64,000 bases of DNA, taken from positions 1-64,000 of the forward strand of contig JASBTD010000063.1 in the NCBI GenBank assembly GCA_030148605.1, given 5' to 3'. Of the stretch, positions 1 to 64,000 are shown in pieces (the first letter of the stretch is position 1; each line of letters starts with the position of its first letter). Origin of the DNA: Erythrobacter sp. (lineage in GTDB: Bacteria; Pseudomonadota; Alphaproteobacteria; Sphingomonadales; Sphingomonadaceae). Both the position numbers and the translations under genes were made by a program. Under the pieces are notes generated by a model. That model did not search any database. It was not told the DNA's origin and saw only the letters and a program-made list of their open reading frames with translations.

Positions 1-170
1 CTCAGACGATTAACGGAGGCATCAGGTTGATCGAGACGATTTTGCTGACCTCGCAGTTCGGCGCGCAACGACGTTAGGTCGGCAATCTTGCTGTCGACCT
101 CGGCCTTTGGCTCGAGCACCTGTCATTTGACAGGTAAACCGATGGTAACCCCGCCTGCGCTCCCCGACAT
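1..170 (-). pseudogene. Possible broken or partial coding region running off the left edge
   Basis: On the minus strand a reading frame opens with ATG at 170, encodes 15 residues ending GLPVK, hits TGA at 125-123, and then stays open in the same frame to the window edge. The part after the stop reads like a helical, charged protein (for example EVDSKIADLTSLRAEL), which suggests real coding sequence. It could be a gene starting at GTG 119, or a pseudogene split by one stop codon. I do not recognise the family, and only about 40 residues are visible. The rest of 171-305 shows no convincing gene; a plus-strand frame of 70 codons at 88-300 lacks recognisable features. Confidence 0.25.
118..135. 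promoter_or_regulatory. 18-nt perfect inverted repeat
   Basis: ACCTGTCA and TGACAGGT form 8-bp arms around a 2-nt spacer. This is the size of a dimeric repressor site, and it overlaps the GTG that could start the left-edge minus-strand frame. No regulator can be assigned from the sequence alone. Confidence 0.3.
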
Positions 171-305
171 GAGGTTCCGTCAAAACTTTGAACCGATTGG
201 AGCAGAGTCCCGAACTTTCTCCCGACGACCAAGCAATGCCCGGGAAATCCGTTTCATACTTTTTTCATACGGTGGTTTACGAGATCAGCTAAGTCGTTGA
301 AATCG

Positions 306-380
306 TGGTCGGCGCGGCAAGGATTGAACTTGCGACCCCACCCGTGTGAAGGGTGTGCTCTACCACTGAGCTACGCGCCC
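306..380 (-). tRNA. tRNA-Val (CAC anticodon)
   Basis: Read on the minus strand, the sequence folds as a cloverleaf. It has a 7-nt acceptor strand GGGCGCG, D-arm GCTC/GAGC, anticodon stem CACCC/GGGTG with loop TTCACAC giving anticodon CAC, T-arm GCAAG/CTTGC with loop TTCAATC, and an encoded CCA end at 308-306. The acceptor strands GGGCGCG and CGCGCCG pair at six positions, but the outermost pair is G1 opposite G72, which is unusual. It decodes GUG codons. It lies downstream of sppA in the same orientation, 73 nt past its stop codon. Confidence 0.93.
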
Positions 381-453
381 GTCCCATGAGGACAGGCGCG
401 CGCCTCTGCCATGCAGTGCGGCGCTTGGCAAGCTTGCGATGCTGCCTGCGACT

Positions 454-2334
454 CTAGCGTGTAGCGAAACTGGCGAGCCAGCCCAGCCATCCCTGCAATT
501 CCCGTGGTTCGATCGCCCGCGTTTCGCGCGGACATTCAAGGCAATAGGCTTGCACGCCTTGCACGCTGGTGAGCCGTTTAATGTCGCTCGCCACACGGCC
601 AAGGCCATTGAGCCGCTGGTTCGCCAGCATTGCGAACATATCGCCCTGCGCTTGCGGCGATTGCGCCGCATCGGTCAGGATCTGCCGGATCAACGAGTCG
701 TAAGCAGGCTCGGCACTGCCAAGCCGTTTTGCATGCCAATCACCATCGGCAAGCCCTGCTTCCTTGGCCGCCCAGGCCAGCGCGGTATCAAGCCCGCCAA
801 ACTGGTCGACCAGCTCCAGCTGACGCGCGGTTCCGCCGTCCCACACGCGGCCTTGCGCGATGCGATCCAGCTCTTCAGCAGGGATGCCGCGCGCATCGGA
901 AACCTGTTTCAGGAAGTCGCGATAGGTATCTTCCACAGAGGCTTGCAAGATCGCATCAACCTCGGGGCTGAAACCGTCGATCAGGTCCGGCTGGCCGGAA
1001 AGCGGTGTGGTGCGGATGCCATCGGCGTTGATCCCGATGCGGGCAGCAGCATCTTCAAAGGTCGGGATTACAGCGAAGACACCGATTGAACCGGTGATTG
1101 TTTCAGGCTGGGCAAATATCCGGTCACCCGTCGTCGCGATCGAATAACCCGCGCTGGCAGCGATGTTAGCCATGGAAATGGCAATCGGGATATCATTGGC
1201 CTTGTGGCGGAGGATCGCGCGCCGGATTTCCTCGTTGGCGGTCATCGATCCGCCCGGCGTATCGATTCTGACCACCAGCGCGGCAAGATCATCGTCAAGC
1301 GCATTGTCGAGCAGTTCAGCAATCCGGTCACCCCCAGCAGTTCCCGGGCCTGCATCGCCGTCAACCACTTCGCCAGCGATGGTGATAATGCCGATCGCCT
1401 TGCCATCATTGTCGCGCCCAATGTCCGCCAGATAGGGCTTGAGTCCGGTTGATGCGAAGGCGCCGGGATCATTTGACCAGCTGTCTTCACCAGCCAGTTC
1501 CGCCATCCGTTCGCCCCATTGGGTGCGGTCACCCAGCTTGTCGACCAGGCCCGCTTCCAGCGCAGCGGTTGCGATATCGCCATTGGCTGCTTGCACCCAT
1601 GCCACCGGATCGCGTGTCGCGAGGTCCAGATTCGCACTGGGACGTGCCTTCTTGACGTTGGCCTGCCATTCTTCCCACAATGCCGCATACAGCCCGCCGA
1701 TATTCTCGCGGGCTTCATCGGAGAACGAATTGCGGGTGTAAGGTTCGGTTGCAGCCTTCGAAGAACCGACGCGATAGACGCGCGCATTGACATCAAGTTT
1801 CTCTAACAATTCGCCGTAGAACAGGAATGCGCCGCCGGGCCCTGCAACCAGAGCGCCGCCCAGCGGATCAACCCATACTTCGCTGGCATGCGAAGCCAGG
1901 TGGATCGCATCGTCGGAATAGGCAAAGGCGAAGGTCGATACCGGCTTGCCGGCATCGCGCACCCGCTGCAGCGCTTCACCCACTTCCTGCATATGGACCT
2001 GTCCGCCGCCAAGGAACCGCGAGAGATCAAGCGCGACTGCCTTGATCCGGTCATCGCTGGCCGCAGCATCGATGGCATGGACAAGGTCTGAAACGGCATA
2101 TTCATTGACCGGCGCTTGCTGGCTCAGCAATGCTTCGAATGGATCGACGATGGAGCGTTCTTCGACCACGTAACCATCCAGTTCGAGCAATAGCGCGCCA
2201 TCGCGCACCATGCCGGGGCTGGGCCGGGCTGAGAGGATCGCGAAGAGGAGCGCGAAGAACAGCAGCATGAACAGCAAGACCAAGCCATCCTTGATCCCGA
2301 CCAGAAGCCGCCAAACCTTGCCTGCGAAGCTCAT
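454..2334 (-). CDS. sppA: Signal peptide peptidase SppA, 67K long form
   Basis: This membrane-anchored serine protease of family S49 degrades cleaved signal peptides in the cytoplasmic membrane. The 626-residue length fits the long, tandem-domain form of the family. One hydrophobic segment lies at about residues 11-34. The catalytic lysine is in GSSKAATEPY near residue 192, in the first half. The nucleophilic serine is in ANIAASAGYSIA near residue 393, in the second half. This Lys/Ser split across two repeats is the established SppA arrangement. The ATG at 2334 directly precedes the anchor segment. The gene appears to be transcribed alone. Confidence 0.95.
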   Translation of the reverse strand: MSFAGKVWRLLVGIKDGLVLLFMLLFFALLFAILSARPSPGMVRDGALLLELDGYVVEERSIVDPFEALLSQQAPVNEYAVSDLVHAIDAAASDDRIKAVALDLSRFLGGGQVHMQEVGEALQRVRDAGKPVSTFAFAYSDDAIHLASHASEVWVDPLGGALVAGPGGAFLFYGELLEKLDVNARVYRVGSSKAATEPYTRNSFSDEARENIGGLYAALWEEWQANVKKARPSANLDLATRDPVAWVQAANGDIATAALEAGLVDKLGDRTQWGERMAELAGEDSWSNDPGAFASTGLKPYLADIGRDNDGKAIGIITIAGEVVDGDAGPGTAGGDRIAELLDNALDDDLAALVVRIDTPGGSMTANEEIRRAILRHKANDIPIAISMANIAASAGYSIATTGDRIFAQPETITGSIGVFAVIPTFEDAAARIGINADGIRTTPLSGQPDLIDGFSPEVDAILQASVEDTYRDFLKQVSDARGIPAEELDRIAQGRVWDGGTARQLELVDQFGGLDTALAWAAKEAGLADGDWHAKRLGSAEPAYDSLIRQILTDAAQSPQAQGDMFAMLANQRLNGLGRVASDIKRLTSVQGVQAYCLECPRETRAIEPRELQGWLGWLASFATR

Positions 2335-2489
2335 GCTGTATGTATCCTTGTGTGCATTCCCCCTAAACTAGGGGCGAACGTCCAAAGTTCCACTCTATTT
2401 GCATGCACAATGCGGTCGAGCAGGCGATATGGCTCGTCGAACGGCTTTCGCGGGTAGAATAGGTGCAAACTTGTGGAAAGGTTCTGGAC

Positions 2490-2507
2490 GGTTGGTTAAA
2501 TCCAACC
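2490..2507. promoter_or_regulatory. Inverted repeat just upstream of the HTH-pyrB start
   Basis: GGTTGG and CCAACC flank a 6-nt AT-rich centre (TTAAAT). The repeat ends about 4 nt before the AGAGGG ribosome-binding site of the HTH-pyrB gene. A dimeric DNA-binding protein could sit here, possibly the HTH domain encoded by the gene itself. That link is inference from position only. Confidence 0.35.
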
Positions 2508-2521
2508 TAGAGGGTTTTTCC

Positions 2522-3712
2522 ATGCAAGACCTGCTCCATGAAATCGAGAAATTCTGCCTGCGCCACGACATGTCCGAAACCCGTTTCGGCGAGCTGGCGA
2601 TGAATGACAAACCCTTCGTTTCGCAGCTGAAATCAGGGCGTGACCTGCGCAGCAGCACCGCCACCAAGCTGCGCGAATTCATGGCCGAGTATGACGCGCG
2701 AGAGCCAGCGAAGGGCGCCAATCCGAATCGCTATCCGGCGGGGCGGCTCGCTTTCCCGCATCGCGACCTACTGGGGATCGCGCAGCTGGAACGGCACGAA
2801 ATCCTCTACCTGCTCGATGAGGCGGAGCCATGGATCGAGCTTAACCGGCAAAGCTCCAAGCATGCTGATCTCTTGTCCGGCCTGACCATCATCAATGCCT
2901 TCTTCGAGAATTCCACGCGAACGCTGTTGAGCTTCGAGATTGCAGGCAAGCGGTTGGGGGCAGACGTGGTCAACATGCACGCCGCGCAGTCCAGCGTGAA
3001 GAAGGGCGAAACGCTAATCGACACAGCCATCACTTTGAACGCCATGCGGCCAGACGCAATCGTGATCCGGCACGCGTCAAGCGGCGCGACGCAGCTGATC
3101 GCGGACAAGGTCGATTGCCCGGTGCTCAACGCTGGCGATGGCCAGCATGAACACCCGACGCAGGGTTTGCTCGATTCGCTTGCGCTGCGGCATGCCTTGC
3201 GGGCGAGGGGGGAGAAAGCCGACGACTTTACCGGCCTCACCATCACGATCTGCGGGGATATCCTGCATAGCCGGGTCGCGCGCTCGACCTTACTGTGCTT
3301 GCAGGCTTTGGGCGCGTCAGTGCGCCTGTGCGCGCCGCCGGCGCTGATGCCCGTCGGGGTGGAAGCGATGGGGGTTGAACCCTTCCATGATTTCGACGCG
3401 GCGCTGAGCGGTAGCGATGTCGTGATGATGCTGCGCTTGCAGACCGAGCGGATGGAAGGGCAGTTCATCCCGTCACCGCGCGAATATCATCACTTGTATG
3501 GCCTGACGAAGGAGCGGCTGACACGCGCCGCGCCCGATGCGCTGGTGATGCATCCGGGGCCAATGAACCGCGGGGTCGAAATCGACAGCGATGTTGCTGA
3601 TATGCTCGATCGCTCGATCATCACCCGGCAGGTGGAGATGGGGGTCGCGATCCGCATGGCGTGCCTCGATATCCTCACCCGCAGCGCGCGCAAGGTGGAG
3701 GGTTGGGCATGA
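2522..3712 (+). CDS. pyrB: Aspartate carbamoyltransferase with N-terminal HTH domain
   Basis: The protein joins carbamoyl phosphate to aspartate, the first committed step of UMP synthesis. The start at ATG 2522 is backed by an AGAGGG site; a frame continuing upstream to 2399 lacks one. The 396 residues fall into two parts. Residues 1-60 look like a small Cro/CI-type helix-turn-helix ([20 protein letters not shown]), which I know in sphingomonads as a free-standing small protein. Residues from about 73 on are a complete catalytic chain, with the carbamoyl-phosphate loop FFENSTRT, the HPTQGLLD motif and [11 protein letters not shown]. Family members are normally about 310-340 residues. No stop codon separates the parts; an internal ATG at 2681 could give PyrB alone. 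It overlaps the next gene by ATGA. Confidence 0.9.
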
Positions 3713-4941
3713 AGCAGCAAACCCCCACCACCATCACCAATGGGCGGCTGGTCACAGCGCAAGGTGTCACCAAGGGCGGTATCCGCTTTGCCGGCGGTGT
3801 GATCGAAGCAGCAGGCGATGTCGCGCCGCGTGACGGCGACGAGGTTGTCGACGCGAAATCCCGGTTGATCGCGCCCGGCTTGGTCGATTTCGGCGTTTTC
3901 GCGATCGACAAGCCCGCGTTTCATTTTGGCGGGATCACCCGTGCTGCGCTGATGCCTGACCAGTCTCCGCCGCTCGATCTGCCTAGCCGGGTCAGCTACA
4001 TTGCCAAGAGCGGCAAGCCCGACCTGTGGGTGCATCCGTTGGCCGCGGCGACGCGCGAGCTTGCAGGCCGCGAATTGGCGGAAATCGGCTTGATGAAAGA
4101 GGCGGGCGCGCGCGGTGTCGCCACCGGTCGGCGCTGGATCGCGGATTCCGGCGTGATGCTGCGCCTCATGCAATATGCGGCGATGCTCGATCTTGTCGTG
4201 GTCAGCCATGCGGAGGATGGCGGATTGGCGGGTGATGCAGTTGCAACCGCCGGTGAAATGGCGACGCGTCTTGGCTTGCCAAGCGCGCCTGCACAGGCTG
4301 AAGCGCTGGCGGTTGCGCGCGATATTGCGCTCGCTGAACTAAGCGGGGCCCGGCTCCATTTACGGCAAGTAACCACCGCTGCAGCGCTTGATCTGGTCCG
4401 TGCGGCCAAGCAACGCGGTATGGCGGTAACAGCCGGAGTTACCCCCGCGCATTTCATGCTGTCCGATCTTGCGACAGCGGAGTTTCGCACATTCGCGCGG
4501 CTTTCACCGCCTTTGCGCAGCGAAGCGGACAGGCAAGCGGTGATCGAAGCAATCGCCGACGGGACGATCGATGTAATTGCCTCTGGCCATGATCCGCGCG
4601 GCCCGGAAGACAAGCGCTTGCCCTTTGCCGATGCCGAGCCGGGGATGGCAGGTGCGGAAACGCTGTTGGCGATGACACTCAATCTGGTGCGAGACGGGGC
4701 TATTGATGTCGCGCGCGCGATTGAACTGTTGGCGGCAAATCCTGCCCGGTTGCTGGGCGTTGAAGCGGGTGTGCTTCGAGAAGGCTATGAAGCGGACATC
4801 GCGCTGATCGATCCTGACAAGCCGTGGATTGTCGATACCGCAAAAATGGCGGCGAGCGCCCGGAACACGCCGTTTGATGGCCAGCCCACGCAAGGCCGCG
4901 CCACCGCCTTGTGGAAAGGCGGGGTGCGCATAACCGGCTGA
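3709..4941 (+). CDS. Dihydroorotase-like protein, probably non-catalytic (PyrC' / PyrX type)
   Basis: This 410-residue amidohydrolase-fold protein starts at an ATG that overlaps the pyrB stop (ATGA), so the two are probably translated together. Active dihydroorotases have an HxH metal motif after the first core strand, a carboxylated lysine and a catalytic Asp in a TDHAPH-like loop. Here the first motif reads [12 protein letters not shown] with no histidine pair, the lysine region reads [12 protein letters not shown], and the last loop reads [10 protein letters not shown]. Loss of all three argues against enzyme activity. In Pseudomonas an inactive dihydroorotase homologue forms the scaffold of the PyrB dodecamer, and that role fits the gene order here. 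If so, an active PyrC must be encoded elsewhere. Confidence 0.85.
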
Positions 4942-5011
4942 GGTATTTCCCCGCCCGCAGTTTCCAGCTATGTAAGAGCCAAGGTCGCGTTTCTCTTCGG
5001 GGGAGAGAACA

Positions 5012-5827
5012 ATGGCGACTCAAGCTCAACCCGACTATTCGGGCGCTCCTGCTGGTCAGACCAGCTCCTTGGTATCCTTTATCGATCGCTGGATTTACGT
5101 GATGATGGCCGTGCTGCTCATCACGGTCGTTCTGGTTGGCTTCATCCCGGACTCGATCGGGAAAATCGCTGCGGTTGACGCGGGATTACGCCCGCCCTTT
5201 CCTATGGCGATGCATCTGCATGCCGTGCTGATGGGCAGCTGGATGTTGCTTCTGCTGGCGCAGACCGTGCTGATGGCGACGGGGCGAAGGCAAGGGCACA
5301 TGCAGCTCGGCGTGCTGGGAATGATCCTTGCCCCTGCGCTGGTGATCGCAGGATTTGTCCTGGTGCCCACCAATCTGCAAAGCTTTCAGCAATTCACCGC
5401 AGACGCGCCTGCGGAGATGCAGCCCCAGATACAAGGGTTTCTGCGCTTCATGACAGATATCGCCCTGATCCAGATCAGAGCCGGGATATGCTTCCTCGTG
5501 CTTGTTTTCCTTGCTCTGAGAGCGCGCAAGGTAGATTCCGGCCTGCATAAACGGCTGATCATTCTTGCTACGATAGTTCCCATACCGGCCGCGCTGGACC
5601 GCATGCCATTCCTGTATCACAGCATGCCCGAATCGGCCTGGACCGTGGATTTCTGGCCGCTGTTCTGTATCGCGCCCATGTTCCTGTGGGATCTTTACCG
5701 GCAGAAAAGCATCCACCGCGCTTATTGGATATACGCCGCGATCCAGATCCCGGCAGCCATCGTCGTAAACCTGCTGTGGGGATCAGAATGGTGGCATCGG
5801 GTAATGCCGCCAATATTGTTCGGATAG
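5012..5827 (+). CDS. Polytopic membrane protein of unknown function
   Basis: The 271-residue protein has six or seven hydrophobic segments, at roughly residues 27-48, 66-88, 97-118, 150-170, 184-203, 214-230 and 240-258. A short polar N-terminus of about 25 residues precedes them. The second segment begins with a MHLHAVLMGSW stretch whose histidines could bind a cofactor, but no known motif is certain. The ATG at 5012 follows a GGGGGAGAG site. It lies 70 nt after the dihydroorotase-like gene and may be cotranscribed, but nothing shows a functional link. I do not recognise a named family. Confidence 0.75.
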   Translation: MATQAQPDYSGAPAGQTSSLVSFIDRWIYVMMAVLLITVVLVGFIPDSIGKIAAVDAGLRPPFPMAMHLHAVLMGSWMLLLLAQTVLMATGRRQGHMQLGVLGMILAPALVIAGFVLVPTNLQSFQQFTADAPAEMQPQIQGFLRFMTDIALIQIRAGICFLVLVFLALRARKVDSGLHKRLIILATIVPIPAALDRMPFLYHSMPESAWTVDFWPLFCIAPMFLWDLYRQKSIHRAYWIYAAIQIPAAIVVNLLWGSEWWHRVMPPILFG

Positions 5828-5831
5828 ACCA

Positions 5832-5866
5832 ATAGAAAACCCCCGGTACCTTTCGGCGCCGGGGGC
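5832..5866 (-). terminator. Intrinsic terminator for the SPOR lipoprotein gene
   Basis: CCCCCGG (5840-5846) pairs with CCGGGGG (5859-5865). On the minus strand the stem is followed by TTTTCTATT, the layout of a Rho-independent terminator. It lies between convergent genes, so it may also stop transcripts from the plus-strand membrane protein gene. Confidence 0.7.
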
Positions 5867-5893
5867 GTTCTCGCTGATAGTGGGAGAGATGCG

Positions 5894-7246
5894 TCAGCGT
5901 GAAGCGACGCGGATGCCGCGATCGATCGCGCCCGGAAGCGGGCGGCGTTCGGAATAGGCGATGCAGCCCTTGCCGCCAGCCTTGACAGTGCTGCACAGCG
6001 CGGCTGCGCTGCGCGCGCCATAACCGGCAGCTGCCACGCGGAAGTATGTCTTGCCGCCCACCTTGGCTTCCGTGATCACGACATCGCGACCGGAAAGCTG
6101 CGGATAGCGGGTCTGATAGATGCCCCATGCGCGCTCTGCATTTTTGCGGCTGGAGAAGCTGCCCAGCTGCACCAGATGCGTGCCGTCCGAGCTGTCTGAA
6201 GTTGCCGCCATCCGGCGCTGCGACGAGCTGGCCGCCAGGCGCGACTTTGGCTTGGCAGGCTTGGTGTCAGCTGGTGTGTAGTCCGCGGGAAGCGGCTGGA
6301 CCACAGGGCCGGTTGCAGCACGCTGATTGGCTGCGATGCGGGGTTTTGCCGGTGCAGCAGTATCATTGGTTGCGAAAGCCACCGCCACGCTCTGTGCGGG
6401 CGCAGGCTCCGGGGCAGGCTCTTCAACCGGCGTGTCGATCGCGATTTGCGGCGCATCAGCTTGAGCGAGCGCCGGTTCATCGATGTCAGCCGCAGCATCG
6501 GCCACCATCTCGCCATGGCTGGGGAAATTAGCGAGCGCTAGCTGCGCTGGCTGACCGCCGTCGTAGACCGGATCGACTTGAAGCAGGTTGGCAATACGGG
6601 TCTGGAACTGTTCGGGCGCGGCTTGCTCGGCCCATTCGCCGATGCGGTCTGAAACCATGTCGGCAGGCACGTCTTCCGCCGCCATGATGCGCGCAGCGCG
6701 CCAATTGCCTTGCAGTGCATAGGCATAGGCGAGGTTCTGGCGAATCTTCGGTGTCGATTGGCCATTGCGCAAAGCGTCTGACAGCACAGCTACGCCGCGA
6801 TTGGTGTCACCGGCCAGCGCCAGCGCCAGGCCAAGGTCAGCCGGATTGATTTCGTTCTGAGCCTGATCCAGCGCAGCCACAGCCTCATAGCTGTTGCCAA
6901 GCGCGATTTGCGCCAGCGCATAGCTCAGCACTGTGCGCGGATCGGTATCGCCCAGTTCGATTGCATCGGAAAAGCTGGTTGCAGCAGCCTGGAAACGGCC
7001 TGCTTCAAGATAGGTCGCACCCAGCAGCGCGCGGTTCTGCGCATTGCGCGGGTCAGCCAGCACAGCGCTCTCTGCATGGACAACGGCCTTGCTGACCTTG
7101 CCATCTTCCAGCGCGGATTGGGCCTTGGCAACCGATGCGTGCGACGGCGGCGCAGCCGAAGTGGCACAGCCTGACAGCGCAACGCTGGCCAGCGCTGTTG
7201 TCAGCGCCAGAGCGATCTTTGGCTTGTTGGTGGCGATATGGCTCAT
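5894..7246 (-). CDS. TPR-repeat lipoprotein with C-terminal SPOR domain
   Basis: The 450-residue protein begins with a lipoprotein signal (VALSGCATSA, lipobox cysteine near residue 27). Residues about 35-210 look like tetratricopeptide repeats (ALLGATYLEAGRFQAAATSF is typical). A proline/alanine-rich linker follows at about 250-350. The last roughly 85 residues form a SPOR domain (THLVQLGSFSSRKNAERA). SPOR domains bind denuded peptidoglycan at division sites, so the protein probably sits in the periplasm or on the outer membrane at the septum. It is the last gene of a run with ParA-like and ribbon-helix-helix genes; the gap to the upstream gene is 31 nt. That grouping suggests a role in positioning cell-envelope machinery. 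Confidence 0.88.
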   Translation of the reverse strand: MSHIATNKPKIALALTTALASVALSGCATSAAPPSHASVAKAQSALEDGKVSKAVVHAESAVLADPRNAQNRALLGATYLEAGRFQAAATSFSDAIELGDTDPRTVLSYALAQIALGNSYEAVAALDQAQNEINPADLGLALALAGDTNRGVAVLSDALRNGQSTPKIRQNLAYAYALQGNWRAARIMAAEDVPADMVSDRIGEWAEQAAPEQFQTRIANLLQVDPVYDGGQPAQLALANFPSHGEMVADAAADIDEPALAQADAPQIAIDTPVEEPAPEPAPAQSVAVAFATNDTAAPAKPRIAANQRAATGPVVQPLPADYTPADTKPAKPKSRLAASSSQRRMAATSDSSDGTHLVQLGSFSSRKNAERAWGIYQTRYPQLSGRDVVITEAKVGGKTYFRVAAAGYGARSAAALCSTVKAGGKGCIAYSERRPLPGAIDRGIRVASR

Positions 7247-7277
7247 TGGGTCGTCCCCTCAGTCAGCAATTCTTCGA

Positions 7278-7745
7278 TCACCTGCGCTTCATGCGCGCGG
7301 CGAGCGATTCAAGGTCTTCAATTCCGGCCAGCAGATTATCGAGTGCGTCTGTCACCAGTTGCTGTGCGCTCTGACCCATGATGGTCGAGGCAAGGCGCAA
7401 TTTCAGGTGGCGTTCTGCATCAAGCCGCAGAGTGAAAGCAGCGCGTTTGCCGCTCTTGGCCTTTGCGCGCTTGGCAGGTGCGCTGGCTTTGCGCATCGGT
7501 TCGATCGAACTCGTCTTCGTCGCAAGTTTAAGCGTCGGGATCTCGTCATTCGACGCAGGCTGGATCGGAACCACTTTTGCGGTTTCATCATGGCCCATGT
7601 CATTCCAGCCAAGATCTTCCAGATCGGCTGCCGCTTGCGCGGTGTTGGCGGTGATCGGCCCTAGCTGCGGACGCATGGCAGGCTTGGCGCCGCCCTTGCG
7701 CGCGAGAAGCGACTGGTTGAGGGACGCGAAGCTGGCTTCGGACAT
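7278..7745 (-). CDS. Ribbon-helix-helix-like partner of the ParA protein
   Basis: The 155-residue protein has a low-complexity N-terminal half and a lysine/arginine-rich stretch near residues 80-100. Its C-terminal segment (AAFTLRLDAERHLKLRLAS, then a helix with QQLVTDALDNLL) looks like a ribbon-helix-helix fold. Small RHH proteins often accompany ParA ATPases as adaptors or DNA-binding partners. The gene lies 18 nt downstream of parA and 31 nt upstream of the SPOR lipoprotein gene, in the same direction. The RHH assignment rests on pattern only. Confidence 0.65.
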   Translation of the reverse strand: MSEASFASLNQSLLARKGGAKPAMRPQLGPITANTAQAAADLEDLGWNDMGHDETAKVVPIQPASNDEIPTLKLATKTSSIEPMRKASAPAKRAKAKSGKRAAFTLRLDAERHLKLRLASTIMGQSAQQLVTDALDNLLAGIEDLESLAARMKRR

Positions 7746-7763
7746 GGCCTTGCCTCCCGTTCC

Positions 7764-8480
7764 TTACTGCGCAACGCGGCGGCCGAAACCACCGGCTGGG
7801 CGCTGGACACCTGGCAGCTGAGATTGCGAACCCGGGGCTGCGAAAACGGTGCGGCGGAAATTCTTTTCCAACCGGTCCGAGATATATTTCCAAAGCGCAG
7901 TGACTTCAGCAGAGCTGCGACCTTCCGGATCGACTTCCATCACTGTGCGGCCGTCGATCATCGAAGCTGCAAAGTCCGTGCGGTGATGCAGAGTGATCGG
8001 CGCAACCGTGCCGTGCTGTGACAGCGCGACAGCGGCTTCGGAAGTGATCTTTGCCTTGGGCGTCGCCGCATTGACGACGAATACCAGCGGTTTGCCAGCG
8101 CGTTCGCACAGGTCAACCGTCGCACCAACAGCGCGCAAATCGTGCGGGCTGGGGCGGGTCGGCACCACGATCAGTTCAGCCACAGAGATGACTGACTGGA
8201 TCGCCATGGTGATGGCTGGCGGTGTGTCGATTACAGCAAGCTTGAAACCCTGTTGGCGCAAGACCTGCAGGTCATTGGCCAGCCGGGCGACAGTGGTTTG
8301 CGCAAAGGCGGGATATTCCGCTTCGCGCTCGTTCCACCAGTCTGCCAGCGACCCTTGCGGATCGATATCGATCAATACCACCGGGCCAGCGCCAGCGCGC
8401 TGTGCCTGCACGGCGAGGTGCCCTGACAAGGTCGTCTTGCCGGATCCGCCTTTCTGCGATGCTAATGCCAGTACTCGCAA
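7764..8480 (-). CDS. Orphan ParA-family ATPase
   Basis: The 238-residue protein has the deviant Walker A motif KGGSGKTT at residues 10-17, the switch I region DIDPQGSLADWW, and Walker B-like LAVIDTPPA. It starts at TTG 8480, because MRVLALASQKGG is where the family usually begins and no ATG fits. It lacks a parB gene next to it and sits in an operon with an RHH-like protein and a SPOR lipoprotein. Chromosome-partition ParA is usually next to parB, so this is more likely an orphan positioning ATPase, comparable to those that place chemoreceptors or other cargo. The cargo is unknown. Confidence 0.85.
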   Translation of the reverse strand: MRVLALASQKGGSGKTTLSGHLAVQAQRAGAGPVVLIDIDPQGSLADWWNEREAEYPAFAQTTVARLANDLQVLRQQGFKLAVIDTPPAITMAIQSVISVAELIVVPTRPSPHDLRAVGATVDLCERAGKPLVFVVNAATPKAKITSEAAVALSQHGTVAPITLHHRTDFAASMIDGRTVMEVDPEGRSSAEVTALWKYISDRLEKNFRRTVFAAPGSQSQLPGVQRPAGGFGRRVAQ

Positions 8481-8690
8481 GGCCTGGTTCCCCCTGGTTT
8501 ACCCTTCGATTTGTGCCACGGATGTGGCTTCACCACAGGGGATGGCAGGATACCCCTAATTTTGAGTTAACGAGGATTGCCTTGCGTGCCGGCAAAACTG
8601 TGTTTGGGATGGCGCAGCGAATTCGGGTTTGCTTGGCGGGCAGACTTGGTAAGGTGCAACGGCTTCATGCCGCGGTTCGGGGGGAAGGTA

Positions 8691-9983
8691 ATGGCGAGCG
8701 AAAGTTTTGAGGTGGATGGCCAGGACCTGATTTCGAGCCCTGACCAGCCTGCGCCCGCCAAGGCCGGCAACCGCATCGCAAGCCTTGATTTTATCCGCGG
8801 CATCGCGGTGCTGGGCATTCTGGCGGCGAATATCATCGCATTCGGCCAGCCATTCAGCGCCTATATGTGGCCTGATGCTTTTCTGACTGAACACGGCCCC
8901 GCATCAGACTGGATGTGGGTTGCGCAGTTCATCCTGATCGATGGCAAGATGCGCGGGCTCTTCACCTTGCTGTTCGGCGCGGGATTGGCCCTGTTCATGG
9001 AGAAGGCATGGGAACGGGGCGCAACCCGCTGGCTGCAAGCGCGCAGGCTGTTCTGGCTGCTGATCTTCGGTCTGATCCATTTCTATCTTCTCTGGCGCGG
9101 TGACATTCTGGTGCTTTATTCGATGGTGGGCTTTGTCGCGATGCTGTGCCTCAAATGGAGCGCAAAGACGCAGCTGATGGTGGGCGTAATCGGCTATATC
9201 CTGGGGGGCTTTGCCTTCGCAGCGATGATGGGCTTTCCCTATTTCGTCGCGGAAACGCCCATGGGTGAAGCGGCGCAATATGCCGAGTTTCGCGAAGGGC
9301 TGGCCGCTTCAAAGACGGACGCACTGGCCGATGATACCGTCGAGACCGAAATTCTTACCGGCGGCAGCTATGCCGATTTTGCCCGGCACAATCTTTCACA
9401 GCACAGATGGGATCCGCTGGTCACAATATTCCTGTTCGGATTCGAGACCTTGCCTTTGATGCTGATCGGGATGGCTATCTATCGCAATGGTTTCTTCAGC
9501 GGAGCGCTCGATCCGGGTTCAATGCGGCGATGGGGCTGGGCCGGGGTTGCTCTGGGTTCGCTGGCCACAGCAGCAATCGCACTGTGGGTGAAGGGGCTCG
9601 GCTTTACCTATTGGAGCACCATCAGCGCGATGATGGCGTGGATGCATTTGCCGCGGCTGCCAGTGGTAATCGGCCTGGCGGCATTGCTTGCCCTGTATGG
9701 AGCGCATGCAAGCGGTTGGCTGGCGCAGCGGTTTGCGGCGGCAGGGCGAATGGCGTTCAGCAATTACCTGGGCACATCGATCCTGATGGTTCTGGTGTTC
9801 CACCCGTGGGCGGGTGGGCTTTGGGGTGATTTGACGCGCCCGCAGCTTTACCTGGTGGTTCTGCTCGCATGGATCGTCATGCTCGCATGGTCAAAGCCGT
9901 GGCTGAAGCGGTTCCGCTATGGCCCGCTCGAATGGTTATGGCGCTGTTTGACCTATTGGCGGGTGTTTCCTTTGAAGAGATAG
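8691..9983 (+). CDS. DUF418 family membrane protein (YeiB-like)
   Basis: The 430-residue integral membrane protein has about ten hydrophobic segments. Its N-terminal motif RIASLDFIRGIAVLGILAAN is characteristic of DUF418/YeiB proteins, related in topology to acyltransferase-3 membrane proteins. The C-terminal DUF418 part includes FSNYLGTSILMVLVF and a final W-rich segment. Start ATG 8691 is preceded by GGGGAAGG; the frame is open farther upstream to 8577 without a good site. The substrate is unknown. The 210 nt between this start and the divergent parA start show no other clear feature. Confidence 0.85.
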   Translation: MASESFEVDGQDLISSPDQPAPAKAGNRIASLDFIRGIAVLGILAANIIAFGQPFSAYMWPDAFLTEHGPASDWMWVAQFILIDGKMRGLFTLLFGAGLALFMEKAWERGATRWLQARRLFWLLIFGLIHFYLLWRGDILVLYSMVGFVAMLCLKWSAKTQLMVGVIGYILGGFAFAAMMGFPYFVAETPMGEAAQYAEFREGLAASKTDALADDTVETEILTGGSYADFARHNLSQHRWDPLVTIFLFGFETLPLMLIGMAIYRNGFFSGALDPGSMRRWGWAGVALGSLATAAIALWVKGLGFTYWSTISAMMAWMHLPRLPVVIGLAALLALYGAHASGWLAQRFAAAGRMAFSNYLGTSILMVLVFHPWAGGLWGDLTRPQLYLVVLLAWIVMLAWSKPWLKRFRYGPLEWLWRCLTYWRVFPLKR

Positions 9984-10033
9984 ATCGGTGCGCTCCGGCG
10001 GCGTGGCGCGTGACGGCAGAATCCCCTTGCTAT

Positions 10034-10048
10034 TGAGAATAATTCGCA
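10034..10048. promoter_or_regulatory. Fur-box-like site upstream of bfd
   Basis: TGAGAAT-A-ATTCGCA matches the 7-1-7 Fur consensus (TGATAAT-N-ATTATCA) at 11 of 14 positions and lies 43 nt before the bfd start. A second inverted repeat, TGATT...AATCA (10054-10069), follows at once. Iron control of bfd is well established in other proteobacteria. Whether Fur, Irr or another regulator acts here is not shown. Confidence 0.5.
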
Positions 10049-10090
10049 TAAATTGATTTTTGCGAATCAATCGCAGGAGAGCCGCAGCCG

Positions 10091-10279
10091 ATGTATATCT
10101 GCATCTGTAACGCCATTCGGGAAACGGAGCTGCGCCGCGTCGCGCAGCATACGGCTGGTGATGCGGAAGCGGCCTATGCCGCGCTTGGCAAACGGCCCAA
10201 TTGCGGCTCCTGCTTGCAAGAGGCTGACGCGATCCTGTTCGAAGAGCGCGAACTGGCCTGCAAATCAGTCGCAGCATAA
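10091..10279 (+). CDS. bfd: Bacterioferritin-associated ferredoxin
   Basis: This 62-residue protein carries a [2Fe-2S] cluster. Cysteines at CICN near the N-terminus and CGSCLQ near residue 42 give the C-x-C ... C-x2-C pattern of Bfd (Fer2_BFD domain). Bfd delivers electrons to bacterioferritin so that stored iron can be released. The gene lies about 130 nt upstream of bacterioferritin on the same strand, the classical pairing. A Fur-like box upstream fits induction in iron starvation. Confidence 0.92.
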   Translation: MYICICNAIRETELRRVAQHTAGDAEAAYAALGKRPNCGSCLQEADAILFEERELACKSVAA

Positions 10280-10295
10280 GTTCACAACTCGCTAG

Positions 10296-10310
10296 TGATA
10301 ATCGCTCGCA
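10296..10310. promoter_or_regulatory. Weak Fur-like half-site upstream of bfr
   Basis: TGATAAT-C-GCTCGCA has one perfect Fur half-site and a poor second half, 10 of 14 positions in all. It lies about 100 nt before the bacterioferritin start. It is a weak candidate for separate iron control of bfr. Confidence 0.25.
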
Positions 10311-10410
10311 AATAGCGGAAATTCTACAGCTTTTCTTGGAACCCACCTTGTGCTGGGGCGTTTGTGCACGCATACTCCCGGCATAAATCGCCAACCAAAG
10401 GAGGCCTGTG

Positions 10411-10890
10411 GTGAAAGGCGACGCAACAGTTATCGAATTCCTCAACAAGGCGCTCACCAATGAGCTGACCGCGATCAACCAGTATTGGCTGCATTATCGC
10501 GTGCTCGATGATTGGGGCGTGAAGAAGCTTGCCGAGTATGAGCGCCACGAATCGATCGACGAGATGAAGCATGCTGACCAACTGGCCGAGCGTGTGCTTT
10601 TTTTGGGCGGGCTGCCCAACTTCCAGGCCATCCACAAGCTGAAGGTTGGTGAAACGGTCGAGGAAATCCTCAAGGCCGATCTGGCGATGGAGGAAGAAGC
10701 CATCCCGCTGCTGCGCGATGCGATCGAGCATTGCGAGAAAGTGCGTGACTATGTCAGCCGCGATTTGTTCGCCAGCATCCTCGACAGCGAGGAAGAGCAT
10801 GTCGACTTCCTCGAGACCCAGTTCGACATGATCGAACGCATGGGGCTTGAAAATTACGTCCAGCTGCAAAGCAAACCAGCGGAGGACTGA
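10411..10890 (+). CDS. bfr: Bacterioferritin
   Basis: The 159-residue ferritin-like subunit forms a 24-mer that oxidises and stores iron and binds haem between subunits. Ferroxidase ligands are visible in NELTAINQYWLHYR (Glu18), ERHESIDEMKHADQL (Glu51, His54, and the haem-ligand Met52 region) and DSEEEHVDFLE (Glu127, His130). I chose GTG 10411 because the family begins MKGDxxVIEFLN and the AAAGGAGG site ends 6 nt before it; an adjacent GTG at 10408 is too close. It pairs with bfd upstream. Confidence 0.96.
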   Translation: MKGDATVIEFLNKALTNELTAINQYWLHYRVLDDWGVKKLAEYERHESIDEMKHADQLAERVLFLGGLPNFQAIHKLKVGETVEEILKADLAMEEEAIPLLRDAIEHCEKVRDYVSRDLFASILDSEEEHVDFLETQFDMIERMGLENYVQLQSKPAED

Positions 10891-10963
10891 TTTTCAAGAA
10901 CGAAGCAGGCTGACGCCAGCTCAGCCCTTCGGGTTTCGCGCAAGATAACGAGAAACAGGGCGG

Positions 10964-10985
10964 GGCGGCGTTGCTCCGCCATTTT
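10964..10985 (+). terminator. Probable intrinsic terminator after bfr
   Basis: A short stem, GGCGG (10964-10968) with CCGCC (10976-10980), is followed by ATTTTC. It lies between bfr and the convergent tetR stop codon. The stem is only 5 bp, so strength is uncertain. Confidence 0.45.
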
Positions 10986-11576
10986 CTATTTCCTGATCAG
11001 GACCTGTTTGGCGATCCGCTGAATCGTATCGACATAGTGTTCCTGTTCCCAGTCGCATTCGCGCACCAATCGCTCCCAATTCTCGACCGACAGATGCGCC
11101 CACAGCCAGTCAGTCGCGCATTTGGTGTCCCACTCGGGATCGAGCATGTCGTCACGGTGCAATGCCAGCACCGCTGCCTTGCACCCCTGGCGGACGGCGC
11201 GCTGGCGGTCTTTCCAAGCCGCGGCAGCGGCTTCGTCGGTTGGCATCATGGCGATGAATGCGCGTGCGACCCCGTATACCTGCGGCACATAATTGGCCCA
11301 GGCCGAGATGAACGCGTCAAGGCGTTCGATGCCATTTGTCGCGGCGCGACTCGCCTCCAGACGCAGGTCCACCTTGTGCACTTCGTCCAGGTGCCGTGCG
11401 GTCGCAACCAGTAGCTCGGTCCGGCTGGGGAAGTGCAGATAGAGCGCCTGCCGGCTGATACCGGCTTCCTTTGCGATATCGCCCATCCGGCTCTTGCGTG
11501 GATCATCGCTTTCCAGCCGCCTCCAGGCCGCATCCAGAATGCGCGAACGGGTGTCTTGTGATTTATCGCTTGACAT
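10986..11576 (-). CDS. TetR family transcriptional repressor
   Basis: The 196-residue protein has the N-terminal TetR DNA-binding domain: RSRILDAAWRRLES, then MGDIAKEAGISRQALYLHF at residues about 27-45 with the recognition helix. A ligand-binding C-terminal domain follows, with no recognisable ligand pocket. It is transcribed away from a quinone-reductase-like gene. Its start codon lies inside the first of three copies of a TTGACAnnnTGTCAA-like palindrome, so it very probably represses itself and the divergent gene. The inducer is unknown, but electrophiles or quinones are common for this arrangement. Confidence 0.92.
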   Translation of the reverse strand: MSSDKSQDTRSRILDAAWRRLESDDPRKSRMGDIAKEAGISRQALYLHFPSRTELLVATARHLDEVHKVDLRLEASRAATNGIERLDAFISAWANYVPQVYGVARAFIAMMPTDEAAAAAWKDRQRAVRQGCKAAVLALHRDDMLDPEWDTKCATDWLWAHLSVENWERLVRECDWEQEHYVDTIQRIAKQVLIRK

Positions 11577-11626
11577 AGTGTCAAGTTAGCGCCAATTGAC
11601 GCCGTGTCAACTTTACACAGTGTCAA
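11570..11626. promoter_or_regulatory. Three TetR-type operator copies in the divergent promoter region
   Basis: Three 15-nt palindromes with the half-sites TTGAC and GTCAA lie at 11570-11584, 11596-11610 and 11612-11626. The first two are symmetric (TTGACATAGTGTCAA, TTGACGCCGTGTCAA). The third is degenerate (TTTACACAGTGTCAA). The first covers the tetR start codon. Their position between a TetR gene and its divergent neighbour supports an autoregulatory operator array. Confidence 0.7.
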
Positions 11627-11644
11627 GAAATAGGAGATTTGAAC

Positions 11645-12285
11645 ATGCAAGAACGTGTATTCATCTGGGCAAAGGCAGCTTCAATGGTGCTTTGGCAGAC
11701 GCGTATGAGCAAGGCGCGCTGGCGAGCGGCGCAGAGGTGCGCCGCATGGAACTGTCCGACATGAATTTCTCGACAGACTTTCGCGGCTATGGCGACGCAC
11801 CCGCGCTTGAGCCGGACCTGCTGCGCTGGCAGCAAAACCTGAAATGGGCTGACCGCGTATTCATCGTTCATCCGCTGTGGTGGGGCGCGATGCCGGCGCT
11901 GACCAAGACAGTGCTTGATCGCGGATTGGAGTCAGGCTTTGCCTACAAATATCGCAAGGGTCCGGGCATCAGGTGGGACAAGCTGCTTGCAGGCAAGACC
12001 GGCGATGCGATCATCACCGCAGACACGCCTACCTGGATTGACAGCTGGCTCTACAACAAGCCGTCACGCCGCGTCTTGAAGACACAGGTCTACGCCTTTT
12101 GCGGGATCAAACCGCGCACGATCGCACATTTCGGCTCAGTCAAATTGTCGGACGAAGCCAAACGCTCTGCTTGGTTGGATCAGGCTTACGCAATGGGCGC
12201 CAAATCAGCACCGATTGCACGGGCGGTTAGCGAAGCTCAGCTGGGCTCTTCAGGCTTCTCTGGTTCGGCAACCAGCGTGGCATGA
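11645..12285 (+). pseudogene. NAD(P)H:quinone oxidoreductase-like gene with damaged 5' end
   Basis: The body encodes a flavodoxin-fold NAD(P)H dehydrogenase (quinone): ALADAYEQGALASGAEV, then VFIVHPLWWGAMPALTKT, then the C-terminal YAFCGIKPRT region. The natural start is ATG 11645, with AGGAG upstream and the family-like opening MQERVFIW. After Trp8 the frame is wrong for the rest, which continues as GKGSFNGALADAYEQG in another frame; the ATG frame stops at about 11760. The conserved His-Pro after the first strand is missing at this junction, so a small deletion (about 10 nt) is more likely than one miscalled base. The only in-frame upstream start is TTG 11596, inside an operator. Its 3' end overlaps the convergent DUF2721 gene by 49 nt. 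Confidence 0.7.
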
Positions 12286-12743
12286 CCGCGCGCGGCGACC
12301 ATTGTCTCCAGCACGAAATGGACGAGCCCGGTGATCAGCAGCGCCATGGTCACGATCCACGCAATTGCAGTGATCGTGCCGATCTGCGGCTGGATCCAGG
12401 CGCTGACGAACAGCAAGGCAATCACAACGCTGATCGTCAGCGCCGCACTTGTCGAGAACACCACCGCACGCTGAGCCAGGTTGCGCCGCCGGTACAACCA
12501 ATCCAGCTCGATCTGCGCGCGCGGGTTGTCTTTGCCCTTCATCCGCGCTTCGAGCCGTTCGATCCGTTCCGCAACCCAGATCAGGCGGCTCATCATCACA
12601 TTCATGATCGCGCCGATACCGGCCAGCAGGAATGCCGGGGCCAGGCTCAGCCGCACGATTTCCTGCACGCGCAGAGTGCTGGCGGTGCGTTCCAGCAATT
12701 CGCTGGCGAGATTGGCTTGAGAGGCGAGCAGGTCGAACAACAC
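12237..12743 (-). CDS. DUF2721 membrane protein
   Basis: The 168-residue protein has one hydrophobic segment near residues 32-54. A charged segment with AERIERLEARMKGK, probably a cytoplasmic helix, follows, then two close C-terminal membrane segments (about 90-112 and 118-142). This layout and the LAPAFLLAGIGAIMNVMMSRL motif match DUF2721, a family of unknown function. Its ATG shares one nucleotide with the der stop codon, which suggests coupled translation downstream of der. Confidence 0.8.
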   Translation of the reverse strand: MLFDLLASQANLASELLERTASTLRVQEIVRLSLAPAFLLAGIGAIMNVMMSRLIWVAERIERLEARMKGKDNPRAQIELDWLYRRRNLAQRAVVFSTSAALTISVVIALLFVSAWIQPQIGTITAIAWIVTMALLITGLVHFVLETMVAARGHATLVAEPEKPEEPS

Positions 12744-14161
12744 TATCGATCTCCGCTGTAATTGCCGCCGCCGCCCTTGTTGGCATTGTAGGGGTTCTTC
12801 GGGCTTTTCAGCACCACGCGCACCGGCACGGCATCAAAGCCCAGATTCTTGCGAATGCTGTTGACCAGATAGCGTTCATAACTGGTCGGCAGCGATTCCA
12901 GACGCGTGCCGAACACCACAAAGCGCGGCGGGCGCGTGCCGGCCTGCGTGATATAGCGCAGCTTGATCCGCCTGCCACCGGGGGCAGGGGGCGGGTTCGC
13001 CGCCAGCGCATCGTCGAACCAGCGATTGAGCGCTGCGGTGGGGACACGGCGGCTCCAGCTGTCACGGATTTCGAATGCTGCGCGCAGCATGTCATCCAGG
13101 CCTTTGCCGGTCTTGGCCGATACGGCGAACAGCGGCAGCCCGCGGACCTGCGCCAAGCCATCATCCAATGCGCCGCGAATACCGTTGAACAGCAATGAAG
13201 CGTTCTCGGCGACATCCCATTTGTTGATCGCGACCATCAAGGCGCGGCCTTCCTGCAGCACCATGTCCGCGATCTTCAAGTCCTGATGCTCAAGCCCTTG
13301 CGTGGCATCGAGCAGGAGCACGACGACTTCTGCGAAATCGACCGCGCGGCGCGCATCCGCGACGGAGAGCTTCTCCAGCTTCTCCACCACATTGCGCTTC
13401 TTGCGCATCCCGGCAGTGTCGATCAGCCGGATATCGCGGGTCTCACCCGACTTGGGATCGGTCCATTGCCAATCGATCGCGATGCTATCGCGCGTGATCC
13501 CGGCTTCGGGCCCTGTCAGCAGGCGTTCTTCGCCCAGCAGGCGGTTGATCAGAGTCGATTTGCCTGCATTGGGGCGCCCCACGATGGCGAGCTTGAGCGG
13601 CCCGAGCGGAGCCTCCTCGTCTTTGCTCGCGGCAAATTCGGCTGCAGCTTCGGCCGCTTCAGACTTCGCGCCGATGATTGGCCACAGCGCGCCGAACAGG
13701 TCAGCCACGCCTTCACCATGTTCAGCGGACAATGGAACCGGATCGCCAAAGCCCAGCGAGTATGCTTCGAGCACGCCCGCTTCGCCTGCCTTGCCTTCAG
13801 CCTTGTTGGCGACCAGCACGATCGGCACATCATGTTCGCGCAGGTAACGCGCGATTTCATTGTCGAGCGGAGTGAGCCCCGCGCGGGCATCGACCACGAA
13901 CAATGCCGCGTCTGCACCTTCAAGGCTTGCTTCGGTCTGCTTGCGCATCCGCCCGGGCAGAGTCAGCTCATCCTCGTCTTCCCACCCGGCGGTGTCGACG
14001 ATTGTGAAAGTCATGCCCGCCAGCTCGGCATCGCCCATGCGGCGGTCACGCGTCACCCCCGGCTGGTCATCGACCAGCGCGAGCTTCTTGCCGACGAGCC
14101 GGTTGAACAGCGTCGACTTGCCGACATTGGGACGGCCGATGATGATGACCTGTGGTTTCAT
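12743..14161 (-). CDS. der: Ribosome assembly GTPase Der (EngA)
   Basis: The 472-residue protein has the tandem GTPase domains unique to Der. Domain 1 shows GRPNVGKS (residues 8-15), DTAGWED and NKAEG. Domain 2 shows GRPNAGKS, DTAGMRKKRN and NKWD. The C-terminal KH-like domain follows, with SRRVPTAALNRWF and ending PKNPYNANKGG. Der acts in maturation of the 50S subunit. It is the first gene of a minus-strand pair with DUF2721. Confidence 0.97.
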   Translation of the reverse strand: MKPQVIIIGRPNVGKSTLFNRLVGKKLALVDDQPGVTRDRRMGDAELAGMTFTIVDTAGWEDEDELTLPGRMRKQTEASLEGADAALFVVDARAGLTPLDNEIARYLREHDVPIVLVANKAEGKAGEAGVLEAYSLGFGDPVPLSAEHGEGVADLFGALWPIIGAKSEAAEAAAEFAASKDEEAPLGPLKLAIVGRPNAGKSTLINRLLGEERLLTGPEAGITRDSIAIDWQWTDPKSGETRDIRLIDTAGMRKKRNVVEKLEKLSVADARRAVDFAEVVVLLLDATQGLEHQDLKIADMVLQEGRALMVAINKWDVAENASLLFNGIRGALDDGLAQVRGLPLFAVSAKTGKGLDDMLRAAFEIRDSWSRRVPTAALNRWFDDALAANPPPAPGGRRIKLRYITQAGTRPPRFVVFGTRLESLPTSYERYLVNSIRKNLGFDAVPVRVVLKSPKNPYNANKGGGGNYSGDR

Positions 14162-14215
14162 AGCGTGACTGCCAGTTGGCCCCTGCGAGCCCCAATGGCA
14201 AGCACAGTGGCGAAT

Positions 14216-14500
14216 TCAGCCCTTTTTCGCGACCGGGGGATTTTCGCCCAGATCCTCATACCAGGCCTCAACCGGGCCAGTCAGCTTGATCGTCAGCGGG
14301 TTGCCCTTGCGATCGACAGTCTTGCCTGCCTGCACGCGCACCCAGCCTTCGGAAATGCAATATTCCTCGATATCGGTACGGACCCGGTCCTTGAACCTGA
14401 TGCCAACGCCGCGCTGCAGCTTCTCAGCGTCGAAATGCGCGCTGCGCGGGTTGACCGACATGTGGTCAGGCGGGATGTCGTTTGATGCATTTTCAGTCAT
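14216..14500 (-). CDS. DUF3297 family protein
   Basis: The 94-residue soluble protein has the conserved core MSVNPRSAHFDAEKLQRGVG and the strand-rich IEEYCISEGWVRV region of DUF3297. The family is short and widespread in proteobacteria, and has no known function. The start at ATG 14500 gives the usual length. It lies 54 nt upstream of der in the same direction and may be cotranscribed with it. Confidence 0.85.
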   Translation of the reverse strand: MTENASNDIPPDHMSVNPRSAHFDAEKLQRGVGIRFKDRVRTDIEEYCISEGWVRVQAGKTVDRKGNPLTIKLTGPVEAWYEDLGENPPVAKKG

Positions 14501-14630
14501 GAAGCGCGCCTTTAGAGCCGAGTTGCCCTACTAACAAGCCAGTTCCGCTTGCCCTTTTGCCCAGCGATGACTAATGGCGCACCCCTACACGCGTCGCAGG
14601 CTTTCTGCGCGCGCGGCTTCGTTCGGGCTA

Positions 14631-14715
14631 GCGGGCGTGGCGGAATTGGTAGACGCGCTGGTTTTAGGTACCAGTATCGCAAGATGTGGGGGTTCGAGTC
14701 CCTTCGCCCGCACCA
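14631..14715 (+). tRNA. tRNA-Leu (TAG anticodon)
   Basis: The acceptor strands GCGGGCG and CGCCCGC pair fully. The anticodon stem CTGGT/ACCAG holds loop TTTAGGT with anticodon TAG. A class II variable arm follows, then the T-arm with GTTCGAGTC, and an encoded CCA at 14713-14715. It decodes CUN-type leucine codons. It lies 71 nt before the trigger factor start, on the same strand. Confidence 0.96.
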
Positions 14716-14786
14716 ATTCGCCTGAACGTGGCCGAGACGTCGCAGTGACACAGCGAAATTGTTGAAAAGGCATCAGTTTTAATCCC

Positions 14787-16370
14787 ATGCAGATCAAGGA
14801 AACCGTTAACGAGGGCCTCAAGCGCGCCTATCAGCTGACCATCAAGGCAGGCGATATCGCGTCAAAAATCGAGGCTGAGGTCAAGAAGATCGCCCCGCAG
14901 GTGAAAATGCCGGGTTTCCGCCCGGGCAAGGTTCCTGCGAATCTCATCAAGAAGATGCATGGCGAACAGCTGCACGCGCAGACTGTGAATGATGTGATCC
15001 GCGATTCGGTCGATCAGCTGATGAAGGACAAGGAACTCCGCCCCGCGATGCAGCCGAAGATCGAGCTGGGCGAAGGCTATGAAGAAGGCAAGGATGCCGA
15101 AATCAAGGTCGAGCTGGAAGTGCTGCCCACGATCGAAGCGCCTTCGACCGACGGCTTGAAGCTTGAGCGACTGGTTGTGCCGGTAGCTGACGAAGCCGTT
15201 GACGAAGCTGTGCAAGGCATTGCTGGCCAGAACAAGAGCTACAAGGATGCAGCCAAGAGCAAGAAGGCTGCGGATGGTGACCAGCTGATCATCGATTTCG
15301 TTGGCAAGCTTGACGGCGAGGAATTCGAAGGCGGCAAGGCGGAAGACGCGCCGCTGGTGATCGGCTCTGGCCAGTTCATCCCCGGCTTCGAAGAACAGCT
15401 GGTGGGCGTGAAGATTGGCGACACCAAGACCATCAAGGTCACTTTCCCGGAAGACTATCCGGCGGAAAACCTGAAGGGCAAGGAAGCCGAATTCGACATC
15501 ACTGTGAAGCAGGTCAAGGTGGAAACCGAGACCAAGGTTGATGATGAGTTCGCGAAGAATCTGGGGCTCGATAGCCTGGACAAGCTCAAGGAACTGATGC
15601 GCGGCCAGCTGGAACAGCAGACCAGCGGTCTTACCCGCACGCAGATGAAGCGCCAGCTGCTTGACCAGCTTGCAGCCGGTCATAGCTTCGAAGTGCCTGA
15701 AGGCATGGTCAATGCCGAGTTCGAGCAGATCTGGGCGCAGCTGCAGCAGGAAGCTTCACGCGAGGAAAACCCGCAGGATGCGCTGAAGGAAATCCAGAAC
15801 GAACGCGACGAATATCGCGCGATTGCCGAGCGCCGCGTGCGTCTGGGCTTGCTGCTGTCCGAAATCGGGCAGGCCAATGGTATTGAGGTTTCCGCACAGG
15901 AAATGAGCATGCTGATCCAGCAGGCAGCCCAGCAATATCGCCCGGAAGATCGCGAGAAGTTCGTCGAATATGTCCAGCGCGAGCCGATGGCCGCCGCTCA
16001 GTTGCGCGCGCCGCTTTATGAAGACAAGGTGGTCGACTTCCTGTTCGACAAGGCGGAAATCACCGAGCGCGAAGTAACGCAGGAAGAGCTTGAAGCCGCG
16101 ATCGAAGCAGACGAAGCGGCAGAAGCCGAAGCTGCCAAGAAGCCAGCCAAGAAGAAGGCTCCGGCAAAGAAAGCCGCTGCCAAGAAAGCTCCGGCGAAAA
16201 AGGCTGATGAGAAAAAGCCTGCGGCCAAGAAAGCGCCCGCGAAGAAGAAAGCTGCCGCCAAGAAGGCTGACGACAAGCCGGCTGAAAAGAAGGCACCAGC
16301 CAAGAAAGCCGCAGCGAAAAAGCCTGCGGTGAAGAAGGCTCCTGCAAAGAAGGCAGCGGCCAAGAAGTAA
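14787..16370 (+). CDS. tig: Trigger factor with lysine/alanine-rich C-terminal tail
   Basis: This ribosome-bound chaperone and prolyl isomerase meets nascent chains at the exit tunnel. The N-terminal ribosome-binding domain carries the signature PGFRPGKVP near residues 45-53. The FKBP-type isomerase domain lies at about 155-245 (DGDQLIIDFVGKLDG, VIGSGQFIPGFEEQL). The helical C-terminal chaperone domain reaches about residue 440. The 527 residues exceed the usual length of about 430-450 because of a tail from about residue 446 to 527 built of KKAPAKKAAAKK-like repeats, as in histone H1 or HU-type tails. The tail would carry strong positive charge and could bind rRNA or DNA. clpP and clpX lie downstream, a known gene order, but here an amidase gene intervenes. 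Confidence 0.97.
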   Translation: MQIKETVNEGLKRAYQLTIKAGDIASKIEAEVKKIAPQVKMPGFRPGKVPANLIKKMHGEQLHAQTVNDVIRDSVDQLMKDKELRPAMQPKIELGEGYEEGKDAEIKVELEVLPTIEAPSTDGLKLERLVVPVADEAVDEAVQGIAGQNKSYKDAAKSKKAADGDQLIIDFVGKLDGEEFEGGKAEDAPLVIGSGQFIPGFEEQLVGVKIGDTKTIKVTFPEDYPAENLKGKEAEFDITVKQVKVETETKVDDEFAKNLGLDSLDKLKELMRGQLEQQTSGLTRTQMKRQLLDQLAAGHSFEVPEGMVNAEFEQIWAQLQQEASREENPQDALKEIQNERDEYRAIAERRVRLGLLLSEIGQANGIEVSAQEMSMLIQQAAQQYRPEDREKFVEYVQREPMAAAQLRAPLYEDKVVDFLFDKAEITEREVTQEELEAAIEADEAAEAEAAKKPAKKKAPAKKAAAKKAPAKKADEKKPAAKKAPAKKKAAAKKADDKPAEKKAPAKKAAAKKPAVKKAPAKKAAAKK

Positions 16371-16379
16371 TCAAGTTAG

Positions 16380-16450
16380 TCCCCGCGCAGGCGGGGACCT
16401 CAACCAGACCAGAGCACCGGTTTAGCAGATCCCCGCTTTCGCGGGGAATC
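16380..16450. repeat. Two-hairpin palindromic repeat
   Basis: The element holds CCCCGC-GCAG-type and CCCCGC-TTTC-GCGGGG hairpins (second stem 16431-16445) joined by about 30 nt. A related copy with the same two hairpins lies at 58238-58312. It sits between the convergent ends of tig and the amidase gene, so it may also act in termination. There is no T-run, so I class it as a dispersed REP-type element. Confidence 0.7.
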
Positions 16451-16455
16451 TATGA

Positions 16456-18018
16456 CTACTCCGCCGGTTTCCAGGGTTTGAATGAAGGCGTGGGCAGCTC
16501 GGCTGTCCGCGCCTTTTCATATGCGGCGCCGGCTTTCAGCACCTGGTGATCCTGCCACTTGCCGGCAAAGATGCTGAAGCCGACCGGCAGGCCCTCAACC
16601 GCGCCCATCGGCACGGTTATATGCGGATAGCCCGCAATCGCAGGCAGCGAGCCTGCGCCAATTCCGCCATTGTAGTTGTCGCCGTTGACGAGGTCGGTTG
16701 ACCAGGCTGGGCCAGTGGTGGGTGCAACCAGAAATTGCACGTCGTTCTCGGCCAGCAAGCGGTCGATCCCTTCCTCGCGCGTGGCCTTGAGATTGGTCCC
16801 AAGCGCTTCGCGATAGGCGGCTTCATCGGTCGTCTCCAGCGCTTGTTCGAACAGCTCTTGCCCGAACCAGCGCAATTCCGCGTCAGCATTGGCATTGTTG
16901 AATGCCACGATGTCCGCCAGCGTCTCCGGCATATCCTCGCCCGGAAGCGTGGCGAGATAGGCATTCATGTCACGCTGCAGTTCATAGAGCAGGACAGTGA
17001 GCGAGCGCTGCCAGAACCCTTCGGGATAGTCATATTCGATGGGGACCAGAACAGCCCCGGCCCGCTCGAGATCTTCCAGAGCCTGATCAAGCAAGGCCAG
17101 CACATCGGGCCGCGCGCCGGACTGGTTCTTCATCACGCCGATGTGCACGCCTTCAAGCGAGAAATCCGCGAGCCCCTGCGTGAAATCCACCGCATACTGA
17201 TCGGCATCTGTCGTTGCAGGATCGAGCGGATCGCTGCCTGCCATCGCGCTCAACAGCAGAGCTGCATCGTAAACCGACTGCGTCATCGGCCCGGCGGTAT
17301 CCTGCGTCGCGCTGATGGGCACAACATGTGTGCGGCTGACCATGCCCACGGTCGGCTTGAACCCGACAATCCCGTTGACGCTGGCAGGGCAGGTGATCGA
17401 GCCATTGGTCTCTGTGCCGATCGCCGCCCAGGCGAAACCAGCAGCGATCGCGGCCCCGCTGCCAGAGGACGAACCGCAGGCATTGCGATCAGTCGCGTGT
17501 GGATTGCGCGTTAGCCCGCCAATCGCGCTCCATCCGCTGGTTGAATTGTTGCTGCGGATGTTGGCCCATTCGCTCAAGTTTGTCTTGCCCATGATCACGC
17601 CGCCGTTTTCGCGGATGCGTGCGATCAGCGGCGCATCGCGGCCGGTCACATTGTCCTTGAGCGCCAGCGATCCCGCGGTGGTTGGCAGGTCGCGTGTTTC
17701 GATATTGTCTTTGACGAGCACGGTTCTTGCCCGCAGCGCCGTGCGTTTGCCTTGCACAGATCGGACCTGAGCGGTGATGTCTGGCGCGAGTGCGATGATC
17801 GCGTTCACGCCGTTTTCGCCGTCTTCGTATTTCGCGATCCGGTAACCCTGCCCCGCCGCATAGCCTTCGGCCATGGTCGTGGCAGGTTCGATCCCGTCCG
17901 GCAGCTGGACCCGTTCAAGATTGATCTTGGCGGTTGGTTGATCCCCGGTCCGGTCCTGAGCGGCGAGGGGAGCAAGGATCAGCGAGCAGGCCGAAAGGCC
18001 GAAAAGCAATTTTCTCAT
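16456..18018 (-). CDS. Secreted amidase (amidase signature family)
   Basis: The 520-residue protein starts at ATG 18018, which is preceded by AGGGTG and gives a clean signal peptide (MRKLLFGLSACSLILAPLAA, cleavage near residue 20). The frame is open upstream to 18135 without such features. The amidase signature Ser-cisSer-Lys triad is visible: Lys in VLVKDNI, the glycine/serine motif ACGSSSGSGAA, and the nucleophile region TETNGSITCPA. Members hydrolyse varied amides, so the substrate cannot be named. Export makes it different from the GatA paralogue at 58322. No close partner gene is seen. Confidence 0.9.
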   Translation of the reverse strand: MRKLLFGLSACSLILAPLAAQDRTGDQPTAKINLERVQLPDGIEPATTMAEGYAAGQGYRIAKYEDGENGVNAIIALAPDITAQVRSVQGKRTALRARTVLVKDNIETRDLPTTAGSLALKDNVTGRDAPLIARIRENGGVIMGKTNLSEWANIRSNNSTSGWSAIGGLTRNPHATDRNACGSSSGSGAAIAAGFAWAAIGTETNGSITCPASVNGIVGFKPTVGMVSRTHVVPISATQDTAGPMTQSVYDAALLLSAMAGSDPLDPATTDADQYAVDFTQGLADFSLEGVHIGVMKNQSGARPDVLALLDQALEDLERAGAVLVPIEYDYPEGFWQRSLTVLLYELQRDMNAYLATLPGEDMPETLADIVAFNNANADAELRWFGQELFEQALETTDEAAYREALGTNLKATREEGIDRLLAENDVQFLVAPTTGPAWSTDLVNGDNYNGGIGAGSLPAIAGYPHITVPMGAVEGLPVGFSIFAGKWQDHQVLKAGAAYEKARTAELPTPSFKPWKPAE

Positions 18019-18152
18019 GCGCTGCACCCTGCCACGCGCACCGCGCGATGCAAGGCCCTGATATGCATTTCCACTGCCAAAGGTTAATCCCCTTGAACAT
18101 CGCGAGGCTACGTCCGACATAGGCGGTCGAACCAAATGACAAGGACCAATTG

Positions 18153-18851
18153 ATGATCGACCTGTTCGGCTCTGATGCCCACGCCAGCCAAGGCCAATTC
18201 ACCCGTGACCCTGTGACAGGGGCGCTTGTACCGGTGGTGGTTGAGCAGACCAGCCGCGGCGAGCGCAGCTTTGACATTTTCAGCCGTTTGCTGCGCGAAC
18301 GCATCGTATTCGTGACCGGCCAGGTTGAAGACAATATGGCGTCGCTGATCGTGGCGCAGCTGCTGTTTCTGGAAAGCGAGAACCCGTCAAAGCCGATCAG
18401 CATGTATATCAATTCGCCGGGCGGCGTGGTGACTGCAGGCATGGCGATCCATGACACCATGCAATATATCAAGCCGCGCGTTTCGACCGTGTGCGTGGGC
18501 CAGGCCGCCAGCATGGGCAGCTTCCTGCTCGCAGCGGGTGAGCCGGGCATGCGCATCGCGCTCCCTAACGCACGAATCATGGTTCACCAGCCCTCGGGCG
18601 GCGCGCGCGGGATGGCATCGGATATCGAGATCCAGGCGCGCGAAATCCTGCGTATCCGCAAGCGGATGAACGATCTCTATGTCAAATATACCGGCCAGAG
18701 CCTGACCGATATCGAGAACGCGATGGATCGCGACACTTTCCTTGAAGCGGAAGAAGCGCAGAAATTCGGCTTGATCGACAAGGTCTTCGAAACCCGTCCG
18801 GAAGGCGATTCTTCGGATGGCGAGGAAGGTTCGGGCGGCGCGCCTGAATAA
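18153..18851 (+). CDS. clpP: ATP-dependent Clp protease proteolytic subunit
   Basis: The 232-residue serine peptidase forms the tetradecameric chamber used by ClpX and ClpA. The nucleophile is in [11 protein letters not shown], the histidine in [10 protein letters not shown], and the aspartate lies in the [11 protein letters not shown] region. The N-terminus [22 protein letters not shown] holds the axial-loop region. A short acidic tail ([11 protein letters not shown]) is extra. ATG 18153 is used, with AAGGA upstream; a TTG sits just before it at 18150. clpX follows 171 nt downstream. Confidence 0.97.
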
Positions 18852-19022
18852 GGATTTGCCCGAAAACCCGCCCCTTTGCGGGACATTAAGGGCACATCAA
18901 GCATGAATATGCGTGGAATCGCTAAGCGCGTGATCGAAATGGGCGCGCTATAGGTTGATTCATGATTATGCGGCTATAGAGTCGGCGAATCCCTGTATTT
19001 TGGGGATTTGGGAAGCTTTGGA

Positions 19023-20297
19023 ATGACGAAATTGAGCGGAACTGACAGCAAGAGTACCCTTTATTGCAGCTTCTGCGGCAAGTCGCAGCATGAAGTGCGC
19101 AAGCTGATTGCAGGGCCAACCGTGTTCATCTGCGATGAATGCGTCGAGCTGTGCAATGACATCATCCGCGAAGAAACCAAGGCGGGCCTCGCTGGTCGCA
19201 AGGAAGGCGAAGTTCCCACCCCGTCAGAGATTTTCCGCACGCTCAATGACTATGTGATCGGCCAGGATCGCGCGAAACGCGTGCTGTCGGTCGCGGTGCA
19301 CAATCACTACAAGCGCCTGAACCACAGCGGCAAAGGCAATGATGTAGAGCTGGCGAAATCGAACATCCTGCTGGTCGGCCCTACCGGCTCGGGCAAGACG
19401 CTGCTGGCACAAACGCTCGCGCGCACGTTCGACGTGCCGTTCACCATGGCTGACGCGACTACGCTGACCGAAGCGGGCTATGTCGGCGAAGATGTCGAGA
19501 ACATCATCCTCAAGCTGCTGCAAAGCTCTGACTACAATGTCGAGAAAGCGCAGCACGGCATCGTCTATATCGACGAGATCGACAAGATTACCCGCAAGGC
19601 GGAAAATCCCTCGATCACGCGCGATGTATCGGGCGAAGGCGTGCAGCAGGCGCTCTTGAAGCTGATGGAAGGCACGACTGCCTCTGTCCCGCCGCAGGGT
19701 GGGCGCAAGCATCCGCAGCAGGAATTCCTGCAAGTCGACACGACCAACATCCTGTTCATCTGTGGCGGTGCCTTTGCCGGCCTAGACAAGATCATTGCTG
19801 ACCGCTTGCAGAAGCGCTCGATCGGGTTTGGCGCACATGTCGCCGATCCGGACAAGCGCCGCGTGGGCGAATTGCTGGAAAAGAGCGAGCCTGAAGATCT
19901 CTTGAAATTCGGCCTGATCCCGGAATTCGTTGGCCGTTTGCCGGTGATCGCGACCTTGCACGATCTGGATGTCGATGCGCTGGTCACGATCCTGCAGGAA
20001 CCCAAGAACGCGCTGGTCAAGCAGTACAAGAAGCTGTTCGAGCTTGAAGATGTCGAGCTGACCTTCACTGATGATGCGCTGCAATCGATCGCTGAGAAGG
20101 CGATCCTGCGCAAAACTGGTGCGCGCGGCCTGCGCTCGATTGTCGAAGGCATACTGCTCGATACGATGTTTGACTTGCCTGACATGGAAGATGTCAGCGA
20201 AATCGTGATCGATGCCGATGTGGTGGAAGGCAAGAAAGAGCCGATCCGCGTGGTCAGCGGCGATGCCAAGAAAGGCAAGAAGGACGAAGCGGCCTGA
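19023..20297 (+). CDS. clpX: Clp protease ATP-binding subunit ClpX
   Basis: The 424-residue AAA+ unfoldase recognises substrates and feeds ClpP. It has the N-terminal zinc-binding domain (CSFCGKS ... CDECVELC), Walker A GPTGSGKT, Walker [10 protein letters not shown], the pore loop region GYVGEDVEN, and the IGFGAHV loop that docks on ClpP. ATG 19023 is in frame with a TTG at 19008; the ATG gives the usual N-terminus MTKLSG. The 171-nt gap after clpP probably holds its own promoter, but no clear -35/-10 pair stands out. Confidence 0.97.
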
Positions 20298-20299
20298 TC

Positions 20300-20659
20300 A
20301 TGGAGAGCCAGGGCCCTGGCCTTGGAGCCATGGCTTTCGCCGGGCTCTCTATTGTCATACTGTTGTGGTCAGCTTGGTGGACAGACCGCCGATACGCGCG
20401 ATTTGAGAGAATTCCCGGTCATTACGATTTCAGGGGTCGCGCCACGCGGCTTGATCCACGCCGCCAGATGGCATGGTTGTTGCCGGTTCTGTTTTCGGTT
20501 TCCATCGGTGGCTACCTTGCCCTGTTTTTGCTTGTGCCTGCAGAACTGCAGAACGGCGATCCATCGGTCGGTATGTACATGGTATGCGTGGTGCTGCTGG
20601 CAGCTCAGGGCCTGATCCTGTGGCTGCTTGCGCGCTGGGCGCGCTCTCAAAAACCGTAA
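20300..20659 (+). CDS. Small two- to three-helix membrane protein, DUF1648-like
   Basis: The 119-residue protein has hydrophobic segments at about residues 8-25, 57-78 and 91-111. The loop [19 protein letters not shown] resembles the conserved DUF1648 motif (proline, histidine, then G), found in SdpI-type membrane proteins. The ATG lies 2 nt after the clpX stop, so it is cotranscribed with clpX. The function is unknown. Confidence 0.65.
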
Positions 20660-20690
20660 CCCCGCCCGGCAGGAGGAAGCCGAGCGGGGT
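20659..20690 (-). terminator. Hairpin between convergent genes, probable terminator for the fasciclin gene
   Basis: ACCCCGC (20659-20665) pairs with GCGGGGT (20684-20690), extended by CGGC/GCCG inside. On the minus strand a T5 run follows after about 5 nt. It could stop both converging transcripts. Confidence 0.45.
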
Positions 20691-20752
20691 CCGTGAATGC
20701 GCTGCTGAATGGCAGAGGGGGATCGGGTCAGCAGCGCCAGAATGCAAACAGA

Positions 20753-21319
20753 TCAACCGGGCAGGAAAACGCCATCGGTCACGTGGATCACGCCGTTCGA
20801 TACGTCGACATCAGCCTGAGTCACAGTTGTTGCACGGCCTGCTGCGTCGATGATGATCACCTTTCCGTCGGAAAGACTTGCTGTCAGTTCGCCACCTGAA
20901 AGTGTCTCTATGGTCGCTGATCCACCGTGCTTGTTGATCAGGTCAACCAGATCACCGCTAGTCACTTCGCCGGCAACCGCGTGATAGGTCAGGATGCTGG
21001 TCAAGGTGTCCTTGTTCTCAGGCTTCACCAGCGTCTCGACTGTACCTGCGGGCAGCTTTGCGAAAGCCGTGTCGGTTGGCGCGAAAATCGTGAACGGGCC
21101 GGGGCTCGACAGTGTGTCGACCAAACCGGCAGCCTGTACCGCGGCAACCAGCGTGTTGTGTACACCGGTGCCTTGCGCTGCGGCGACAATATTGGGCTGT
21201 GTTGCTTCTGCCGACTTGTGATGATGGGCAGAAACAGGTGCTGCGGCGCTGACTGCAAGACCGGTGGTTGCTGCAATTGCTGCAAAGGCAGCGGCTTTTA
21301 GTTTCGATGAATTATGCAT
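20753..21319 (-). CDS. Secreted fasciclin-domain protein
   Basis: The 188-residue protein starts at ATG 21319 with GGAGAG 9 nt before it. It has a signal peptide (AAFAAIAATTGLAVSAAAPV, cut before AHHHKS near residue 32). One FAS1 domain fills the rest: FTIFAPTDTAFAKLP, LTSILTYHAVAGEV, and the C-terminal VIHVTDGVFLPG. FAS1 proteins mediate adhesion or envelope contacts. It lies downstream of an ECF sigma/anti-sigma pair, as FAS1 proteins MPT70/MPT83 do near SigK/RskA control in mycobacteria. A separate promoter-like site lies upstream. Confidence 0.92.
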   Translation of the reverse strand: MHNSSKLKAAAFAAIAATTGLAVSAAAPVSAHHHKSAEATQPNIVAAAQGTGVHNTLVAAVQAAGLVDTLSSPGPFTIFAPTDTAFAKLPAGTVETLVKPENKDTLTSILTYHAVAGEVTSGDLVDLINKHGGSATIETLSGGELTASLSDGKVIIIDAAGRATTVTQADVDVSNGVIHVTDGVFLPG

Positions 21320-21364
21320 GTGTACTCTCCTTGAGTGCCAAGCCCCGTCCTGCTTGCATGGAGA

Positions 21365-21391
21365 GTTACGAAAGCCGATCCGCTGCGGATG
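21365..21391 (-). promoter_or_regulatory. Candidate ECF-sigma promoter for the fasciclin gene
   Basis: On the minus strand CATCC (21391-21387) and CGTAAC (21370-21365) are 16 nt apart, and the second lies about 45 nt before the fasciclin start. The spacing and the shape of the two elements fit an ECF-type promoter. The call rests on one site only. Confidence 0.35.
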
Positions 21392-21411
21392 CAGGATCGC
21401 CCAGAATTTTT

Positions 21412-22152
21412 TCATATCAGCTGCAGGCTGCCTTCGGCAACGACTGGCCCGGCGTCCTGATCCGCGGGCTTGCCACCCAGTGGCTCGCGTGTCAGCAGCA
21501 ACTGTGCGCCATCGGACATGTTGCGGGCAATATCTGCGGGAAGGGGTACGCGGCGCTCTTCGCCCGGCACGACCACACCAAGCGATTGCAGCGCACTGCC
21601 ATCGCCGGGCACAAGCCACAATTCATGGTCATGCACGCCATCTGCCGTCAGCCCGCTGGCTGAAACCAGCATCTCTTCGCTCGCGGGCAAGTATGTTACG
21701 CCCAGCCGCAGCGGTGTGTCGGCAATCGGAATCGAAGCCACCAGTGGCGCGCTGATAGCTGCAGGGGCTGACGCGGGGCCGCTGGGAGGTGCGAACGCCA
21801 GATAGGCGAGAGCGACCGCGGCAGCCGCGCTCGAAATGCCAGTTGCCCATTTCCAGCGGGTCAGCTGCTGGCCAAGATCGACAACATTGCCGCCTTCCAA
21901 TGCCGGTCCCCGCGCATCTATTTCATTCTCGATGCGTCGCCACAGGTCAGCTGACGGCTTCGCACCGGGCACCTCGTCAAGCATGGGTGCCAGCCGCCGA
22001 TCCCACCTGGCAACAGCATCCGCCAATGCCGGTTCGCGCGCGATCCGCCCGCGCGCGGCAAGCAATTCTTCGCCTTCGAGCAGGCCGAGAGCATATTCTG
22101 CCGCGAGCAATTCATCGCCGCTCAGCTCCTCAAGGCGCGGATCACCGCTCAT
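21412..22152 (-). CDS. Anti-sigma factor, RskA family
   Basis: The 246-residue protein has an N-terminal anti-sigma domain (LSGDELLAAEYALGLLEGEE, residues about 7-26), one membrane segment at about residues 108-127 (TGISSAAAAVALAYLAF), and an extracytoplasmic RskA domain ending in REPLGG. The fold holds an ECF sigma factor at the membrane until regulated proteolysis frees it. Its ATG overlaps the sigma factor stop (ATGA), so the two are made in fixed ratio. Confidence 0.9.
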   Translation of the reverse strand: MSGDPRLEELSGDELLAAEYALGLLEGEELLAARGRIAREPALADAVARWDRRLAPMLDEVPGAKPSADLWRRIENEIDARGPALEGGNVVDLGQQLTRWKWATGISSAAAAVALAYLAFAPPSGPASAPAAISAPLVASIPIADTPLRLGVTYLPASEEMLVSASGLTADGVHDHELWLVPGDGSALQSLGVVVPGEERRVPLPADIARNMSDGAQLLLTREPLGGKPADQDAGPVVAEGSLQLI

Positions 22153-22718
22153 TCGCCTGCCTCCAGACATGCCTTGAGCTTCGCCAGCCCGCGCCGGATC
22201 CAGCTCTTCATTGTGCCCAGGGGCACATCCTGAGCCTTGGCCAGTTCAACATAGGTCCTCCCGCCAAAGAACGCCTCGCGGATATTCTCGCGCTGATTGG
22301 TATCAAGCGTCTCGAGGCAGGTGTGCACCCGCGCCTCGCGCTCCGCGTCAATCATCAATTTGTCCGCCAAGGGCGCTGTATCAGCAATCGGAGCCGCTTC
22401 ATCGATCTCAACCGCCCCCGCGCGAACCTTGCCTGTGCGCAACCGGTCCAACGCGCGGTTGCGCGCGAAGGTGGCTAGCCAGCTGATCGGGCTCGCTCTT
22501 TCAGGGTCATAACGGTCAGCCCGCTGCCAAAGATTCACATAGACATCCTGCAAGGCGTCCTCGGCTTCCTTTCTGTCACCCAAGATACGGTAGCAGATTC
22601 CGAAAAGTTTCACCTCGGTCGCGCGGTAGATTTCCTCCAATGCGCTGCGATCGCCGCGGGCCAGCCGCAACATGGCCGCCTTCAGCGCCTGGCGAGCTGT
22701 TTCATTGACATCAGCCAT
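22149..22718 (-). CDS. ECF RNA polymerase sigma factor, SigK-like
   Basis: The 189-residue protein has region 2 (YRATEVKLFGICYRILGD, EAEDALQDVYVNLW, WLATFARNRALDRLR) and region 4 (TLDTNQRENIREAFFGG ... MKSWIRRGLAKLK). No other sigma regions are present. ATG 22718 shares one nucleotide with the upstream stop codon (TGATG). It is followed by its RskA-type anti-sigma factor. Target genes are unknown; the fasciclin gene downstream is the natural candidate. Confidence 0.94.
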   Translation of the reverse strand: MADVNETARQALKAAMLRLARGDRSALEEIYRATEVKLFGICYRILGDRKEAEDALQDVYVNLWQRADRYDPERASPISWLATFARNRALDRLRTGKVRAGAVEIDEAAPIADTAPLADKLMIDAEREARVHTCLETLDTNQRENIREAFFGGRTYVELAKAQDVPLGTMKSWIRRGLAKLKACLEAGE

Positions 22719-23677
22719 CAACAGCAGCCTCCACCGGCGCATTCGCGTGACTGTTCAACTTGCACGGTCACATGACCGATGCCGAATCGGCTCTTCAGTC
22801 CGTCGCGAAGAGTGGCCAGAAATGGGTCGCCCGGATGGACCGCTGGCATCACCAGATGCGCTGTAAGCGCGGTTTCCGTGGTCGACATTGGCCATATGTG
22901 CAGGTCATGCACCGCTTCAACGCCGGGCAACCCCGCAAGATGCGCGCGCACCGCCTCTACATCGATAGTGTCCGGCACGGCGTGCAGGCCCAGCTTGATG
23001 CTGTCCTTCGCCAGGCCCCAGGTGCCCCAGGCGATCACCGCCACGATGATCAGGCTGGTAACGGGATCGATCCACACCTGCCCGGTGTGGAGGATCGCCA
23101 GCCCCGCGATCACCACGCCAACAGAAACCAGCGCATCCGCCGCCATATGCAGGAAAGCGCCGCGGATATTGAGATCATGCTTGCGCCCGCGCATGAACAT
23201 CAGCGCAGTGGCCGTGTTGATGACGATGCCGATCCCCGCGACCACTACCATGGTCATGCCTTGCACCGGCGCAGGGTCGATAAAGCGGTGGATCGTCTCG
23301 AACAGGATCGCACCGATTGCGATCGCAAGCAGCATGGCGTTGGCGAGCGCGGCGAGGATGGTCGAGCTCTTGAAGCCATAGGTGAAGCGGGGGGAGGGGG
23401 GCTTTTTCGCGGCAATGCTCGCGCCCCAGGCCAGCATCAGAGCGAGCACATCGGACAGATTGTGCCCTGCATCCGCAACCAGCGCCATCGAGCCGGAGAG
23501 AAAGCCGTATGTCGCTTCGACCACCACGAAAGCGCTGTTGAGAACAACGCCGATGGCAAAGGCGCGCCCGAAATCGGCTGGCGCATGGCTGTGCCCGTGG
23601 TGGTGTGCATGGCCATGATCATGACCAGCCCCGTGCGAATGTGAATGGCTGTGCGCCCCGCCCATGGGTTTACTCAT
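22718..23677 (-). CDS. Cation diffusion facilitator (CzcD-like metal exporter)
   Basis: The 319-residue transporter exports divalent metals such as zinc in exchange for protons. It opens with a histidine-rich stretch (HSHSHSHGAGHDHGHAHHHG), then six membrane segments. The metal site shows in ADAGHNLSD (segment 2) and HMAADALVS (segment 5). The cytoplasmic C-terminal domain contains EAVHDLHIWPMSTTETALT. A Cys pair ends the protein (AGGGCC). ATG 23677 overlaps the mtgA stop by 8 nt. It lies in the same coupled run as the ECF sigma factor, which might tie sigma activity to metal or envelope stress. Confidence 0.94.
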   Translation of the reverse strand: MSKPMGGAHSHSHSHGAGHDHGHAHHHGHSHAPADFGRAFAIGVVLNSAFVVVEATYGFLSGSMALVADAGHNLSDVLALMLAWGASIAAKKPPSPRFTYGFKSSTILAALANAMLLAIAIGAILFETIHRFIDPAPVQGMTMVVVAGIGIVINTATALMFMRGRKHDLNIRGAFLHMAADALVSVGVVIAGLAILHTGQVWIDPVTSLIIVAVIAWGTWGLAKDSIKLGLHAVPDTIDVEAVRAHLAGLPGVEAVHDLHIWPMSTTETALTAHLVMPAVHPGDPFLATLRDGLKSRFGIGHVTVQVEQSRECAGGGCC

Positions 23678-24413
23678 AGACGCAGGAATCGAGCCCGTCA
23701 CGCCTTACCGCGCCCATGCGCGCGGCAATCGTTCCAGCATAACGCCTTGTGAAACCGGTCGGATTGATCACTGCGCGGCGCTTTGGCTGCGGCAGGGCCG
23801 CGGCCATGCGGGCGGCTTGATCGCGGGTAAGGCGCGCGGCGGAATGCCCGAAATACCGCTCTGCTCCCGCTTCTGCGCCATAGGTGGCAATGCCTGTCTC
23901 TGCGACATTGAGATAGACTTCCATGATCCGGCGCTTGCCCCAGATATTCTCGATCAGGAAAGTGAACCAGGCTTCCAGCCCCTTGCGGAAATAGCCGCCG
24001 CCTTGCCACAGGAACACGTTCTTGGCGGTCTGCTGGCTGATGGTAGAGCCGCCACGGATGCGCCCGCCTTTGAGGTTGCTTGCCGCCGCCTTGGCAATAG
24101 CCTCGGCATCGAACCCGCTGTGGCTGCAGAACTTGCCGTCTTCGCCGGCGATCACTGCGCTCACAAGATTGCGGTCGATCCGCTCAAGCGGCTCCCAATC
24201 CTTGGACAGGCCGTTCTCCCACACCTTGACATCAAGTACCATGGTGGCGGTGATCGGCACGGGTACCCATTTGAACAGCAGTACCAGCGCCAGGCTGATC
24301 AGCACGAAGGCAAGGATTGCCTTGACCAGCCAGCGCAGCAGCGTGCGGCCCGGCGATTGCCGCAGATTGGCGAAACCGGTTCGAATGGCGGGAAGGATCG
24401 CAGGGCGAGGCAT
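23670..24413 (-). CDS. mtgA: Monofunctional peptidoglycan glycosyltransferase
   Basis: The 247-residue GT51 enzyme polymerises lipid II into glycan strands. One membrane anchor lies at about residues 28-50. The GT51 motifs follow: AVIAGEDGKFCSHSGFD with the catalytic Glu, GGSTISQQTAKNVFLW, and RRIMEVYLNVAETG. No transpeptidase domain is present. ATG 24413 gives the usual length. It heads the run to the CDF transporter, sigma and anti-sigma genes. Confidence 0.95.
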   Translation of the reverse strand: MPRPAILPAIRTGFANLRQSPGRTLLRWLVKAILAFVLISLALVLLFKWVPVPITATMVLDVKVWENGLSKDWEPLERIDRNLVSAVIAGEDGKFCSHSGFDAEAIAKAAASNLKGGRIRGGSTISQQTAKNVFLWQGGGYFRKGLEAWFTFLIENIWGKRRIMEVYLNVAETGIATYGAEAGAERYFGHSAARLTRDQAARMAAALPQPKRRAVINPTGFTRRYAGTIAARMGAVRRDGLDSCVYE

Positions 24414-24517
24414 GGCGCGCGATTTAGTCGTCTGCGAGCGTTCGCGCAATCTGCGATGCTTGCGCTGGTCACGTCAAGGTGCTTGTGTGCGGCGATTGAG
24501 AGCGGGGGAGTGAGTCC

Positions 24518-25852
24518 ATGAATTTGTTGCGCAAGACAATGCTGTCGCTGACTGTGGGGAGCGCGCTGGCGGCAACGCCGGTGCTTGCCAATTCTGACGA
24601 GATCGCCGCCGCGGTCAATGCGGATTACGACGCCTATCTTGACGAGCTGTTCCTGCACTTCCACATGAACCCCGAGCTCTTCTTCCTTGAAACCAAGACC
24701 GCCGCACGAATGGCGGCGGAACTGCGCGCGGTAGGCCTAGAGGTGACCGAGGGCGTGGGCGGCACCGGCGTTGTCGGCATGCTCAGGAATGGCGAAGGCC
24801 CCCTGATCCTGCTGCGCGCGGACATGGATGGGCTGCCGGTGCAGGAGAAGTCCGGGCTCGATTATGCCTCCACCGCCACGCAAGTGGGCCAAGACGGGCA
24901 GGAATATCCCGTGATGCACGCCTGCGGACATGACGTGCACATCACCTCGATGGTCGGCACCGCACGCCGTTTGATGGCGATGCGCGATCAATGGTCAGGC
25001 ACGATCATGTTCATCGTACAGCCGGCTGAAGAGCGGGTGGGCGGGGCCAAGGCGATGATGGAGGACGGGCTCTATGAACGCTTCGGCAAGCCCGACTATG
25101 CCGTCGCGTTCCATGTCGCATCGGTGATCCCGACCGGCATTGTGACTGCGTCTGAAGGTATCCAGTATTCCAGCGCGGACTCGGTCGATATCATGGTGCC
25201 GGGAATCGGCGCGCATGGCGCCAGCCCGCATGCGGGGCGCGATCCGGTCTATATCGGCTCGCAGATCGTCACCGCGCTGCAATCGATCGTCAGCCGCGAA
25301 GTGATGCCGCTATCGCCCGGGGTGATCACCGTGGGTGCGTTCCATGCTGGCTCCAAGCACAACATCATTTCGGACCGCGCGGATTTGCAGCTGACGGTGC
25401 GCGCGAATGACGAGCGAGTGCGCGAGCAGCTGCTGGCTGCGATCGAGCGCGTGGCGGTGAATGTGGGGCGTGCGCACGGCCTGCCCGATGATATGCCGGT
25501 GCAAGTCACCGTGACCGAAGGCACGCCGGTGACGTATAATGATCCCGCACTCGCGCGGCGGCTCAACGGCGTGATGAAAGCGACCTTCGGCGAAGAGAAT
25601 GTGCCGCCGTTCGAGCAGCGCGGGATGGGCGCAGAGGATTTCGCGTTCTTCGTGGCTGAGGATACCGGTGTTCCGGGGTATTACTTCGCGGTCGGCGGTA
25701 CGCCGCAGGAAGCGTTTGACGCAGCTGAAAATGGCGGCCCGCCCGTTCCCACACACCACTCGCCGCTGTTCAAGATCGCGCCGCGCGAAAGCGTGACGGT
25801 GGGCACGCGCGCTATGATCGCAGCGGTGCTGGATCTGGCTCCGGCGAAGTAG
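24518..25852 (+). CDS. Exported M20 family amidohydrolase
   Basis: The 444-residue protein has a signal peptide (LSLTVGSALAATPVLA, cut near residue 25). The M20 metal motifs are visible: RADMDGLPV, HACGHDVHI, QPAEERVGGAK and GMGAEDFAFF. It is closest to the amidohydrolase branch that cleaves N-acyl or indole-acetyl amino acids. Export suggests action on external conjugates or peptides. It faces mtgA, with about 100 nt between their starts. Confidence 0.9.
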   Translation: MNLLRKTMLSLTVGSALAATPVLANSDEIAAAVNADYDAYLDELFLHFHMNPELFFLETKTAARMAAELRAVGLEVTEGVGGTGVVGMLRNGEGPLILLRADMDGLPVQEKSGLDYASTATQVGQDGQEYPVMHACGHDVHITSMVGTARRLMAMRDQWSGTIMFIVQPAEERVGGAKAMMEDGLYERFGKPDYAVAFHVASVIPTGIVTASEGIQYSSADSVDIMVPGIGAHGASPHAGRDPVYIGSQIVTALQSIVSREVMPLSPGVITVGAFHAGSKHNIISDRADLQLTVRANDERVREQLLAAIERVAVNVGRAHGLPDDMPVQVTVTEGTPVTYNDPALARRLNGVMKATFGEENVPPFEQRGMGAEDFAFFVAEDTGVPGYYFAVGGTPQEAFDAAENGGPPVPTHHSPLFKIAPRESVTVGTRAMIAAVLDLAPAK

Positions 25853-25926
25853 ATCATAGCGAGAGGTTAGACGAAGCAGCGCTACTGAGCTATTGTAGAT
25901 TATGGGTCGCGATTGAGGAGGTTCTT

Positions 25927-26199
25927 ATGCCGCAATTCGTGATCGAACGAGACATGCCGGGCGCAGGTTCGCTGTCTGCTGCTGAGCTGCAGGGTGCATC
26001 ACAGCAGTCGTGCAGCGTCCTGAGAGATATGGGGCCACAGATTCAGTGGGTCCATTCCTACGTCACCGATGACAAAATCTATTGCATCTATCGTGCAGAG
26101 AACGCTGATTTGATCCGCGAGCATGCAGAGTCAGCCGGCTTTCCTGCAAACTCGGTGTCGGAAGTTCGTATCATCATCGATCCGACAACAGCAGAATAA
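25927..26199 (+). CDS. DUF4242 protein
   Basis: The 90-residue protein has the MPQFVIERDMPGAG opening and the IQWVHSYVTDDKIYCIYRA centre of DUF4242, a ferredoxin-like fold. A Streptomyces member (SCO4226) binds nickel. An AGGAGG site precedes the ATG. It is a single gene with a bidirectional terminator downstream. Confidence 0.85.
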   Translation: MPQFVIERDMPGAGSLSAAELQGASQQSCSVLRDMGPQIQWVHSYVTDDKIYCIYRAENADLIREHAESAGFPANSVSEVRIIIDPTTAE

Positions 26200-26230
26200 A
26201 AAGGGGGCGGCATGAAGCCGCCCCTTGTCC
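26200..26230 (-). terminator. Bidirectional intrinsic terminator between DUF4242 and rpoH
   Basis: GGGGCGGC (26204-26211) pairs with GCCGCCCC (26217-26224) around loop ATGAA. On the minus strand the stem runs into TTTTTA, ending the rpoH transcript. On the plus strand only TTGT follows, so it is weaker for the DUF4242 gene. Confidence 0.8.
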
Positions 26231-26254
26231 GTTTATTTAATCAGCCGATCGGCG

Positions 26255-27160
26255 TTAAGCCCCAGCTGGCAGTAGCCTTTCGCCTGCGATCCGCTGCATC
26301 GCTTTCTGCAGCTTTTCAAATGCGCGCACTTCGATCTGGCGGATACGCTCGCGTGACACATCGTAAACCTGCGACAGCTCTTCGAGCGTCTGCGGGTTTT
26401 CCGTCAGGCGACGCTCTGTCAGAATGTGCTTCTCGCGGTCGTTCAGCGCATCCATCGCTTCCGCCAGCATTTCGTGGCGTACCTGCGCTTCTTCGGCTTC
26501 GGCCACCGTTTCGTCTTGCAGCGGGCGATCATCGGTCAGCCAGTCCTGCCACTCGCCAGAACCCTCTTCGCCATTGCGCATAGACACGTTGAGCGAACCG
26601 TCACCGCCCATCATCATCCGGCGGTTCATGTTGACGACTTCCTGCTCCGGCACGCCCAGATCGGTCGCGATCTTCGCAACGTCATCAGGGTGCAGGTCGC
26701 TGTCTTCGTAAGCGTCGAGGTTCTTCTTCATCCGGCGAAGGTTGAAGAACAGCTTCTTCTGCGCGGCGGTGGTACCCATCTTCACGAGCGACCAGCTGCG
26801 CAGGATATATTCCTGGATCGAGGCCTTGATCCACCACATGGCATAGGTCGCCAAGCGGAAGCCGCGATCAGCCTCGAACTTCTTGACGCCTTGCATCAGG
26901 CCGACATTGCCTTCTGAAATGAGGTCACTGACAGGCAGGCCATAGCCGCGGTAGCCCATCGCGATCTTCGCCACCAGGCGCAGGTGCGATGTCACCAGCT
27001 GAGCTGCTGCTTCAGGGTCCTCATGCTCCTCATACCGCTTGGCGAGCATATATTCCTGCTCAGCCGTGAGTACGGGGTATTTCTTGATTTCGGAGAGGTA
27101 GCGGTTGAGGCTCTGCTCACCGCCGAGCGCCGGGACGCTCATTGCCTTGGTATTTGTCAC
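26255..27160 (-). CDS. rpoH: RNA polymerase heat-shock sigma factor RpoH
   Basis: The 301-residue sigma-70 family factor directs transcription of chaperone and protease genes. It shows LGGEQSLNRYLSEIKKYPVLT in region 1.2, region 2 with GNVGLMQGVKKFEADRGFRLATYAMWW split by LISE, the RpoH box region QKKLFFNLRRMK, and region 4 with LEELSQVYDVSRERIRQIE. I chose GTG 27160 because AGGG lies 5 nt before it and MTNTKAMSVPAL is the usual opening; the frame runs on to 27232. Regulation is probably at the level of mRNA and protein stability, as in other alphaproteobacteria. Confidence 0.95.
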   Translation of the reverse strand: MTNTKAMSVPALGGEQSLNRYLSEIKKYPVLTAEQEYMLAKRYEEHEDPEAAAQLVTSHLRLVAKIAMGYRGYGLPVSDLISEGNVGLMQGVKKFEADRGFRLATYAMWWIKASIQEYILRSWSLVKMGTTAAQKKLFFNLRRMKKNLDAYEDSDLHPDDVAKIATDLGVPEQEVVNMNRRMMMGGDGSLNVSMRNGEEGSGEWQDWLTDDRPLQDETVAEAEEAQVRHEMLAEAMDALNDREKHILTERRLTENPQTLEELSQVYDVSRERIRQIEVRAFEKLQKAMQRIAGERLLPAGA

Positions 27161-27274
27161 TCTTTCCCTAACCTTTCTTTCGTCAACCCGGCGTTTTTGG
27201 ACCCCTGATGGGCATCCGCTGGTGCGGGTCACTTGGTTACATATAGACGCATCTGCGGATTTTTGCAGTGCGTT

Positions 27275-28228
27275 TCATCGATTTAAACGAGCGGTTTGGT
27301 CGATTAGTTCCTGCATATCCGCAGGCAGTTCCGAAGCAAATTCGATCCATTCGCCGCTCACCGGGTGCTGAAAGCCAAGCGATGCCGCATGCAAGGCTTG
27401 CCTTTCGAAACCCAAATCCTTGAGAATCCTGCGTAATTCAGTCGGAGTACGTCCATATAACGGGTCTCCTAATAGCGCATGACCGATTGACGCACAGTGA
27501 ACGCGAACCTGGTGGGTTCGCCCTGTTTCCAGGCGGCATTCGATCAGACTCGCCGATCTGAGCTTCCTTAAAAGCTTATAGTGGGTAACCGCGTGTTTGC
27601 CGCGTGAGGAATTCTTGTCGAGCACAGCCATTTTCTTGCGGTTGGCATCGGAACGCCCGATTCGCGTGGCAATCGTGCCTTCTTCAGGCCTTGGGTGGCC
27701 CGCGCATACCGCCAGATAGCGCCGTTCGATCGAGTGATCCTTGAACTGTTTGGCAAGCCCTTCATGCGCCTTGTCGCTCTTGGCAACTACCAGCAGGCCC
27801 GATGTGTCCTTGTCGATCCGGTGGACAATGCCGGGCCGCGCAACCCCGCCGATTCCGGACAGCTGGCCCTTGCAATGGTGGAGCAGCGCATTGACCAGTG
27901 TACCATCCGGATTGCCTGCCGCCGGGTGGACAACCATGCCGGCGGGCTTGTCCACCACGATCAGATTCGCGTCTTCAAACACGACATTGAGCGGGATGTC
28001 TTGCGGCTGCGCTTCGGCTTCGGCGGCGGGTGGAACATGGATTTCGAAACGCGCGCCTGCGGGCACCTTGGCCTTGGCGCTGGTTTCGACCTTTCCGGAA
28101 ACCGAAACGCGCCCTTCAGCGATCAGCGCCTGTATGCGCGCACGCGACAGTTCCGTGACTTCGGCCAGCGCCTTGTCGAGCCGGTCTGCCGACATCACTG
28201 AACCAAAGATAGTTTGCGGCTGAGTCAC
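27275..28228 (-). CDS. rluD: RluD-type 23S rRNA pseudouridine synthase
   Basis: The 317-residue enzyme converts uridines of 23S rRNA helix 69 to pseudouridine. An S4-like RNA-binding domain (RLDKALAEVTELSRARIQALI) precedes the catalytic core with HRIDKDTSGLLVVAKS, which holds the catalytic Asp. The motif LETGRTHQVRVH follows. The start is uncertain. GTG 28228 has GGAAAAG upstream; ATG 28195 has no site. The frame continues to GTG 28276, but those codons lie in an inserted repeat and read SPSTSSGQT, so I exclude them. Confidence 0.92.
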   Translation of the reverse strand: MTQPQTIFGSVMSADRLDKALAEVTELSRARIQALIAEGRVSVSGKVETSAKAKVPAGARFEIHVPPAAEAEAQPQDIPLNVVFEDANLIVVDKPAGMVVHPAAGNPDGTLVNALLHHCKGQLSGIGGVARPGIVHRIDKDTSGLLVVAKSDKAHEGLAKQFKDHSIERRYLAVCAGHPRPEEGTIATRIGRSDANRKKMAVLDKNSSRGKHAVTHYKLLRKLRSASLIECRLETGRTHQVRVHCASIGHALLGDPLYGRTPTELRRILKDLGFERQALHAASLGFQHPVSGEWIEFASELPADMQELIDQTARLNR

Positions 28229-28239
28229 AAGGTTCTTTT

Positions 28240-28268
28240 CCGTCTGCCCTGAGCTTGTCGAAGGGCTG
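28240..28268 (-). repeat. 29-bp REP-type repeat, left copy
   Basis: This 29-mer is the exact reverse complement of the copy at 28568-28596. Its core is CCCTGAGCTTGTCGAAGGG. Both copies bracket the GIY-YIG gene. Variant copies lie at 44660-44688 and 44709-44737. Confidence 0.9.
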
Positions 28269-28289
28269 CACTTCACTTATCCCAAAGCT

Positions 28290-28988
28290 ATGCCTTTTTG
28301 GACGTACATTCTCCACTGCAATGCGGGAGTTTTCTACACAGGGCATACAGACGATCTTGATCGCCGTGTAGCAGATCACAAAGCTGGTCGCTTCAAGGGC
28401 TTCTCGAAAAGATTCCTTCCTGTCGAGTTGGTTTGGGCTCAGGAGTTTTCCACTCGCGAGGAGGCCAAGGCTGCTGAAAAGCAAATCAAAGGTTGGTCAC
28501 GGAAGAAAAAGCTCGCACTCATTCGCGGAGATTGGCCGGAGATCTCGCGACTTGCCAAAAAGAAAAGCAGCCCTTCGACAAGCTCAGGGCAGACGGGGTT
28601 TGTGGTGGCGGGATCGGTTATGGATCAATTGCGCGACAGTGCTGCACAAGCCCATCCGCGCGAGTGTTGCGGGATATTGCTTGGCGGGGGCGGGCGGATC
28701 ACGCGGGCATATCCGACGCAAAACGTCCATCCCGCACCTGAAACCCATTTCGAAATCGACCCGCAAGCGCTGATCGATGCGCACCGCGCCGCGCGCGAAG
28801 GCGGGCCGCAAGTCATCGGCTATTATCATTCGCACCCCACGGGATACGCCGTGCCGTCCGAGAGGGATCGCGCCATGGCTTCGGGTGACGGGCGGATCTG
28901 GGCGATCATCGCGCGGGAGGAGATCACATTCTGGCGGGACAGCCCCGATGCGTTCGAGCCGCTTTCCTACAATGTGTTCGAGGGCTAG
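28290..28988 (+). CDS. GIY-YIG nuclease fused through a repeat to a JAMM metalloprotease
   Basis: The 232-residue frame has two unrelated domains. Residues 1-90 are a UPF0213-type GIY-YIG nuclease (WTYILHC, GVFYTGHTDDLDRRVADH, EEAKAAEKQIKGW). Residues about 94-103 read SPSTSSGQTG and are the translation of the 29-bp repeat. Residues about 105-232 are a JAB/MPN M67-type peptidase with HPRECCGILLGG and the zinc motif HSHPTGYAVPSERD. No stop separates them. The JAMM part could also be translated alone from GTG 28599 or ATG 28620. Such M67 proteins often act on small ubiquitin-like or sulfur-carrier proteins. The GIY-YIG family is not an ordinary neighbour of it, so fusion by the repeat is the best reading. 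Confidence 0.85.
   Translation: MPFWTYILHCNAGVFYTGHTDDLDRRVADHKAGRFKGFSKRFLPVELVWAQEFSTREEAKAAEKQIKGWSRKKKLALIRGDWPEISRLAKKKSSPSTSSGQTGFVVAGSVMDQLRDSAAQAHPRECCGILLGGGGRITRAYPTQNVHPAPETHFEIDPQALIDAHRAAREGGPQVIGYYHSHPTGYAVPSERDRAMASGDGRIWAIIAREEITFWRDSPDAFEPLSYNVFEG
28568..28596 (+). repeat. 29-bp REP-type repeat, right copy inside the GIY-YIG/JAMM frame
   Basis: The sequence is identical, inverted, to 28240-28268. It lies in frame between the two domains and supplies the linker SPSTSSGQT. The 299 nt between the copies are almost filled by the GIY-YIG gene. Confidence 0.9.
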
Positions 28989-29126
28989 ATCTGCAGAATG
29001 TCGATGCCTTTGCCCCGTTCAAACGCACAATTCGTGCAATCGCCCTTGCACGGGGTGGCGAGCGTTGCAATTTGTCACTAGGACTGTGTTCCAAGTGTTC
29101 CATCCTGTAGGAAATTCGCCTCTCCC

Positions 29127-29786
29127 ATGAGCTCAACATCCGCAACAGAACTCGCCGCATTGATGTGCTCGCGGCTCTGCCATGACATGCTGTCGCCAGT
29201 GGGCGCGCTGTCCAACGGGCTGGAGTTGCTGGCTGACGAGCAAGACCCGGAAATGCGCGCGCGCTGTATCGAATTGCTTGAACAAAGCGCGCGGATCAGC
29301 ACCGGTAAGCTCAAGTTCTTCCGGCTGGCTTTCGGCGCGGCAGGCGGATTTGGTGAAGCGGTGCCGGTCGAAGAGGCGCAGGATGTCATCGAAACGCTGG
29401 TCTCCGATGCCAAGGGCATCAAGCTCAATTGGGCGATCGACGAAGCCAATTTGCCCAAGCCGGCAGTCAAAGTGCTCTTGAACCTTGCCCATATCGCGAT
29501 CGACGCACTGATCCGCGGCGGTACGCTCGACATCGGTGCTGAGAAGTGTGACGGAAATGTCGAGATCGTCGTGCGCGCCAGCGGCGACAGGATCGCATTC
29601 GACGACAATATCGGTCGCGCCTTGCAGGGCGAGCTTGCGCCCGGCGAACTGTCCAGCCGCACAGCAGCAGCGCATATGATCGCCACGCTGGCTGAAGAGC
29701 TCGGCGGCGGGTTACAGTACAAGCGCACCGATCAGGCGCTGGTTATGGGGGCTGTGCTTCCAGAGCCCGAAGGGATGATTGGCTGA
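29127..29786 (+). CDS. chpT: Histidine phosphotransferase ChpT
   Basis: The 219-residue protein passes phosphate from the CckA kinase to CtrA and CpdR in the alphaproteobacterial cell-cycle relay. The phosphorylated histidine is in CSRLCHDMLSPVGAL at about residue 19, on the first helix of the dimerisation hairpin. A degenerate ATPase-like domain (IAIDALIRGGTLDIG, SSRTAAAHMIATLAEELGG) follows. The next gene starts 1 nt after its stop, so the amidase is cotranscribed. Confidence 0.92.
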   Translation: MSSTSATELAALMCSRLCHDMLSPVGALSNGLELLADEQDPEMRARCIELLEQSARISTGKLKFFRLAFGAAGGFGEAVPVEEAQDVIETLVSDAKGIKLNWAIDEANLPKPAVKVLLNLAHIAIDALIRGGTLDIGAEKCDGNVEIVVRASGDRIAFDDNIGRALQGELAPGELSSRTAAAHMIATLAEELGGGLQYKRTDQALVMGAVLPEPEGMIG

Positions 29787-29787
29787 G

Positions 29788-30495
29788 ATGAAGGATGAGC
29801 TGGTCCATCGCGAGCAGCTCTCGCCCAATTTCAATGAGCGCGCGCTGCCGATCAACATGGTGGTGTTGCACTATACGGAGATGAAGCCGGTCGAGACCGC
29901 GCTTCAGCGCTTGTGCGACCCCGAAGCGCAAGTCTCCGCGCATTACCTGATCAGCGAGGAAGGCGAAGTCACGCGTCTGGTGCCAGAGGAGAAACGCGCC
30001 TGGCACGCTGGCATGTCTTACTGGCGCGGGCACAAGGATGTGAACTCCGCCAGTATCGGGATCGAGCTTGATCATCCGGGGCATGAGTTGGGCTACCGCG
30101 AATTTGCCAAGGCTCAGATCGATGCATTGATCCCGTTGCTCCATCGGATTGTGAAGCAATATGATATCCCGCGTGCGAACGTGGTGGGCCATTCCGATGT
30201 CGCACCTGCGCGCAAGGTTGATCCGGGCGAGCTGTTCCCGTGGGACCGGCTAGCCGAATATGGGCTTTGTCTGGCGAAGCCGGAGAAGCTGGAGCTGGGC
30301 GATCCGTTTGACAATGACGGGGCGTTCTATCTGGCGCTTGAGCGCTTCGGATATGACATAACCGATGGGCACAAGGCGGTTGAGGCGTTCCAGCGGCGCT
30401 GGCGCCCCGAGCTGATTGACGGGATTGTCGACCAGCATGTTGGGGCGATCCTGTTCCAATTGCTCTTGGATCGAGACCGCGGAGTCGCTAGATAG
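29788..30495 (+). CDS. N-acetylmuramoyl-L-alanine amidase, amidase_2 family
   Basis: The 235-residue zinc amidase cuts the bond between muramic acid and the peptide. Zinc ligands appear as His in VVLHYTEM, His in VVGHSDVAPARKVDPG and the Asp there. The N-terminal domain ends at about residue 155. A C-terminal peptidoglycan-binding-like part follows (HKAVEAFQRRWRPELIDG). It resembles AmiD/AmpD. No signal peptide is seen, so it may act in the cytoplasm on recycled muropeptides, as AmpD does. ATG 29788 is 1 nt past the chpT stop. Confidence 0.9.
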   Translation: MKDELVHREQLSPNFNERALPINMVVLHYTEMKPVETALQRLCDPEAQVSAHYLISEEGEVTRLVPEEKRAWHAGMSYWRGHKDVNSASIGIELDHPGHELGYREFAKAQIDALIPLLHRIVKQYDIPRANVVGHSDVAPARKVDPGELFPWDRLAEYGLCLAKPEKLELGDPFDNDGAFYLALERFGYDITDGHKAVEAFQRRWRPELIDGIVDQHVGAILFQLLLDRDRGVAR

Positions 30496-30500
30496 AAAGC

Positions 30501-30894
30501 GCCAGGGGGCTGGGCAGCTGCGGGATTTCGGTTCCGAGGAAAGTCCGGGCTCCACGAAACAAGGGTGGCGGGTAACGCCCGCCGAGGGCGACCTCAGGGA
30601 AAGTGCCACAGAGAGTATACCGCCGATGGCCCCTAAAGGGCACAGGCAAGGGTGAAAGGGTGCGGCAAGAGCGCACCGGGGTTCTGGCAACAGCGCCCGC
30701 ATGGCAAACCCCACCCGGAGCAAGGCCAAATAGGGGCCTCGCGCTGAAAGGCAGGAGCGTTTCGCTCCGAGAGGCCCGGGTTGGCTGCTTGAGCGCAGGG
30801 AGCGATCCCTCGCCTAGATGAATGGCTGCCCCTGCGGGGCTGGTGTGCAAGCATACCGCTCGCAGGACAGAACCCGGCTTACAGGCCCCCTGGC
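30501..30894 (+). ncRNA. rnpB: RNase P RNA, class A
   Basis: This is the catalytic RNA that trims tRNA 5' ends. The ends GCCAGGGGGC and GCCCCCTGGC pair as stem P1. Universally conserved blocks are present: GAGGAAAGTCCGGGCTCC (30536 onward), the ACAGAGAG-type J region, GGGTGAAAGGGTGCGG, and near the 3' end AGGACAGAACCCGGCTTA. The length of about 394 nt is normal. It ends 3 nt before the stop codon of the convergent FMN protein gene. Confidence 0.97.
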
Positions 30895-30897
30895 ACT

Positions 30898-32370
30898 CTA
30901 TGCGGCGATGCTTGGATATAGTTCGTCGAGCGAGCGGCTCCGTCCGTCAGCGCAGACCATACGCACATGGTAACGCCTTAACCCGCGCGGCTCGCGGACC
31001 CCGCAGCTATGCGCGATAATGCCCACTTCCTTGCGCATGTCCTTCACGAAATTGGCGACACGCACGGACTTGTCGGCCGGATCAAGCCCGCGCTGGAGCC
31101 TGGCATCATGCGTTGTGATGCCGGTGGGGCAGGTGTTCTTGTTGCATTTCATCGCCTGGATACAGCCAAGCGCGAACATGAATCCGCGTGCGGAATTGAT
31201 GAAATCCGCCCCGGCGCAGAGCGCCCAGGCCACTTCGCCGGGCGTCACCAGTTTTCCGGACGCAATGATCGGGATGCGATCCTTGAGGCCATGCTTGTTG
31301 CGCAGATCGACCAGCATGGGCAAAGCCTCGCGCAAGGTCAGCCCGACATTGTCGATCAGCGGCATCGGCGCGGCACCCGTGCCGCCATCGCCGCCGTCAA
31401 CGGTGAAGAAGTCAGGCGCGCTGTCGATCCCACGCGTCTTGATCGCTTCGAAAAGCTCATCAACCCAGCCGTACGCACCGATGACAGCCTTCAATCCCAC
31501 GGGCTTGCCGGTGACTTCGCGGATATGCGCCACCATGTCGAGCAGATCGTCGACGCTATCGATTTCGGGATGGCGATTGGGCGAGATTGACGCTTCATGC
31601 GGCTTGATCCCGCGAATCTCTGCAATCTCCTCGCTCACTTTCTCAGCCGGGAGAATTCCGCCTTTGCCGGGCTTTGCGCCTTGCGAAAGCTTGAGCTCGA
31701 ACATGCGAACCTGATCATGCGAAGCGACTTCGCGCAGTTTCGCGTCTGACAAATTGCCTTCCTGATCGCGCACGCCGTATTTCGCAGTGCCGATCTGGAA
31801 TACGACATCACACCCGCCTTCGAGATGAAACGGAGAGAGGCCGCCTTCGCCGGTATTCATCCAGCACCCGGCCAACTGCGCGCCTTTGGACAGAGCGCGC
31901 ACTGCCGGAGCTGAAAGCGCGCCGTAGCTCATCGCGGAAACATTGAATATCGATGGTGCCGCGTAGGGAGTGGGGCAATTCGGGCCAATCAGCATGGGTG
32001 CGGCGCTGACCGCATCTTCATCCAGCGTTGGCCATGGGCAATTGACGAAGATCGGTGTGCCGATCGGCTCAAGACTGCGGGTCGAGCCGAACGCGACTGT
32101 ATTCGATTCACCCTTTGAAGCGCGATAGACCCAGTCACGTTGCGCCCGGTTGAAAGGCATCTCCTCCCGATCCATCGCGAAGAAATACTGGCGGAAGAAT
32201 TCGCCCAGCTCGGTGAAAAGATAGCGTAGCCGGCCAATGACCGGATAATTGTGCCGCACCGCATCCTTGGTCTGCGTTCGGTCGATGATGAACAGCACGA
32301 GTATGCCCGCTGCAGCGAGACCGATCAGAAAAACAAACAGCGACGATAGCCAGTCAACCAGGCTGATCAT
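30898..32370 (-). CDS. FMN-binding glutamate synthase family protein (GltB-like)
   Basis: The 490-residue protein has an N-terminal membrane segment (about residues 5-28, LFVFLIGLAAAGILVLFII). A glutamate synthase central barrel follows: SAMSYGALS, GEGGLSPFH, GAKPGKGGILP, DGGDGGTGAAP. A [3Fe-4S] motif CIQAMKCNKNTCPTG lies near residue 415. There is no glutaminase domain, so it is not a full glutamate synthase. This membrane-anchored form is widespread in proteobacteria, and its physiological reaction is not settled. The gene stands alone between rnpB and ugd. Confidence 0.92.
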   Translation of the reverse strand: MISLVDWLSSLFVFLIGLAAAGILVLFIIDRTQTKDAVRHNYPVIGRLRYLFTELGEFFRQYFFAMDREEMPFNRAQRDWVYRASKGESNTVAFGSTRSLEPIGTPIFVNCPWPTLDEDAVSAAPMLIGPNCPTPYAAPSIFNVSAMSYGALSAPAVRALSKGAQLAGCWMNTGEGGLSPFHLEGGCDVVFQIGTAKYGVRDQEGNLSDAKLREVASHDQVRMFELKLSQGAKPGKGGILPAEKVSEEIAEIRGIKPHEASISPNRHPEIDSVDDLLDMVAHIREVTGKPVGLKAVIGAYGWVDELFEAIKTRGIDSAPDFFTVDGGDGGTGAAPMPLIDNVGLTLREALPMLVDLRNKHGLKDRIPIIASGKLVTPGEVAWALCAGADFINSARGFMFALGCIQAMKCNKNTCPTGITTHDARLQRGLDPADKSVRVANFVKDMRKEVGIIAHSCGVREPRGLRRYHVRMVCADGRSRSLDELYPSIAA

Positions 32371-32458
32371 GAATCCTCTCCTTCAGTAGCGATCCATGTA
32401 TCGGGATCATTCGGGCACATGCCGAGAGAGGTTACAAATTGTGAGCCCCGCAGCTGGA

Positions 32459-33769
32459 TCAGCCGCGCCCAATGCTGGTGTAAGTAAAGCCTGCTGCGCG
32501 CATATCATCCGGCTTGTAGATATTCCTGAGGTCAACCAGCACAGGTGCTTTGGCGAGGGCCTTGACCTTCTCCAGGTCAAGCGCGCGGAAAGCGTCCCAC
32601 TCGGTCACAATCGCCACTGCATCTGCGCCTTCGATCGCTTCATAGGAGCTCCCGCACATTGTCACCTGCGGCATCAGCGGGCGTGCTTGCTCCATGCCTT
32701 CGGGATCATAGGCTGTAACCTTTACCCCTGCATCGACCAGTGTCTGTGCGATCGCGATCGCTGGCGAATCGCGCATGTCATCGGTGTTGGGCTTGAAGGT
32801 CAGGCCCAATAGAGCAACCTTCTTGCCGCGTGCGGCCCTGCTGCCGCCCAGCGCGTCAATCACCTTGCGGCCCATGGCCCGCTTGCGGCTGTCATTGACC
32901 TTGACCACGGCCTCGACAATGCGGACCGGGCTTTCGTAATCTTCAGCGGTCTTCAGCAGAGCCAGCGTGTCCTTGGGGAAGCATGAGCCGCCATAACCCG
33001 GCCCTGCATTGAGAAACTTCGAGCCGATGCGGCCGTCCATGCCGATCCCGCGGGCGACATCTTGCACATTCGCGCCCACTTCCTCGCACAGATCAGCCAT
33101 TTCATTGATGAAAGTGATCTTGGTCGCGAGGAAGGCATTGGCCGCGTATTTGATAAGCTCGGACGAGCGGCGGTTGACGAAAAGGATCGGCGACTCGTTG
33201 AGGAAAAGCGGGCGATAGACTTCGCGCATCACTTCGCGGCCAAAATCGTCCTCTGCGCCGATCACGATCCGGTCCGGCCGCTTGAAGTCGCCGATCGCAG
33301 CCCCTTCGCGCAGGAATTCAGGATTGGATACGACTGACACCTTGTGCTGCGTGCCGCTGGCCCTGAGGATCCGTTCGACTTCATCACCTGTGCCGACGGG
33401 GACAGTGGACTTGGTCACTACCACGGCATCATTGGCAAGATTTGCACCGACTTCCTCAGCCACGGCATAGACAAAGGACAAATCGGCATGACCATCGCCG
33501 CGGCGGCTTGGCGTGCCCACCGCGATGAAGATCGCGCTCGCTCCCCTGATCCCTTCAGCCAAATCGGTCGTGAAGGTAAGCCGGCCTGCCTTCACATTGC
33601 TTTCAACCAGAGCATCGAGCCCGGGCTCGTAGATCGGCATCACACCTTCATGCAGGCGATCGATTTTCGACTGGTCCTTGTCAATGCAGACCACGTCATG
33701 ACCGAAGTCGGCAAAGCATGCCCCTGAAACCAGGCCAACATAGCCCGAACCGACCATCGCGATTTTCAT
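32459..33769 (-). CDS. ugd: UDP-glucose 6-dehydrogenase
   Basis: The 436-residue enzyme oxidises UDP-glucose to UDP-glucuronate for polysaccharide synthesis. It shows the NAD-binding GSGYVGLVSG at residues 7-16, the PVGT region KSTVPVGTGDE, and the catalytic cysteine in GYGGSCFPKDT near residue 263. The C-terminal nucleotide-binding domain carries LGLTFKPNTDDMRDSP. Its ATG overlaps the stop of the phosphoesterase gene (ATGA). No exopolysaccharide cluster is adjacent. Confidence 0.96.
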   Translation of the reverse strand: MKIAMVGSGYVGLVSGACFADFGHDVVCIDKDQSKIDRLHEGVMPIYEPGLDALVESNVKAGRLTFTTDLAEGIRGASAIFIAVGTPSRRGDGHADLSFVYAVAEEVGANLANDAVVVTKSTVPVGTGDEVERILRASGTQHKVSVVSNPEFLREGAAIGDFKRPDRIVIGAEDDFGREVMREVYRPLFLNESPILFVNRRSSELIKYAANAFLATKITFINEMADLCEEVGANVQDVARGIGMDGRIGSKFLNAGPGYGGSCFPKDTLALLKTAEDYESPVRIVEAVVKVNDSRKRAMGRKVIDALGGSRAARGKKVALLGLTFKPNTDDMRDSPAIAIAQTLVDAGVKVTAYDPEGMEQARPLMPQVTMCGSSYEAIEGADAVAIVTEWDAFRALDLEKVKALAKAPVLVDLRNIYKPDDMRAAGFTYTSIGRG

Positions 33770-34575
33770 TCGCTCAATTCCTTGCTCTTGATCTTGATGC
33801 GCTTGCCCTTGTCGACCGACTGGATGATGCGCCGCTGATCGCCTTCGAGCACCAGCGCAGTGAGGATACCTGATCGAAATGCGCCGGTGTCGATGCCGAT
33901 ACGCTGACGCTTGTCCTTGACTTCGTCAAAGATCGTGTGGCCATGCACGACAATCTTGGGAAGCGGGCCCTTGTGCCGCAGGAAACGTTCGCGGATCCAC
34001 AAAAGGTCGCTGCGGCGTTGCTCATCCAGCGGTCTTGTCGGATCAATTCCTGCATGCACGAACACGTAATCGCCTGCGACGATCATCTCTTCGAATGCCT
34101 TGAGGTAGTCACGATCTTCTTGCGGGACGATTTCAGGCAAGCGAGCAAACAACTCGTCCAGCGCCAGCGAGCGATATTCCTTCTTCGGCAAGCCATAGCT
34201 CAGGATTGTCTCGCGCCCGCCATGCTTGAGGAAATGCCGCAGCACTTCCTGGTCTTCGAAGGATTCGAGGAACATTTCCTCATGATTGCCGGCAAGGATA
34301 CGAAGCTTGCGCTGTCTGCCCCATTCTCTCGCTCGCGCGATCACTCCGGCGCTGTCCGGTCCGCGATCGATCAAATCACCAAGCAGGATCACATGCGATG
34401 TTGCTGGCGCCCCGCTGGTAATGTCACCTTCGATGGCATCGATCAGCGCATCGAACAGATCGAGCCGGCCATGAATATCGCCCACGACATAATAGCGCTC
34501 ACCCTGGGGAACCCGGGGGCGCTTTGCGCGATCCGGGTCGCGGCGGAGCAGTTTGTTCAAAGGCGCTAGAATCAT
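33766..34575 (-). CDS. Serine/threonine-phosphatase-like metallophosphoesterase
   Basis: The 269-residue enzyme shows the two-metal PPP motifs: GDIHGRLDLF near residue 33, GDLIDRGPDS near residue 68, and GNHEEM near residue 97; later histidines are in FVHAGIDP and VHGHTIFD. It is like ApaH or bacteriophage lambda phosphatases. The target is unknown. It lies upstream of and overlaps ugd, which may suggest a role in polysaccharide or nucleotide-sugar control. The 268 nt upstream show no further gene. Confidence 0.88.
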   Translation of the reverse strand: MILAPLNKLLRRDPDRAKRPRVPQGERYYVVGDIHGRLDLFDALIDAIEGDITSGAPATSHVILLGDLIDRGPDSAGVIARAREWGRQRKLRILAGNHEEMFLESFEDQEVLRHFLKHGGRETILSYGLPKKEYRSLALDELFARLPEIVPQEDRDYLKAFEEMIVAGDYVFVHAGIDPTRPLDEQRRSDLLWIRERFLRHKGPLPKIVVHGHTIFDEVKDKRQRIGIDTGAFRSGILTALVLEGDQRRIIQSVDKGKRIKIKSKELSE

Positions 34576-34843
34576 TGTTGTGGGGCAGTTTTCTTGCTGT
34601 GCATCGCCTTAAGGCAGGCAGCGAGAGACAGCAACCAAGTCTGCTGCGCACGGTTTTGCAACAGTAGGTGGTGCTAAAAATCAACACTCGCAAGCCAATG
34701 GGGGAAACCGCGCAATTTCCCTTGTGCAATGCAGCAAAGATGTGCACTTTTGTTGCGTTGTCGATTGAGATTGCCCGATTCTAAAGAGGCGACCAATTGA
34801 TGCGCAGGTGGGACGAAGCAAAAAAACGACAAAGGAAGTTGTC

Positions 34844-35707
34844 ATGCTCACGTCCATTCGCGGCCTCGCGGCTGCAAGTTTTGTTACCGGCCTTGCTCTC
34901 TCCGCTACGCCGGCTCTAGCTGAAACCGCTAATCCGGAAGCCGAGTTTGACTTGGCGACCCTCGAAGCTGCCAGCGACGTAACGGTTGACGTTACCGAAT
35001 TTGCTCCGGCAACCGAGCCGGTTGAAGCGATCTCCGTCAATGAACTCGGCGCCGATAGCGGTTTCGAGCTTTCAGGCAATGTTGCGCTGGTAAGCGAATA
35101 TCGCTTCCGCGGGGTCGACCTTTCAGGAGGCGACATCGCGGTCCAGGGCGGCATCGATCTCGCACATAGCTCTGGTTTCTATGTTGGCACATGGGGCTCT
35201 TCGCTGGATGAAGATACCGTTGGTTACGGCCACACCGAGCTGGACATTTACGGTGGATTCAGCGGCGATCTGGGTGAAGGTGTCTCGTTCGACATCGGCG
35301 CGATCGCGTATCTCTATCCCAACGCGGGCCCCGGCGATTTCGACTATTTCGAATTCTATGGTTCGGTCGGATTCGGTATCGGGCCGGCAGAATCAACCAT
35401 CGGGATTGCTTATGCGCCCGATCAGGATTCGCTCGGCAGCACCGACAACCTTTATATTTACTATGACTGGTCGCTTGGCATCCCTGAGACTCCGCTCACA
35501 GTCACAGCGCATATCGGTTATACTGACGGTTTCCTGACTTTCACTGACGATGGCGATGCCTTCGACTGGTCGATTGGCGTGGAAGCCGCGGTTTACGGAC
35601 CCGTCAGCGTAGGCGTTGCCTATGTCGACGTTCAGGACAATATTCCGTCTGGTGATTATGACTTTGGCGACAGCGCCATTGTTTTCACGCTCAGTGCAAG
35701 CATCTGA
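34844..35707 (+). CDS. TorF family putative porin
   Basis: The 287-residue outer-membrane protein has a signal peptide (AAASFVTGLALSATPALA, cut after residue about 26). An acidic region of about 50 residues follows, and then beta-strand-rich sequence starting LSGNVALVSEYRFRGVDLS, the typical opening of the TIGR02001/TorF family. It ends FTLSASI. ATG 34844 is preceded by AAAGGAAG. Its substrate is unknown. Confidence 0.85.
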   Translation: MLTSIRGLAAASFVTGLALSATPALAETANPEAEFDLATLEAASDVTVDVTEFAPATEPVEAISVNELGADSGFELSGNVALVSEYRFRGVDLSGGDIAVQGGIDLAHSSGFYVGTWGSSLDEDTVGYGHTELDIYGGFSGDLGEGVSFDIGAIAYLYPNAGPGDFDYFEFYGSVGFGIGPAESTIGIAYAPDQDSLGSTDNLYIYYDWSLGIPETPLTVTAHIGYTDGFLTFTDDGDAFDWSIGVEAAVYGPVSVGVAYVDVQDNIPSGDYDFGDSAIVFTLSASI

Positions 35708-35744
35708 TCCATACGATCAGACGCACAAGAATTCGGAAAAAGTG

Positions 35745-35783
35745 AAGGTGCGGGCCACACGCGGGCTCGCACCTTTTCCTTTT
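35745..35783 (+). terminator. Intrinsic terminator after the porin gene
   Basis: AAGGTGCGGGCC (35745-35756) pairs with GGCTCGCACCTT (35764-35775), with one G-T pair. TTCCTTTT follows. Confidence 0.8.
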
Positions 35784-35854
35784 GGCGGCTTCAAATCGCT
35801 CGCTTTATTGCCTACGTTCACTCGGCAACTGCCAATCAGCGAGGCGCCTTAGCA

Positions 35855-36292
35855 ATGGTCAAATATCTCCACAGCATGATCCGGGTCGCTGATCCTGATG
35901 CAACCGTGGCATTCTTCAACCTGATCGGCCTGGAAGAGGTGCGGCGCTTCGACGTTGAAGCGGGCCGTTTCACACTGATCTTTCTTGCTGCGCCGGGTCA
36001 GGAAGGTGTTGCCGAGGTAGAGCTGACCTACAACTGGCCGCCGGAAGACGGCAGCGCGCCCGAGGAATATGATGGCGGCCGCAACTTTGGCCACTTGGCC
36101 TATCGCGTGGACGATATCTACGAGACCTGCCAGCGGCTGATGGACGCGGGGCACACGATCCACCGCCCGCCGCGTGACGGGCACATGGCATTCGTCAAAT
36201 CGCCTGACGGGATTTCAGTAGAGCTGCTGCAGGATGGCAATCTGCCGCCCATGGAGCCCTGGGCGAGCATGGAGAATACCGGCAGCTGGTAA
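35855..36292 (+). CDS. gloA: Lactoylglutathione lyase (glyoxalase I)
   Basis: The 145-residue VOC-fold enzyme isomerises the hemithioacetal of methylglyoxal and glutathione. Metal-ligand regions are visible: KYLHSMIRV (His6), VELTYNW (Glu), NFGHLAYRVDD (His) and GISVELLQDG (Glu). This is the compact, nickel-type length. It is a single gene downstream of the porin terminator. Confidence 0.94.
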   Translation: MVKYLHSMIRVADPDATVAFFNLIGLEEVRRFDVEAGRFTLIFLAAPGQEGVAEVELTYNWPPEDGSAPEEYDGGRNFGHLAYRVDDIYETCQRLMDAGHTIHRPPRDGHMAFVKSPDGISVELLQDGNLPPMEPWASMENTGSW

Positions 36293-36312
36293 TTGCGAGT
36301 CCGCCGTAGTGG

Positions 36313-37539
36313 TTAAGCGTTCGCCGGGTTGTCACCCCGATCGTTACAGTCTTCTTCCGGATGGGTCGTCGTCATCCGCAGGACGATGTACCCCATGATC
36401 GCAGAAATCGCCGAACCGCTGAGGATGCCGATCTTGGCCTCGTCAATCAGAAGCTGGTTGCCGGGGAAGGCAAGCCCGCCGATGAACAGCGACATGGTGA
36501 ATCCGATTCCGCAAAGGATTGAAACACCGTAAATTTCCATCCAGCCCGCATGGTCCGGCTTCTCGGCAAAGCCGGTCTTCACGGCGATCCAGACGGCGCT
36601 GAAGATGCCGAGCTGCTTTCCGACTACCAAGCCGGCTGCAATTGCATAGGGAAGCGGGTCAAGCAGGGCTTCCACACCCAATCCCTGAAGCGATACGCCC
36701 GCATTGGCGAAGCCGAATACCGGGACAATGAGATAGGCACTCCACGGCGCGAGCCCGTGCTCGAGCTTCTCCAGCATGGAATTGCCATCCCGGCGCTTCA
36801 TGGGAATTGTCAGCGCAGCGACAACGCCTGCGATCGTTGCGTGCACGCCCGTGTTCAGCACACAGAACCAGAGCACCAGTGAAAGCAGGATGTAAGGCCA
36901 GAATACACTTACCCGCGCACGGTTCAGCCCGACCAGCAGGCCGACCACGACAACCGAAGCTACAAGCCATATCATCTTGATTGTCGGAGTATAAAACAGC
37001 GCGATAACCAGCACCGCACCAATGTCATCGACAATGGCGACGGTCAGCAGGAACAGCCGCAGCGATGCCGGCACACGGTTGCCGAGCAGGCCCAGCACGC
37101 CCATGGCAAAGGCGATATCGGTCGCTGCCGGAATGGCCCAGCCGCTGGTATATTGTCCGCCGCCAGATACCAGCATGTAGACACCGGCAGGCACGAACAT
37201 GCCCGCAGCGGCGGCCACCACCGGCAATCGGCGCTTCATCGGGTCAGCCAGCTGTCCCGCGATAAGCTCTCGCTTAACTTCCAGGCCGACCACGAAGAAG
37301 AAGATCGCCATCAAGCCATCGTTGATCCACAGATGCAGGTCATCAAGCTTGGGGATGGGCGTCCAGCTCAGATCGCCGTAGAAAAGTTCGCGATATTCGC
37401 TCGCCAGCGGCGAATTGGCAGCCAGCATGGCGGCTGCAGCAACGAAGATCAGCAGAATACCCGCAGAAGCGTCACTAACAAAAAGCGCTCTGACTGGGGC
37501 AAAGATTGATCGAATAGGGTTCCTATTGTTGTCGGTCAT
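36313..37539 (-). CDS. nhaA: Na+/H+ antiporter NhaA
   Basis: The 408-residue inner-membrane antiporter exports sodium in exchange for protons. It has about 12 membrane segments. The paired ion-binding aspartates lie in TVAIVDDIGAVLVIALF. The opening region FFFVVGLEVKRELIAGQL is a family signature. The ATG at 37539 gives a standard N-terminus. It is divergent from the NfrB-like gene, with the starts 90 nt apart. Confidence 0.96.
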   Translation of the reverse strand: MTDNNRNPIRSIFAPVRALFVSDASAGILLIFVAAAAMLAANSPLASEYRELFYGDLSWTPIPKLDDLHLWINDGLMAIFFFVVGLEVKRELIAGQLADPMKRRLPVVAAAAGMFVPAGVYMLVSGGGQYTSGWAIPAATDIAFAMGVLGLLGNRVPASLRLFLLTVAIVDDIGAVLVIALFYTPTIKMIWLVASVVVVGLLVGLNRARVSVFWPYILLSLVLWFCVLNTGVHATIAGVVAALTIPMKRRDGNSMLEKLEHGLAPWSAYLIVPVFGFANAGVSLQGLGVEALLDPLPYAIAAGLVVGKQLGIFSAVWIAVKTGFAEKPDHAGWMEIYGVSILCGIGFTMSLFIGGLAFPGNQLLIDEAKIGILSGSAISAIMGYIVLRMTTTHPEEDCNDRGDNPANA

Positions 37540-37628
37540 AATTGCCGGGGCCTTTTTTACTGACTCTTCTTCGTTGCAACGAGTGTTTGTTCGGGTTAGT
37601 CTCGTTTGACAGGAAAAGGGGGGTCGCC

Positions 37629-39071
37629 TTGCCTGCTTTGGAAATTAATACGTGGCAGATGCTGGTTTTGTTCCAGCATGAGCTACTGCTTTTTGCCGGA
37701 ATATTCTTCCTTCTTGGTGCTCTTGACGACATCGCGGTCGACCTTTGCTGGATATGGCTCAGGCTGACCGGACGCGGCCATAGTGCAATAGTCGATAGCG
37801 AGCGGCTGGCAACCGCTGAATTGGAAGGTATCGCCGCAATCTTCATCCCGGCCTGGCGCGAGGCGGAGGTTATTGGTGACACAGTCGCGCATGCACTTAG
37901 CGCCTGGCCGCAAGAGAATGCGCGCATTTATGTCGGCTGTTATCGCAATGATCCGGGCACTATCGATGCGGTGATGCGTGCGGCCCCCGGTGATCCGCGC
38001 CTGCGGCTGGTAATCCATAACCGTGCCGGGCCCAGCACCAAGGCCGATTGCCTGAACCGGCTCTATCGTGCGCTGTGGACCGATGAAGCGCGCACCGGCG
38101 TTACGGCCCGCATGGTGGTGTTCCACGATGCCGAGGATATGGTTGATCCGGCGGCGCTCAAACTGCTTGATGATGCTATCGGCTCGGCAGACTTCGTCCA
38201 GTTGCCGGTCCTGCCATTGCCGCAGGCAAACAGTCGCTGGATCGGCAGCCATTATTGCGAAGAGTTTGCTGAGGCGCATGGCAAGGGGCTGGTCGTGCGC
38301 GACGCATTGGGCGCTGCGATTCCTGCCGCCGGGGTCGGCTGCGCTGTCTCGCGCGAAGCGCTCGAACGCATGGCCATGAACCACGGGGGAGAAGCGCCCT
38401 TCGAAGCCGATTCACTGACTGAAGATTATGAGCTGGGCCTGGCTGTCGCTGAAAGCGGCGGTACATGCCGGTTCATCCGTTGCCGCCACCGTGATGGCGA
38501 ACTGGTTGCCACACGCGCTTACTTCCCCAACCGGCTGGATCATGTCGTCACGCAAAAGACTCGCTGGGTTCACGGCATCGCATTCCAGGGGTGGGACCGG
38601 TTGGGCTGGGTGCCGGAAGGGCACAAGCCAAGTCTCGCCGAAGTGTGGATGCGAATGCGCGACAGGCGCGGCCCGCTGACTGCGCTGGTGCTCTTCACCG
38701 CTTACTTGCTGCTGGCGCTTTCGGCTTTCGCATGGGCAGCATCGCTCGCGGGGTATGGCGAGCCATTGGTGCTGTCGACCGGGCTCAAACTACTGCTTGC
38801 GCTTAACTTCGCCGCCTTCGTCTGGCGCAGCGCCATGCGCTTCATGTTCACCGCTCGCGAATACGGGATTGAGGAAGGCCTTCGGGCGGTCCTGCGAATC
38901 CCGATAACCAATATCGTCGCGATCATGGCGGGGCGACGCGCGCTGGTTGCCTATGTTCGATCGCTGATCGGAGCCGGAATCATCTGGGACAAGACGCCGC
39001 ATTTCGATCACCCGACGCGGCCCATACTGCAACAAACCAAGCCTGCAGTTGAAGCGAGGGGGGCGGCATGA
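37629..39071 (+). CDS. NfrB-like inner-membrane glycosyltransferase
   Basis: The 480-residue protein resembles the glycosyltransferase part of NfrB, the inner-membrane component of the phage N4 adsorption system. An N-terminal membrane segment lies at about residues 16-40. A GT2-type domain follows: IFIPAWREAEV, YVGCYRNDPGT, STKADCLNRLYRAL, FHDAEDMVDP (DxD-like), SLTEDYELGLAV and QKTRWVHGIAFQGW (R/QxxRW-like). Two C-terminal membrane segments end it. E. coli NfrB has an additional c-di-GMP-binding MshEN domain; it is absent here. I chose TTG 37629, 6 nt after AAGGGGGG. The next gene overlaps by ATGA. Confidence 0.85.
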   Translation: MPALEINTWQMLVLFQHELLLFAGIFFLLGALDDIAVDLCWIWLRLTGRGHSAIVDSERLATAELEGIAAIFIPAWREAEVIGDTVAHALSAWPQENARIYVGCYRNDPGTIDAVMRAAPGDPRLRLVIHNRAGPSTKADCLNRLYRALWTDEARTGVTARMVVFHDAEDMVDPAALKLLDDAIGSADFVQLPVLPLPQANSRWIGSHYCEEFAEAHGKGLVVRDALGAAIPAAGVGCAVSREALERMAMNHGGEAPFEADSLTEDYELGLAVAESGGTCRFIRCRHRDGELVATRAYFPNRLDHVVTQKTRWVHGIAFQGWDRLGWVPEGHKPSLAEVWMRMRDRRGPLTALVLFTAYLLLALSAFAWAASLAGYGEPLVLSTGLKLLLALNFAAFVWRSAMRFMFTAREYGIEEGLRAVLRIPITNIVAIMAGRRALVAYVRSLIGAGIIWDKTPHFDHPTRPILQQTKPAVEARGAA

Positions 39072-40210
39072 GCGCGCATACACGCAGCCTGCAAGGCGGA
39101 CATGTGCGCGGTCGCCCGTTGGCAATGCTGGCCATCCTGCTCTCGGTATGGGTGGGCGCGCGGGTCATCATGTGGGATTCGCCGATCAGCCTGGCCCAGG
39201 ATTTTCAGGATATGGCAGGCCAGATGCTGGCAGCGCAAGAAGTGCCGCCGATCGCTGATGCGGCCGACCCGGTTCGGCAGCGCGCGCAGTCTGGATTGCT
39301 AGCTTCGCATGCCCGGGCTGCCGGTGCCGCCGGCGCGTCATCTCAACCGCTCTATCCGCAGCACAGTGATAGGCTTGCACCGCTGATGTGGGAGGAGCCG
39401 GTACCGTTTGAGCCTGAGGATCGCGCAAGCACCGCTGCGGGCCATCAGCTGATCTGGATGGCCGCGATGTCTTACCTGCCTGTGCCGGAAGAGGTGCGGC
39501 ATCGTGCTCAGGTCTCCTCGCCGGTGGAGCCACTGCGCGAACTTAATGCCAAACCGGATCGCTGGTCGATGGATGGCTGGGCGCTTTGGCGCGAAGGATC
39601 GGGCAATGCGCTTGTCTCGCAAGGTCGCGTACCGACCTATGGCGCGAGCCAGGCTGGCGCAGTGCTGCGCTATCGGATTGCGCCGGAGAGCCGCCGTGAT
39701 CCCACCGCCTATCTCCGTCTCTACCGGGCGCTGGTCGACAATGGCGAAAGCGAAGCCGCAGCTGGCATTTCAGCACGACCTTTGCCCCAAGTGCCGCTGC
39801 GCGCGCATGCAGAACTTAGGGTGACGGAATTCGCCCAAGGCACAGAAGTTCGCCCGGCAGCATTCGTCACGACAGAACTCCCTGTCGCCCGGCTGCCACT
39901 GGGCCTTCGCGCAGAAGCCTATGGGCAAGCGGGTTATGTCGCCGGCGACAATGCGACTGCCTTCGCTGATGGCCAGATGCATGTACTGCGCAAAGTGAAA
40001 CGGTTCGACCTTGGCGAGCTGAGCATGGGCGCGGCGGCTTGGGGCGGCGCTCAGGAAGGCGCGGAGCGTGTCGACGTGGGGCCAAGCCTGCGGCTTGACG
40101 TCAAGCTGGGCGAAGTTCCTGCGCGCGTTTCCGTCGATTATCGCGAGCGTGTTGCAGGCAATGCCGAGCCGCCTTCTGGCGTTGCATTGACGCTATCGAC
40201 ACGGTTTTAG
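39068..40210 (+). CDS. NfrA C-terminal-like outer-membrane protein
   Basis: The 380-residue protein starts inside the NfrB-like stop codon. An N-terminal hydrophobic stretch (LAMLAILLSVWVGARVIMW, residues about 18-37) may be an anchor or a signal. A loop-rich region leads to a C-terminal domain with WALWREGSGNALVSQGRVPTYG and RYRIAPESRRDP. Paired strand patterns end in ALTLSTRF with a terminal Phe, as in outer-membrane barrels. This matches the NfrA C-terminal domain. In E. coli NfrA and NfrB export a surface glycan, so the pair here may do the same. E. coli NfrA is much longer, with many TPRs. Confidence 0.7.
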   Translation: MSAHTRSLQGGHVRGRPLAMLAILLSVWVGARVIMWDSPISLAQDFQDMAGQMLAAQEVPPIADAADPVRQRAQSGLLASHARAAGAAGASSQPLYPQHSDRLAPLMWEEPVPFEPEDRASTAAGHQLIWMAAMSYLPVPEEVRHRAQVSSPVEPLRELNAKPDRWSMDGWALWREGSGNALVSQGRVPTYGASQAGAVLRYRIAPESRRDPTAYLRLYRALVDNGESEAAAGISARPLPQVPLRAHAELRVTEFAQGTEVRPAAFVTTELPVARLPLGLRAEAYGQAGYVAGDNATAFADGQMHVLRKVKRFDLGELSMGAAAWGGAQEGAERVDVGPSLRLDVKLGEVPARVSVDYRERVAGNAEPPSGVALTLSTRF

Positions 40211-40266
40211 CCTTTTCGCTGCAACAGCGGGTTTAATCCGCAACGCCGCTGGGCTACGCGGTTGAT

Positions 40267-41178
40267 ATGGACGTTTACCTCCCGATTGCGAATCTCTCAG
40301 TCAACGGTCTTCTGATCGTTGCCTTGGGCGCATTAACGGGGGTGCTTTCCGGCCTGTTCGGTGTTGGCGGCGGGTTCCTGACTACCCCGCTGCTGATCTT
40401 TTACGGCATCCCGCCAACCGTTGCCGCGGCATCCGCTGCCACACAGGTGACCGGGGCGAGCGTTTCGGGCGTGTTGGCGCACAGCAGGCGCAATGGCGTC
40501 GACTACCGCATGGGCGGCGTGACTGTGGGCGGGGGCATATTCGGCGCCATGGTTGGTGCCTTGCTGTTCCGCTTTTTCCAGGCGATCGGCCAGATCGATG
40601 TGATCATCAGCGTGCTTTACGTCATCATGCTTGGCGCGATCGGCACATTGATGCTGCGTGAGGCGCTTTCGGTGCTGCGCCCGTCTGAAGCCGCATCCGC
40701 GCAAGTGCGCAAACGTCGTCACCATCCTCTGGTTGCATCCTTGCCAATGCGCTGGCGTTTTTATCGCTCCGGCCTGTATATTTCCCCGCTCGCGCCTTTC
40801 ATCCTTGGCATACTGGTCGGCATTTTGACCATGCTGATGGGGGTAGGGGGCGGCTTCCTGCTCGTGCCGGCTATGCTCTATATCCTCGGAATGAGCGGCA
40901 ATGTCGTGGTTGGTACATCGCTGTTCCAGATCCTGTTTGTGACCATGGCGACGACCATGGTGCATGCCCTCACAACCAAGGCGGTCGACGTAGTGCTGGC
41001 AGGCCTGCTGTTGCTTGGGTCAGTGCTTGGCGCGCAATTCGGCACGCAGATCGCGATGAAGGCACGGCCGGAAATCCTGCGGCTGGTGCTCGCGGGGATT
41101 GTGCTGGCGGTGGCGCTGCGAATGTTGGTCGGCTTGGCTATCCAGCCGGACGAAATCTACACGGTGGCGCCGCTATGA
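40267..41178 (+). CDS. TauE/SafE family anion exporter
   Basis: The 303-residue membrane protein has the family's two repeats, each marked by a GVGGG motif (SGLFGVGGGFLTTPLL, then LTMLMGVGGGFLLVPAM). It has eight or nine membrane segments. Members move sulfite or organosulfonates. The next gene (TIGR02186) overlaps its stop by ATGA; the pair is common in alphaproteobacteria and is probably one functional unit. Confidence 0.92.
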   Translation: MDVYLPIANLSVNGLLIVALGALTGVLSGLFGVGGGFLTTPLLIFYGIPPTVAAASAATQVTGASVSGVLAHSRRNGVDYRMGGVTVGGGIFGAMVGALLFRFFQAIGQIDVIISVLYVIMLGAIGTLMLREALSVLRPSEAASAQVRKRRHHPLVASLPMRWRFYRSGLYISPLAPFILGILVGILTMLMGVGGGFLLVPAMLYILGMSGNVVVGTSLFQILFVTMATTMVHALTTKAVDVVLAGLLLLGSVLGAQFGTQIAMKARPEILRLVLAGIVLAVALRMLVGLAIQPDEIYTVAPL

Positions 41179-41927
41179 GATGGCTGTTCGTGATCTTCGC
41201 TGGCCTGATGCTGTTGGGGCAGCGCGACGCTATCCTGGTGCCCGCAGTTTCGCAAAGCGAAGTCCAGGTGAGGCAGGGTTTCACTGGAACCGAGCTGCTG
41301 CTTTACGGCGCGATCCTTGATCCGCGCGGCCAGCGTGCCGGCGCGGAGTATGACATTGTCGTGGTTCTCAAGGGCCCGACCGAACCGATCCGCATTCGCG
41401 AGAAAGAGCGCATCGCCGGCATCTGGATGAATGCGGAATCGAGCGACTTCCGCTCTGCCCCGTCATTCTTTGCTGTGGCCGCTTCTCGCCCGGTTGACGA
41501 GATCGTCGATGAACGCACCGCTGCAATTTACGAGCTTGGAACCCGATTTATCCAGCTTTCGCCCACTGGCCAGATCGAGCCTGAGAAACAGGCGCGATTT
41601 GCCGCTGGTCTTGTCGATTTGCGCCAGCGGCTGGGGCTCTACAAGGAAGATATGGGTGGGGTGACGATCAGCGAACAAGTGCTTTACCAGGCCCGGATTC
41701 AGTTGCCATCGAATGTTGTAACCGGCCAATATACCGCTGAAACCTTTGCGATTTCAGGCGGCAGGGTGATTGCATCTGCCATCGCTGACGTTGAAGTGCG
41801 CAAGGTGGGTTTCGAACGCTTCGTCGAAGTCGCGTCGCAGCAATGGGCGCTGATTTACGGGCTGGTCGCCGTCATGCTTTCTATCGGCATGGGCTGGATC
41901 GCAGGCCGCCTGTTCGCCTTTATCTGA
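41175..41927 (+). CDS. TIGR02186 family membrane-anchored protein
   Basis: The 250-residue protein has a signal peptide (about residues 1-20), a periplasmic domain with VRQGFTGTELLLYGAI, and one C-terminal membrane segment (ALIYGLVAVMLSIGMGWIAG, residues about 223-243). These traits define TIGR02186, a family of unknown function found beside TauE-type transporters. The translational overlap supports a shared role, perhaps as a periplasmic accessory. Confidence 0.85.
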   Translation: MRWLFVIFAGLMLLGQRDAILVPAVSQSEVQVRQGFTGTELLLYGAILDPRGQRAGAEYDIVVVLKGPTEPIRIREKERIAGIWMNAESSDFRSAPSFFAVAASRPVDEIVDERTAAIYELGTRFIQLSPTGQIEPEKQARFAAGLVDLRQRLGLYKEDMGGVTISEQVLYQARIQLPSNVVTGQYTAETFAISGGRVIASAIADVEVRKVGFERFVEVASQQWALIYGLVAVMLSIGMGWIAGRLFAFI

Positions 41928-42024
41928 CTATCTGCCATCATCGGCGAGCGATCATCGTTGACCCGATCTTAACCTCGTCGCCTTACGTAACCCCCATGTG
42001 AATCCACGCGCTTTGGGGCCTTAC

Positions 42025-43779
42025 ATGACCGATATGGGCAATCAGAATTTCGACCAGTTTAATCCGGCTACAGGTGAGTCGCCGAAACCGGCACCAGCAC
42101 CGCAAGATGTTGCGCAAGCCGCGCCTAGCGCTGCACCGGCGCAAGCTCAGCCGCAAGCCGAACCCGCTCAGGCAAGCGACAATGCGCGCCTGCCGATCGG
42201 CGTTGTGCTGGAAATCGCCGGTTCGGGCTCGCAGATTGCGCTTGATCTTGAGCGCCTCAACGAATGCATGGAAGACGATGATCCGTCTATCGCGCTCGCC
42301 GGCCAAGTGGGTAGCCAGGTAAAGATCCGCGTCGGCGATAGCTGGCTGCTCGCCAGTGTGCGCAACCAGCGCAAGGATCGCCGTTCCAGCGGTGGAATTC
42401 TTGCGAATATCGACTTCCTCGGTGAAGGGGTTGAAGAGAAGCTGACCGGGCGCCTGCGTGGTTTCCGCCGCGGTGTGACCCGCTATCCGGTGCCGGGTGC
42501 GATGATCTATCCCGCCACCACGACCGATTTGAAACAGGTCTATGCCAGCGATGGCCGCGCCAATATCGAAATCGGCACGGTTTTCCCGACCCGCGATATC
42601 CGCGCGGGCCTTTATATCGATGCCATGCTGGGCAAGCACTTCGCGCTGCTCGGCTCGACCGGTACCGGTAAATCGACCAGTGCGGCGTTGATCCTGCACC
42701 GCATTTGCCAGGCTGCGCCCGATGGGCACATCGTGATGATCGACCCGCACGGCGAATATTCCGCCGCGTTCCGGCAGACCGGCATGATCCTCGACGTGTC
42801 GAACCTGCAGATGCCATACTGGCTGATGAACTTCGAAGAGCATTGCGAAGTCCTGCTAACCAGTGACGGCAATGAACGTCAGGTCGATGCAGACATCCTC
42901 GCCAAGTGCTTGCTCCATGCGCGCCAGAAGAACCGGCTCGCCGAACGTCTCGGCAAGATCACCGTCGATTCGCCGATTCCATACCTGCTGTCGGACCTCT
43001 CGACCAAGATCCAGGACGAGATGGGCAAGCTCGACAAGGCGACCTCATCTGCACCCTACATGCGGATCAAGAACAAGCTCGACGAACTCAAGGCTGATCC
43101 GCGCTACCAGTTCATGTTCTCGGGCATGCTGGTGGGCGACACCATGGCCGAGTTTATCGGCAAGGTCTTCCGCATGCCGGGTGACGGCAAACCGATCTCG
43201 ATTATCGACGTGTCAGGCGTGCCGTCTGACATCACCAGCACTGTTGTCGCAGTGCTCAGTCGCCTCGTGTTCGACTTTGCGATCTGGGGCCGCGATGACA
43301 AGACGCGCCCGGTCCTGCTCGTCTGCGAAGAGGCGCACCGTTACGTGCCGAACGAGAAGAACGCGGATGGTTCTTCGGTAGGCCGCATCCTGTCGCGGAT
43401 CGCGAAGGAAGGCCGTAAATACGGCATCTCGCTGGGCCTGATCACACAGCGTCCGTCAGACTTGGCGGAAGGCGTACTGTCACAGTGCGGCACGATCATT
43501 TCGATGCGTTTGAACAACGATCGAGACCAGAACTTCGTGCGCGCCGCCATGCCGGAAGGTGCACGCGGTTTCCTGGATTCGATCCCCGCACTGCGCAACC
43601 GTGAGTGCATTGTCTGCGGCGAAGGTGTGGCCATTCCGATCCGTGTGGCGTTTGACAATCTCGAAGAGAACAAGCGCCCGGCCTCGGAAGACCCGAGCTT
43701 TGTCGAACTGTGGAACGAGCACGGCGGCGAGGAAGAGACCGTCCAGCGCGTTGTCCAAAGGTGGCGTTCCCAAGGCTGA
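42025..43779 (+). CDS. HerA-like hexameric ATPase (DUF87)
   Basis: The 584-residue ATPase has a disordered N-terminus rich in Pro, Ala and Gln (residues about 12-55), a HAS-barrel-like beta domain, Walker A FALLGSTGTGKSTSAAL near residue 213, Walker B VLLVCEEAHRYVP near residue 435, and LITQRPSDLAEGVL near 477. HerA translocases pump DNA and often work with the NurA nuclease in repair or defence. No nurA or defence gene is adjacent, so this is the housekeeping DUF87 type common in sphingomonads. GTG 41998 is an alternative start. Confidence 0.88.
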   Translation: MTDMGNQNFDQFNPATGESPKPAPAPQDVAQAAPSAAPAQAQPQAEPAQASDNARLPIGVVLEIAGSGSQIALDLERLNECMEDDDPSIALAGQVGSQVKIRVGDSWLLASVRNQRKDRRSSGGILANIDFLGEGVEEKLTGRLRGFRRGVTRYPVPGAMIYPATTTDLKQVYASDGRANIEIGTVFPTRDIRAGLYIDAMLGKHFALLGSTGTGKSTSAALILHRICQAAPDGHIVMIDPHGEYSAAFRQTGMILDVSNLQMPYWLMNFEEHCEVLLTSDGNERQVDADILAKCLLHARQKNRLAERLGKITVDSPIPYLLSDLSTKIQDEMGKLDKATSSAPYMRIKNKLDELKADPRYQFMFSGMLVGDTMAEFIGKVFRMPGDGKPISIIDVSGVPSDITSTVVAVLSRLVFDFAIWGRDDKTRPVLLVCEEAHRYVPNEKNADGSSVGRILSRIAKEGRKYGISLGLITQRPSDLAEGVLSQCGTIISMRLNNDRDQNFVRAAMPEGARGFLDSIPALRNRECIVCGEGVAIPIRVAFDNLEENKRPASEDPSFVELWNEHGGEEETVQRVVQRWRSQG

Positions 43780-43917
43780 TTTCCGCGAAGGAGGGCTGCA
43801 AATGGCAGCCTGCTGCGCTTCCGGTGCTCACGACCCGAATGGTCGCTGCGCGCCGGTACTCGCAGACCACCATTTTCGCTCCACCCTCACGAAAATCCTC
43901 ACCAGCGAACTGATCGC

Positions 43918-44652
43918 TCACGTTCCTCTGGTATCGCCATAGAGGTGAATATGCAGCCGGTCGCTCATGCGAAAGCCGTGCTTGAGGCATAGCTCGCTGA
44001 GCCATGCTTCCCGCTCGCGCAGGGTCGCGCTGTCAGTGCCTTCGGGCATCAGATAGACGTGCCCGGGCTTGAAGCGGTAGCGGTGCTGCAATGCGAGCAC
44101 TTCGTCAACGTCAGCAGGCTCTGCGACCACAAATTTGAAGAAGGCGCGCGGGTCAGTGGCATAGGCGTCAAGCCGTTCGGGGATCAGCGCCAGTTCCGCG
44201 TCATTGCCCGAATGCGCGAGCTTGGGGCTGACGTTATACTGGTCCACCCGGATATCGAGCCGCACAGGAGGTTTGACTGTGCCGTTGGTTTCGATCTCGA
44301 TGGAGATATCGGGCAATGCTTCGGCGAGTTCAGCCAGCGCCTGACCTTGCAGCAGCGGCTCTCCGCCGGTGATCACCAAGCGCCTCTGCCCGAGTTCCTC
44401 GATCCGTGCTGCCACATCGGCCACGTCCAACGTGACCTGGTTGGCTTTGCGCTCGTAGGTTTCGCCGCTGCGGTGCGGGCGGTTGTCGCCCTCCCAGCGC
44501 CACGTATAGGCTGTGTCGCACCAGGTGCAGGACAGATTGCAGCGCGACAGACGCACAAAAGCCACGGGCATGCCTGCACTCGGCCCTTCGCCTTGCAGGC
44601 TGGCAAAGATCTCCGGCTCGTCAGGAGCCTGTGTGGCCAGAATAAGCGACAT
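43918..44652 (-). CDS. queE: 7-carboxy-7-deazaguanine synthase
   Basis: The 244-residue radical SAM enzyme builds the deazaguanine core of queuosine from carboxytetrahydropterin. Its [4Fe-4S] motif is CNLSCTWCDT near residues 38-47, the usual C-x3-C-x2-C. The GGEPLLQ segment follows near residue 97. FASLQGEGPSAG is the N-terminal substrate motif. An inverted pair of 29-bp repeats lies just upstream. The 138 nt on its 3' side show no gene. Confidence 0.94.
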   Translation of the reverse strand: MSLILATQAPDEPEIFASLQGEGPSAGMPVAFVRLSRCNLSCTWCDTAYTWRWEGDNRPHRSGETYERKANQVTLDVADVAARIEELGQRRLVITGGEPLLQGQALAELAEALPDISIEIETNGTVKPPVRLDIRVDQYNVSPKLAHSGNDAELALIPERLDAYATDPRAFFKFVVAEPADVDEVLALQHRYRFKPGHVYLMPEGTDSATLREREAWLSELCLKHGFRMSDRLHIHLYGDTRGT

Positions 44653-44659
44653 AGAAATT

Positions 44660-44737
44660 CCGTTCGGGCTGAGCTTGTCGAAGCCCTGTCCTTACTTCAA
44701 GAAAAATACAGCCCTTCGACAAGCTCAGGGCGAACGG
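44660..44737. repeat. REPIN-like pair of inverted 29-bp repeats
   Basis: Two inverted copies (44660-44688 and 44709-44737) of the family seen at 28240 and 28568 lie 20 nt apart between valS and queE. The right copy differs from those at 28568 only in its outer end (GCGAACGG for GCAGACGG). The left copy has two further changes. The pair can fold into a long hairpin, as REPINs do. Confidence 0.85.
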
Positions 44738-44744
44738 TAATGGG

Positions 44745-47600
44745 CTAACCCAGCCGCGCCAGTGCCGCGGTCAACCGTTCGACTTCGCCTGAATGATGCG
44801 CGTGGTCTTCACGCGCTTTCTCGACCGCTTCGGGCTTGGCGCGTTCGACGAAGTTCGGGTTCGACAAGCGACCTTCCAATGAGTTCGCTTCCTTCTGCGA
44901 GGCTTCGAGCGCCTTGGACAGGCGCGCCCTCTCCGCATCGATATCGATAACGCCTTCAAGCGGGATCACGAAAACGTCGCCTCCGGCTGTGACCTGCATC
45001 GCAGGGCCAGCAGGCGCTTCGCCAATGGTCACGGGCGTCAGGCGCGCCAAGCGCTCGATCGCTGCGCTGCTGCGCTCGATCGTGCTTGCTGCCAGGTCGG
45101 AGGCTTCGGGTAGGAAGGCCGCCAACTTCGCGCCGGGCGCTATGCCGAGCTCGTTCTTGGCGCTGCGGACATTGGTGGTGAGATCAATTACCCAGTCGAT
45201 CGCGTCGGTTGCATCCCTGGATACGCTGGCGCGCGGATCGGGCCATTTGGCCAGGATCAGATCGTAATTCCGGGTTCCAAGCGCATGCCACAGCTCTTCC
45301 GTGATGAACGGCATGAAGGGGTGCAGCATGACCAGGATCTGGTCGAGCGCCCACCCGGCAACCGCGCGGGTTTCGGACGCCGCAATCTCGCTCGCACCGT
45401 CTGCGAACACCGGCTTGATCAGTTCCAGATACCAGTCGCAGAAACGGCTCCACGTGAACTGGTAGATCGTGTTGGCGGCGGCATCGAAGCGCAGATCAGC
45501 CATTGCCGCGTCGAGCGCTTCTACAGTCTGCTGGACTTCGCCGATGATCCACTGGTTTGCCGCGAGCCTGGCTTCGGGCGCCTTGATGGTGCTTGACGCG
45601 CCGATCCCGTTGGACTGGCAGAACCGCGTCGCGTTCCACAGTTTGGTGGCGAAGTTGCGGTATCCCTCGACCCGCTTCTCATCCATCTTGATGTCGCGGC
45701 CCTGGCTTTCCATCGCCGCCATGAAGAAGCGCAGCGCATCCGCGCCATATTGGTCGATCAGGCCGAGCGGATCGACCACATTGCCCTTGGACTTGGACAT
45801 TTTCGCGCCGTCTGCTGCACGCACTAGGCCGTGCAGGTAAAGGCGCGGCCACGGGGCCTGCCCGGTGTTGTAATACCCTGCCATCATCATCCGCGCGTCC
45901 CAGAAGAACAGGATGTCGAACCCGCTGATGAGCAGGTTGTTGGGATAGTGTTTCGAGAACAGATCCTCCCCGGAACGGGGAGGGGGACCGTCCGCAGGAC
46001 GGTGGAGGGGAGCCTCAGCGCCGTCCAGTTCTTGCGGCGAATCCCCTCTGTCATCCGACGCTGACGCGTCGGCTGCCACCTCCCCAGTTTGGGGAGGATT
46101 GGGCCATCCCAGCGTCGCGAAGGGCCAGAGCGCTGAGGAGAACCATGTGTCGAGGACATCAGAGTCTTGCGTTAAGGCTACGCCTTCACCCGCTTGAGCC
46201 TGCGCCTCCTCTTCGGACATTGCGACATAGCACTCGCCATTGTCGCCATACCACGCTGGAATCCGGTGCCCCCACCAGAGCTGGCGGCTGACGCACCACG
46301 GCTGGATGTTTTCCATCCAGTTGAAGAAGGTCTTTTCCCAGCTCTTCGGGACGATCTCGATCTCGCCCGACTTGACCGCTGCGATCGGCTTTTTCGCCAG
46401 TTCCCCAGCATTCACATACCACTGGTCGGTCAGCCACGGCTCGATCACTACCCCGCCGCGATCGCCAAAGGGCGTTGCGATCTGGCGCGGTTCGGCGTCC
46501 AGTTCGACTTCCTCGCCCTTCTTGTTCTTCTGCACATGCGGGATGAGGAAACCCTGTTCCTTCAGGCGCTGCACAACCAATTCGCGCGCGCCGTCGACGC
46601 CGTCACGACGGAAGCGGTGCAGGCCGATGAATTCCTCCGGCACTTTGCCATCCGCAGTTTGGCAAACATTCGCATCCCCATCGAGCATGTTGAGCATGTC
46701 CGCCGGTGCAATCCCCGCGCGTTTGCCCACTTCGAAGTCGTTGAAATCATGCCCCGGCGTGATCTTCACCGCGCCTGAACCCAGTTCGGGATCCGCGTGC
46801 TCGTCTGCGACGATGGGAATGCGGCGGCCCGTGATCGGCAGGATCACATGCTTGCCGACCACCGACTTGTAACGCTCGTCATCCGGGTGAACCGCCACCG
46901 CCATATCGGCCAGCATTGTCTCGGGACGGGTTGTCGCAACTTCGATGTAATCGCGCCCGTCATCGAGCGTCACTCCGTCCGCGAGCGGATATTTGAAGTG
47001 CCAGAAACTCCCGGCAATCGTCTGCTGCTCGACTTCAAGATCCGAAATCGCGGTTTTCAGCTTGGGGTCCCAATTGACCAGCCTTTTGTCGCGGTAGAGC
47101 AGCCCGTCATTGTAAAGGTCGACGAAAACCTTGAGCACGGCCTTGGTGAAATGCTCGTCCATGGTGAACTGCTCGCGGCTCCAGTCCATCGAACAGCCCA
47201 GGCGGCGCAGCTGGCGGGTGATAGTGCCGCCCGATTCCTCTTTCCACTCCCACACCTTTTGCACGAATTCTTCGCGCGAATAGTTCGTGCGCTTGTCCTG
47301 CCGCTCTTCCAGCTGGCGTTCGACCACCATCTGCGTGGCAATGCCCGCATGGTCCGTGCCGACCACCCACAGAGCGTCTTTGCCCTTCAGGCGCTCGTAA
47401 CGGATCACGATATCCTGCAGCGTGTTATCCAGCGCGTGGCCGATATGGAGCGATCCGGTCACATTGGGCGGCGGGTTCACGATGGTGAAGGGCTCGGCAT
47501 CGGGGCGCTCGGGCCGGAATGCGCCGCTCTCTTCCCAGTGGGAATACCATTTCGCCTCGATTGCGGCGGGATCGAAAGTTGTATCTAGCTGTTTGCTCAT
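44745..47600 (-). CDS. valS: Valyl-tRNA synthetase with an inserted palindromic peptide
   Basis: The 951-residue class I synthetase charges tRNA-Val. HIGH lies at residues 52-55 (GSLHIGHAL) and KMSKS near 600-604 (AKMSKSKGN). The editing domain is in between, and a C-terminal coiled-coil ([19 protein letters not shown]) ends it. ATG 47600 is the family start. After FATLGWP (residue about 500) about 46 extra residues appear before the usual [12 protein letters not shown]. They are Pro/Asp/Ala-rich and are encoded by a DNA element of four hairpins. The frame is intact, so the enzyme is probably active. Confidence 0.96.
45962..46099. repeat. 138-bp palindromic element inserted in frame in valS
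   Basis: Four hairpins are visible: CCTCCCC/GGGGAGG (45965-45983), ACCGTCC/GGACGGT (45987-46003), CCGACGC/GCGTCGG (46055-46072) and CCTCCCC/GGGGAGG (46079-46097). The outer ends are also inverted (GATCCTCCCC and GGGGAGGATT). The length, 138 nt, is a multiple of three. It codes for the extra residues 501-546 of ValS. I know similar CCTCCCC-type palindromes as dispersed repeats in sphingomonads. Confidence 0.85.
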
Positions 47601-47705
47601 CTTGATCACGCCCATGCCAATGTTGCGCCTGCGAAGCAACGCAAGATGCGCGCGATCCGCATTGCGCGCTTGTTATCGCGGCATTTTCCCCTCATAGCTT
47701 GAGCC

Positions 47706-48818
47706 ATGAGCGGCCAAGCCGAATTCTCCATCGATGAAGATGAGGCGGGGCGGGCGGTGCTGCGCCTGTCAGGCCCCTACCTGATTTCCACAATCGGCAA
47801 GATCGATCAGGACTTGCTGGCGATCGACCGCGAAATTGCCGAAATCGATCTTGAAGCCATCACGGAAATTGACACTGTCGGTGCATGGGTGGTTTGCCAG
47901 CTTTCCGGCCAGCATGATGCAGAAATAAGCGGTGCGAGCGAGCGTGCGCAGCGCCTCGTCTCCGCCGTTCATACAGCGCGCAATGATGCGGATATCCGGC
48001 CACCCCAGCGCCCGCTGTGGGAATGGCTGCCTGCGCATATGGGCGATCTGGTGTTCAAGGCGTGGCGCGGCATCGTCAATGTTATCGGCTTCATGGGACA
48101 GGTGCTGATCGCCTGCGGCAACTTGATCGCGCATCCTGGCCGGTTTCGCGGCAAGGCACTGGTGCGGCAGATGGAGCTGGTGGGTGTCTCTGCCTTGCCG
48201 ATCATCGGCTTGATGAGCTTCCTGATCGGGATCGTGATTGCCCAGCAAGGCGCGGTGCAGCTGGAACAGTTCGGCGCGGAATCGCTCACTATCAACCTGG
48301 TGGGCCGGATAACCCTGCGCGAGTTGGGCGTTTTAATGACCGCGATCATGGTTGCGGGCCGATCTGGGTCTGCCTTTGCTGCGCAGCTCGGCACGATGAA
48401 GCTGACTGAGGAAATCGACGCCATGCGCACGATCGGCATCTCGCCGATCGAAGCGCTGGTGATCCCGCGCATCCTGGCCTGCACTTTCATGATGATCCTG
48501 CTCGGCTTCTATGCCTCGGTCGTCGCGATCGTAGGCGGTGCAGTGGTGGGTGACTTGATGCTTGGCATCCCTTTCTGGACGTTCCTGACCCGGATAGAGG
48601 AAGTGGTGCCCACCTATGATCTGTGGGTCGGCTTGATCAAGGCACCGGTGTTTGGCCTGATCGTGGCACTGGCAGGCTGCTATCACGGGCTGCAAGTGCG
48701 CGGAAATTCGGAAGAAGTCGGCTTGCGCACCACCATGGCGGTGGTTTCCGCGATCTTTGCCGTGATCGTGCTTGATGCCTTCTTTGCTGTGTTCTTCACC
48801 GAAGTTGGCTGGGGATGA
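47706..48818 (+). CDS. mlaE: MlaE-family ABC lipid transporter permease with STAS-like N-terminus
   Basis: The 370-residue protein has an N-terminal STAS-like domain (residues about 10-95, LRLSGPYLISTIGKID, IDTVGAW) and then a permease with five or six membrane segments. It carries the MlaE core LGVLMTAIMVAGRSGSAFAAQLGTM and EEIDAMRTIGISPIEALVIPR. In E. coli the STAS protein is separate (MlaB); here it is fused. The four following genes overlap or nearly touch and form one operon for phospholipid traffic across the envelope. Confidence 0.93.
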   Translation: MSGQAEFSIDEDEAGRAVLRLSGPYLISTIGKIDQDLLAIDREIAEIDLEAITEIDTVGAWVVCQLSGQHDAEISGASERAQRLVSAVHTARNDADIRPPQRPLWEWLPAHMGDLVFKAWRGIVNVIGFMGQVLIACGNLIAHPGRFRGKALVRQMELVGVSALPIIGLMSFLIGIVIAQQGAVQLEQFGAESLTINLVGRITLRELGVLMTAIMVAGRSGSAFAAQLGTMKLTEEIDAMRTIGISPIEALVIPRILACTFMMILLGFYASVVAIVGGAVVGDLMLGIPFWTFLTRIEEVVPTYDLWVGLIKAPVFGLIVALAGCYHGLQVRGNSEEVGLRTTMAVVSAIFAVIVLDAFFAVFFTEVGWG

Positions 48819-49681
48819 GCGCCATGGACCAGCCAGCACAGGATGAGCACGAACGCTTTCATGGCGACCATCCGATTGTCGTTGAAGGGCTGAAGACAGC
48901 CTTTGGCGAGCATGTCGTGCATGAGAACCTCTCGCTCAAGGTCAATCGCGGCGAGATCATCGGGGTTGTCGGTGGCTCCGGCTCTGGCAAATCGGTGTTG
49001 ATGCGCGCAATCATCGGTCTGCAAACCGTGGCTGCAGGCAATATCGACGTGCTGGGCCATTCGATCACATCGGCTGAACCCGATGACAATCTGGGCGTGC
49101 GGTGCCGCTGGGGCGTGCTGTTCCAGGGCGGGGCGCTGTTTTCTACGCTGACTGTCGGCGAAAATGTCGAAGTTCCGATCAAGCAATTCTACCCCGACAT
49201 CGAAGATGAACTGCTGCATGAGATCGCGCGCTACAAGGTGATCTTGTCCGGCTTGCCGGAAGATGCGGTGAGCAAATATCCCTCCGAATTGTCTGGCGGC
49301 ATGAAGAAGCGCGCGGGGCTGGCGCGTGCGCTGGCGCTTGATCCCGAGCTGCTGTTCCTGGATGAGCCGACCGCGGGGCTTGACCCGATCGGCGCGGCGA
49401 AGTTCGACCAGTTGACCAAAGAGCTGCAGCAGACACTGGGGCTGACTGTGTTCCTGATCACGCATGATCTGGATACGCTTTACGAGATCTGCGACCGGGT
49501 GGCAGTGATCGCTGACAAACGCATTATTGCAGTCGGAACGATCCCTGAACTGATCGAATCGAAACATCCGTGGATCGATGAATATTTCAACGGCCCGCGT
49601 GGCCGTGCCGCTGCGCATGGCAAGGTATCGGCAACAAACTCTGCGACAGGCGTGGACATTCAAACGGATAGCGAGGCATAA
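48815..49681 (+). CDS. mlaF: MlaF-family ABC transporter ATPase
   Basis: The 288-residue ATPase shows Walker A GGSGSGKSV near residues 52-60, signature LSGGMKKRAGLARALALDP, Walker B LLFLDEPTAGLDP and the H-loop FLITHDLDTL. It drives the MlaE permease. Start and previous stop overlap (ATGA). A short Ser/Thr-rich tail after residue 265 is extra. Confidence 0.94.
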   Translation: MSAMDQPAQDEHERFHGDHPIVVEGLKTAFGEHVVHENLSLKVNRGEIIGVVGGSGSGKSVLMRAIIGLQTVAAGNIDVLGHSITSAEPDDNLGVRCRWGVLFQGGALFSTLTVGENVEVPIKQFYPDIEDELLHEIARYKVILSGLPEDAVSKYPSELSGGMKKRAGLARALALDPELLFLDEPTAGLDPIGAAKFDQLTKELQQTLGLTVFLITHDLDTLYEICDRVAVIADKRIIAVGTIPELIESKHPWIDEYFNGPRGRAAAHGKVSATNSATGVDIQTDSEA

Positions 49682-49690
49682 AGCGCGGGC

Positions 49691-50638
49691 ATGGAAACAC
49701 GGGCCAATCATATCTGGGTGGGCGCAGTCACCTTGGCACTGCTGGCGGCGCTGGCAGCCTTTATCGTGTGGATCGCGCGGCTGGGCGAAGGCGCGCGCAA
49801 TGAATATGACATCCTGTTCCAGCAATCGGTTTCGGGCCTTGCCAACGGTTCGCAAGTCTCCTTTGCCGGCGTTCCCGTGGGCCAGGTGAGCCAGATCGAG
49901 CTGTGGGAGCAGGATCCGGAATATGTCCGGGTCCGGATCAAGGTGCAGGAAGATGTGCCAGTGCTGGTTGGCACTACGGCAACCATCCAGGCCAGCTTTA
50001 CCGGTGTTTCGACAATCCTGCTTGATGGCGCCCGCAAGGACGCGCCACCCATCACTTGCGAGACCACGGCATGCCCGGAAGGCTATCCGCTGATCCCGCC
50101 TGCGCGCGGCGGTTTCAACGAAATCCTGGCCAGTGCGCCACTGTTGCTTGAACGGCTTGCGACGCTGACCGAGCGGCTGACACAAGTGCTCGATGATGAC
50201 AATCAAACGCAGATTGCCGCGATCCTGCGCAACACCAATGAAATGACTGCCAGCTTTGCCGAGACCGCGCCTCAGGTGAATGCCACGCTGGCCGAGTTGC
50301 AAACGACGCTGTCCGAAGCGGCGCAAGCGCTCGACTCCTTCGAAAAGGTGATGAATTCGACTGACCGCGTGATCAACAGCGAAGGCCAGTCATTGGTGCG
50401 CGAACTGCGCGCAACTTTTGAATCGATCAATGCGGCGTCGGCTTCATTGGCCAAAACGCTCGACGCGGCAGAGCCTGCCGCGCAGCAATTGTCGCAAACC
50501 ACCATCCCCGCTGCGGAGGCGACCCTGCGTGACCTTGAAGTGACCAGCCGCGCCTTGCGCAAGGCGATCGAGCGGCTGGAGAGCCAGGGCGCTGGCGCAG
50601 TGATCAAAGGCGAGACATTGCCGGACTACAAGCCATGA
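49691..50638 (+). CDS. mlaD: MlaD-family MCE-domain protein
   Basis: The 315-residue protein has one N-terminal membrane segment (residues about 10-30) and an MCE domain with SVSGLANGSQVSFAGVPVG and LLDGARKD at residues about 35-120. A long alpha-helical part (residues 130-300, LERLATLTERLTQVLDDD and later LERSLESQG-like pattern) follows. MCE rings and helices form a lipid channel between membranes. It lies 9 nt after mlaF and overlaps the following gene. Confidence 0.92.
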   Translation: METRANHIWVGAVTLALLAALAAFIVWIARLGEGARNEYDILFQQSVSGLANGSQVSFAGVPVGQVSQIELWEQDPEYVRVRIKVQEDVPVLVGTTATIQASFTGVSTILLDGARKDAPPITCETTACPEGYPLIPPARGGFNEILASAPLLLERLATLTERLTQVLDDDNQTQIAAILRNTNEMTASFAETAPQVNATLAELQTTLSEAAQALDSFEKVMNSTDRVINSEGQSLVRELRATFESINAASASLAKTLDAAEPAAQQLSQTTIPAAEATLRDLEVTSRALRKAIERLESQGAGAVIKGETLPDYKP

Positions 50639-51276
50639 GGACAGCCATGAAGAAAGCGCGTGCGAACCGCACACATGCATTGCCCGGTATTGCGTGGCTG
50701 CGTGCTGGCGCAGCGGCATCCATGCTGATGGCATTGAGCGGCTGTGTAAGCCTGGGCGGGGCGGAACCGCCTGAAAGCTTGCTGACCATCACTCCGGAAT
50801 TGACAGCGCCTGCAGGCAGCGCGGTCAGCGCTGAAGGTTCGGCCACGATTGCTTTGCACGAACCAAGCGTGCCGGCAGAAATCGACGCGCTGCGCGTGCC
50901 GGTGCAGATCGACAATGCGAATATCGCTTACCTCCAGGGTGCGGTTTGGGTTGAGCGGCCCGCCCAACTATTTCGTCACTTGCTGGCTGAAACGATCCGT
51001 GTGCGCAGCGAACGGGTTGTGCTGAAGGGTGGCGATCCGGCAGCGCGCGCTGGAACCCATTTGCGCGGGCATTTGAGCCAGTTCGGCTATGACGCGTCGC
51101 GATCAGCCGCTGTGGTGCGGTTTGATGCGACCATCCTTGGCAGCGATGGCCTGGTCAGGCAGCAACGCTTTGAAGCGATTGAGGAAGGGGTCTTGCCTGA
51201 AGCGGGCGATGTTGGTGCCGCGCTCAATCGCACAGCCAATGAAGTCGCGCGCCAGGTGGCTGACTGGGCTGAATAG
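50635..51276 (+). CDS. PqiC-like ABC-transport auxiliary lipoprotein
   Basis: The 213-residue protein has a lipoprotein signal (LMALSGCVSLGG, lipobox cysteine near residue 37). The domain after it (LRVPVQIDNANIAYLQG, WVERPAQLFRHLLAETI) matches the ABC-type auxiliary family that includes PqiC/YmbA. It would link the MCE protein to the outer membrane. It takes the place where mlaC and mlaB stand in E. coli. Its start overlaps mlaD (ATGAGG). Confidence 0.85.
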   Translation: MRTAMKKARANRTHALPGIAWLRAGAAASMLMALSGCVSLGGAEPPESLLTITPELTAPAGSAVSAEGSATIALHEPSVPAEIDALRVPVQIDNANIAYLQGAVWVERPAQLFRHLLAETIRVRSERVVLKGGDPAARAGTHLRGHLSQFGYDASRSAAVVRFDATILGSDGLVRQQRFEAIEEGVLPEAGDVGAALNRTANEVARQVADWAE

Positions 51277-51282
51277 CGCGGG

Positions 51283-51978
51283 CTAGCTGCGCGCCAACCT
51301 TACAAAGGCAACAGCGCTGAGGAAGTCGGCACGTCGCTTCGCGCGGCGTTCTTCGGCTTCGTAGTCGCGGCCCCATAATTGCGCCTGCCATTCCTCTTCC
51401 AGGCTGGCTGCATCCCACAGGGCCTCGTGATCAGCCTCGTCAGTCAGCGCCAGCAAAGCGATTGACAGGGAAGCGCTGAGCGATGCCATTGCTTGCAGCG
51501 CGCTCAAGGTAAAGGCGTCTTCGCTTTTCAGCCGCGCGCGCAGTTTGACCAGTGTCGTCTCTGGTTGCGGCTTGTGCATGATCCCGCTTACCCGGGTGAA
51601 CTGCACGCCTGCACTCGCTTCGAGAGCCGTCAGCAGCGGCTCCCAAATTTCATGCTGGCGCGCATAGAGCGGCTCTTCGGGATCGGCGCGATAACACAGC
51701 GTGTCAGTCTCAGCGAAGCCGAGCAAGGTGTTGATGGTTTCGGCTGGGTCGGGTGCAATAATGTCAATCGCGAAATCGACCTGATCGCGCAGAATGAAAC
51801 GTGCCGGATCAAGCTCTTCGGGCTGATCTTCCCATTCTCTGGCCAGTGCCTTGGCAAGCGCATGGCTGGGCGCGATCTGGGGCGCGCCCTTGACGGTCTT
51901 GATCCCGCGCCCGTCAAGCGTGACCTGCCAGCCGCCATCGACTTCGGCGACGTCAACTTTCTCGTAGAAACGTTTCAT
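51283..51978 (-). CDS. ATP12-type F1-ATPase assembly chaperone
   Basis: The 231-residue protein has the ATP12 family core MKRFYEKVDVAEVDGGWQV, HALAKALAREWEDQ and EPLLTALEASAGV. In mitochondria ATP12 assists assembly of the F1 alpha subunit; the alphaproteobacterial form is thought to do the same. ATG 51978 overlaps the stop of the upstream small membrane protein (ATGA). It ends a tightly coupled run that begins at crcB. Confidence 0.9.
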   Translation of the reverse strand: MKRFYEKVDVAEVDGGWQVTLDGRGIKTVKGAPQIAPSHALAKALAREWEDQPEELDPARFILRDQVDFAIDIIAPDPAETINTLLGFAETDTLCYRADPEEPLYARQHEIWEPLLTALEASAGVQFTRVSGIMHKPQPETTLVKLRARLKSEDAFTLSALQAMASLSASLSIALLALTDEADHEALWDAASLEEEWQAQLWGRDYEAEERRAKRRADFLSAVAFVRLARS

Positions 51979-52193
51979 CGCTTGTCCGAATTCCAATGCC
52001 GAGCGAGCAAAGGCGGCGCGAAGAAGAACGCCAGCGTGCCGCCAATAGCGAGGACCCAGCCGACGATTTCGGGAAGCGCGATCACGCCTCGTGCGGCGGC
52101 AATCCCGATCATGGCGAGGATCAGCGCCGCAAATCGCGCCAGATTCATCGTCAAGAAACGTCGCTTGGCAAGGGCCTCGTCATTCTCGGTCAT
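51975..52193 (-). CDS. Small membrane protein of unknown function
   Basis: The 72-residue protein has two hydrophobic segments at about residues 18-36 (ARFAALILAMIGIAAARGV) and 42-61 (IVGWVLAIGGTLAFFFAPPL). No family is recognised. It is held on both sides by 4-nt ATGA overlaps in the operon. Confidence 0.75.
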   Translation of the reverse strand: MTENDEALAKRRFLTMNLARFAALILAMIGIAAARGVIALPEIVGWVLAIGGTLAFFFAPPLLARHWNSDKR

Positions 52194-52837
52194 AGCAGAC
52201 GTTCCAATTCACTCATGTCGCCGGCGACCGCCTCAGCTCCCGCATTGAGCAATTCTTCCGGCGCGTGATAGCCCCATGCTACGCCAAGCGCGCGCACCCG
52301 CGCATCGCGTGCCATCAGCACGTCAAAAGTGGTGTCGCCGATCATGACTGCCTGATCTGGTGTTGCGCCTGCTTCGAACAAGGCCGCTTCCAGCATGTCG
52401 GTGTGCGGCTTCGAACGGTGATGGTCGGAGGTTTGCAGCGAGACAAAGAGGTCCTTCAACTCGTGCTGTTCCAGGCACGCATGCAGGCCCCGCTCGGATT
52501 TGCCGGTGGCGACGGCCAGCAACCAGCCGTTGTCGCGCAGCCCGATCAGCAATTCGCGCATGCCTTCATAGAGCGGCTCGTGGATCATGCCTTTCTGGCG
52601 GCGAGCGAAGAAGCCGTCCTTATAGGCCTGCACCAGATGGGCGCTGCGCATGTCATCGAGATCGGGGGCAAGCTGCCGGATCGCAACAGGCAGGCTCAAG
52701 CCCACAGATCGACGTACTTCGTTGCGATCTGGTGCGGGTAGCCCCGCGTCGAGAAATGCCTGTTCCATCGTGTCACAGACATGCGCTTGCCCGTCGACCA
52801 GCGTTCCGTCACAATCGAACACGGCGAGGCGGGTCAT
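52190..52837 (-). CDS. HAD-IA family phosphatase (phosphoglycolate-phosphatase-like)
   Basis: The 215-residue hydrolase has motif I FDCDGTLVDG at residues 7-16, motif II LAVATGKSERG near residue 110, and motif III MIGDTTFDVLMARDA near residue 166. The cap insertion between them is of the helical type. Gph-like activity on phosphoglycolate is possible, but not shown. It overlaps both neighbours by ATGA. Confidence 0.9.
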   Translation of the reverse strand: MTRLAVFDCDGTLVDGQAHVCDTMEQAFLDAGLPAPDRNEVRRSVGLSLPVAIRQLAPDLDDMRSAHLVQAYKDGFFARRQKGMIHEPLYEGMRELLIGLRDNGWLLAVATGKSERGLHACLEQHELKDLFVSLQTSDHHRSKPHTDMLEAALFEAGATPDQAVMIGDTTFDVLMARDARVRALGVAWGYHAPEELLNAGAEAVAGDMSELERLL

Positions 52838-53433
52838 AGCCGCACCTTGCGCATCCAGTGAGCCAGCGCCGCATTCCCGCCAGCTTCATGTGCGGCAGCG
52901 ATATTAGCGCGCTCCTGAACGCTCTTCCTTTGCGAAAGCTTCAGCGTTGGCCGCACCGTTTTGATTTCAAGCTCGAACCCGGTAATGGCCTTGAACAGCT
53001 TGGCCCAATTGTCCTGCGGCGTTTCTTCCGCGCGCCAAGGATCGCCACCCTGCTGTAATTCGAAATGCGCGATTGACTGGTGAAGCAGTGTCTCAAGCTC
53101 TTCATCGCCCAGCCTGCTTACCGTCCCTTCCAGTTCCCAAGTGACATAATCCCATGTCGGCACTTGGGTGCGGTCAGAATAGTGGCGTGGACTGACATAG
53201 CCGTCGGGTCCGTTCACCACCACCAGCGCAGTCGCTCCATCAATATGTGCAGTCAAGGCGTTGGAATTCGCAAGATGGAAGCGAAGCTTCGCGTTTTCGG
53301 CCAACAGCAGTGGAACGTGGCTCACGCGCGGGCCTGCGGGCGTGGCCATGAAGATCATTCCAAAACCTCTTGCTTCGATCAGATCGTTTAGCAGCGCGCG
53401 ATCGTCGCTTCGGTAGGCTGGATTGGGATGCAT
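52834..53433 (-). CDS. PaiB-type FMN-binding protein
   Basis: The 199-residue protein has the family sequence PLLLAENAKLRFHLANSN and the conserved YVSPRHYSDRTQVPTWDY. PaiB in Bacillus is a negative regulator of sporulation-stage genes; members bind FMN through a split-barrel fold. No DNA-binding role can be seen here. It shares one nucleotide with the rluC-like stop (TGATG). Confidence 0.92.
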   Translation of the reverse strand: MHPNPAYRSDDRALLNDLIEARGFGMIFMATPAGPRVSHVPLLLAENAKLRFHLANSNALTAHIDGATALVVVNGPDGYVSPRHYSDRTQVPTWDYVTWELEGTVSRLGDEELETLLHQSIAHFELQQGGDPWRAEETPQDNWAKLFKAITGFELEIKTVRPTLKLSQRKSVQERANIAAAHEAGGNAALAHWMRKVRL

Positions 53434-54587
53434 CAGCGTTTCCTGCCCTTGGCCGGACCCTTGGATTTAGCCTTCTTCGCTGTGGTTTTGGACGTAGTCC
53501 GCGTGCGGCGTTCACCGCGGCGTGCCTTGCGATATTGCTTCGCATGCGCCTTGGCAGCCTGCTTTTTCTCTGCCTTTGTGCGTTCAGTTGTATCTTCGCG
53601 CAGCGGCTGGGCATCGCTCAGCGCAAGGTCGAATCCCAACTGTTCCATGCTGGCGGCAAAGTGCTCGGGCAATTCTGCCGTTACATCCAGCTTGCCGCCG
53701 CCCGGTTCGCTGATCACCAGCCGCCGCGCGTGCAGATGCATCTTGCGGCTGATGCTGCCGGTCAGGAAGGCATCCTGCCCGCCATATTTGCCGTCGCCCA
53801 CGATGGGATGGCCGATCGCTTCCATATGGACGCGCAGCTGGTGGGTGCGGCCCGTCAGCGGCTCCAGCTCGACCCAGGCGGCTTTCTTGCCTGCGGTGTC
53901 GACCACGCGGTAGCGCGTCTTGGCCGGTTGCCCGCCTTCCAGATCGACATGCATCTTCTCGCCGCCAGTGCCAGGCTGCTTGGCAAGAGCCGCGTCGATC
54001 GTGCCTTCCTTCACATCGGGAACACCGACAATCAGCGCCCAATAGACCTTGCGCGCGCTGCGACCGGAAAAACGTTTGGAATAGCTTGCAGCGCTGCCCG
54101 GCGTGCGTGCCACCAGCAGTACGCCCGATGTATCCTTGTCGAGCCGGTGGACCAAGCGCGGGCGGGGAGTGTCATCATCCTCGACGAAGGCATCGAGCAG
54201 CCCGTCGACATGCTTGTTGGTCTTGCTGCCGCCCTGTGTGGCAAGGCCCGGCGGCTTGTTCAGCACGATCGCGCTCTTGGCCTGCTTGATGACCATCGCT
54301 TTCGCTTCAGCGATCTGTTCAGGCTTGAGCTCGCGGCGCGGCTTGGGCTTGCGCCCGCTTTCCTCTCCACCCGGCGGCACGCGCAGCACTTGCCCCATGC
54401 TCAAGCGGTCATCGGGCTTGGCGCGCTTGCCGTCGACGCGAATCTGGCCGGTGCGCGCCCATTTGGAGACTGTGCCAAAGCCGATCTGCGGCAGATTGCG
54501 TTTGAACCAGCGGTCAAGCCGAACCCCGTCATCATCTTCGCTGATGGTGAACTGGCGAACGTCGCTGGATGGGCCGGTCTTGCTCAT
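53433..54587 (-). CDS. RluC/RluD-family pseudouridine synthase
   Basis: The 384-residue enzyme has an S4-like domain (RLDRWFKRNLPQIGFGTV), then a catalytic core with HRLDKDTSGVLLVAR and LTGRTHQLRVHM. A basic C-terminal tail rich in Lys, Arg and Thr (residues about 335-384) resembles RNA-binding extensions. It is a second large-subunit-type synthase in the window. It overlaps crcB by 4 nt. Confidence 0.92.
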   Translation of the reverse strand: MSKTGPSSDVRQFTISEDDDGVRLDRWFKRNLPQIGFGTVSKWARTGQIRVDGKRAKPDDRLSMGQVLRVPPGGEESGRKPKPRRELKPEQIAEAKAMVIKQAKSAIVLNKPPGLATQGGSKTNKHVDGLLDAFVEDDDTPRPRLVHRLDKDTSGVLLVARTPGSAASYSKRFSGRSARKVYWALIVGVPDVKEGTIDAALAKQPGTGGEKMHVDLEGGQPAKTRYRVVDTAGKKAAWVELEPLTGRTHQLRVHMEAIGHPIVGDGKYGGQDAFLTGSISRKMHLHARRLVISEPGGGKLDVTAELPEHFAASMEQLGFDLALSDAQPLREDTTERTKAEKKQAAKAHAKQYRKARRGERRTRTTSKTTAKKAKSKGPAKGRKR

Positions 54588-55009
54588 GCTGCCACCCGCA
54601 TCGCAATCAGGCCAAGATAAAGCGCTACCAATCCGGCGAGCACAGATACACCGGCATAGGTCAATGCGGTGAAGGCCTGCCCGCGCTCGATCAGCAGCAT
54701 CATTTCCAGGCTAAAGGCGCTGAACGTGGTAAACCCGCCCAGCAATCCCACGCCAAGCAGTAAGCGCATCTGTTCGCCCCCGAGAAGATTGGCACCAGAG
54801 CCATGGCGCGCGAGCCATCCGGCAAGCAGGCCCATCGCAAGGCTGCCGATCACATTGGCGGCCAGCGTGGCCCAGGGAAACGCCGTCACGACATTGGGGC
54901 CAAGCCACCAAGTCATGCCGCGGCCAAGCTGGTAGCGCAGCAGAGCGCCGATTGCGCCGCCCAGCGCTACATGGAGACTGGCGGCAAGGGGAGAGAGGCT
55001 GGTGGACAT
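54584..55009 (-). CDS. crcB: Fluoride channel CrcB/Fluc
   Basis: The 141-residue membrane protein has four segments. The family signatures GALLRYQLGR and GGFTTFSAFSLE are present; the latter lines the fluoride pore. ATG 55009 gives the standard length. It starts a coupled operon of at least six genes. The 200 nt upstream (55010-55211) hold no fluoride riboswitch that I can recognise. Confidence 0.93.
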   Translation of the reverse strand: MSTSLSPLAASLHVALGGAIGALLRYQLGRGMTWWLGPNVVTAFPWATLAANVIGSLAMGLLAGWLARHGSGANLLGGEQMRLLLGVGLLGGFTTFSAFSLEMMLLIERGQAFTALTYAGVSVLAGLVALYLGLIAMRVAA

Positions 55010-55211
55010 CGCGGCTTCCTTTAACGGGCCTTGGCCGCGCTGCATAGCGGCGGTTTTGCGCACAGAGCCTTGCCAAAAGCCATTGATTTGGCTAGGGCGC
55101 GCCCAGAAATGGCCGACCGCTCGCGGATTCGGCGCCTTTTTCGTTGATTTTCAAGTGGGGTAACCCGCGCGCATGCGGGCTCTATCCCATTGTTTTGAGG
55201 TGTAGGAATTT

Positions 55212-55418
55212 ATGCAAATCATCGTTCGCGATAACAATGTCGACCAGGCTCTCCGCGCGCTCAAGAAGAAGCTGCAGCGCGAGGGCGTGTATCGCGAAAT
55301 GAAGCTGCGCCGTCACTATGAGAAGCCGAGCGAGAAGCGCGCCCGTGAAAAGGCAGCTGCTGTTCGCCGCGCTCGCAAGCTTGAGCGCAAGCGCATGGAG
55401 CGTGACGGCATCAAGTAA
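55212..55418 (+). CDS. rpsU: 30S ribosomal protein S21
   Basis: The 68-residue basic protein shows [18 protein letters not shown] and [19 protein letters not shown], the S21 signature. It sits on the platform near the anti-Shine-Dalgarno sequence. A terminator follows. Confidence 0.96.
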
Positions 55419-55471
55419 TGCCGCACTGTTCAAGCTTTCCGGCTTGAATAGACCTCACTGATAAGCCATCA

Positions 55472-55498
55472 GGGCGCGGTTCGATTCCGCGCCCTTTT
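55472..55498 (+). terminator. Intrinsic terminator after rpsU
   Basis: GGGCGCGG (55472-55479) pairs with CCGCGCCC (55487-55494), followed by TTTT. Confidence 0.88.
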
Positions 55499-55544
55499 GC
55501 ATGGGCAAGGCGCGCGCCCGCAGATCAAAGCAGGAAATTCATAC

Positions 55545-56105
55545 ATGGCCGAAGTCACCCGCGTTCCGATCCAGCCGATTGAAAAGGGCTCGCTCGCCAA
55601 GCTGTGGCTGGGCGTGATTGTCGCTATCCTGCTGGGTGCAGGCGTGGCCTGGGCGGCGCTGCCCAAATCAGTCGAAGTGACTGAGCTGACAGCAGGGACC
55701 GGGGCCAATCCGGGGCCGGAAGACGTGGTGTTCGTGCACTATGTCGGCAAGCTTGACGATGGCACCGAGTTTGACCGTTCGCCTGACATGACTGCCCCTG
55801 TCCAGGGCATTTTCCCGCAAGGCTATCCGCTCCAGCTTGACAGCATGATTCCCGGATTTCGCACTGGCCTGATGCAGATGCAGAAGGGCGGGAAATACGA
55901 GCTCTTCATCCCGTCTGACCAGGCCTATGGTGATGAGCCGCAGCCGGGATCGCCGATCCCGCCGGGTGCGGACCTGGTGTTCGAAGTCGAAGTGGTCGAT
56001 TTCATGAGTCAGGCCGATTTCGAACGGCGCCTCGGCATCCTGCAGCAGATGATGCAGGCACAAGGTGCTGGCGGGCCGGGTGCGCCTCTGCCACCGCAGC
56101 CCTGA
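55545..56105 (+). CDS. Membrane-anchored FKBP-type peptidyl-prolyl isomerase
   Basis: The 186-residue protein has one N-terminal membrane segment (LWLGVIVAILLGAGVAWAAL, residues about 21-40). An FKBP domain follows: VFVHYVGKLDDGTEFDRSP, MIPGFRTGLMQMQKGGKYELF, IPPGADLVFEVEVV. A Gln/Pro-rich tail ends it. It folds exported proteins in the periplasm. ATG 55545 is chosen by fit to the anchor; the frame extends to 55497 through the rpsU terminator. Confidence 0.93.
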   Translation: MAEVTRVPIQPIEKGSLAKLWLGVIVAILLGAGVAWAALPKSVEVTELTAGTGANPGPEDVVFVHYVGKLDDGTEFDRSPDMTAPVQGIFPQGYPLQLDSMIPGFRTGLMQMQKGGKYELFIPSDQAYGDEPQPGSPIPPGADLVFEVEVVDFMSQADFERRLGILQQMMQAQGAGGPGAPLPPQP

Positions 56106-56137
56106 TTGGCGTAACGGTCGCTGGGGGAGAGAGCAGC

Positions 56138-57853
56138 ATGACCGCACTGACTGACAGCACACACGAAGCAGCACATTACGACTGGCCGCAGCGCCCATGG
56201 GTGCTCGCTGCGATGATGGGTGTGGCGGGCCTGCTGGTCTATTTTGCAGGCGACGGCGGCGAGAATATACCCTGGCGCATGGCGCTGGCAGCGGCGCTGG
56301 TGTTCGGGCCGCTGGCTCTCGCATTCACGCTTGATCCGCGCGACTGGAAGGCGCCAGCTGTCTTTTCAGCGATTGTGGCGCTGGTAATGGCGGGCATTGC
56401 CTGGCGCGCCACCAGCGCTGGCGATCGCTACGCAGACGAAGAATTCTGGGTCGCAGCGGGCTTGCTCGCGGTAACGCTGGCCTTGCCGCTGTTCCAGTCT
56501 GGGTTCCACCGGCTGCGCTGGAACACACCCTACAAGACCACCCATTTCCATGTCTGGACCGATGCGATCAGCGGGGCCGGGAGCTTTGCCTTTGTCGGGA
56601 TAGCCTGGGCGCTGCTCGCTTTGCTGAGCGAACTGTTCAGCGTGATCAAGATCGATCTGCTCAAGGATCTGATCGATGAAGGGTGGTTCGGCTGGACATT
56701 CTCTGGCGCGGCATTCGGCGCAGCGCTGGGCGTGCTGCGCAACCAGCTGAAAATCATCGGGACATTGCAGAATGTCGTGCTGCTGGTGCTGTCGATCCTG
56801 GCGGTGCCACTGGCGATTGCATTGTTGATCTTCCTGCTCGCAGTCGCGCTGTCCGGCCTCGATGTGCTGTGGGAAGCAACCAAGAGCGCGACCCCCTTGC
56901 TGCTGTCGATCGCAGTGGGCTGTTTCGTGCTGACCAATGCGGTGGTGCGCGATGACGACGAAGAGGCGAGCAATAACCGCTTGCTCCGCGTGGCCGGTTT
57001 TGTGCTGGCGCTGGGCATCCTGCCATTGTCCGTCATGGCCGCCATTTCCATGGGCACACGGATCGACCAGCACGGGCTCAGCCCTGAACGGCTATGGGCG
57101 CTTACCGCGATAGCTGTCGCTGTGGCCTATGGCGTGGCCTATTTCGTGTCTGCGATCCGTGGACGGAGCACCATTCTGCAAGGAGGCTGGCGTAAACACT
57201 TGCGGCAATCGAATCTGCACCTTGCAGTCGTTACCTGTTTGATCGCCTTCATCCTTGCGCTGCCGATCTTCAATTTCGGCGCTGTGTCCGCGAGCAACCA
57301 GCTTGCGCGGCTCGAATCGGGCGCTGTGAGCGCGGAAGACTTCGACTATGCGGCGCTGCGCTGGGATTTCGGCGATGCGGGCCGTGAGGCCTTGGCTAAA
57401 TTGGCCGAGAGCGAAGATTCGGAGATCGCAAAGCTCGCCAAGGATGTGCAGAAAATGGAGTTTCGCCCCTACGGCCGCACCACCACCAGCGAACGGCGCG
57501 AGATCGCGCAGAACGCGCAAATCGAAGTGGAAGATGAAATCGTCGCTGAAGCCATGCGGAACTATATCATTGGGCAAGTCTACCCCTGCCGCGAAACGTG
57601 CCGTGCGGTCGAAGTTGGCGAGATCGATGCCGGGCCTGTCATTGTCCTGATCGGAGAAGGCCCGATGCAGTTCCTGGTCTATGAACGCGACGGCCAGAAA
57701 CTTGTCCAGTATTGGCAGCGTGACGGCAAATTGATGCCGCAAACAGCCTATTCGAATGAGCAGGGCGATGGCAGCGGCACTGTCGAATTGCGCGAATATC
57801 GGGGCCGCCAACTCTATATCGATGGTCAGCCGGTTGGGCATCCCTTCGAATAA
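56138..57853 (+). CDS. DUF4153 membrane protein
   Basis: The 571-residue protein has about ten hydrophobic segments in the first 390 residues, in the DUF4153 pattern (FWVAAGLLAVTLALPLFQS, HFHVWTDAISGAG). A soluble C-terminal domain of about 180 residues follows, with two cysteines in VYPCRETCRAVEV that may be redox active. Function is unknown. It lies 32 nt after the FKBP gene and may be cotranscribed. Confidence 0.85.
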   Translation: MTALTDSTHEAAHYDWPQRPWVLAAMMGVAGLLVYFAGDGGENIPWRMALAAALVFGPLALAFTLDPRDWKAPAVFSAIVALVMAGIAWRATSAGDRYADEEFWVAAGLLAVTLALPLFQSGFHRLRWNTPYKTTHFHVWTDAISGAGSFAFVGIAWALLALLSELFSVIKIDLLKDLIDEGWFGWTFSGAAFGAALGVLRNQLKIIGTLQNVVLLVLSILAVPLAIALLIFLLAVALSGLDVLWEATKSATPLLLSIAVGCFVLTNAVVRDDDEEASNNRLLRVAGFVLALGILPLSVMAAISMGTRIDQHGLSPERLWALTAIAVAVAYGVAYFVSAIRGRSTILQGGWRKHLRQSNLHLAVVTCLIAFILALPIFNFGAVSASNQLARLESGAVSAEDFDYAALRWDFGDAGREALAKLAESEDSEIAKLAKDVQKMEFRPYGRTTTSERREIAQNAQIEVEDEIVAEAMRNYIIGQVYPCRETCRAVEVGEIDAGPVIVLIGEGPMQFLVYERDGQKLVQYWQRDGKLMPQTAYSNEQGDGSGTVELREYRGRQLYIDGQPVGHPFE

Positions 57854-57913
57854 GCGCCAACCCGCATCAACTCGCGCTTGAAGCGCACCGCGCGCGCGGC
57901 TAACGCGATCGCC

Positions 57914-58216
57914 ATGTCCGTAGATAAAGCAACCGTGGCCAAGATTGCGTCCTTGGCCCGCATCAAGATGGGTGACGAAGAGCTTGAGCGCATGGTGCCC
58001 GAGCTCAACGGCATTCTCGACTGGGTCGAGCAGCTGGGCGAGGTAGACACCTCTGCAGTCCAGCCGATGACCGCTGTAATCCCTAACACACTGCGCCTGC
58101 GCGATGATGTGGTCGATGCCGATCCGCTGACCGGTGGGGGTAAGCGCGACGATGTGCTCGCCAATGCGCCCGCGGCGGAACATGGCTTTTTCGGCGTGCC
58201 CAAGGTGATCGAATGA
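57914..58216 (+). CDS. gatC: Glu-tRNA(Gln)/Asp-tRNA(Asn) amidotransferase subunit C
   Basis: The 100-residue subunit joins GatA and GatB. Its motif [20 protein letters not shown] is clear. The end [13 protein letters not shown] is also typical. ATG 57914 is the family start. gatA follows after a 71-bp-class palindromic element; gatB is farther down, so the set is split. Confidence 0.95.
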
Positions 58217-58237
58217 TCCATCTAACCATATCACGAG

Positions 58238-58312
58238 CACCCGCGCAGGCGGGGGCCTCTATCAATCTGGCGAAGCGCCTGTGGACTGAGGTCCCCGCCT
58301 TCGCGGGGATTC
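58238..58312. repeat. Two-hairpin palindromic repeat between gatC and gatA
   Basis: The element holds a CCCGC-GCAG-GCGGG hairpin and a CCCCGC-CTTC-GCGGGG hairpin (58293-58308) with about 30 nt between them. It is a relative of 16380-16450. It lies inside the gatC-gatA operon, so it must allow read-through or be cut as RNA. Confidence 0.7.
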
Positions 58313-58321
58313 GCAAAGAGT

Positions 58322-59803
58322 ATGACTGAATTCACGGAACTTGGCGTCAAGGACATCCGCGACGGGGTGGCCGCTGGCAGTTTCACCGCGCGCGAAGTGG
58401 CGGAAAGCTTCAACGCGGCAGTGGCTGATGCAGCTGAGCTCAACGCCTTTATCGTCACTACGCCGGATCACGCGCTGGCAGCGGCGGACAAGATCGATGC
58501 GGATCGTGCTGCTGGCAAGACGCTGGGCAAGATGGCGGGCGTGCCAATCGGCATGAAGGATCTGTTTGCGACGCATGGCGTGCAGACCACCGCGGCGAGC
58601 CATATCCTCGAAGGGTTCAAGCCCGAATATGAAAGCACGGTCAGCCAGAACCTGTGGAATGCGGGCGCGGGCATGCTGGGCAAGCTCAACCTTGACCAGT
58701 TCGCGATGGGTTCGTCGAATGAGACAAGCTATTTCGGCAATGTGAATTCGCCCTGGCGCAAGGCAGGCAGCAATGCGGCGATGAGCCCCGGCGGCTCTTC
58801 TGGCGGTTCATCGGCAGCGGTCGCCTCGCGCATCGCGCCTGCCGCGACCGGCACCGATACCGGCGGATCGATCCGTCAGCCCGCCGCCTTTACCGGTATT
58901 TGCGGGATCAAGCCGACCTATGGCCGCTGCAGCCGCTGGGGCGTGGTGGCGTTTGCCAGTTCGCTCGATCAGGCAGGCCCGATGGCGCGCACCGTCGAAG
59001 ACTGTGCGATCATGCTGGAAGCCATGGCGGGGTTTGACCCGAAGGATTCGACTTCGCTCGAGATGGACGTTCCCGCATGGGAAGCGGGGCTTTCCGCAGA
59101 CCTCAAGGGTAAGAAAGTCGGCATTCCTCGCGAATACCGCATGGATGGCACCGATGATGCGATCCTGAAAAGCTGGGAGCAAGGCAAGGAATGGCTGCGC
59201 GATGCAGGGGCCGAGATCGTCGATATCTCGCTGCCGCATACCAAATACGCGCTGCCCGCCTATTACATCATCGCACCTGCTGAAGCGTCTTCAAACCTCG
59301 CGCGCTATGACGGTGTGCGCTATGGCTTGCGCGAGCTGCCAGAGGGTGCGGGCCTGCAGGATATGTATGCTGCGACGCGCTCGGCTGGATTTGGCGATGA
59401 GGTGAAGCGCCGCATCCTGATCGGCACCTATGTGCTGAGCGCAGGCTTTTACGATGCCTATTACAACCAGGCGCAGAAAGTGCGGGCGCTGGTCGCGCGC
59501 GATTTCGAGCAGGCTTGGGCGGAATGCGACGTGATTCTGGCACCGACCACGCCGACACCTAGCTTCCCCTTGAATTCGCTCAATGATGATCCGCTGACGA
59601 TGTATCTGAACGATGTGTTCGCGGTGCCGGCATCATTGGCTGGTCTTCCCGCGATGAGCGTGCCCGCGACGCTGACGGAAGACGGATTGCCGCTTGGCCT
59701 TCAGCTGGTGGGCAAGCCGTTTGACGAGCAAGGCGTGCTGAACGCTGGCCTTGCGATCCAGCAGCGCGCTAACTTCACCGCCAAGCCGGAGAAGTGGTGG
59801 TAA
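58322..59803 (+). CDS. gatA: Glu-tRNA(Gln)/Asp-tRNA(Asn) amidotransferase subunit A
   Basis: The 493-residue amidase frees ammonia from glutamine for the transamidation of mischarged tRNA. The Ser-cisSer-Lys triad shows in [12 protein letters not shown] (Lys), [13 protein letters not shown] (cis-Ser) and [11 protein letters not shown] (nucleophile). Unlike the amidase at 16456, it has no signal peptide. The family C-terminus [17 protein letters not shown] is complete. Confidence 0.97.
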
Positions 59804-59806
59804 GAG

Positions 59807-59941
59807 ATGCTCTACGCCATCATCTTCCTGATTTCATTCGTGCTTCTGGGGCTTTTCGCTCTCTGGCTCAGCAAGAATGTCGAGCATGGCGAAGCGCGTT
59901 TCGACACCCGGCCGAAGAATCCGCCTGAGCAGGATCGCTGA
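59807..59941 (+). CDS. 44-residue single-pass membrane protein
   Basis: ATG 59807 lies 3 nt after the gatA stop and TGA ends at 59941. The protein has one hydrophobic segment (AIIFLISFVLLGLFALWLS, residues 4-22) and a polar, Pro-rich C-terminal part (TRPKNPPEQDR). The GTAAGAG-like stretch at the gatA stop gives a weak ribosome site. It is too short to assign a family, but the pattern of anchor plus short tail is that of real small membrane proteins. Confidence 0.55.
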   Translation: MLYAIIFLISFVLLGLFALWLSKNVEHGEARFDTRPKNPPEQDR

Positions 59942-59965
59942 ACGCCGCATGGCCGGAATGGCGGC

Positions 59966-60817
59966 ATGATCGGCAGCCTCTTCCGCCCGATGCGGCGCTG
60001 GCTCGCGCAGCGCGGCTTGCGCACGATGATGCTCAAGAACCCGGGGCAGGGCGGCTTTGCGGGAATTGCGCTCAATTGGCGCGAGGCAGACCCTGCCCAC
60101 CTGTTGCGCGGTGCAGTGGCGACAGTGCGCGAGGGTGAGCATGTCGGGCATTTCCTGATTGCAGACGAAGATGACCTGATCCAGCGCGAGCTTGCCAATG
60201 GCCGATTTTACGAGCCTGAAGAGCTGGCAATCATCGCGCGGCATTTCATCGGCGGCACCTTCGTGGATATCGGCGCGAACCTGGGCAATCATGCGGTCTA
60301 TGCGGGCGTTGTGCTGGGCGCGTCCCGCATCGTTGCGGTGGAGCCCAATCCGGACATGGCGCGGCTGCTGCGGCACAATCTGGCGCTCAATCACTTGAGT
60401 AGCCGCGCGCAGGTCCACGAGGTTGGACTGTCAGATGAAGAAGGGCGCGCCACGCTGGAACGAATTGCACCGCACAATATCAGCGCGGCGCGGCTGGAAA
60501 CGGGCGAGGGCGCCATCAAGCTTGCAGCGGGCGACGATATTCTCGCACGCGAAACTCCATCCTTCATCAAGATCGACACCGAAGGCTTTGAAGCGAAGGT
60601 GCTGCAAGGGCTGGCCCGAACCCTGGCGGCGCATAGGCCGGCGATTTTCATCGAAGTCGAAGATGCGAACCGCAGCGCGGTGGAAGCGCTCCTCACACCG
60701 CTCGGCTATGCTGAAGTCGAGCGGTTTTCGCGCTATCCGGGGCTTGCCAATTACCTCTATAAAGTGGATGGGGCGGCAAGCGCGGCAGCCCCGCACAACA
60801 CGCAAGAAAACGGTTAG
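59966..60817 (+). CDS. FkbM family methyltransferase
   Basis: The 283-residue protein has a SAM-binding fold: [16 protein letters not shown] at residues about 96-111, then [17 protein letters not shown]. The FkbM core [16 protein letters not shown] is near residue 197. FkbM enzymes O-methylate sugars or polyketides. It stands between gatA and gatB, which is not a common position, and a role tied to the transamidase is not indicated. Confidence 0.9.
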
Positions 60818-60821
60818 AATT

Positions 60822-62318
60822 ATGTCGAACTATCGCATCCAGGGCGCAACCGGTGAATGGGAGGTCGTGATCGGCCTTGAAGTTCACGCGCAGGTTACTT
60901 CGAATGCCAAGCTGTTCAGCGGTGCATCGACGGAATTCGGCGCAGAGCCCAATGCGCAGGTTTCGCTGGTCGACGCCGCGATGCCGGGCATGTTGCCTGT
61001 GCCCAACCGCGAATGCATTCGCCAGGCAGTGCGCACCGGCATGGCGATCGAAGCGCAGATCAACAAATACAGCCGTTTCGATCGGAAGAACTACTTCTAC
61101 GCCGATTTGCCGCAGGGCTATCAGATCAGCCAGCTTTACCACCCCATCGTGGGCGAAGGGCAGCTGCTGATCGAGGCAGACGAGAAAGCCGGGATCCCGG
61201 AAGACAAGGTGATTGGCATCGAGCGGATCCATGTCGAGCAGGATGCCGGCAAACTGATGCATGACCAGCATCCGACGATGTCTTACGTCGATCTCAACCG
61301 CTGCGGCGTCGCGCTGATGGAAATTGTCAGCCGCCCGGATATGCGCAGCCCGGCGGAAGCGGGTGCCTATGTGCGCAAGCTGCGCTCGATCCTGCGCTAT
61401 GTCGGCAGTTGTGACGGCAATATGGAAGAAGGCAGCATGCGTGCTGACGTGAATGTTTCCGTGCGCCGCCCGGGCGAAGAGTTCGGCACGCGGACTGAAA
61501 CGAAGAACGTCAACTCGGTGCGGTTCGTGATGCAGGTGATCGAGCACGAAGCCAACCGTCAGGTCGACTTGATCGAAAGCGGCGGCACCGTGGTGCAGGA
61601 AACGCGCCTGTTCGATGTCGCATCCGGAACCACACGCAGCATGCGCAGCAAGGAAGACGCGCATGATTATCGCTACTTCCCCGATCCGGACCTGTTGCCG
61701 CTAGAGCTGGAAGACAGCTTTCTTGAGGAATGTCGTGCAAGCCTGCCCGAACTGCCCGATGCCAAGCGCGCGCGGTATGAGAACGAGCTGGGCCTTACGC
61801 CTTACAACGCACGCGAGCTGACGGCGGAAGTCGAGACATTCGCACGGTTCGAGACCTTGCTGGCAGAAACCGCCAAGGCCATCGGCAAAGACGAGAAGAA
61901 CGTTGCTACACCGGTGGCCAACTGGTCCCTGTCTATCGCGCCGGGCGTGATCAAGTCGTTGGGTGACGAAGCCAATGTCGAGCACGCCACCGCTGCGCGG
62001 CAGGCGGCGATCCTGAAGATGCAGGATGCTGGCGAGATCAGCGGCGGCCAGGCCAAGGAAATCTTTGAAATCGTGCTCAAAACAGGGCGCGAACCAGGCG
62101 AGATCGCGGACAGCGAAGGCCTGAAACAGGTCAGCGACACCGGCGCGATCGAAGCCGCGATTGATGAGATCATCGCCAACAATGCTGACAAGGTCGAGGA
62201 ATATCGCGGCGGGAAAGACAAGCTGTTCGGCTTCTTCGTTGGCCAGACGATGAAAGCGATGCAGGGCAAGGCAAATCCGGCGGTGGTGAACCAAATCCTG
62301 AAGGACAAGCTCGGCTGA
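60822..62318 (+). CDS. gatB: Glu-tRNA(Gln)/Asp-tRNA(Asn) amidotransferase subunit B
   Basis: The 498-residue subunit binds and phosphorylates Glu-tRNA(Gln) or Asp-tRNA(Asn). It opens with [13 protein letters not shown], and [17 protein letters not shown] and [10 protein letters not shown]-like ([13 protein letters not shown]) motifs follow. The C-terminal YqeY-like tail ends [18 protein letters not shown] 60822 is the family start; the frame is open upstream to 60423 only inside the fkbM gene. The alphaproteobacterium therefore seems to use the indirect route for at least one amide tRNA. Confidence 0.97.
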
Positions 62319-62325
62319 TCCAGCC

Positions 62326-62781
62326 GTGGCCTCCATCGTTCTGATCCAGCCCGAAATCCCCGGCAACACCGGCGCGGTCGGGCGCACCTGCGTTGCGCTG
62401 GATATGGAGCTGGTGCTGATCCGCCCGCTGGGTTTCGATATTTCGGACAAGCGCGTGAAACGATCCGGGCTCGATTACTGGCCGCATATCCGGCTGACTG
62501 AGTTCGCGAGCTGGAACGCCTTCATAAAGGAGCGCGAGCCGCGCGCGGACCAGCTGTTCCTGTTTGAAGAATATGCCGAGCGCAGCTTTTACGATCCGGA
62601 CTATCCGGCGGATGCCTATCTGGTGTTCGGGCGCGAGACCAAGGGTATCCCCGAAGATATCGTCACTGCCCACGGCGAGCAAATGGTCAGCCTGCCGATG
62701 CGATCCGACAAGGTGCGTTCGCTCAACCTTGCCAACACCGTCGCCGCGGCGGCCTATCAGGCGCTGAGAGGACATATTTAG
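62326..62781 (+). CDS. trmL: tRNA (cytidine(34)-2'-O)-methyltransferase TrmL
   Basis: The 151-residue SPOUT enzyme methylates the wobble base of leucine tRNAs. Motifs are IVLIQPEIPGNTGAVGRTC, LVFGRETKGIPEDI and the knotted MRSDKVRSLNLANTVAAAAY. It starts at GTG 62326, 7 nt after the gatB stop, so the two are probably cotranscribed. Confidence 0.95.
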   Translation: MASIVLIQPEIPGNTGAVGRTCVALDMELVLIRPLGFDISDKRVKRSGLDYWPHIRLTEFASWNAFIKEREPRADQLFLFEEYAERSFYDPDYPADAYLVFGRETKGIPEDIVTAHGEQMVSLPMRSDKVRSLNLANTVAAAAYQALRGHI

Positions 62782-62790
62782 GCCAAAGAG

Positions 62791-62828
62791 AAAGGCCGCC
62801 GGAGCGCGAACTCCAGCGGCCTTTCTGA
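62791..62828. terminator. Bidirectional intrinsic terminator after trmL
   Basis: AAAGGCCGC (62791-62799) pairs with GCGGCCTTT (62816-62824), with an inner GGAG/CTCC stem. The T-run of each strand is part of the stem (CTTTCTG on the plus side). It serves the convergent trmL and 62849 genes. Confidence 0.75.
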
Positions 62829-62848
62829 TTGACTGGCTCTGAGCTGGT

Positions 62849-63151
62849 TTAAGCGGCCTTTTCGCCGGTCAGCGGCATCGCGCCAAACGCACCCGCGTTC
62901 ACATTGCCAGCCAGCGTGCCGCCTTCGATGGTTGCTTCGCAATCAAGCGTCATCGGCATGGGCACAGTCATCTGCATCTTCCAGGTCAGCGTGTTGCCGT
63001 CGACCTTGCCGTCTTCAACATCCATGCTGCCCATCGCGCCGGCCATGTTGCCGCTGAAAGTTCCATCGCCATTGTCGACCACGGTGAAGGTGCCGCTCTG
63101 GTCGCCCATCGGGCTTTTGACAGTGGTGTTGTAAGTGCCGGAAAGTGACAT
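62849..63151 (-). CDS. Small glycine-rich beta protein of unknown function
   Basis: The 100-residue protein has repeated beta-like segments with Gly and Met (GTFTVVDNGDGTFSGNM, GAMGSMDVEDGKV, WKMQMTVPMPMTLDC). No signal peptide is seen. The pattern looks like a short lipocalin- or beta-sandwich-type fold, but the family is not certain. It ends at a strong terminator. An AGGAGA-type site precedes the ATG at 63151. Confidence 0.7.
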   Translation of the reverse strand: MSLSGTYNTTVKSPMGDQSGTFTVVDNGDGTFSGNMAGAMGSMDVEDGKVDGNTLTWKMQMTVPMPMTLDCEATIEGGTLAGNVNAGAFGAMPLTGEKAA

Positions 63152-63225
63152 GGGGTTCTCCTCTTGGAAATTGTTCTTGTAATATCAAAGGCTGAAGGTC
63201 TTCGAAGTTCCTGTTTACATGGCTG

Positions 63226-64000
63226 TCAGTTAGACTCAACCTCATATCGCCGCGAAGCATTGGCGATTGCGTCTTCGCGCCAGAAATGCACCGGTTTGAG
63301 CTGATGATCGACGAAAAGCTGCATCTGGTCGGTGTGGTGCGGACTGTCAGGCCGCGTGATCGCCGCGCCGAAAGGCTGGATCGATTGCGAACGCACGCGC
63401 CCGCCATCGCGCGGCCATTCGACCCATTGGATAAAGCTGTCTCCGTGGACCAGCCGCAAGCGGCCATCATCGTCGACACGCCATGTGGTTGATGCACGCA
63501 ATGTGTCCGAACCGCCATCGAGCGGTAAGTCGACATCGCCCTGCCGCAAACGCAGCAATTCGCTCATCGGGGGATCGATCCGCCCGAAATGCGTCATCAA
63601 GTGGTCGACCTTGTCACGCAAATGCGCTTCGACATCGGGATAATCCTTGTTCTGATATTCGGCTGACATGAAATCCTTGATCATCAACAGCGCGAGGCTG
63701 TCGCCGGCGCCTATGCTATCGGCTGTGAAGTCCCAATTCAGCAGCAATTGGCGTGCTTCAGCGAGGTCACCTTCAACCTCTAGCGCCTTCAGCGCATCCC
63801 ACAGCTCAGCGACATAGCCTTCGCGCTCATAGGCCGTGTCATATTTGATCCGACGCAGGTTTGCGCGATCCAGCACTTCGGCTTCGCTAAGCAGCTTCCA
63901 CGCCCGGCGCGATCGATTGGTCTGCTTCAGCTCCACACCCAGGATCGGAGACACGCTGTCGCGGTCGATATCATCCGCCGCACCCGCAGCCGTGTAAGGC
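63226..64000 (-). CDS. Penicillin-acylase family protein, C-terminal part (cut by the window edge)
   Basis: The reading frame is open from the right edge to 63226 on the minus strand, with no start needed inside. The visible 257 residues end in a pattern typical of N-terminal nucleophile acylases (penicillin, aculeacin A or acyl-homoserine-lactone acylases): DSVSPILGVELKQTNRSRRA, then FGAAITRPDSPHHTDQMQLF near the end. The catalytic Ser and linker would be beyond the edge. Members act on acylated amines in the periplasm, and some quench quorum signals. A start at GTG 63954 is possible but unlikely. Confidence 0.75.
   Translation of the reverse strand, partial: PYTAAGAADDIDRDSVSPILGVELKQTNRSRRAWKLLSEAEVLDRANLRRIKYDTAYEREGYVAELWDALKALEVEGDLAEARQLLLNWDFTADSIGAGDSLALLMIKDFMSAEYQNKDYPDVEAHLRDKVDHLMTHFGRIDPPMSELLRLRQGDVDLPLDGGSDTLRASTTWRVDDDGRLRLVHGDSFIQWVEWPRDGGRVRSQSIQPFGAAITRPDSPHHTDQMQLFVDHQLKPVHFWREDAIANASRRYEVESN

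Follow-up and report, generated by a model that had tools for sequence, protein, structure and literature searches.

Two kinds of repeat system described so far come close to the locus analyzed here. CGTC REPs are palindromic repeats that are abundant in alphaproteobacteria, occur mostly as head-to-head pairs and have a stem of 8–9 bp with a loop of 4–5 nt; they "apparently lack a dedicated transposase" (Di Nocera 2013, PMC3733652). In the second arrangement, that of RAYTs, REPtrons and REPINs, one small enzyme gene, a Y1 transposase, is enclosed by inverted repeats and pairs of these repeats without a gene are found elsewhere in the genome. A further relative is defined by its protein family. 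GIY-YIG single-strand nucleases termed Ssn, together with a cognate Neisseria repeat (NTS), were reportedly published in 2025. Ssn enzymes cleave single-stranded repeat DNA in a site-specific manner and their function concerns transformation, where they limit the uptake of foreign DNA. Structures are available for two UPF0213 proteins, PDB 1zg2 and 1ywl, which are listed as hypothetical proteins with no function given.

We investigated a 64,000-nucleotide stretch of the Erythrobacter sp. assembly GCA_030148605.1, in the following called the window. It contains a 30-nt repeat at 28240..28269 (+ strand), whose tag CCGTCTG points outward to the left, and the exact reverse complement of this repeat at 28567..28596 (− strand), with the tag pointing outward to the right. 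A preliminary description had reported two exactly complementary copies of 29 nt around a GIY-YIG gene; the perfect core turned out to be one nucleotide longer and is embedded in arms (28240-28274 and 28562-28596) that are 94% complementary. The inverted pair reaches a score of 30 compared with a mean of 7.7 and a maximum of 11 in 15 windows from the same locus. The space between the arms is filled by the gene with the GIY-YIG domain, as had been noted. In the ORF starting at 28290 the PF01541 match has 60.7 bits (cut-off 22.6) and covers residues 3–74. The segment that served as query (28290..28580, + strand) carries the conserved Y6, Y16-x-G18, R26 and E63, which we take to be the catalytic residues. 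Its profile matches 1zg2 (E 3.9e-18) and 1ywl (E 2.9e-14). Domain, conserved residues and UPF0213 relatives in the PDB thus assign the gene to the GIY-YIG nucleases, and presumably it belongs to the same small family as Ssn (UPF0213/COG2827-type). The unit is adjoined by a JAMM/Prok-JAB host gene (28620..28988, + strand) on the right and by a gene for an rluD-type pseudouridine synthase (27275..28228, − strand) on the other side. The rluD start at about 28228 was inferred by eye from an alignment with empty sites; in the ORF list the start is placed at 28276, within the repeat.

The locus resembles the RAYT, REPtron and REPIN systems in that one small enzyme gene is located inside inverted repeats and gene-less pairs exist elsewhere in the genome. 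Unlike in RAYTs and REPtrons, the enzyme is a GIY-YIG nuclease instead of a Y1 transposase and the tag of the repeat differs as well; the contrast with RAYTs drawn in the preliminary description holds, as no Y1 transposase was detected in this genome. With Ssn, as far as we are aware of that work, the locus shares an enzyme of the small GIY-YIG family and a cognate repeat in many copies, here 25 cores in the genome in addition to the flanking pair at the gene. The family of the window repeat differs, with a CCGTTCG-like tag and a short stem, and our emphasis is on the mobile unit: its empty sites, its copies in inverted orientation, the pairs without a gene and the fusion to the neighboring gene. 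Since Ssn appears to have linked the protein family to Neisseria repeats, the pairing of nuclease and repeat is probably known already, and the earlier statement that this is not an established system was probably too strong. In a literature search that left most subscription papers outside, no paper on repeat-flanked GIY-YIG units was found, and the anatomy of the mobile unit may be new. As for CGTC REPs, many of the nuclease genes analyzed here are flanked by CGTC-tagged palindromic repeats, but the window repeat with its CCGTCTG tag, 5-bp stem and 11-nt loop does not have the CGTC structure.

Five PF01541 matches are present in the Erythrobacter genome and four of them are found with the window protein as query. 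The inverted repeats on the flanks score at least 15 for two of these four (the window copy and L003); L002 and L004 lie below this threshold with 12 and 14, and the fifth, more distant gene (L005) has a flank score of 9, which corresponds to control level. The 17-nt repeat core CCTGAGCYTGTCGAAGG is found in 25 copies in the genome compared with 0 for a reversed-pattern control. An outward-facing inverted partner within 100 nt exists for 18 of these cores, and of the other seven two represent the arms of the nuclease unit and five have no partner above threshold. Direct or inward-facing partners were found for none of the 25 cores. Short inverted pairs without a gene are the common form of the window repeat. 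One such pair is located at 44660..44737 directly downstream of valS, a − strand gene with the 3' end of its match at 44748 (segment 44748-45380). The preliminary description had listed it as a related inverted pair, and it indeed consists of the same repeat as the window unit with tags outward and arms that are 87% complementary. In the pairs L256, L259, L267 and L276 the inner DNA next to the repeats resembles the ends of the nuclease unit when compared by eye, as expected of internal deletion derivatives. Outward-facing gene-less pairs such as 44660-44737 look like derivatives of the nuclease unit.

With the window protein as query, matches were obtained in 41 of 61 related genomes. We placed 107 GIY-YIG gene copies in 105 loci and compared their flanks with control windows of equal geometry elsewhere in the same loci, a score of at least 15 counting as a flanking inverted repeat. 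This value was reached by 83 of the 107 copies compared with 5 of 512 control windows; 15 copies score 12–14 and nine score below 12. The nuclease-repeat module proposed in the preliminary description therefore recurs in relatives far above control, if not at each of its 107 copies. In two loci supplied to the flank analysis (L005 and L140) no gene of the family was found. Named genomes of bacteria and archaea were scanned as well, giving at least 591 candidate loci with at least 586 of them confirmed, and the best 80 showed a similar picture: 62 of these 80 pass the threshold and 18 fail, compared with 5 of 419 control windows. An outer CGTC-like tag, counted by a loose pattern at either outer end, accompanies 58 of the 62 passing loci among the best 80 of at least 591. 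Besides alpha-, beta-, gamma- and deltaproteobacteria, these best 80 represent Nitrospirae, Chloroflexi, a cyanobacterium and further taxa. Loci of Neisseria gonorrhoeae (L180), a Neisseria MAG (L213) and Bergeriella denitrificans (L184) are among the named ones, their flank scores being 18, 19 and 23, respectively. Among 299 genomes drawn evenly from the phylum, the nuclease profile has a match at E 1e-12 or better in 81, a number that refers to gene presence only. At the level of sequence, flanking by inverted repeats is a general property of this GIY-YIG family.

Repeat families and nuclease clades track each other. Repeats were assigned to six classes by regular expressions, the window repeat being of class A, with 8 of the 107 rows labeled "other" and 9 "none". 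Mapped on the 107-row nuclease tree, the labels require 22 changes compared with a mean of 64.0 after shuffling, and 0 of 200 shuffles gave a value as low; inherited loci and near-copies exaggerate this clustering, and the tree stems from a short alignment with few columns. Class B forms one supported branch inside the clade holding class A, so repeat identity changed within a clade. In one genome (G036) nucleases with A, C and D repeats are present together.

The preliminary description had also suggested checking whether repeat counts depend on the presence of the gene. Among same-genus genomes, the median number of A-repeat cores is 12.5 in the 10 genomes with an A nuclease compared with 2 in the 27 without (permutation p 0.00008). 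For the B repeat the values are 17 with a B nuclease (n=3) and 0 without (n=34; p 0.00083). After subtraction of the two flanking copies p values of 0.0003 (A) and 0.001 (B) were obtained, and cross comparisons of repeat count with the non-matching nuclease were not significant (p 0.22 and 0.75). There are exceptions: G025, G007 and G001 are rich in A repeats (18, 16 and 12 copies) with no A nuclease found, and G025 also has 23 B copies with no B nuclease found. When the comparison is restricted to independent pairs on a tree of rluD and JAMM, only four (A) and three (B) supported pairs remain. Repeat count follows the nuclease on average in 2.1–2.8 of the 4 A pairs and in 2.7 of the 3 B pairs, and the reverse is almost never seen. 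Sign tests on these 4 A and 3 B pairs were not significant, and the tree-corrected test cannot reach significance because there are too few independent pairs. Such a dependence is thus seen in the direct comparison of genomes, with the exceptions named, and is not significant after tree correction.

We then compared the gap between rluD and JAMM in the 36 same-genus genomes with JAMM, reading its contents by eye. Empty sites at this junction, for which a search had been suggested earlier, are the rule: 24 of the 36 gaps are bare, being 74–86 bp long with neither nuclease nor repeat core. The nuclease is present in 7 genomes with a gap of 402–475 bp, and the other 5 gaps measure 140–797 bp. CGTC-type pairs are contained in the gaps of L038 and L057, the latter (G025) also having a single A-like repeat and no gene. 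As a side observation, the nuclease-free gaps L041 (G015) and L057 show CGTC-type pairs together with A-like repeat fragments, as would be left by the decay of one unit and the arrival of others. In G036 (L047/L011) the unit is inverted at this site. On a tree built from rluD and JAMM, which are the neighbor genes themselves, occupancy requires 7 changes for the 7 occupied genomes and at least 4 of them are forced by supported branches. As with homing endonuclease genes, both occupied and empty versions of the site exist.

Additional signs of mobility come from closely similar copies within individual genomes. Five such pairs were found, in five genomes: L105/L106 (98.6% over 433 bp), L129/L130 (98.5% over 481 bp), L089/L097 (95.4% over 415 bp), L076/L088 (93.8% over 453 bp) and L136/L142 (89.9% over 417 bp). 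Blastn matches in their surroundings otherwise do not exceed 27 bp on the strand compared. Homology extends past the repeats by 0–27 bp on the left and 9–50 bp on the right, indicating that the segment that moves does not simply coincide with the DNA from one repeat to the other. Target-site duplications at these copies were not noticed by eye. In L076/L088, L105/L106 and L129/L130 the shared DNA past the right repeat contains, in several copies, GTCCGC- and GGGGTCG-like motifs; this stretch might belong to the unit as an additional outer portion or be a favored target. Two other gene ends show variable occupancy. At the 3' end of valS there is a gene-less A pair in the window, an E-type nuclease unit in G026 and neither in 20 of 22 loci (a lone F-pattern match being present in one of the 20), and the 3' end of era carries a unit in 4 of 23 loci; these fractions are not unbiased since L105, L106 and L129 were included because they carry units. 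Taken from such sequence comparisons, the GIY-YIG unit looks mobile. In L121 (G058) two unit copies are arranged in tandem, being 98% identical over 589 bp.

The right end of the window unit is open. No stop codon closes the GIY-YIG frame ahead of the right repeat, and it stays open from 28290 to 28988 (+ strand, 232 aa), comprising the nuclease, the translated right repeat and a JAMM/Prok-JAB domain with 93.7 bits. JAMM could also start internally, at the ATG at 28620 or at either of two GTG codons preceding it. A continuation of the nuclease frame into JAMM at the rluD-JAMM site is observed in six genomes (L006, L007, L008, L009, L012 and L016), all of which have in-frame start codons near the JAMM start. 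Since reading continues across the right repeat to the host gene, the latter could be made as a fusion. At the inverted copy in G036 (L011) the frame of the nuclease leads into RluD instead and spans 416 aa, and no ATG, GTG or TTG was found from residue 70 to about RluD residue 15, suggesting that RluD in this genome is made as a GIY-RluD fusion. Fusion of nuclease and host gene is not general among the copies. Of the A-class copies, 11 reach the repeat threshold; in 7 of these the frame extends well beyond the repeat and in 4 it ends ahead of it, and in class C 25 of 33 frames stop before the right repeat. With regard to a role of the JAMM half in defence, only weak JAB-type matches were obtained.

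We consider it likely, with a probability of about 70%, that 28240-28596 represents a minimal mobile unit consisting of one UPF0213/COG2827-type GIY-YIG gene between inverted copies of its own repeat with tags outward, and we infer that the nuclease itself spreads the repeat. By analogy with what is reported of Ssn, the enzyme would recognize its own repeat, probably as single-stranded DNA, and would cut there. Host enzymes would repair or replicate the cut ends and in this way spread the unit and its gene-less pairs; strand joining is beyond a GIY-YIG enzyme on its own and requires recombination by the host. The main rival is a homing-type variant, in which the nuclease cuts gene-less pairs, recombination between repeats copies the gene in by gene conversion and the pairs are spread by other means. 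The repeats and orientation common to unit and gene-less pairs fit this variant, as do the valS end with its A pair in the window and E-type unit in G026 and the single A-type repeat without a gene at the rluD-JAMM site of G025. We nevertheless regard it as unlikely, given that most vacant rluD-JAMM sites are bare of the repeat (24 of 36) and that within-genome copies share DNA past the repeats, which is unexpected if only DNA from repeat to repeat is copied.

Even less probable is an explanation without any mobility, by which the repeats act as terminators or as nuclease targets limiting uptake of foreign DNA, are kept by selection, and vary in occupancy through loss. The location of repeats at gene ends would agree with this, and the function reported for Ssn is transformation, not transposition, but copies 90–99% identical in unrelated surroundings, the inverted unit at one site and the scattered occupancy argue against it. 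RAYT-type mobility, with a Y1 transposase moving the repeats and the GIY-YIG gene as a passenger, was rejected as very improbable. The REP-like pairs do resemble REPINs, and Y1 genes exist in 10 of 61 genomes, but no Y1 (PF01797) match was found in 34 of the 37 genomes of this genus, the present one among them. Moreover, Y1 loci are not repeat-flanked: the six repeat classes are found on both sides of 0 of 20 Y1 loci and on one side of 1 of 20, flank positions being unreliable for 10 of the 20 that are cut by contig ends, compared with the same repeat class on both sides of 85 of 107 GIY-YIG copies. That a GIY-YIG gene landed by chance between two copies of a repeat common in the genome (25 copies) was likewise rejected and has a negligible probability, because flanking lies far above control in both data sets, among the relatives (83/107 vs 5/512) as well as among the best 80 of at least 591 named loci (62/80 vs 5/419).

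A broader proposal can be made, which we put forward tentatively and at somewhat less than even odds: CGTC- and CCGTTCG-type repeats would be non-autonomous derivatives of transposable units of ~0.36–0.48 kb with a repeat-specific GIY-YIG nuclease as their only gene. Nuclease and repeat would co-evolve, and the open right end could fuse the nuclease to a host gene in either orientation. Our comparisons provide CGTC repeats and the related window repeat with a candidate partner enzyme in many phyla; the 2013 survey (PMC3733652) had concluded that CGTC repeats apparently have no transposase of their own. Natural duplicates, empty sites and the inverted copy make movement testable, and repeat families with different nuclease clades provide ready matched and mismatched enzyme-substrate pairs. 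Should the Ssn work already cover flanking repeats, the anatomy of the mobile unit and the fusion to rluD or JAMM would be what is left.

Finally we assessed the folding of the repeats. The window repeat forms a 5-bp stem with an 11-nt loop at −4.1 kcal/mol (z −1.07), and 34 of 200 shuffles fold as well; the B repeat folds no better than its shuffles (z 0.37). Only the C-type repeat, of which one was folded, folds well (−8.0, z −2.94) with an 8-bp stem and a 4-nt loop, and the C-type repeats of the relatives have the CGTC tag. Given this weak hairpin of the window repeat, sequence may matter more than structure. The window also contains, at 16380-16402 and 58287-58309, an inverted pair of the CCCCGCG..GCGGGG type, whose copies are 42 kb apart and 96% complementary and resemble the C-class repeats of the relatives.
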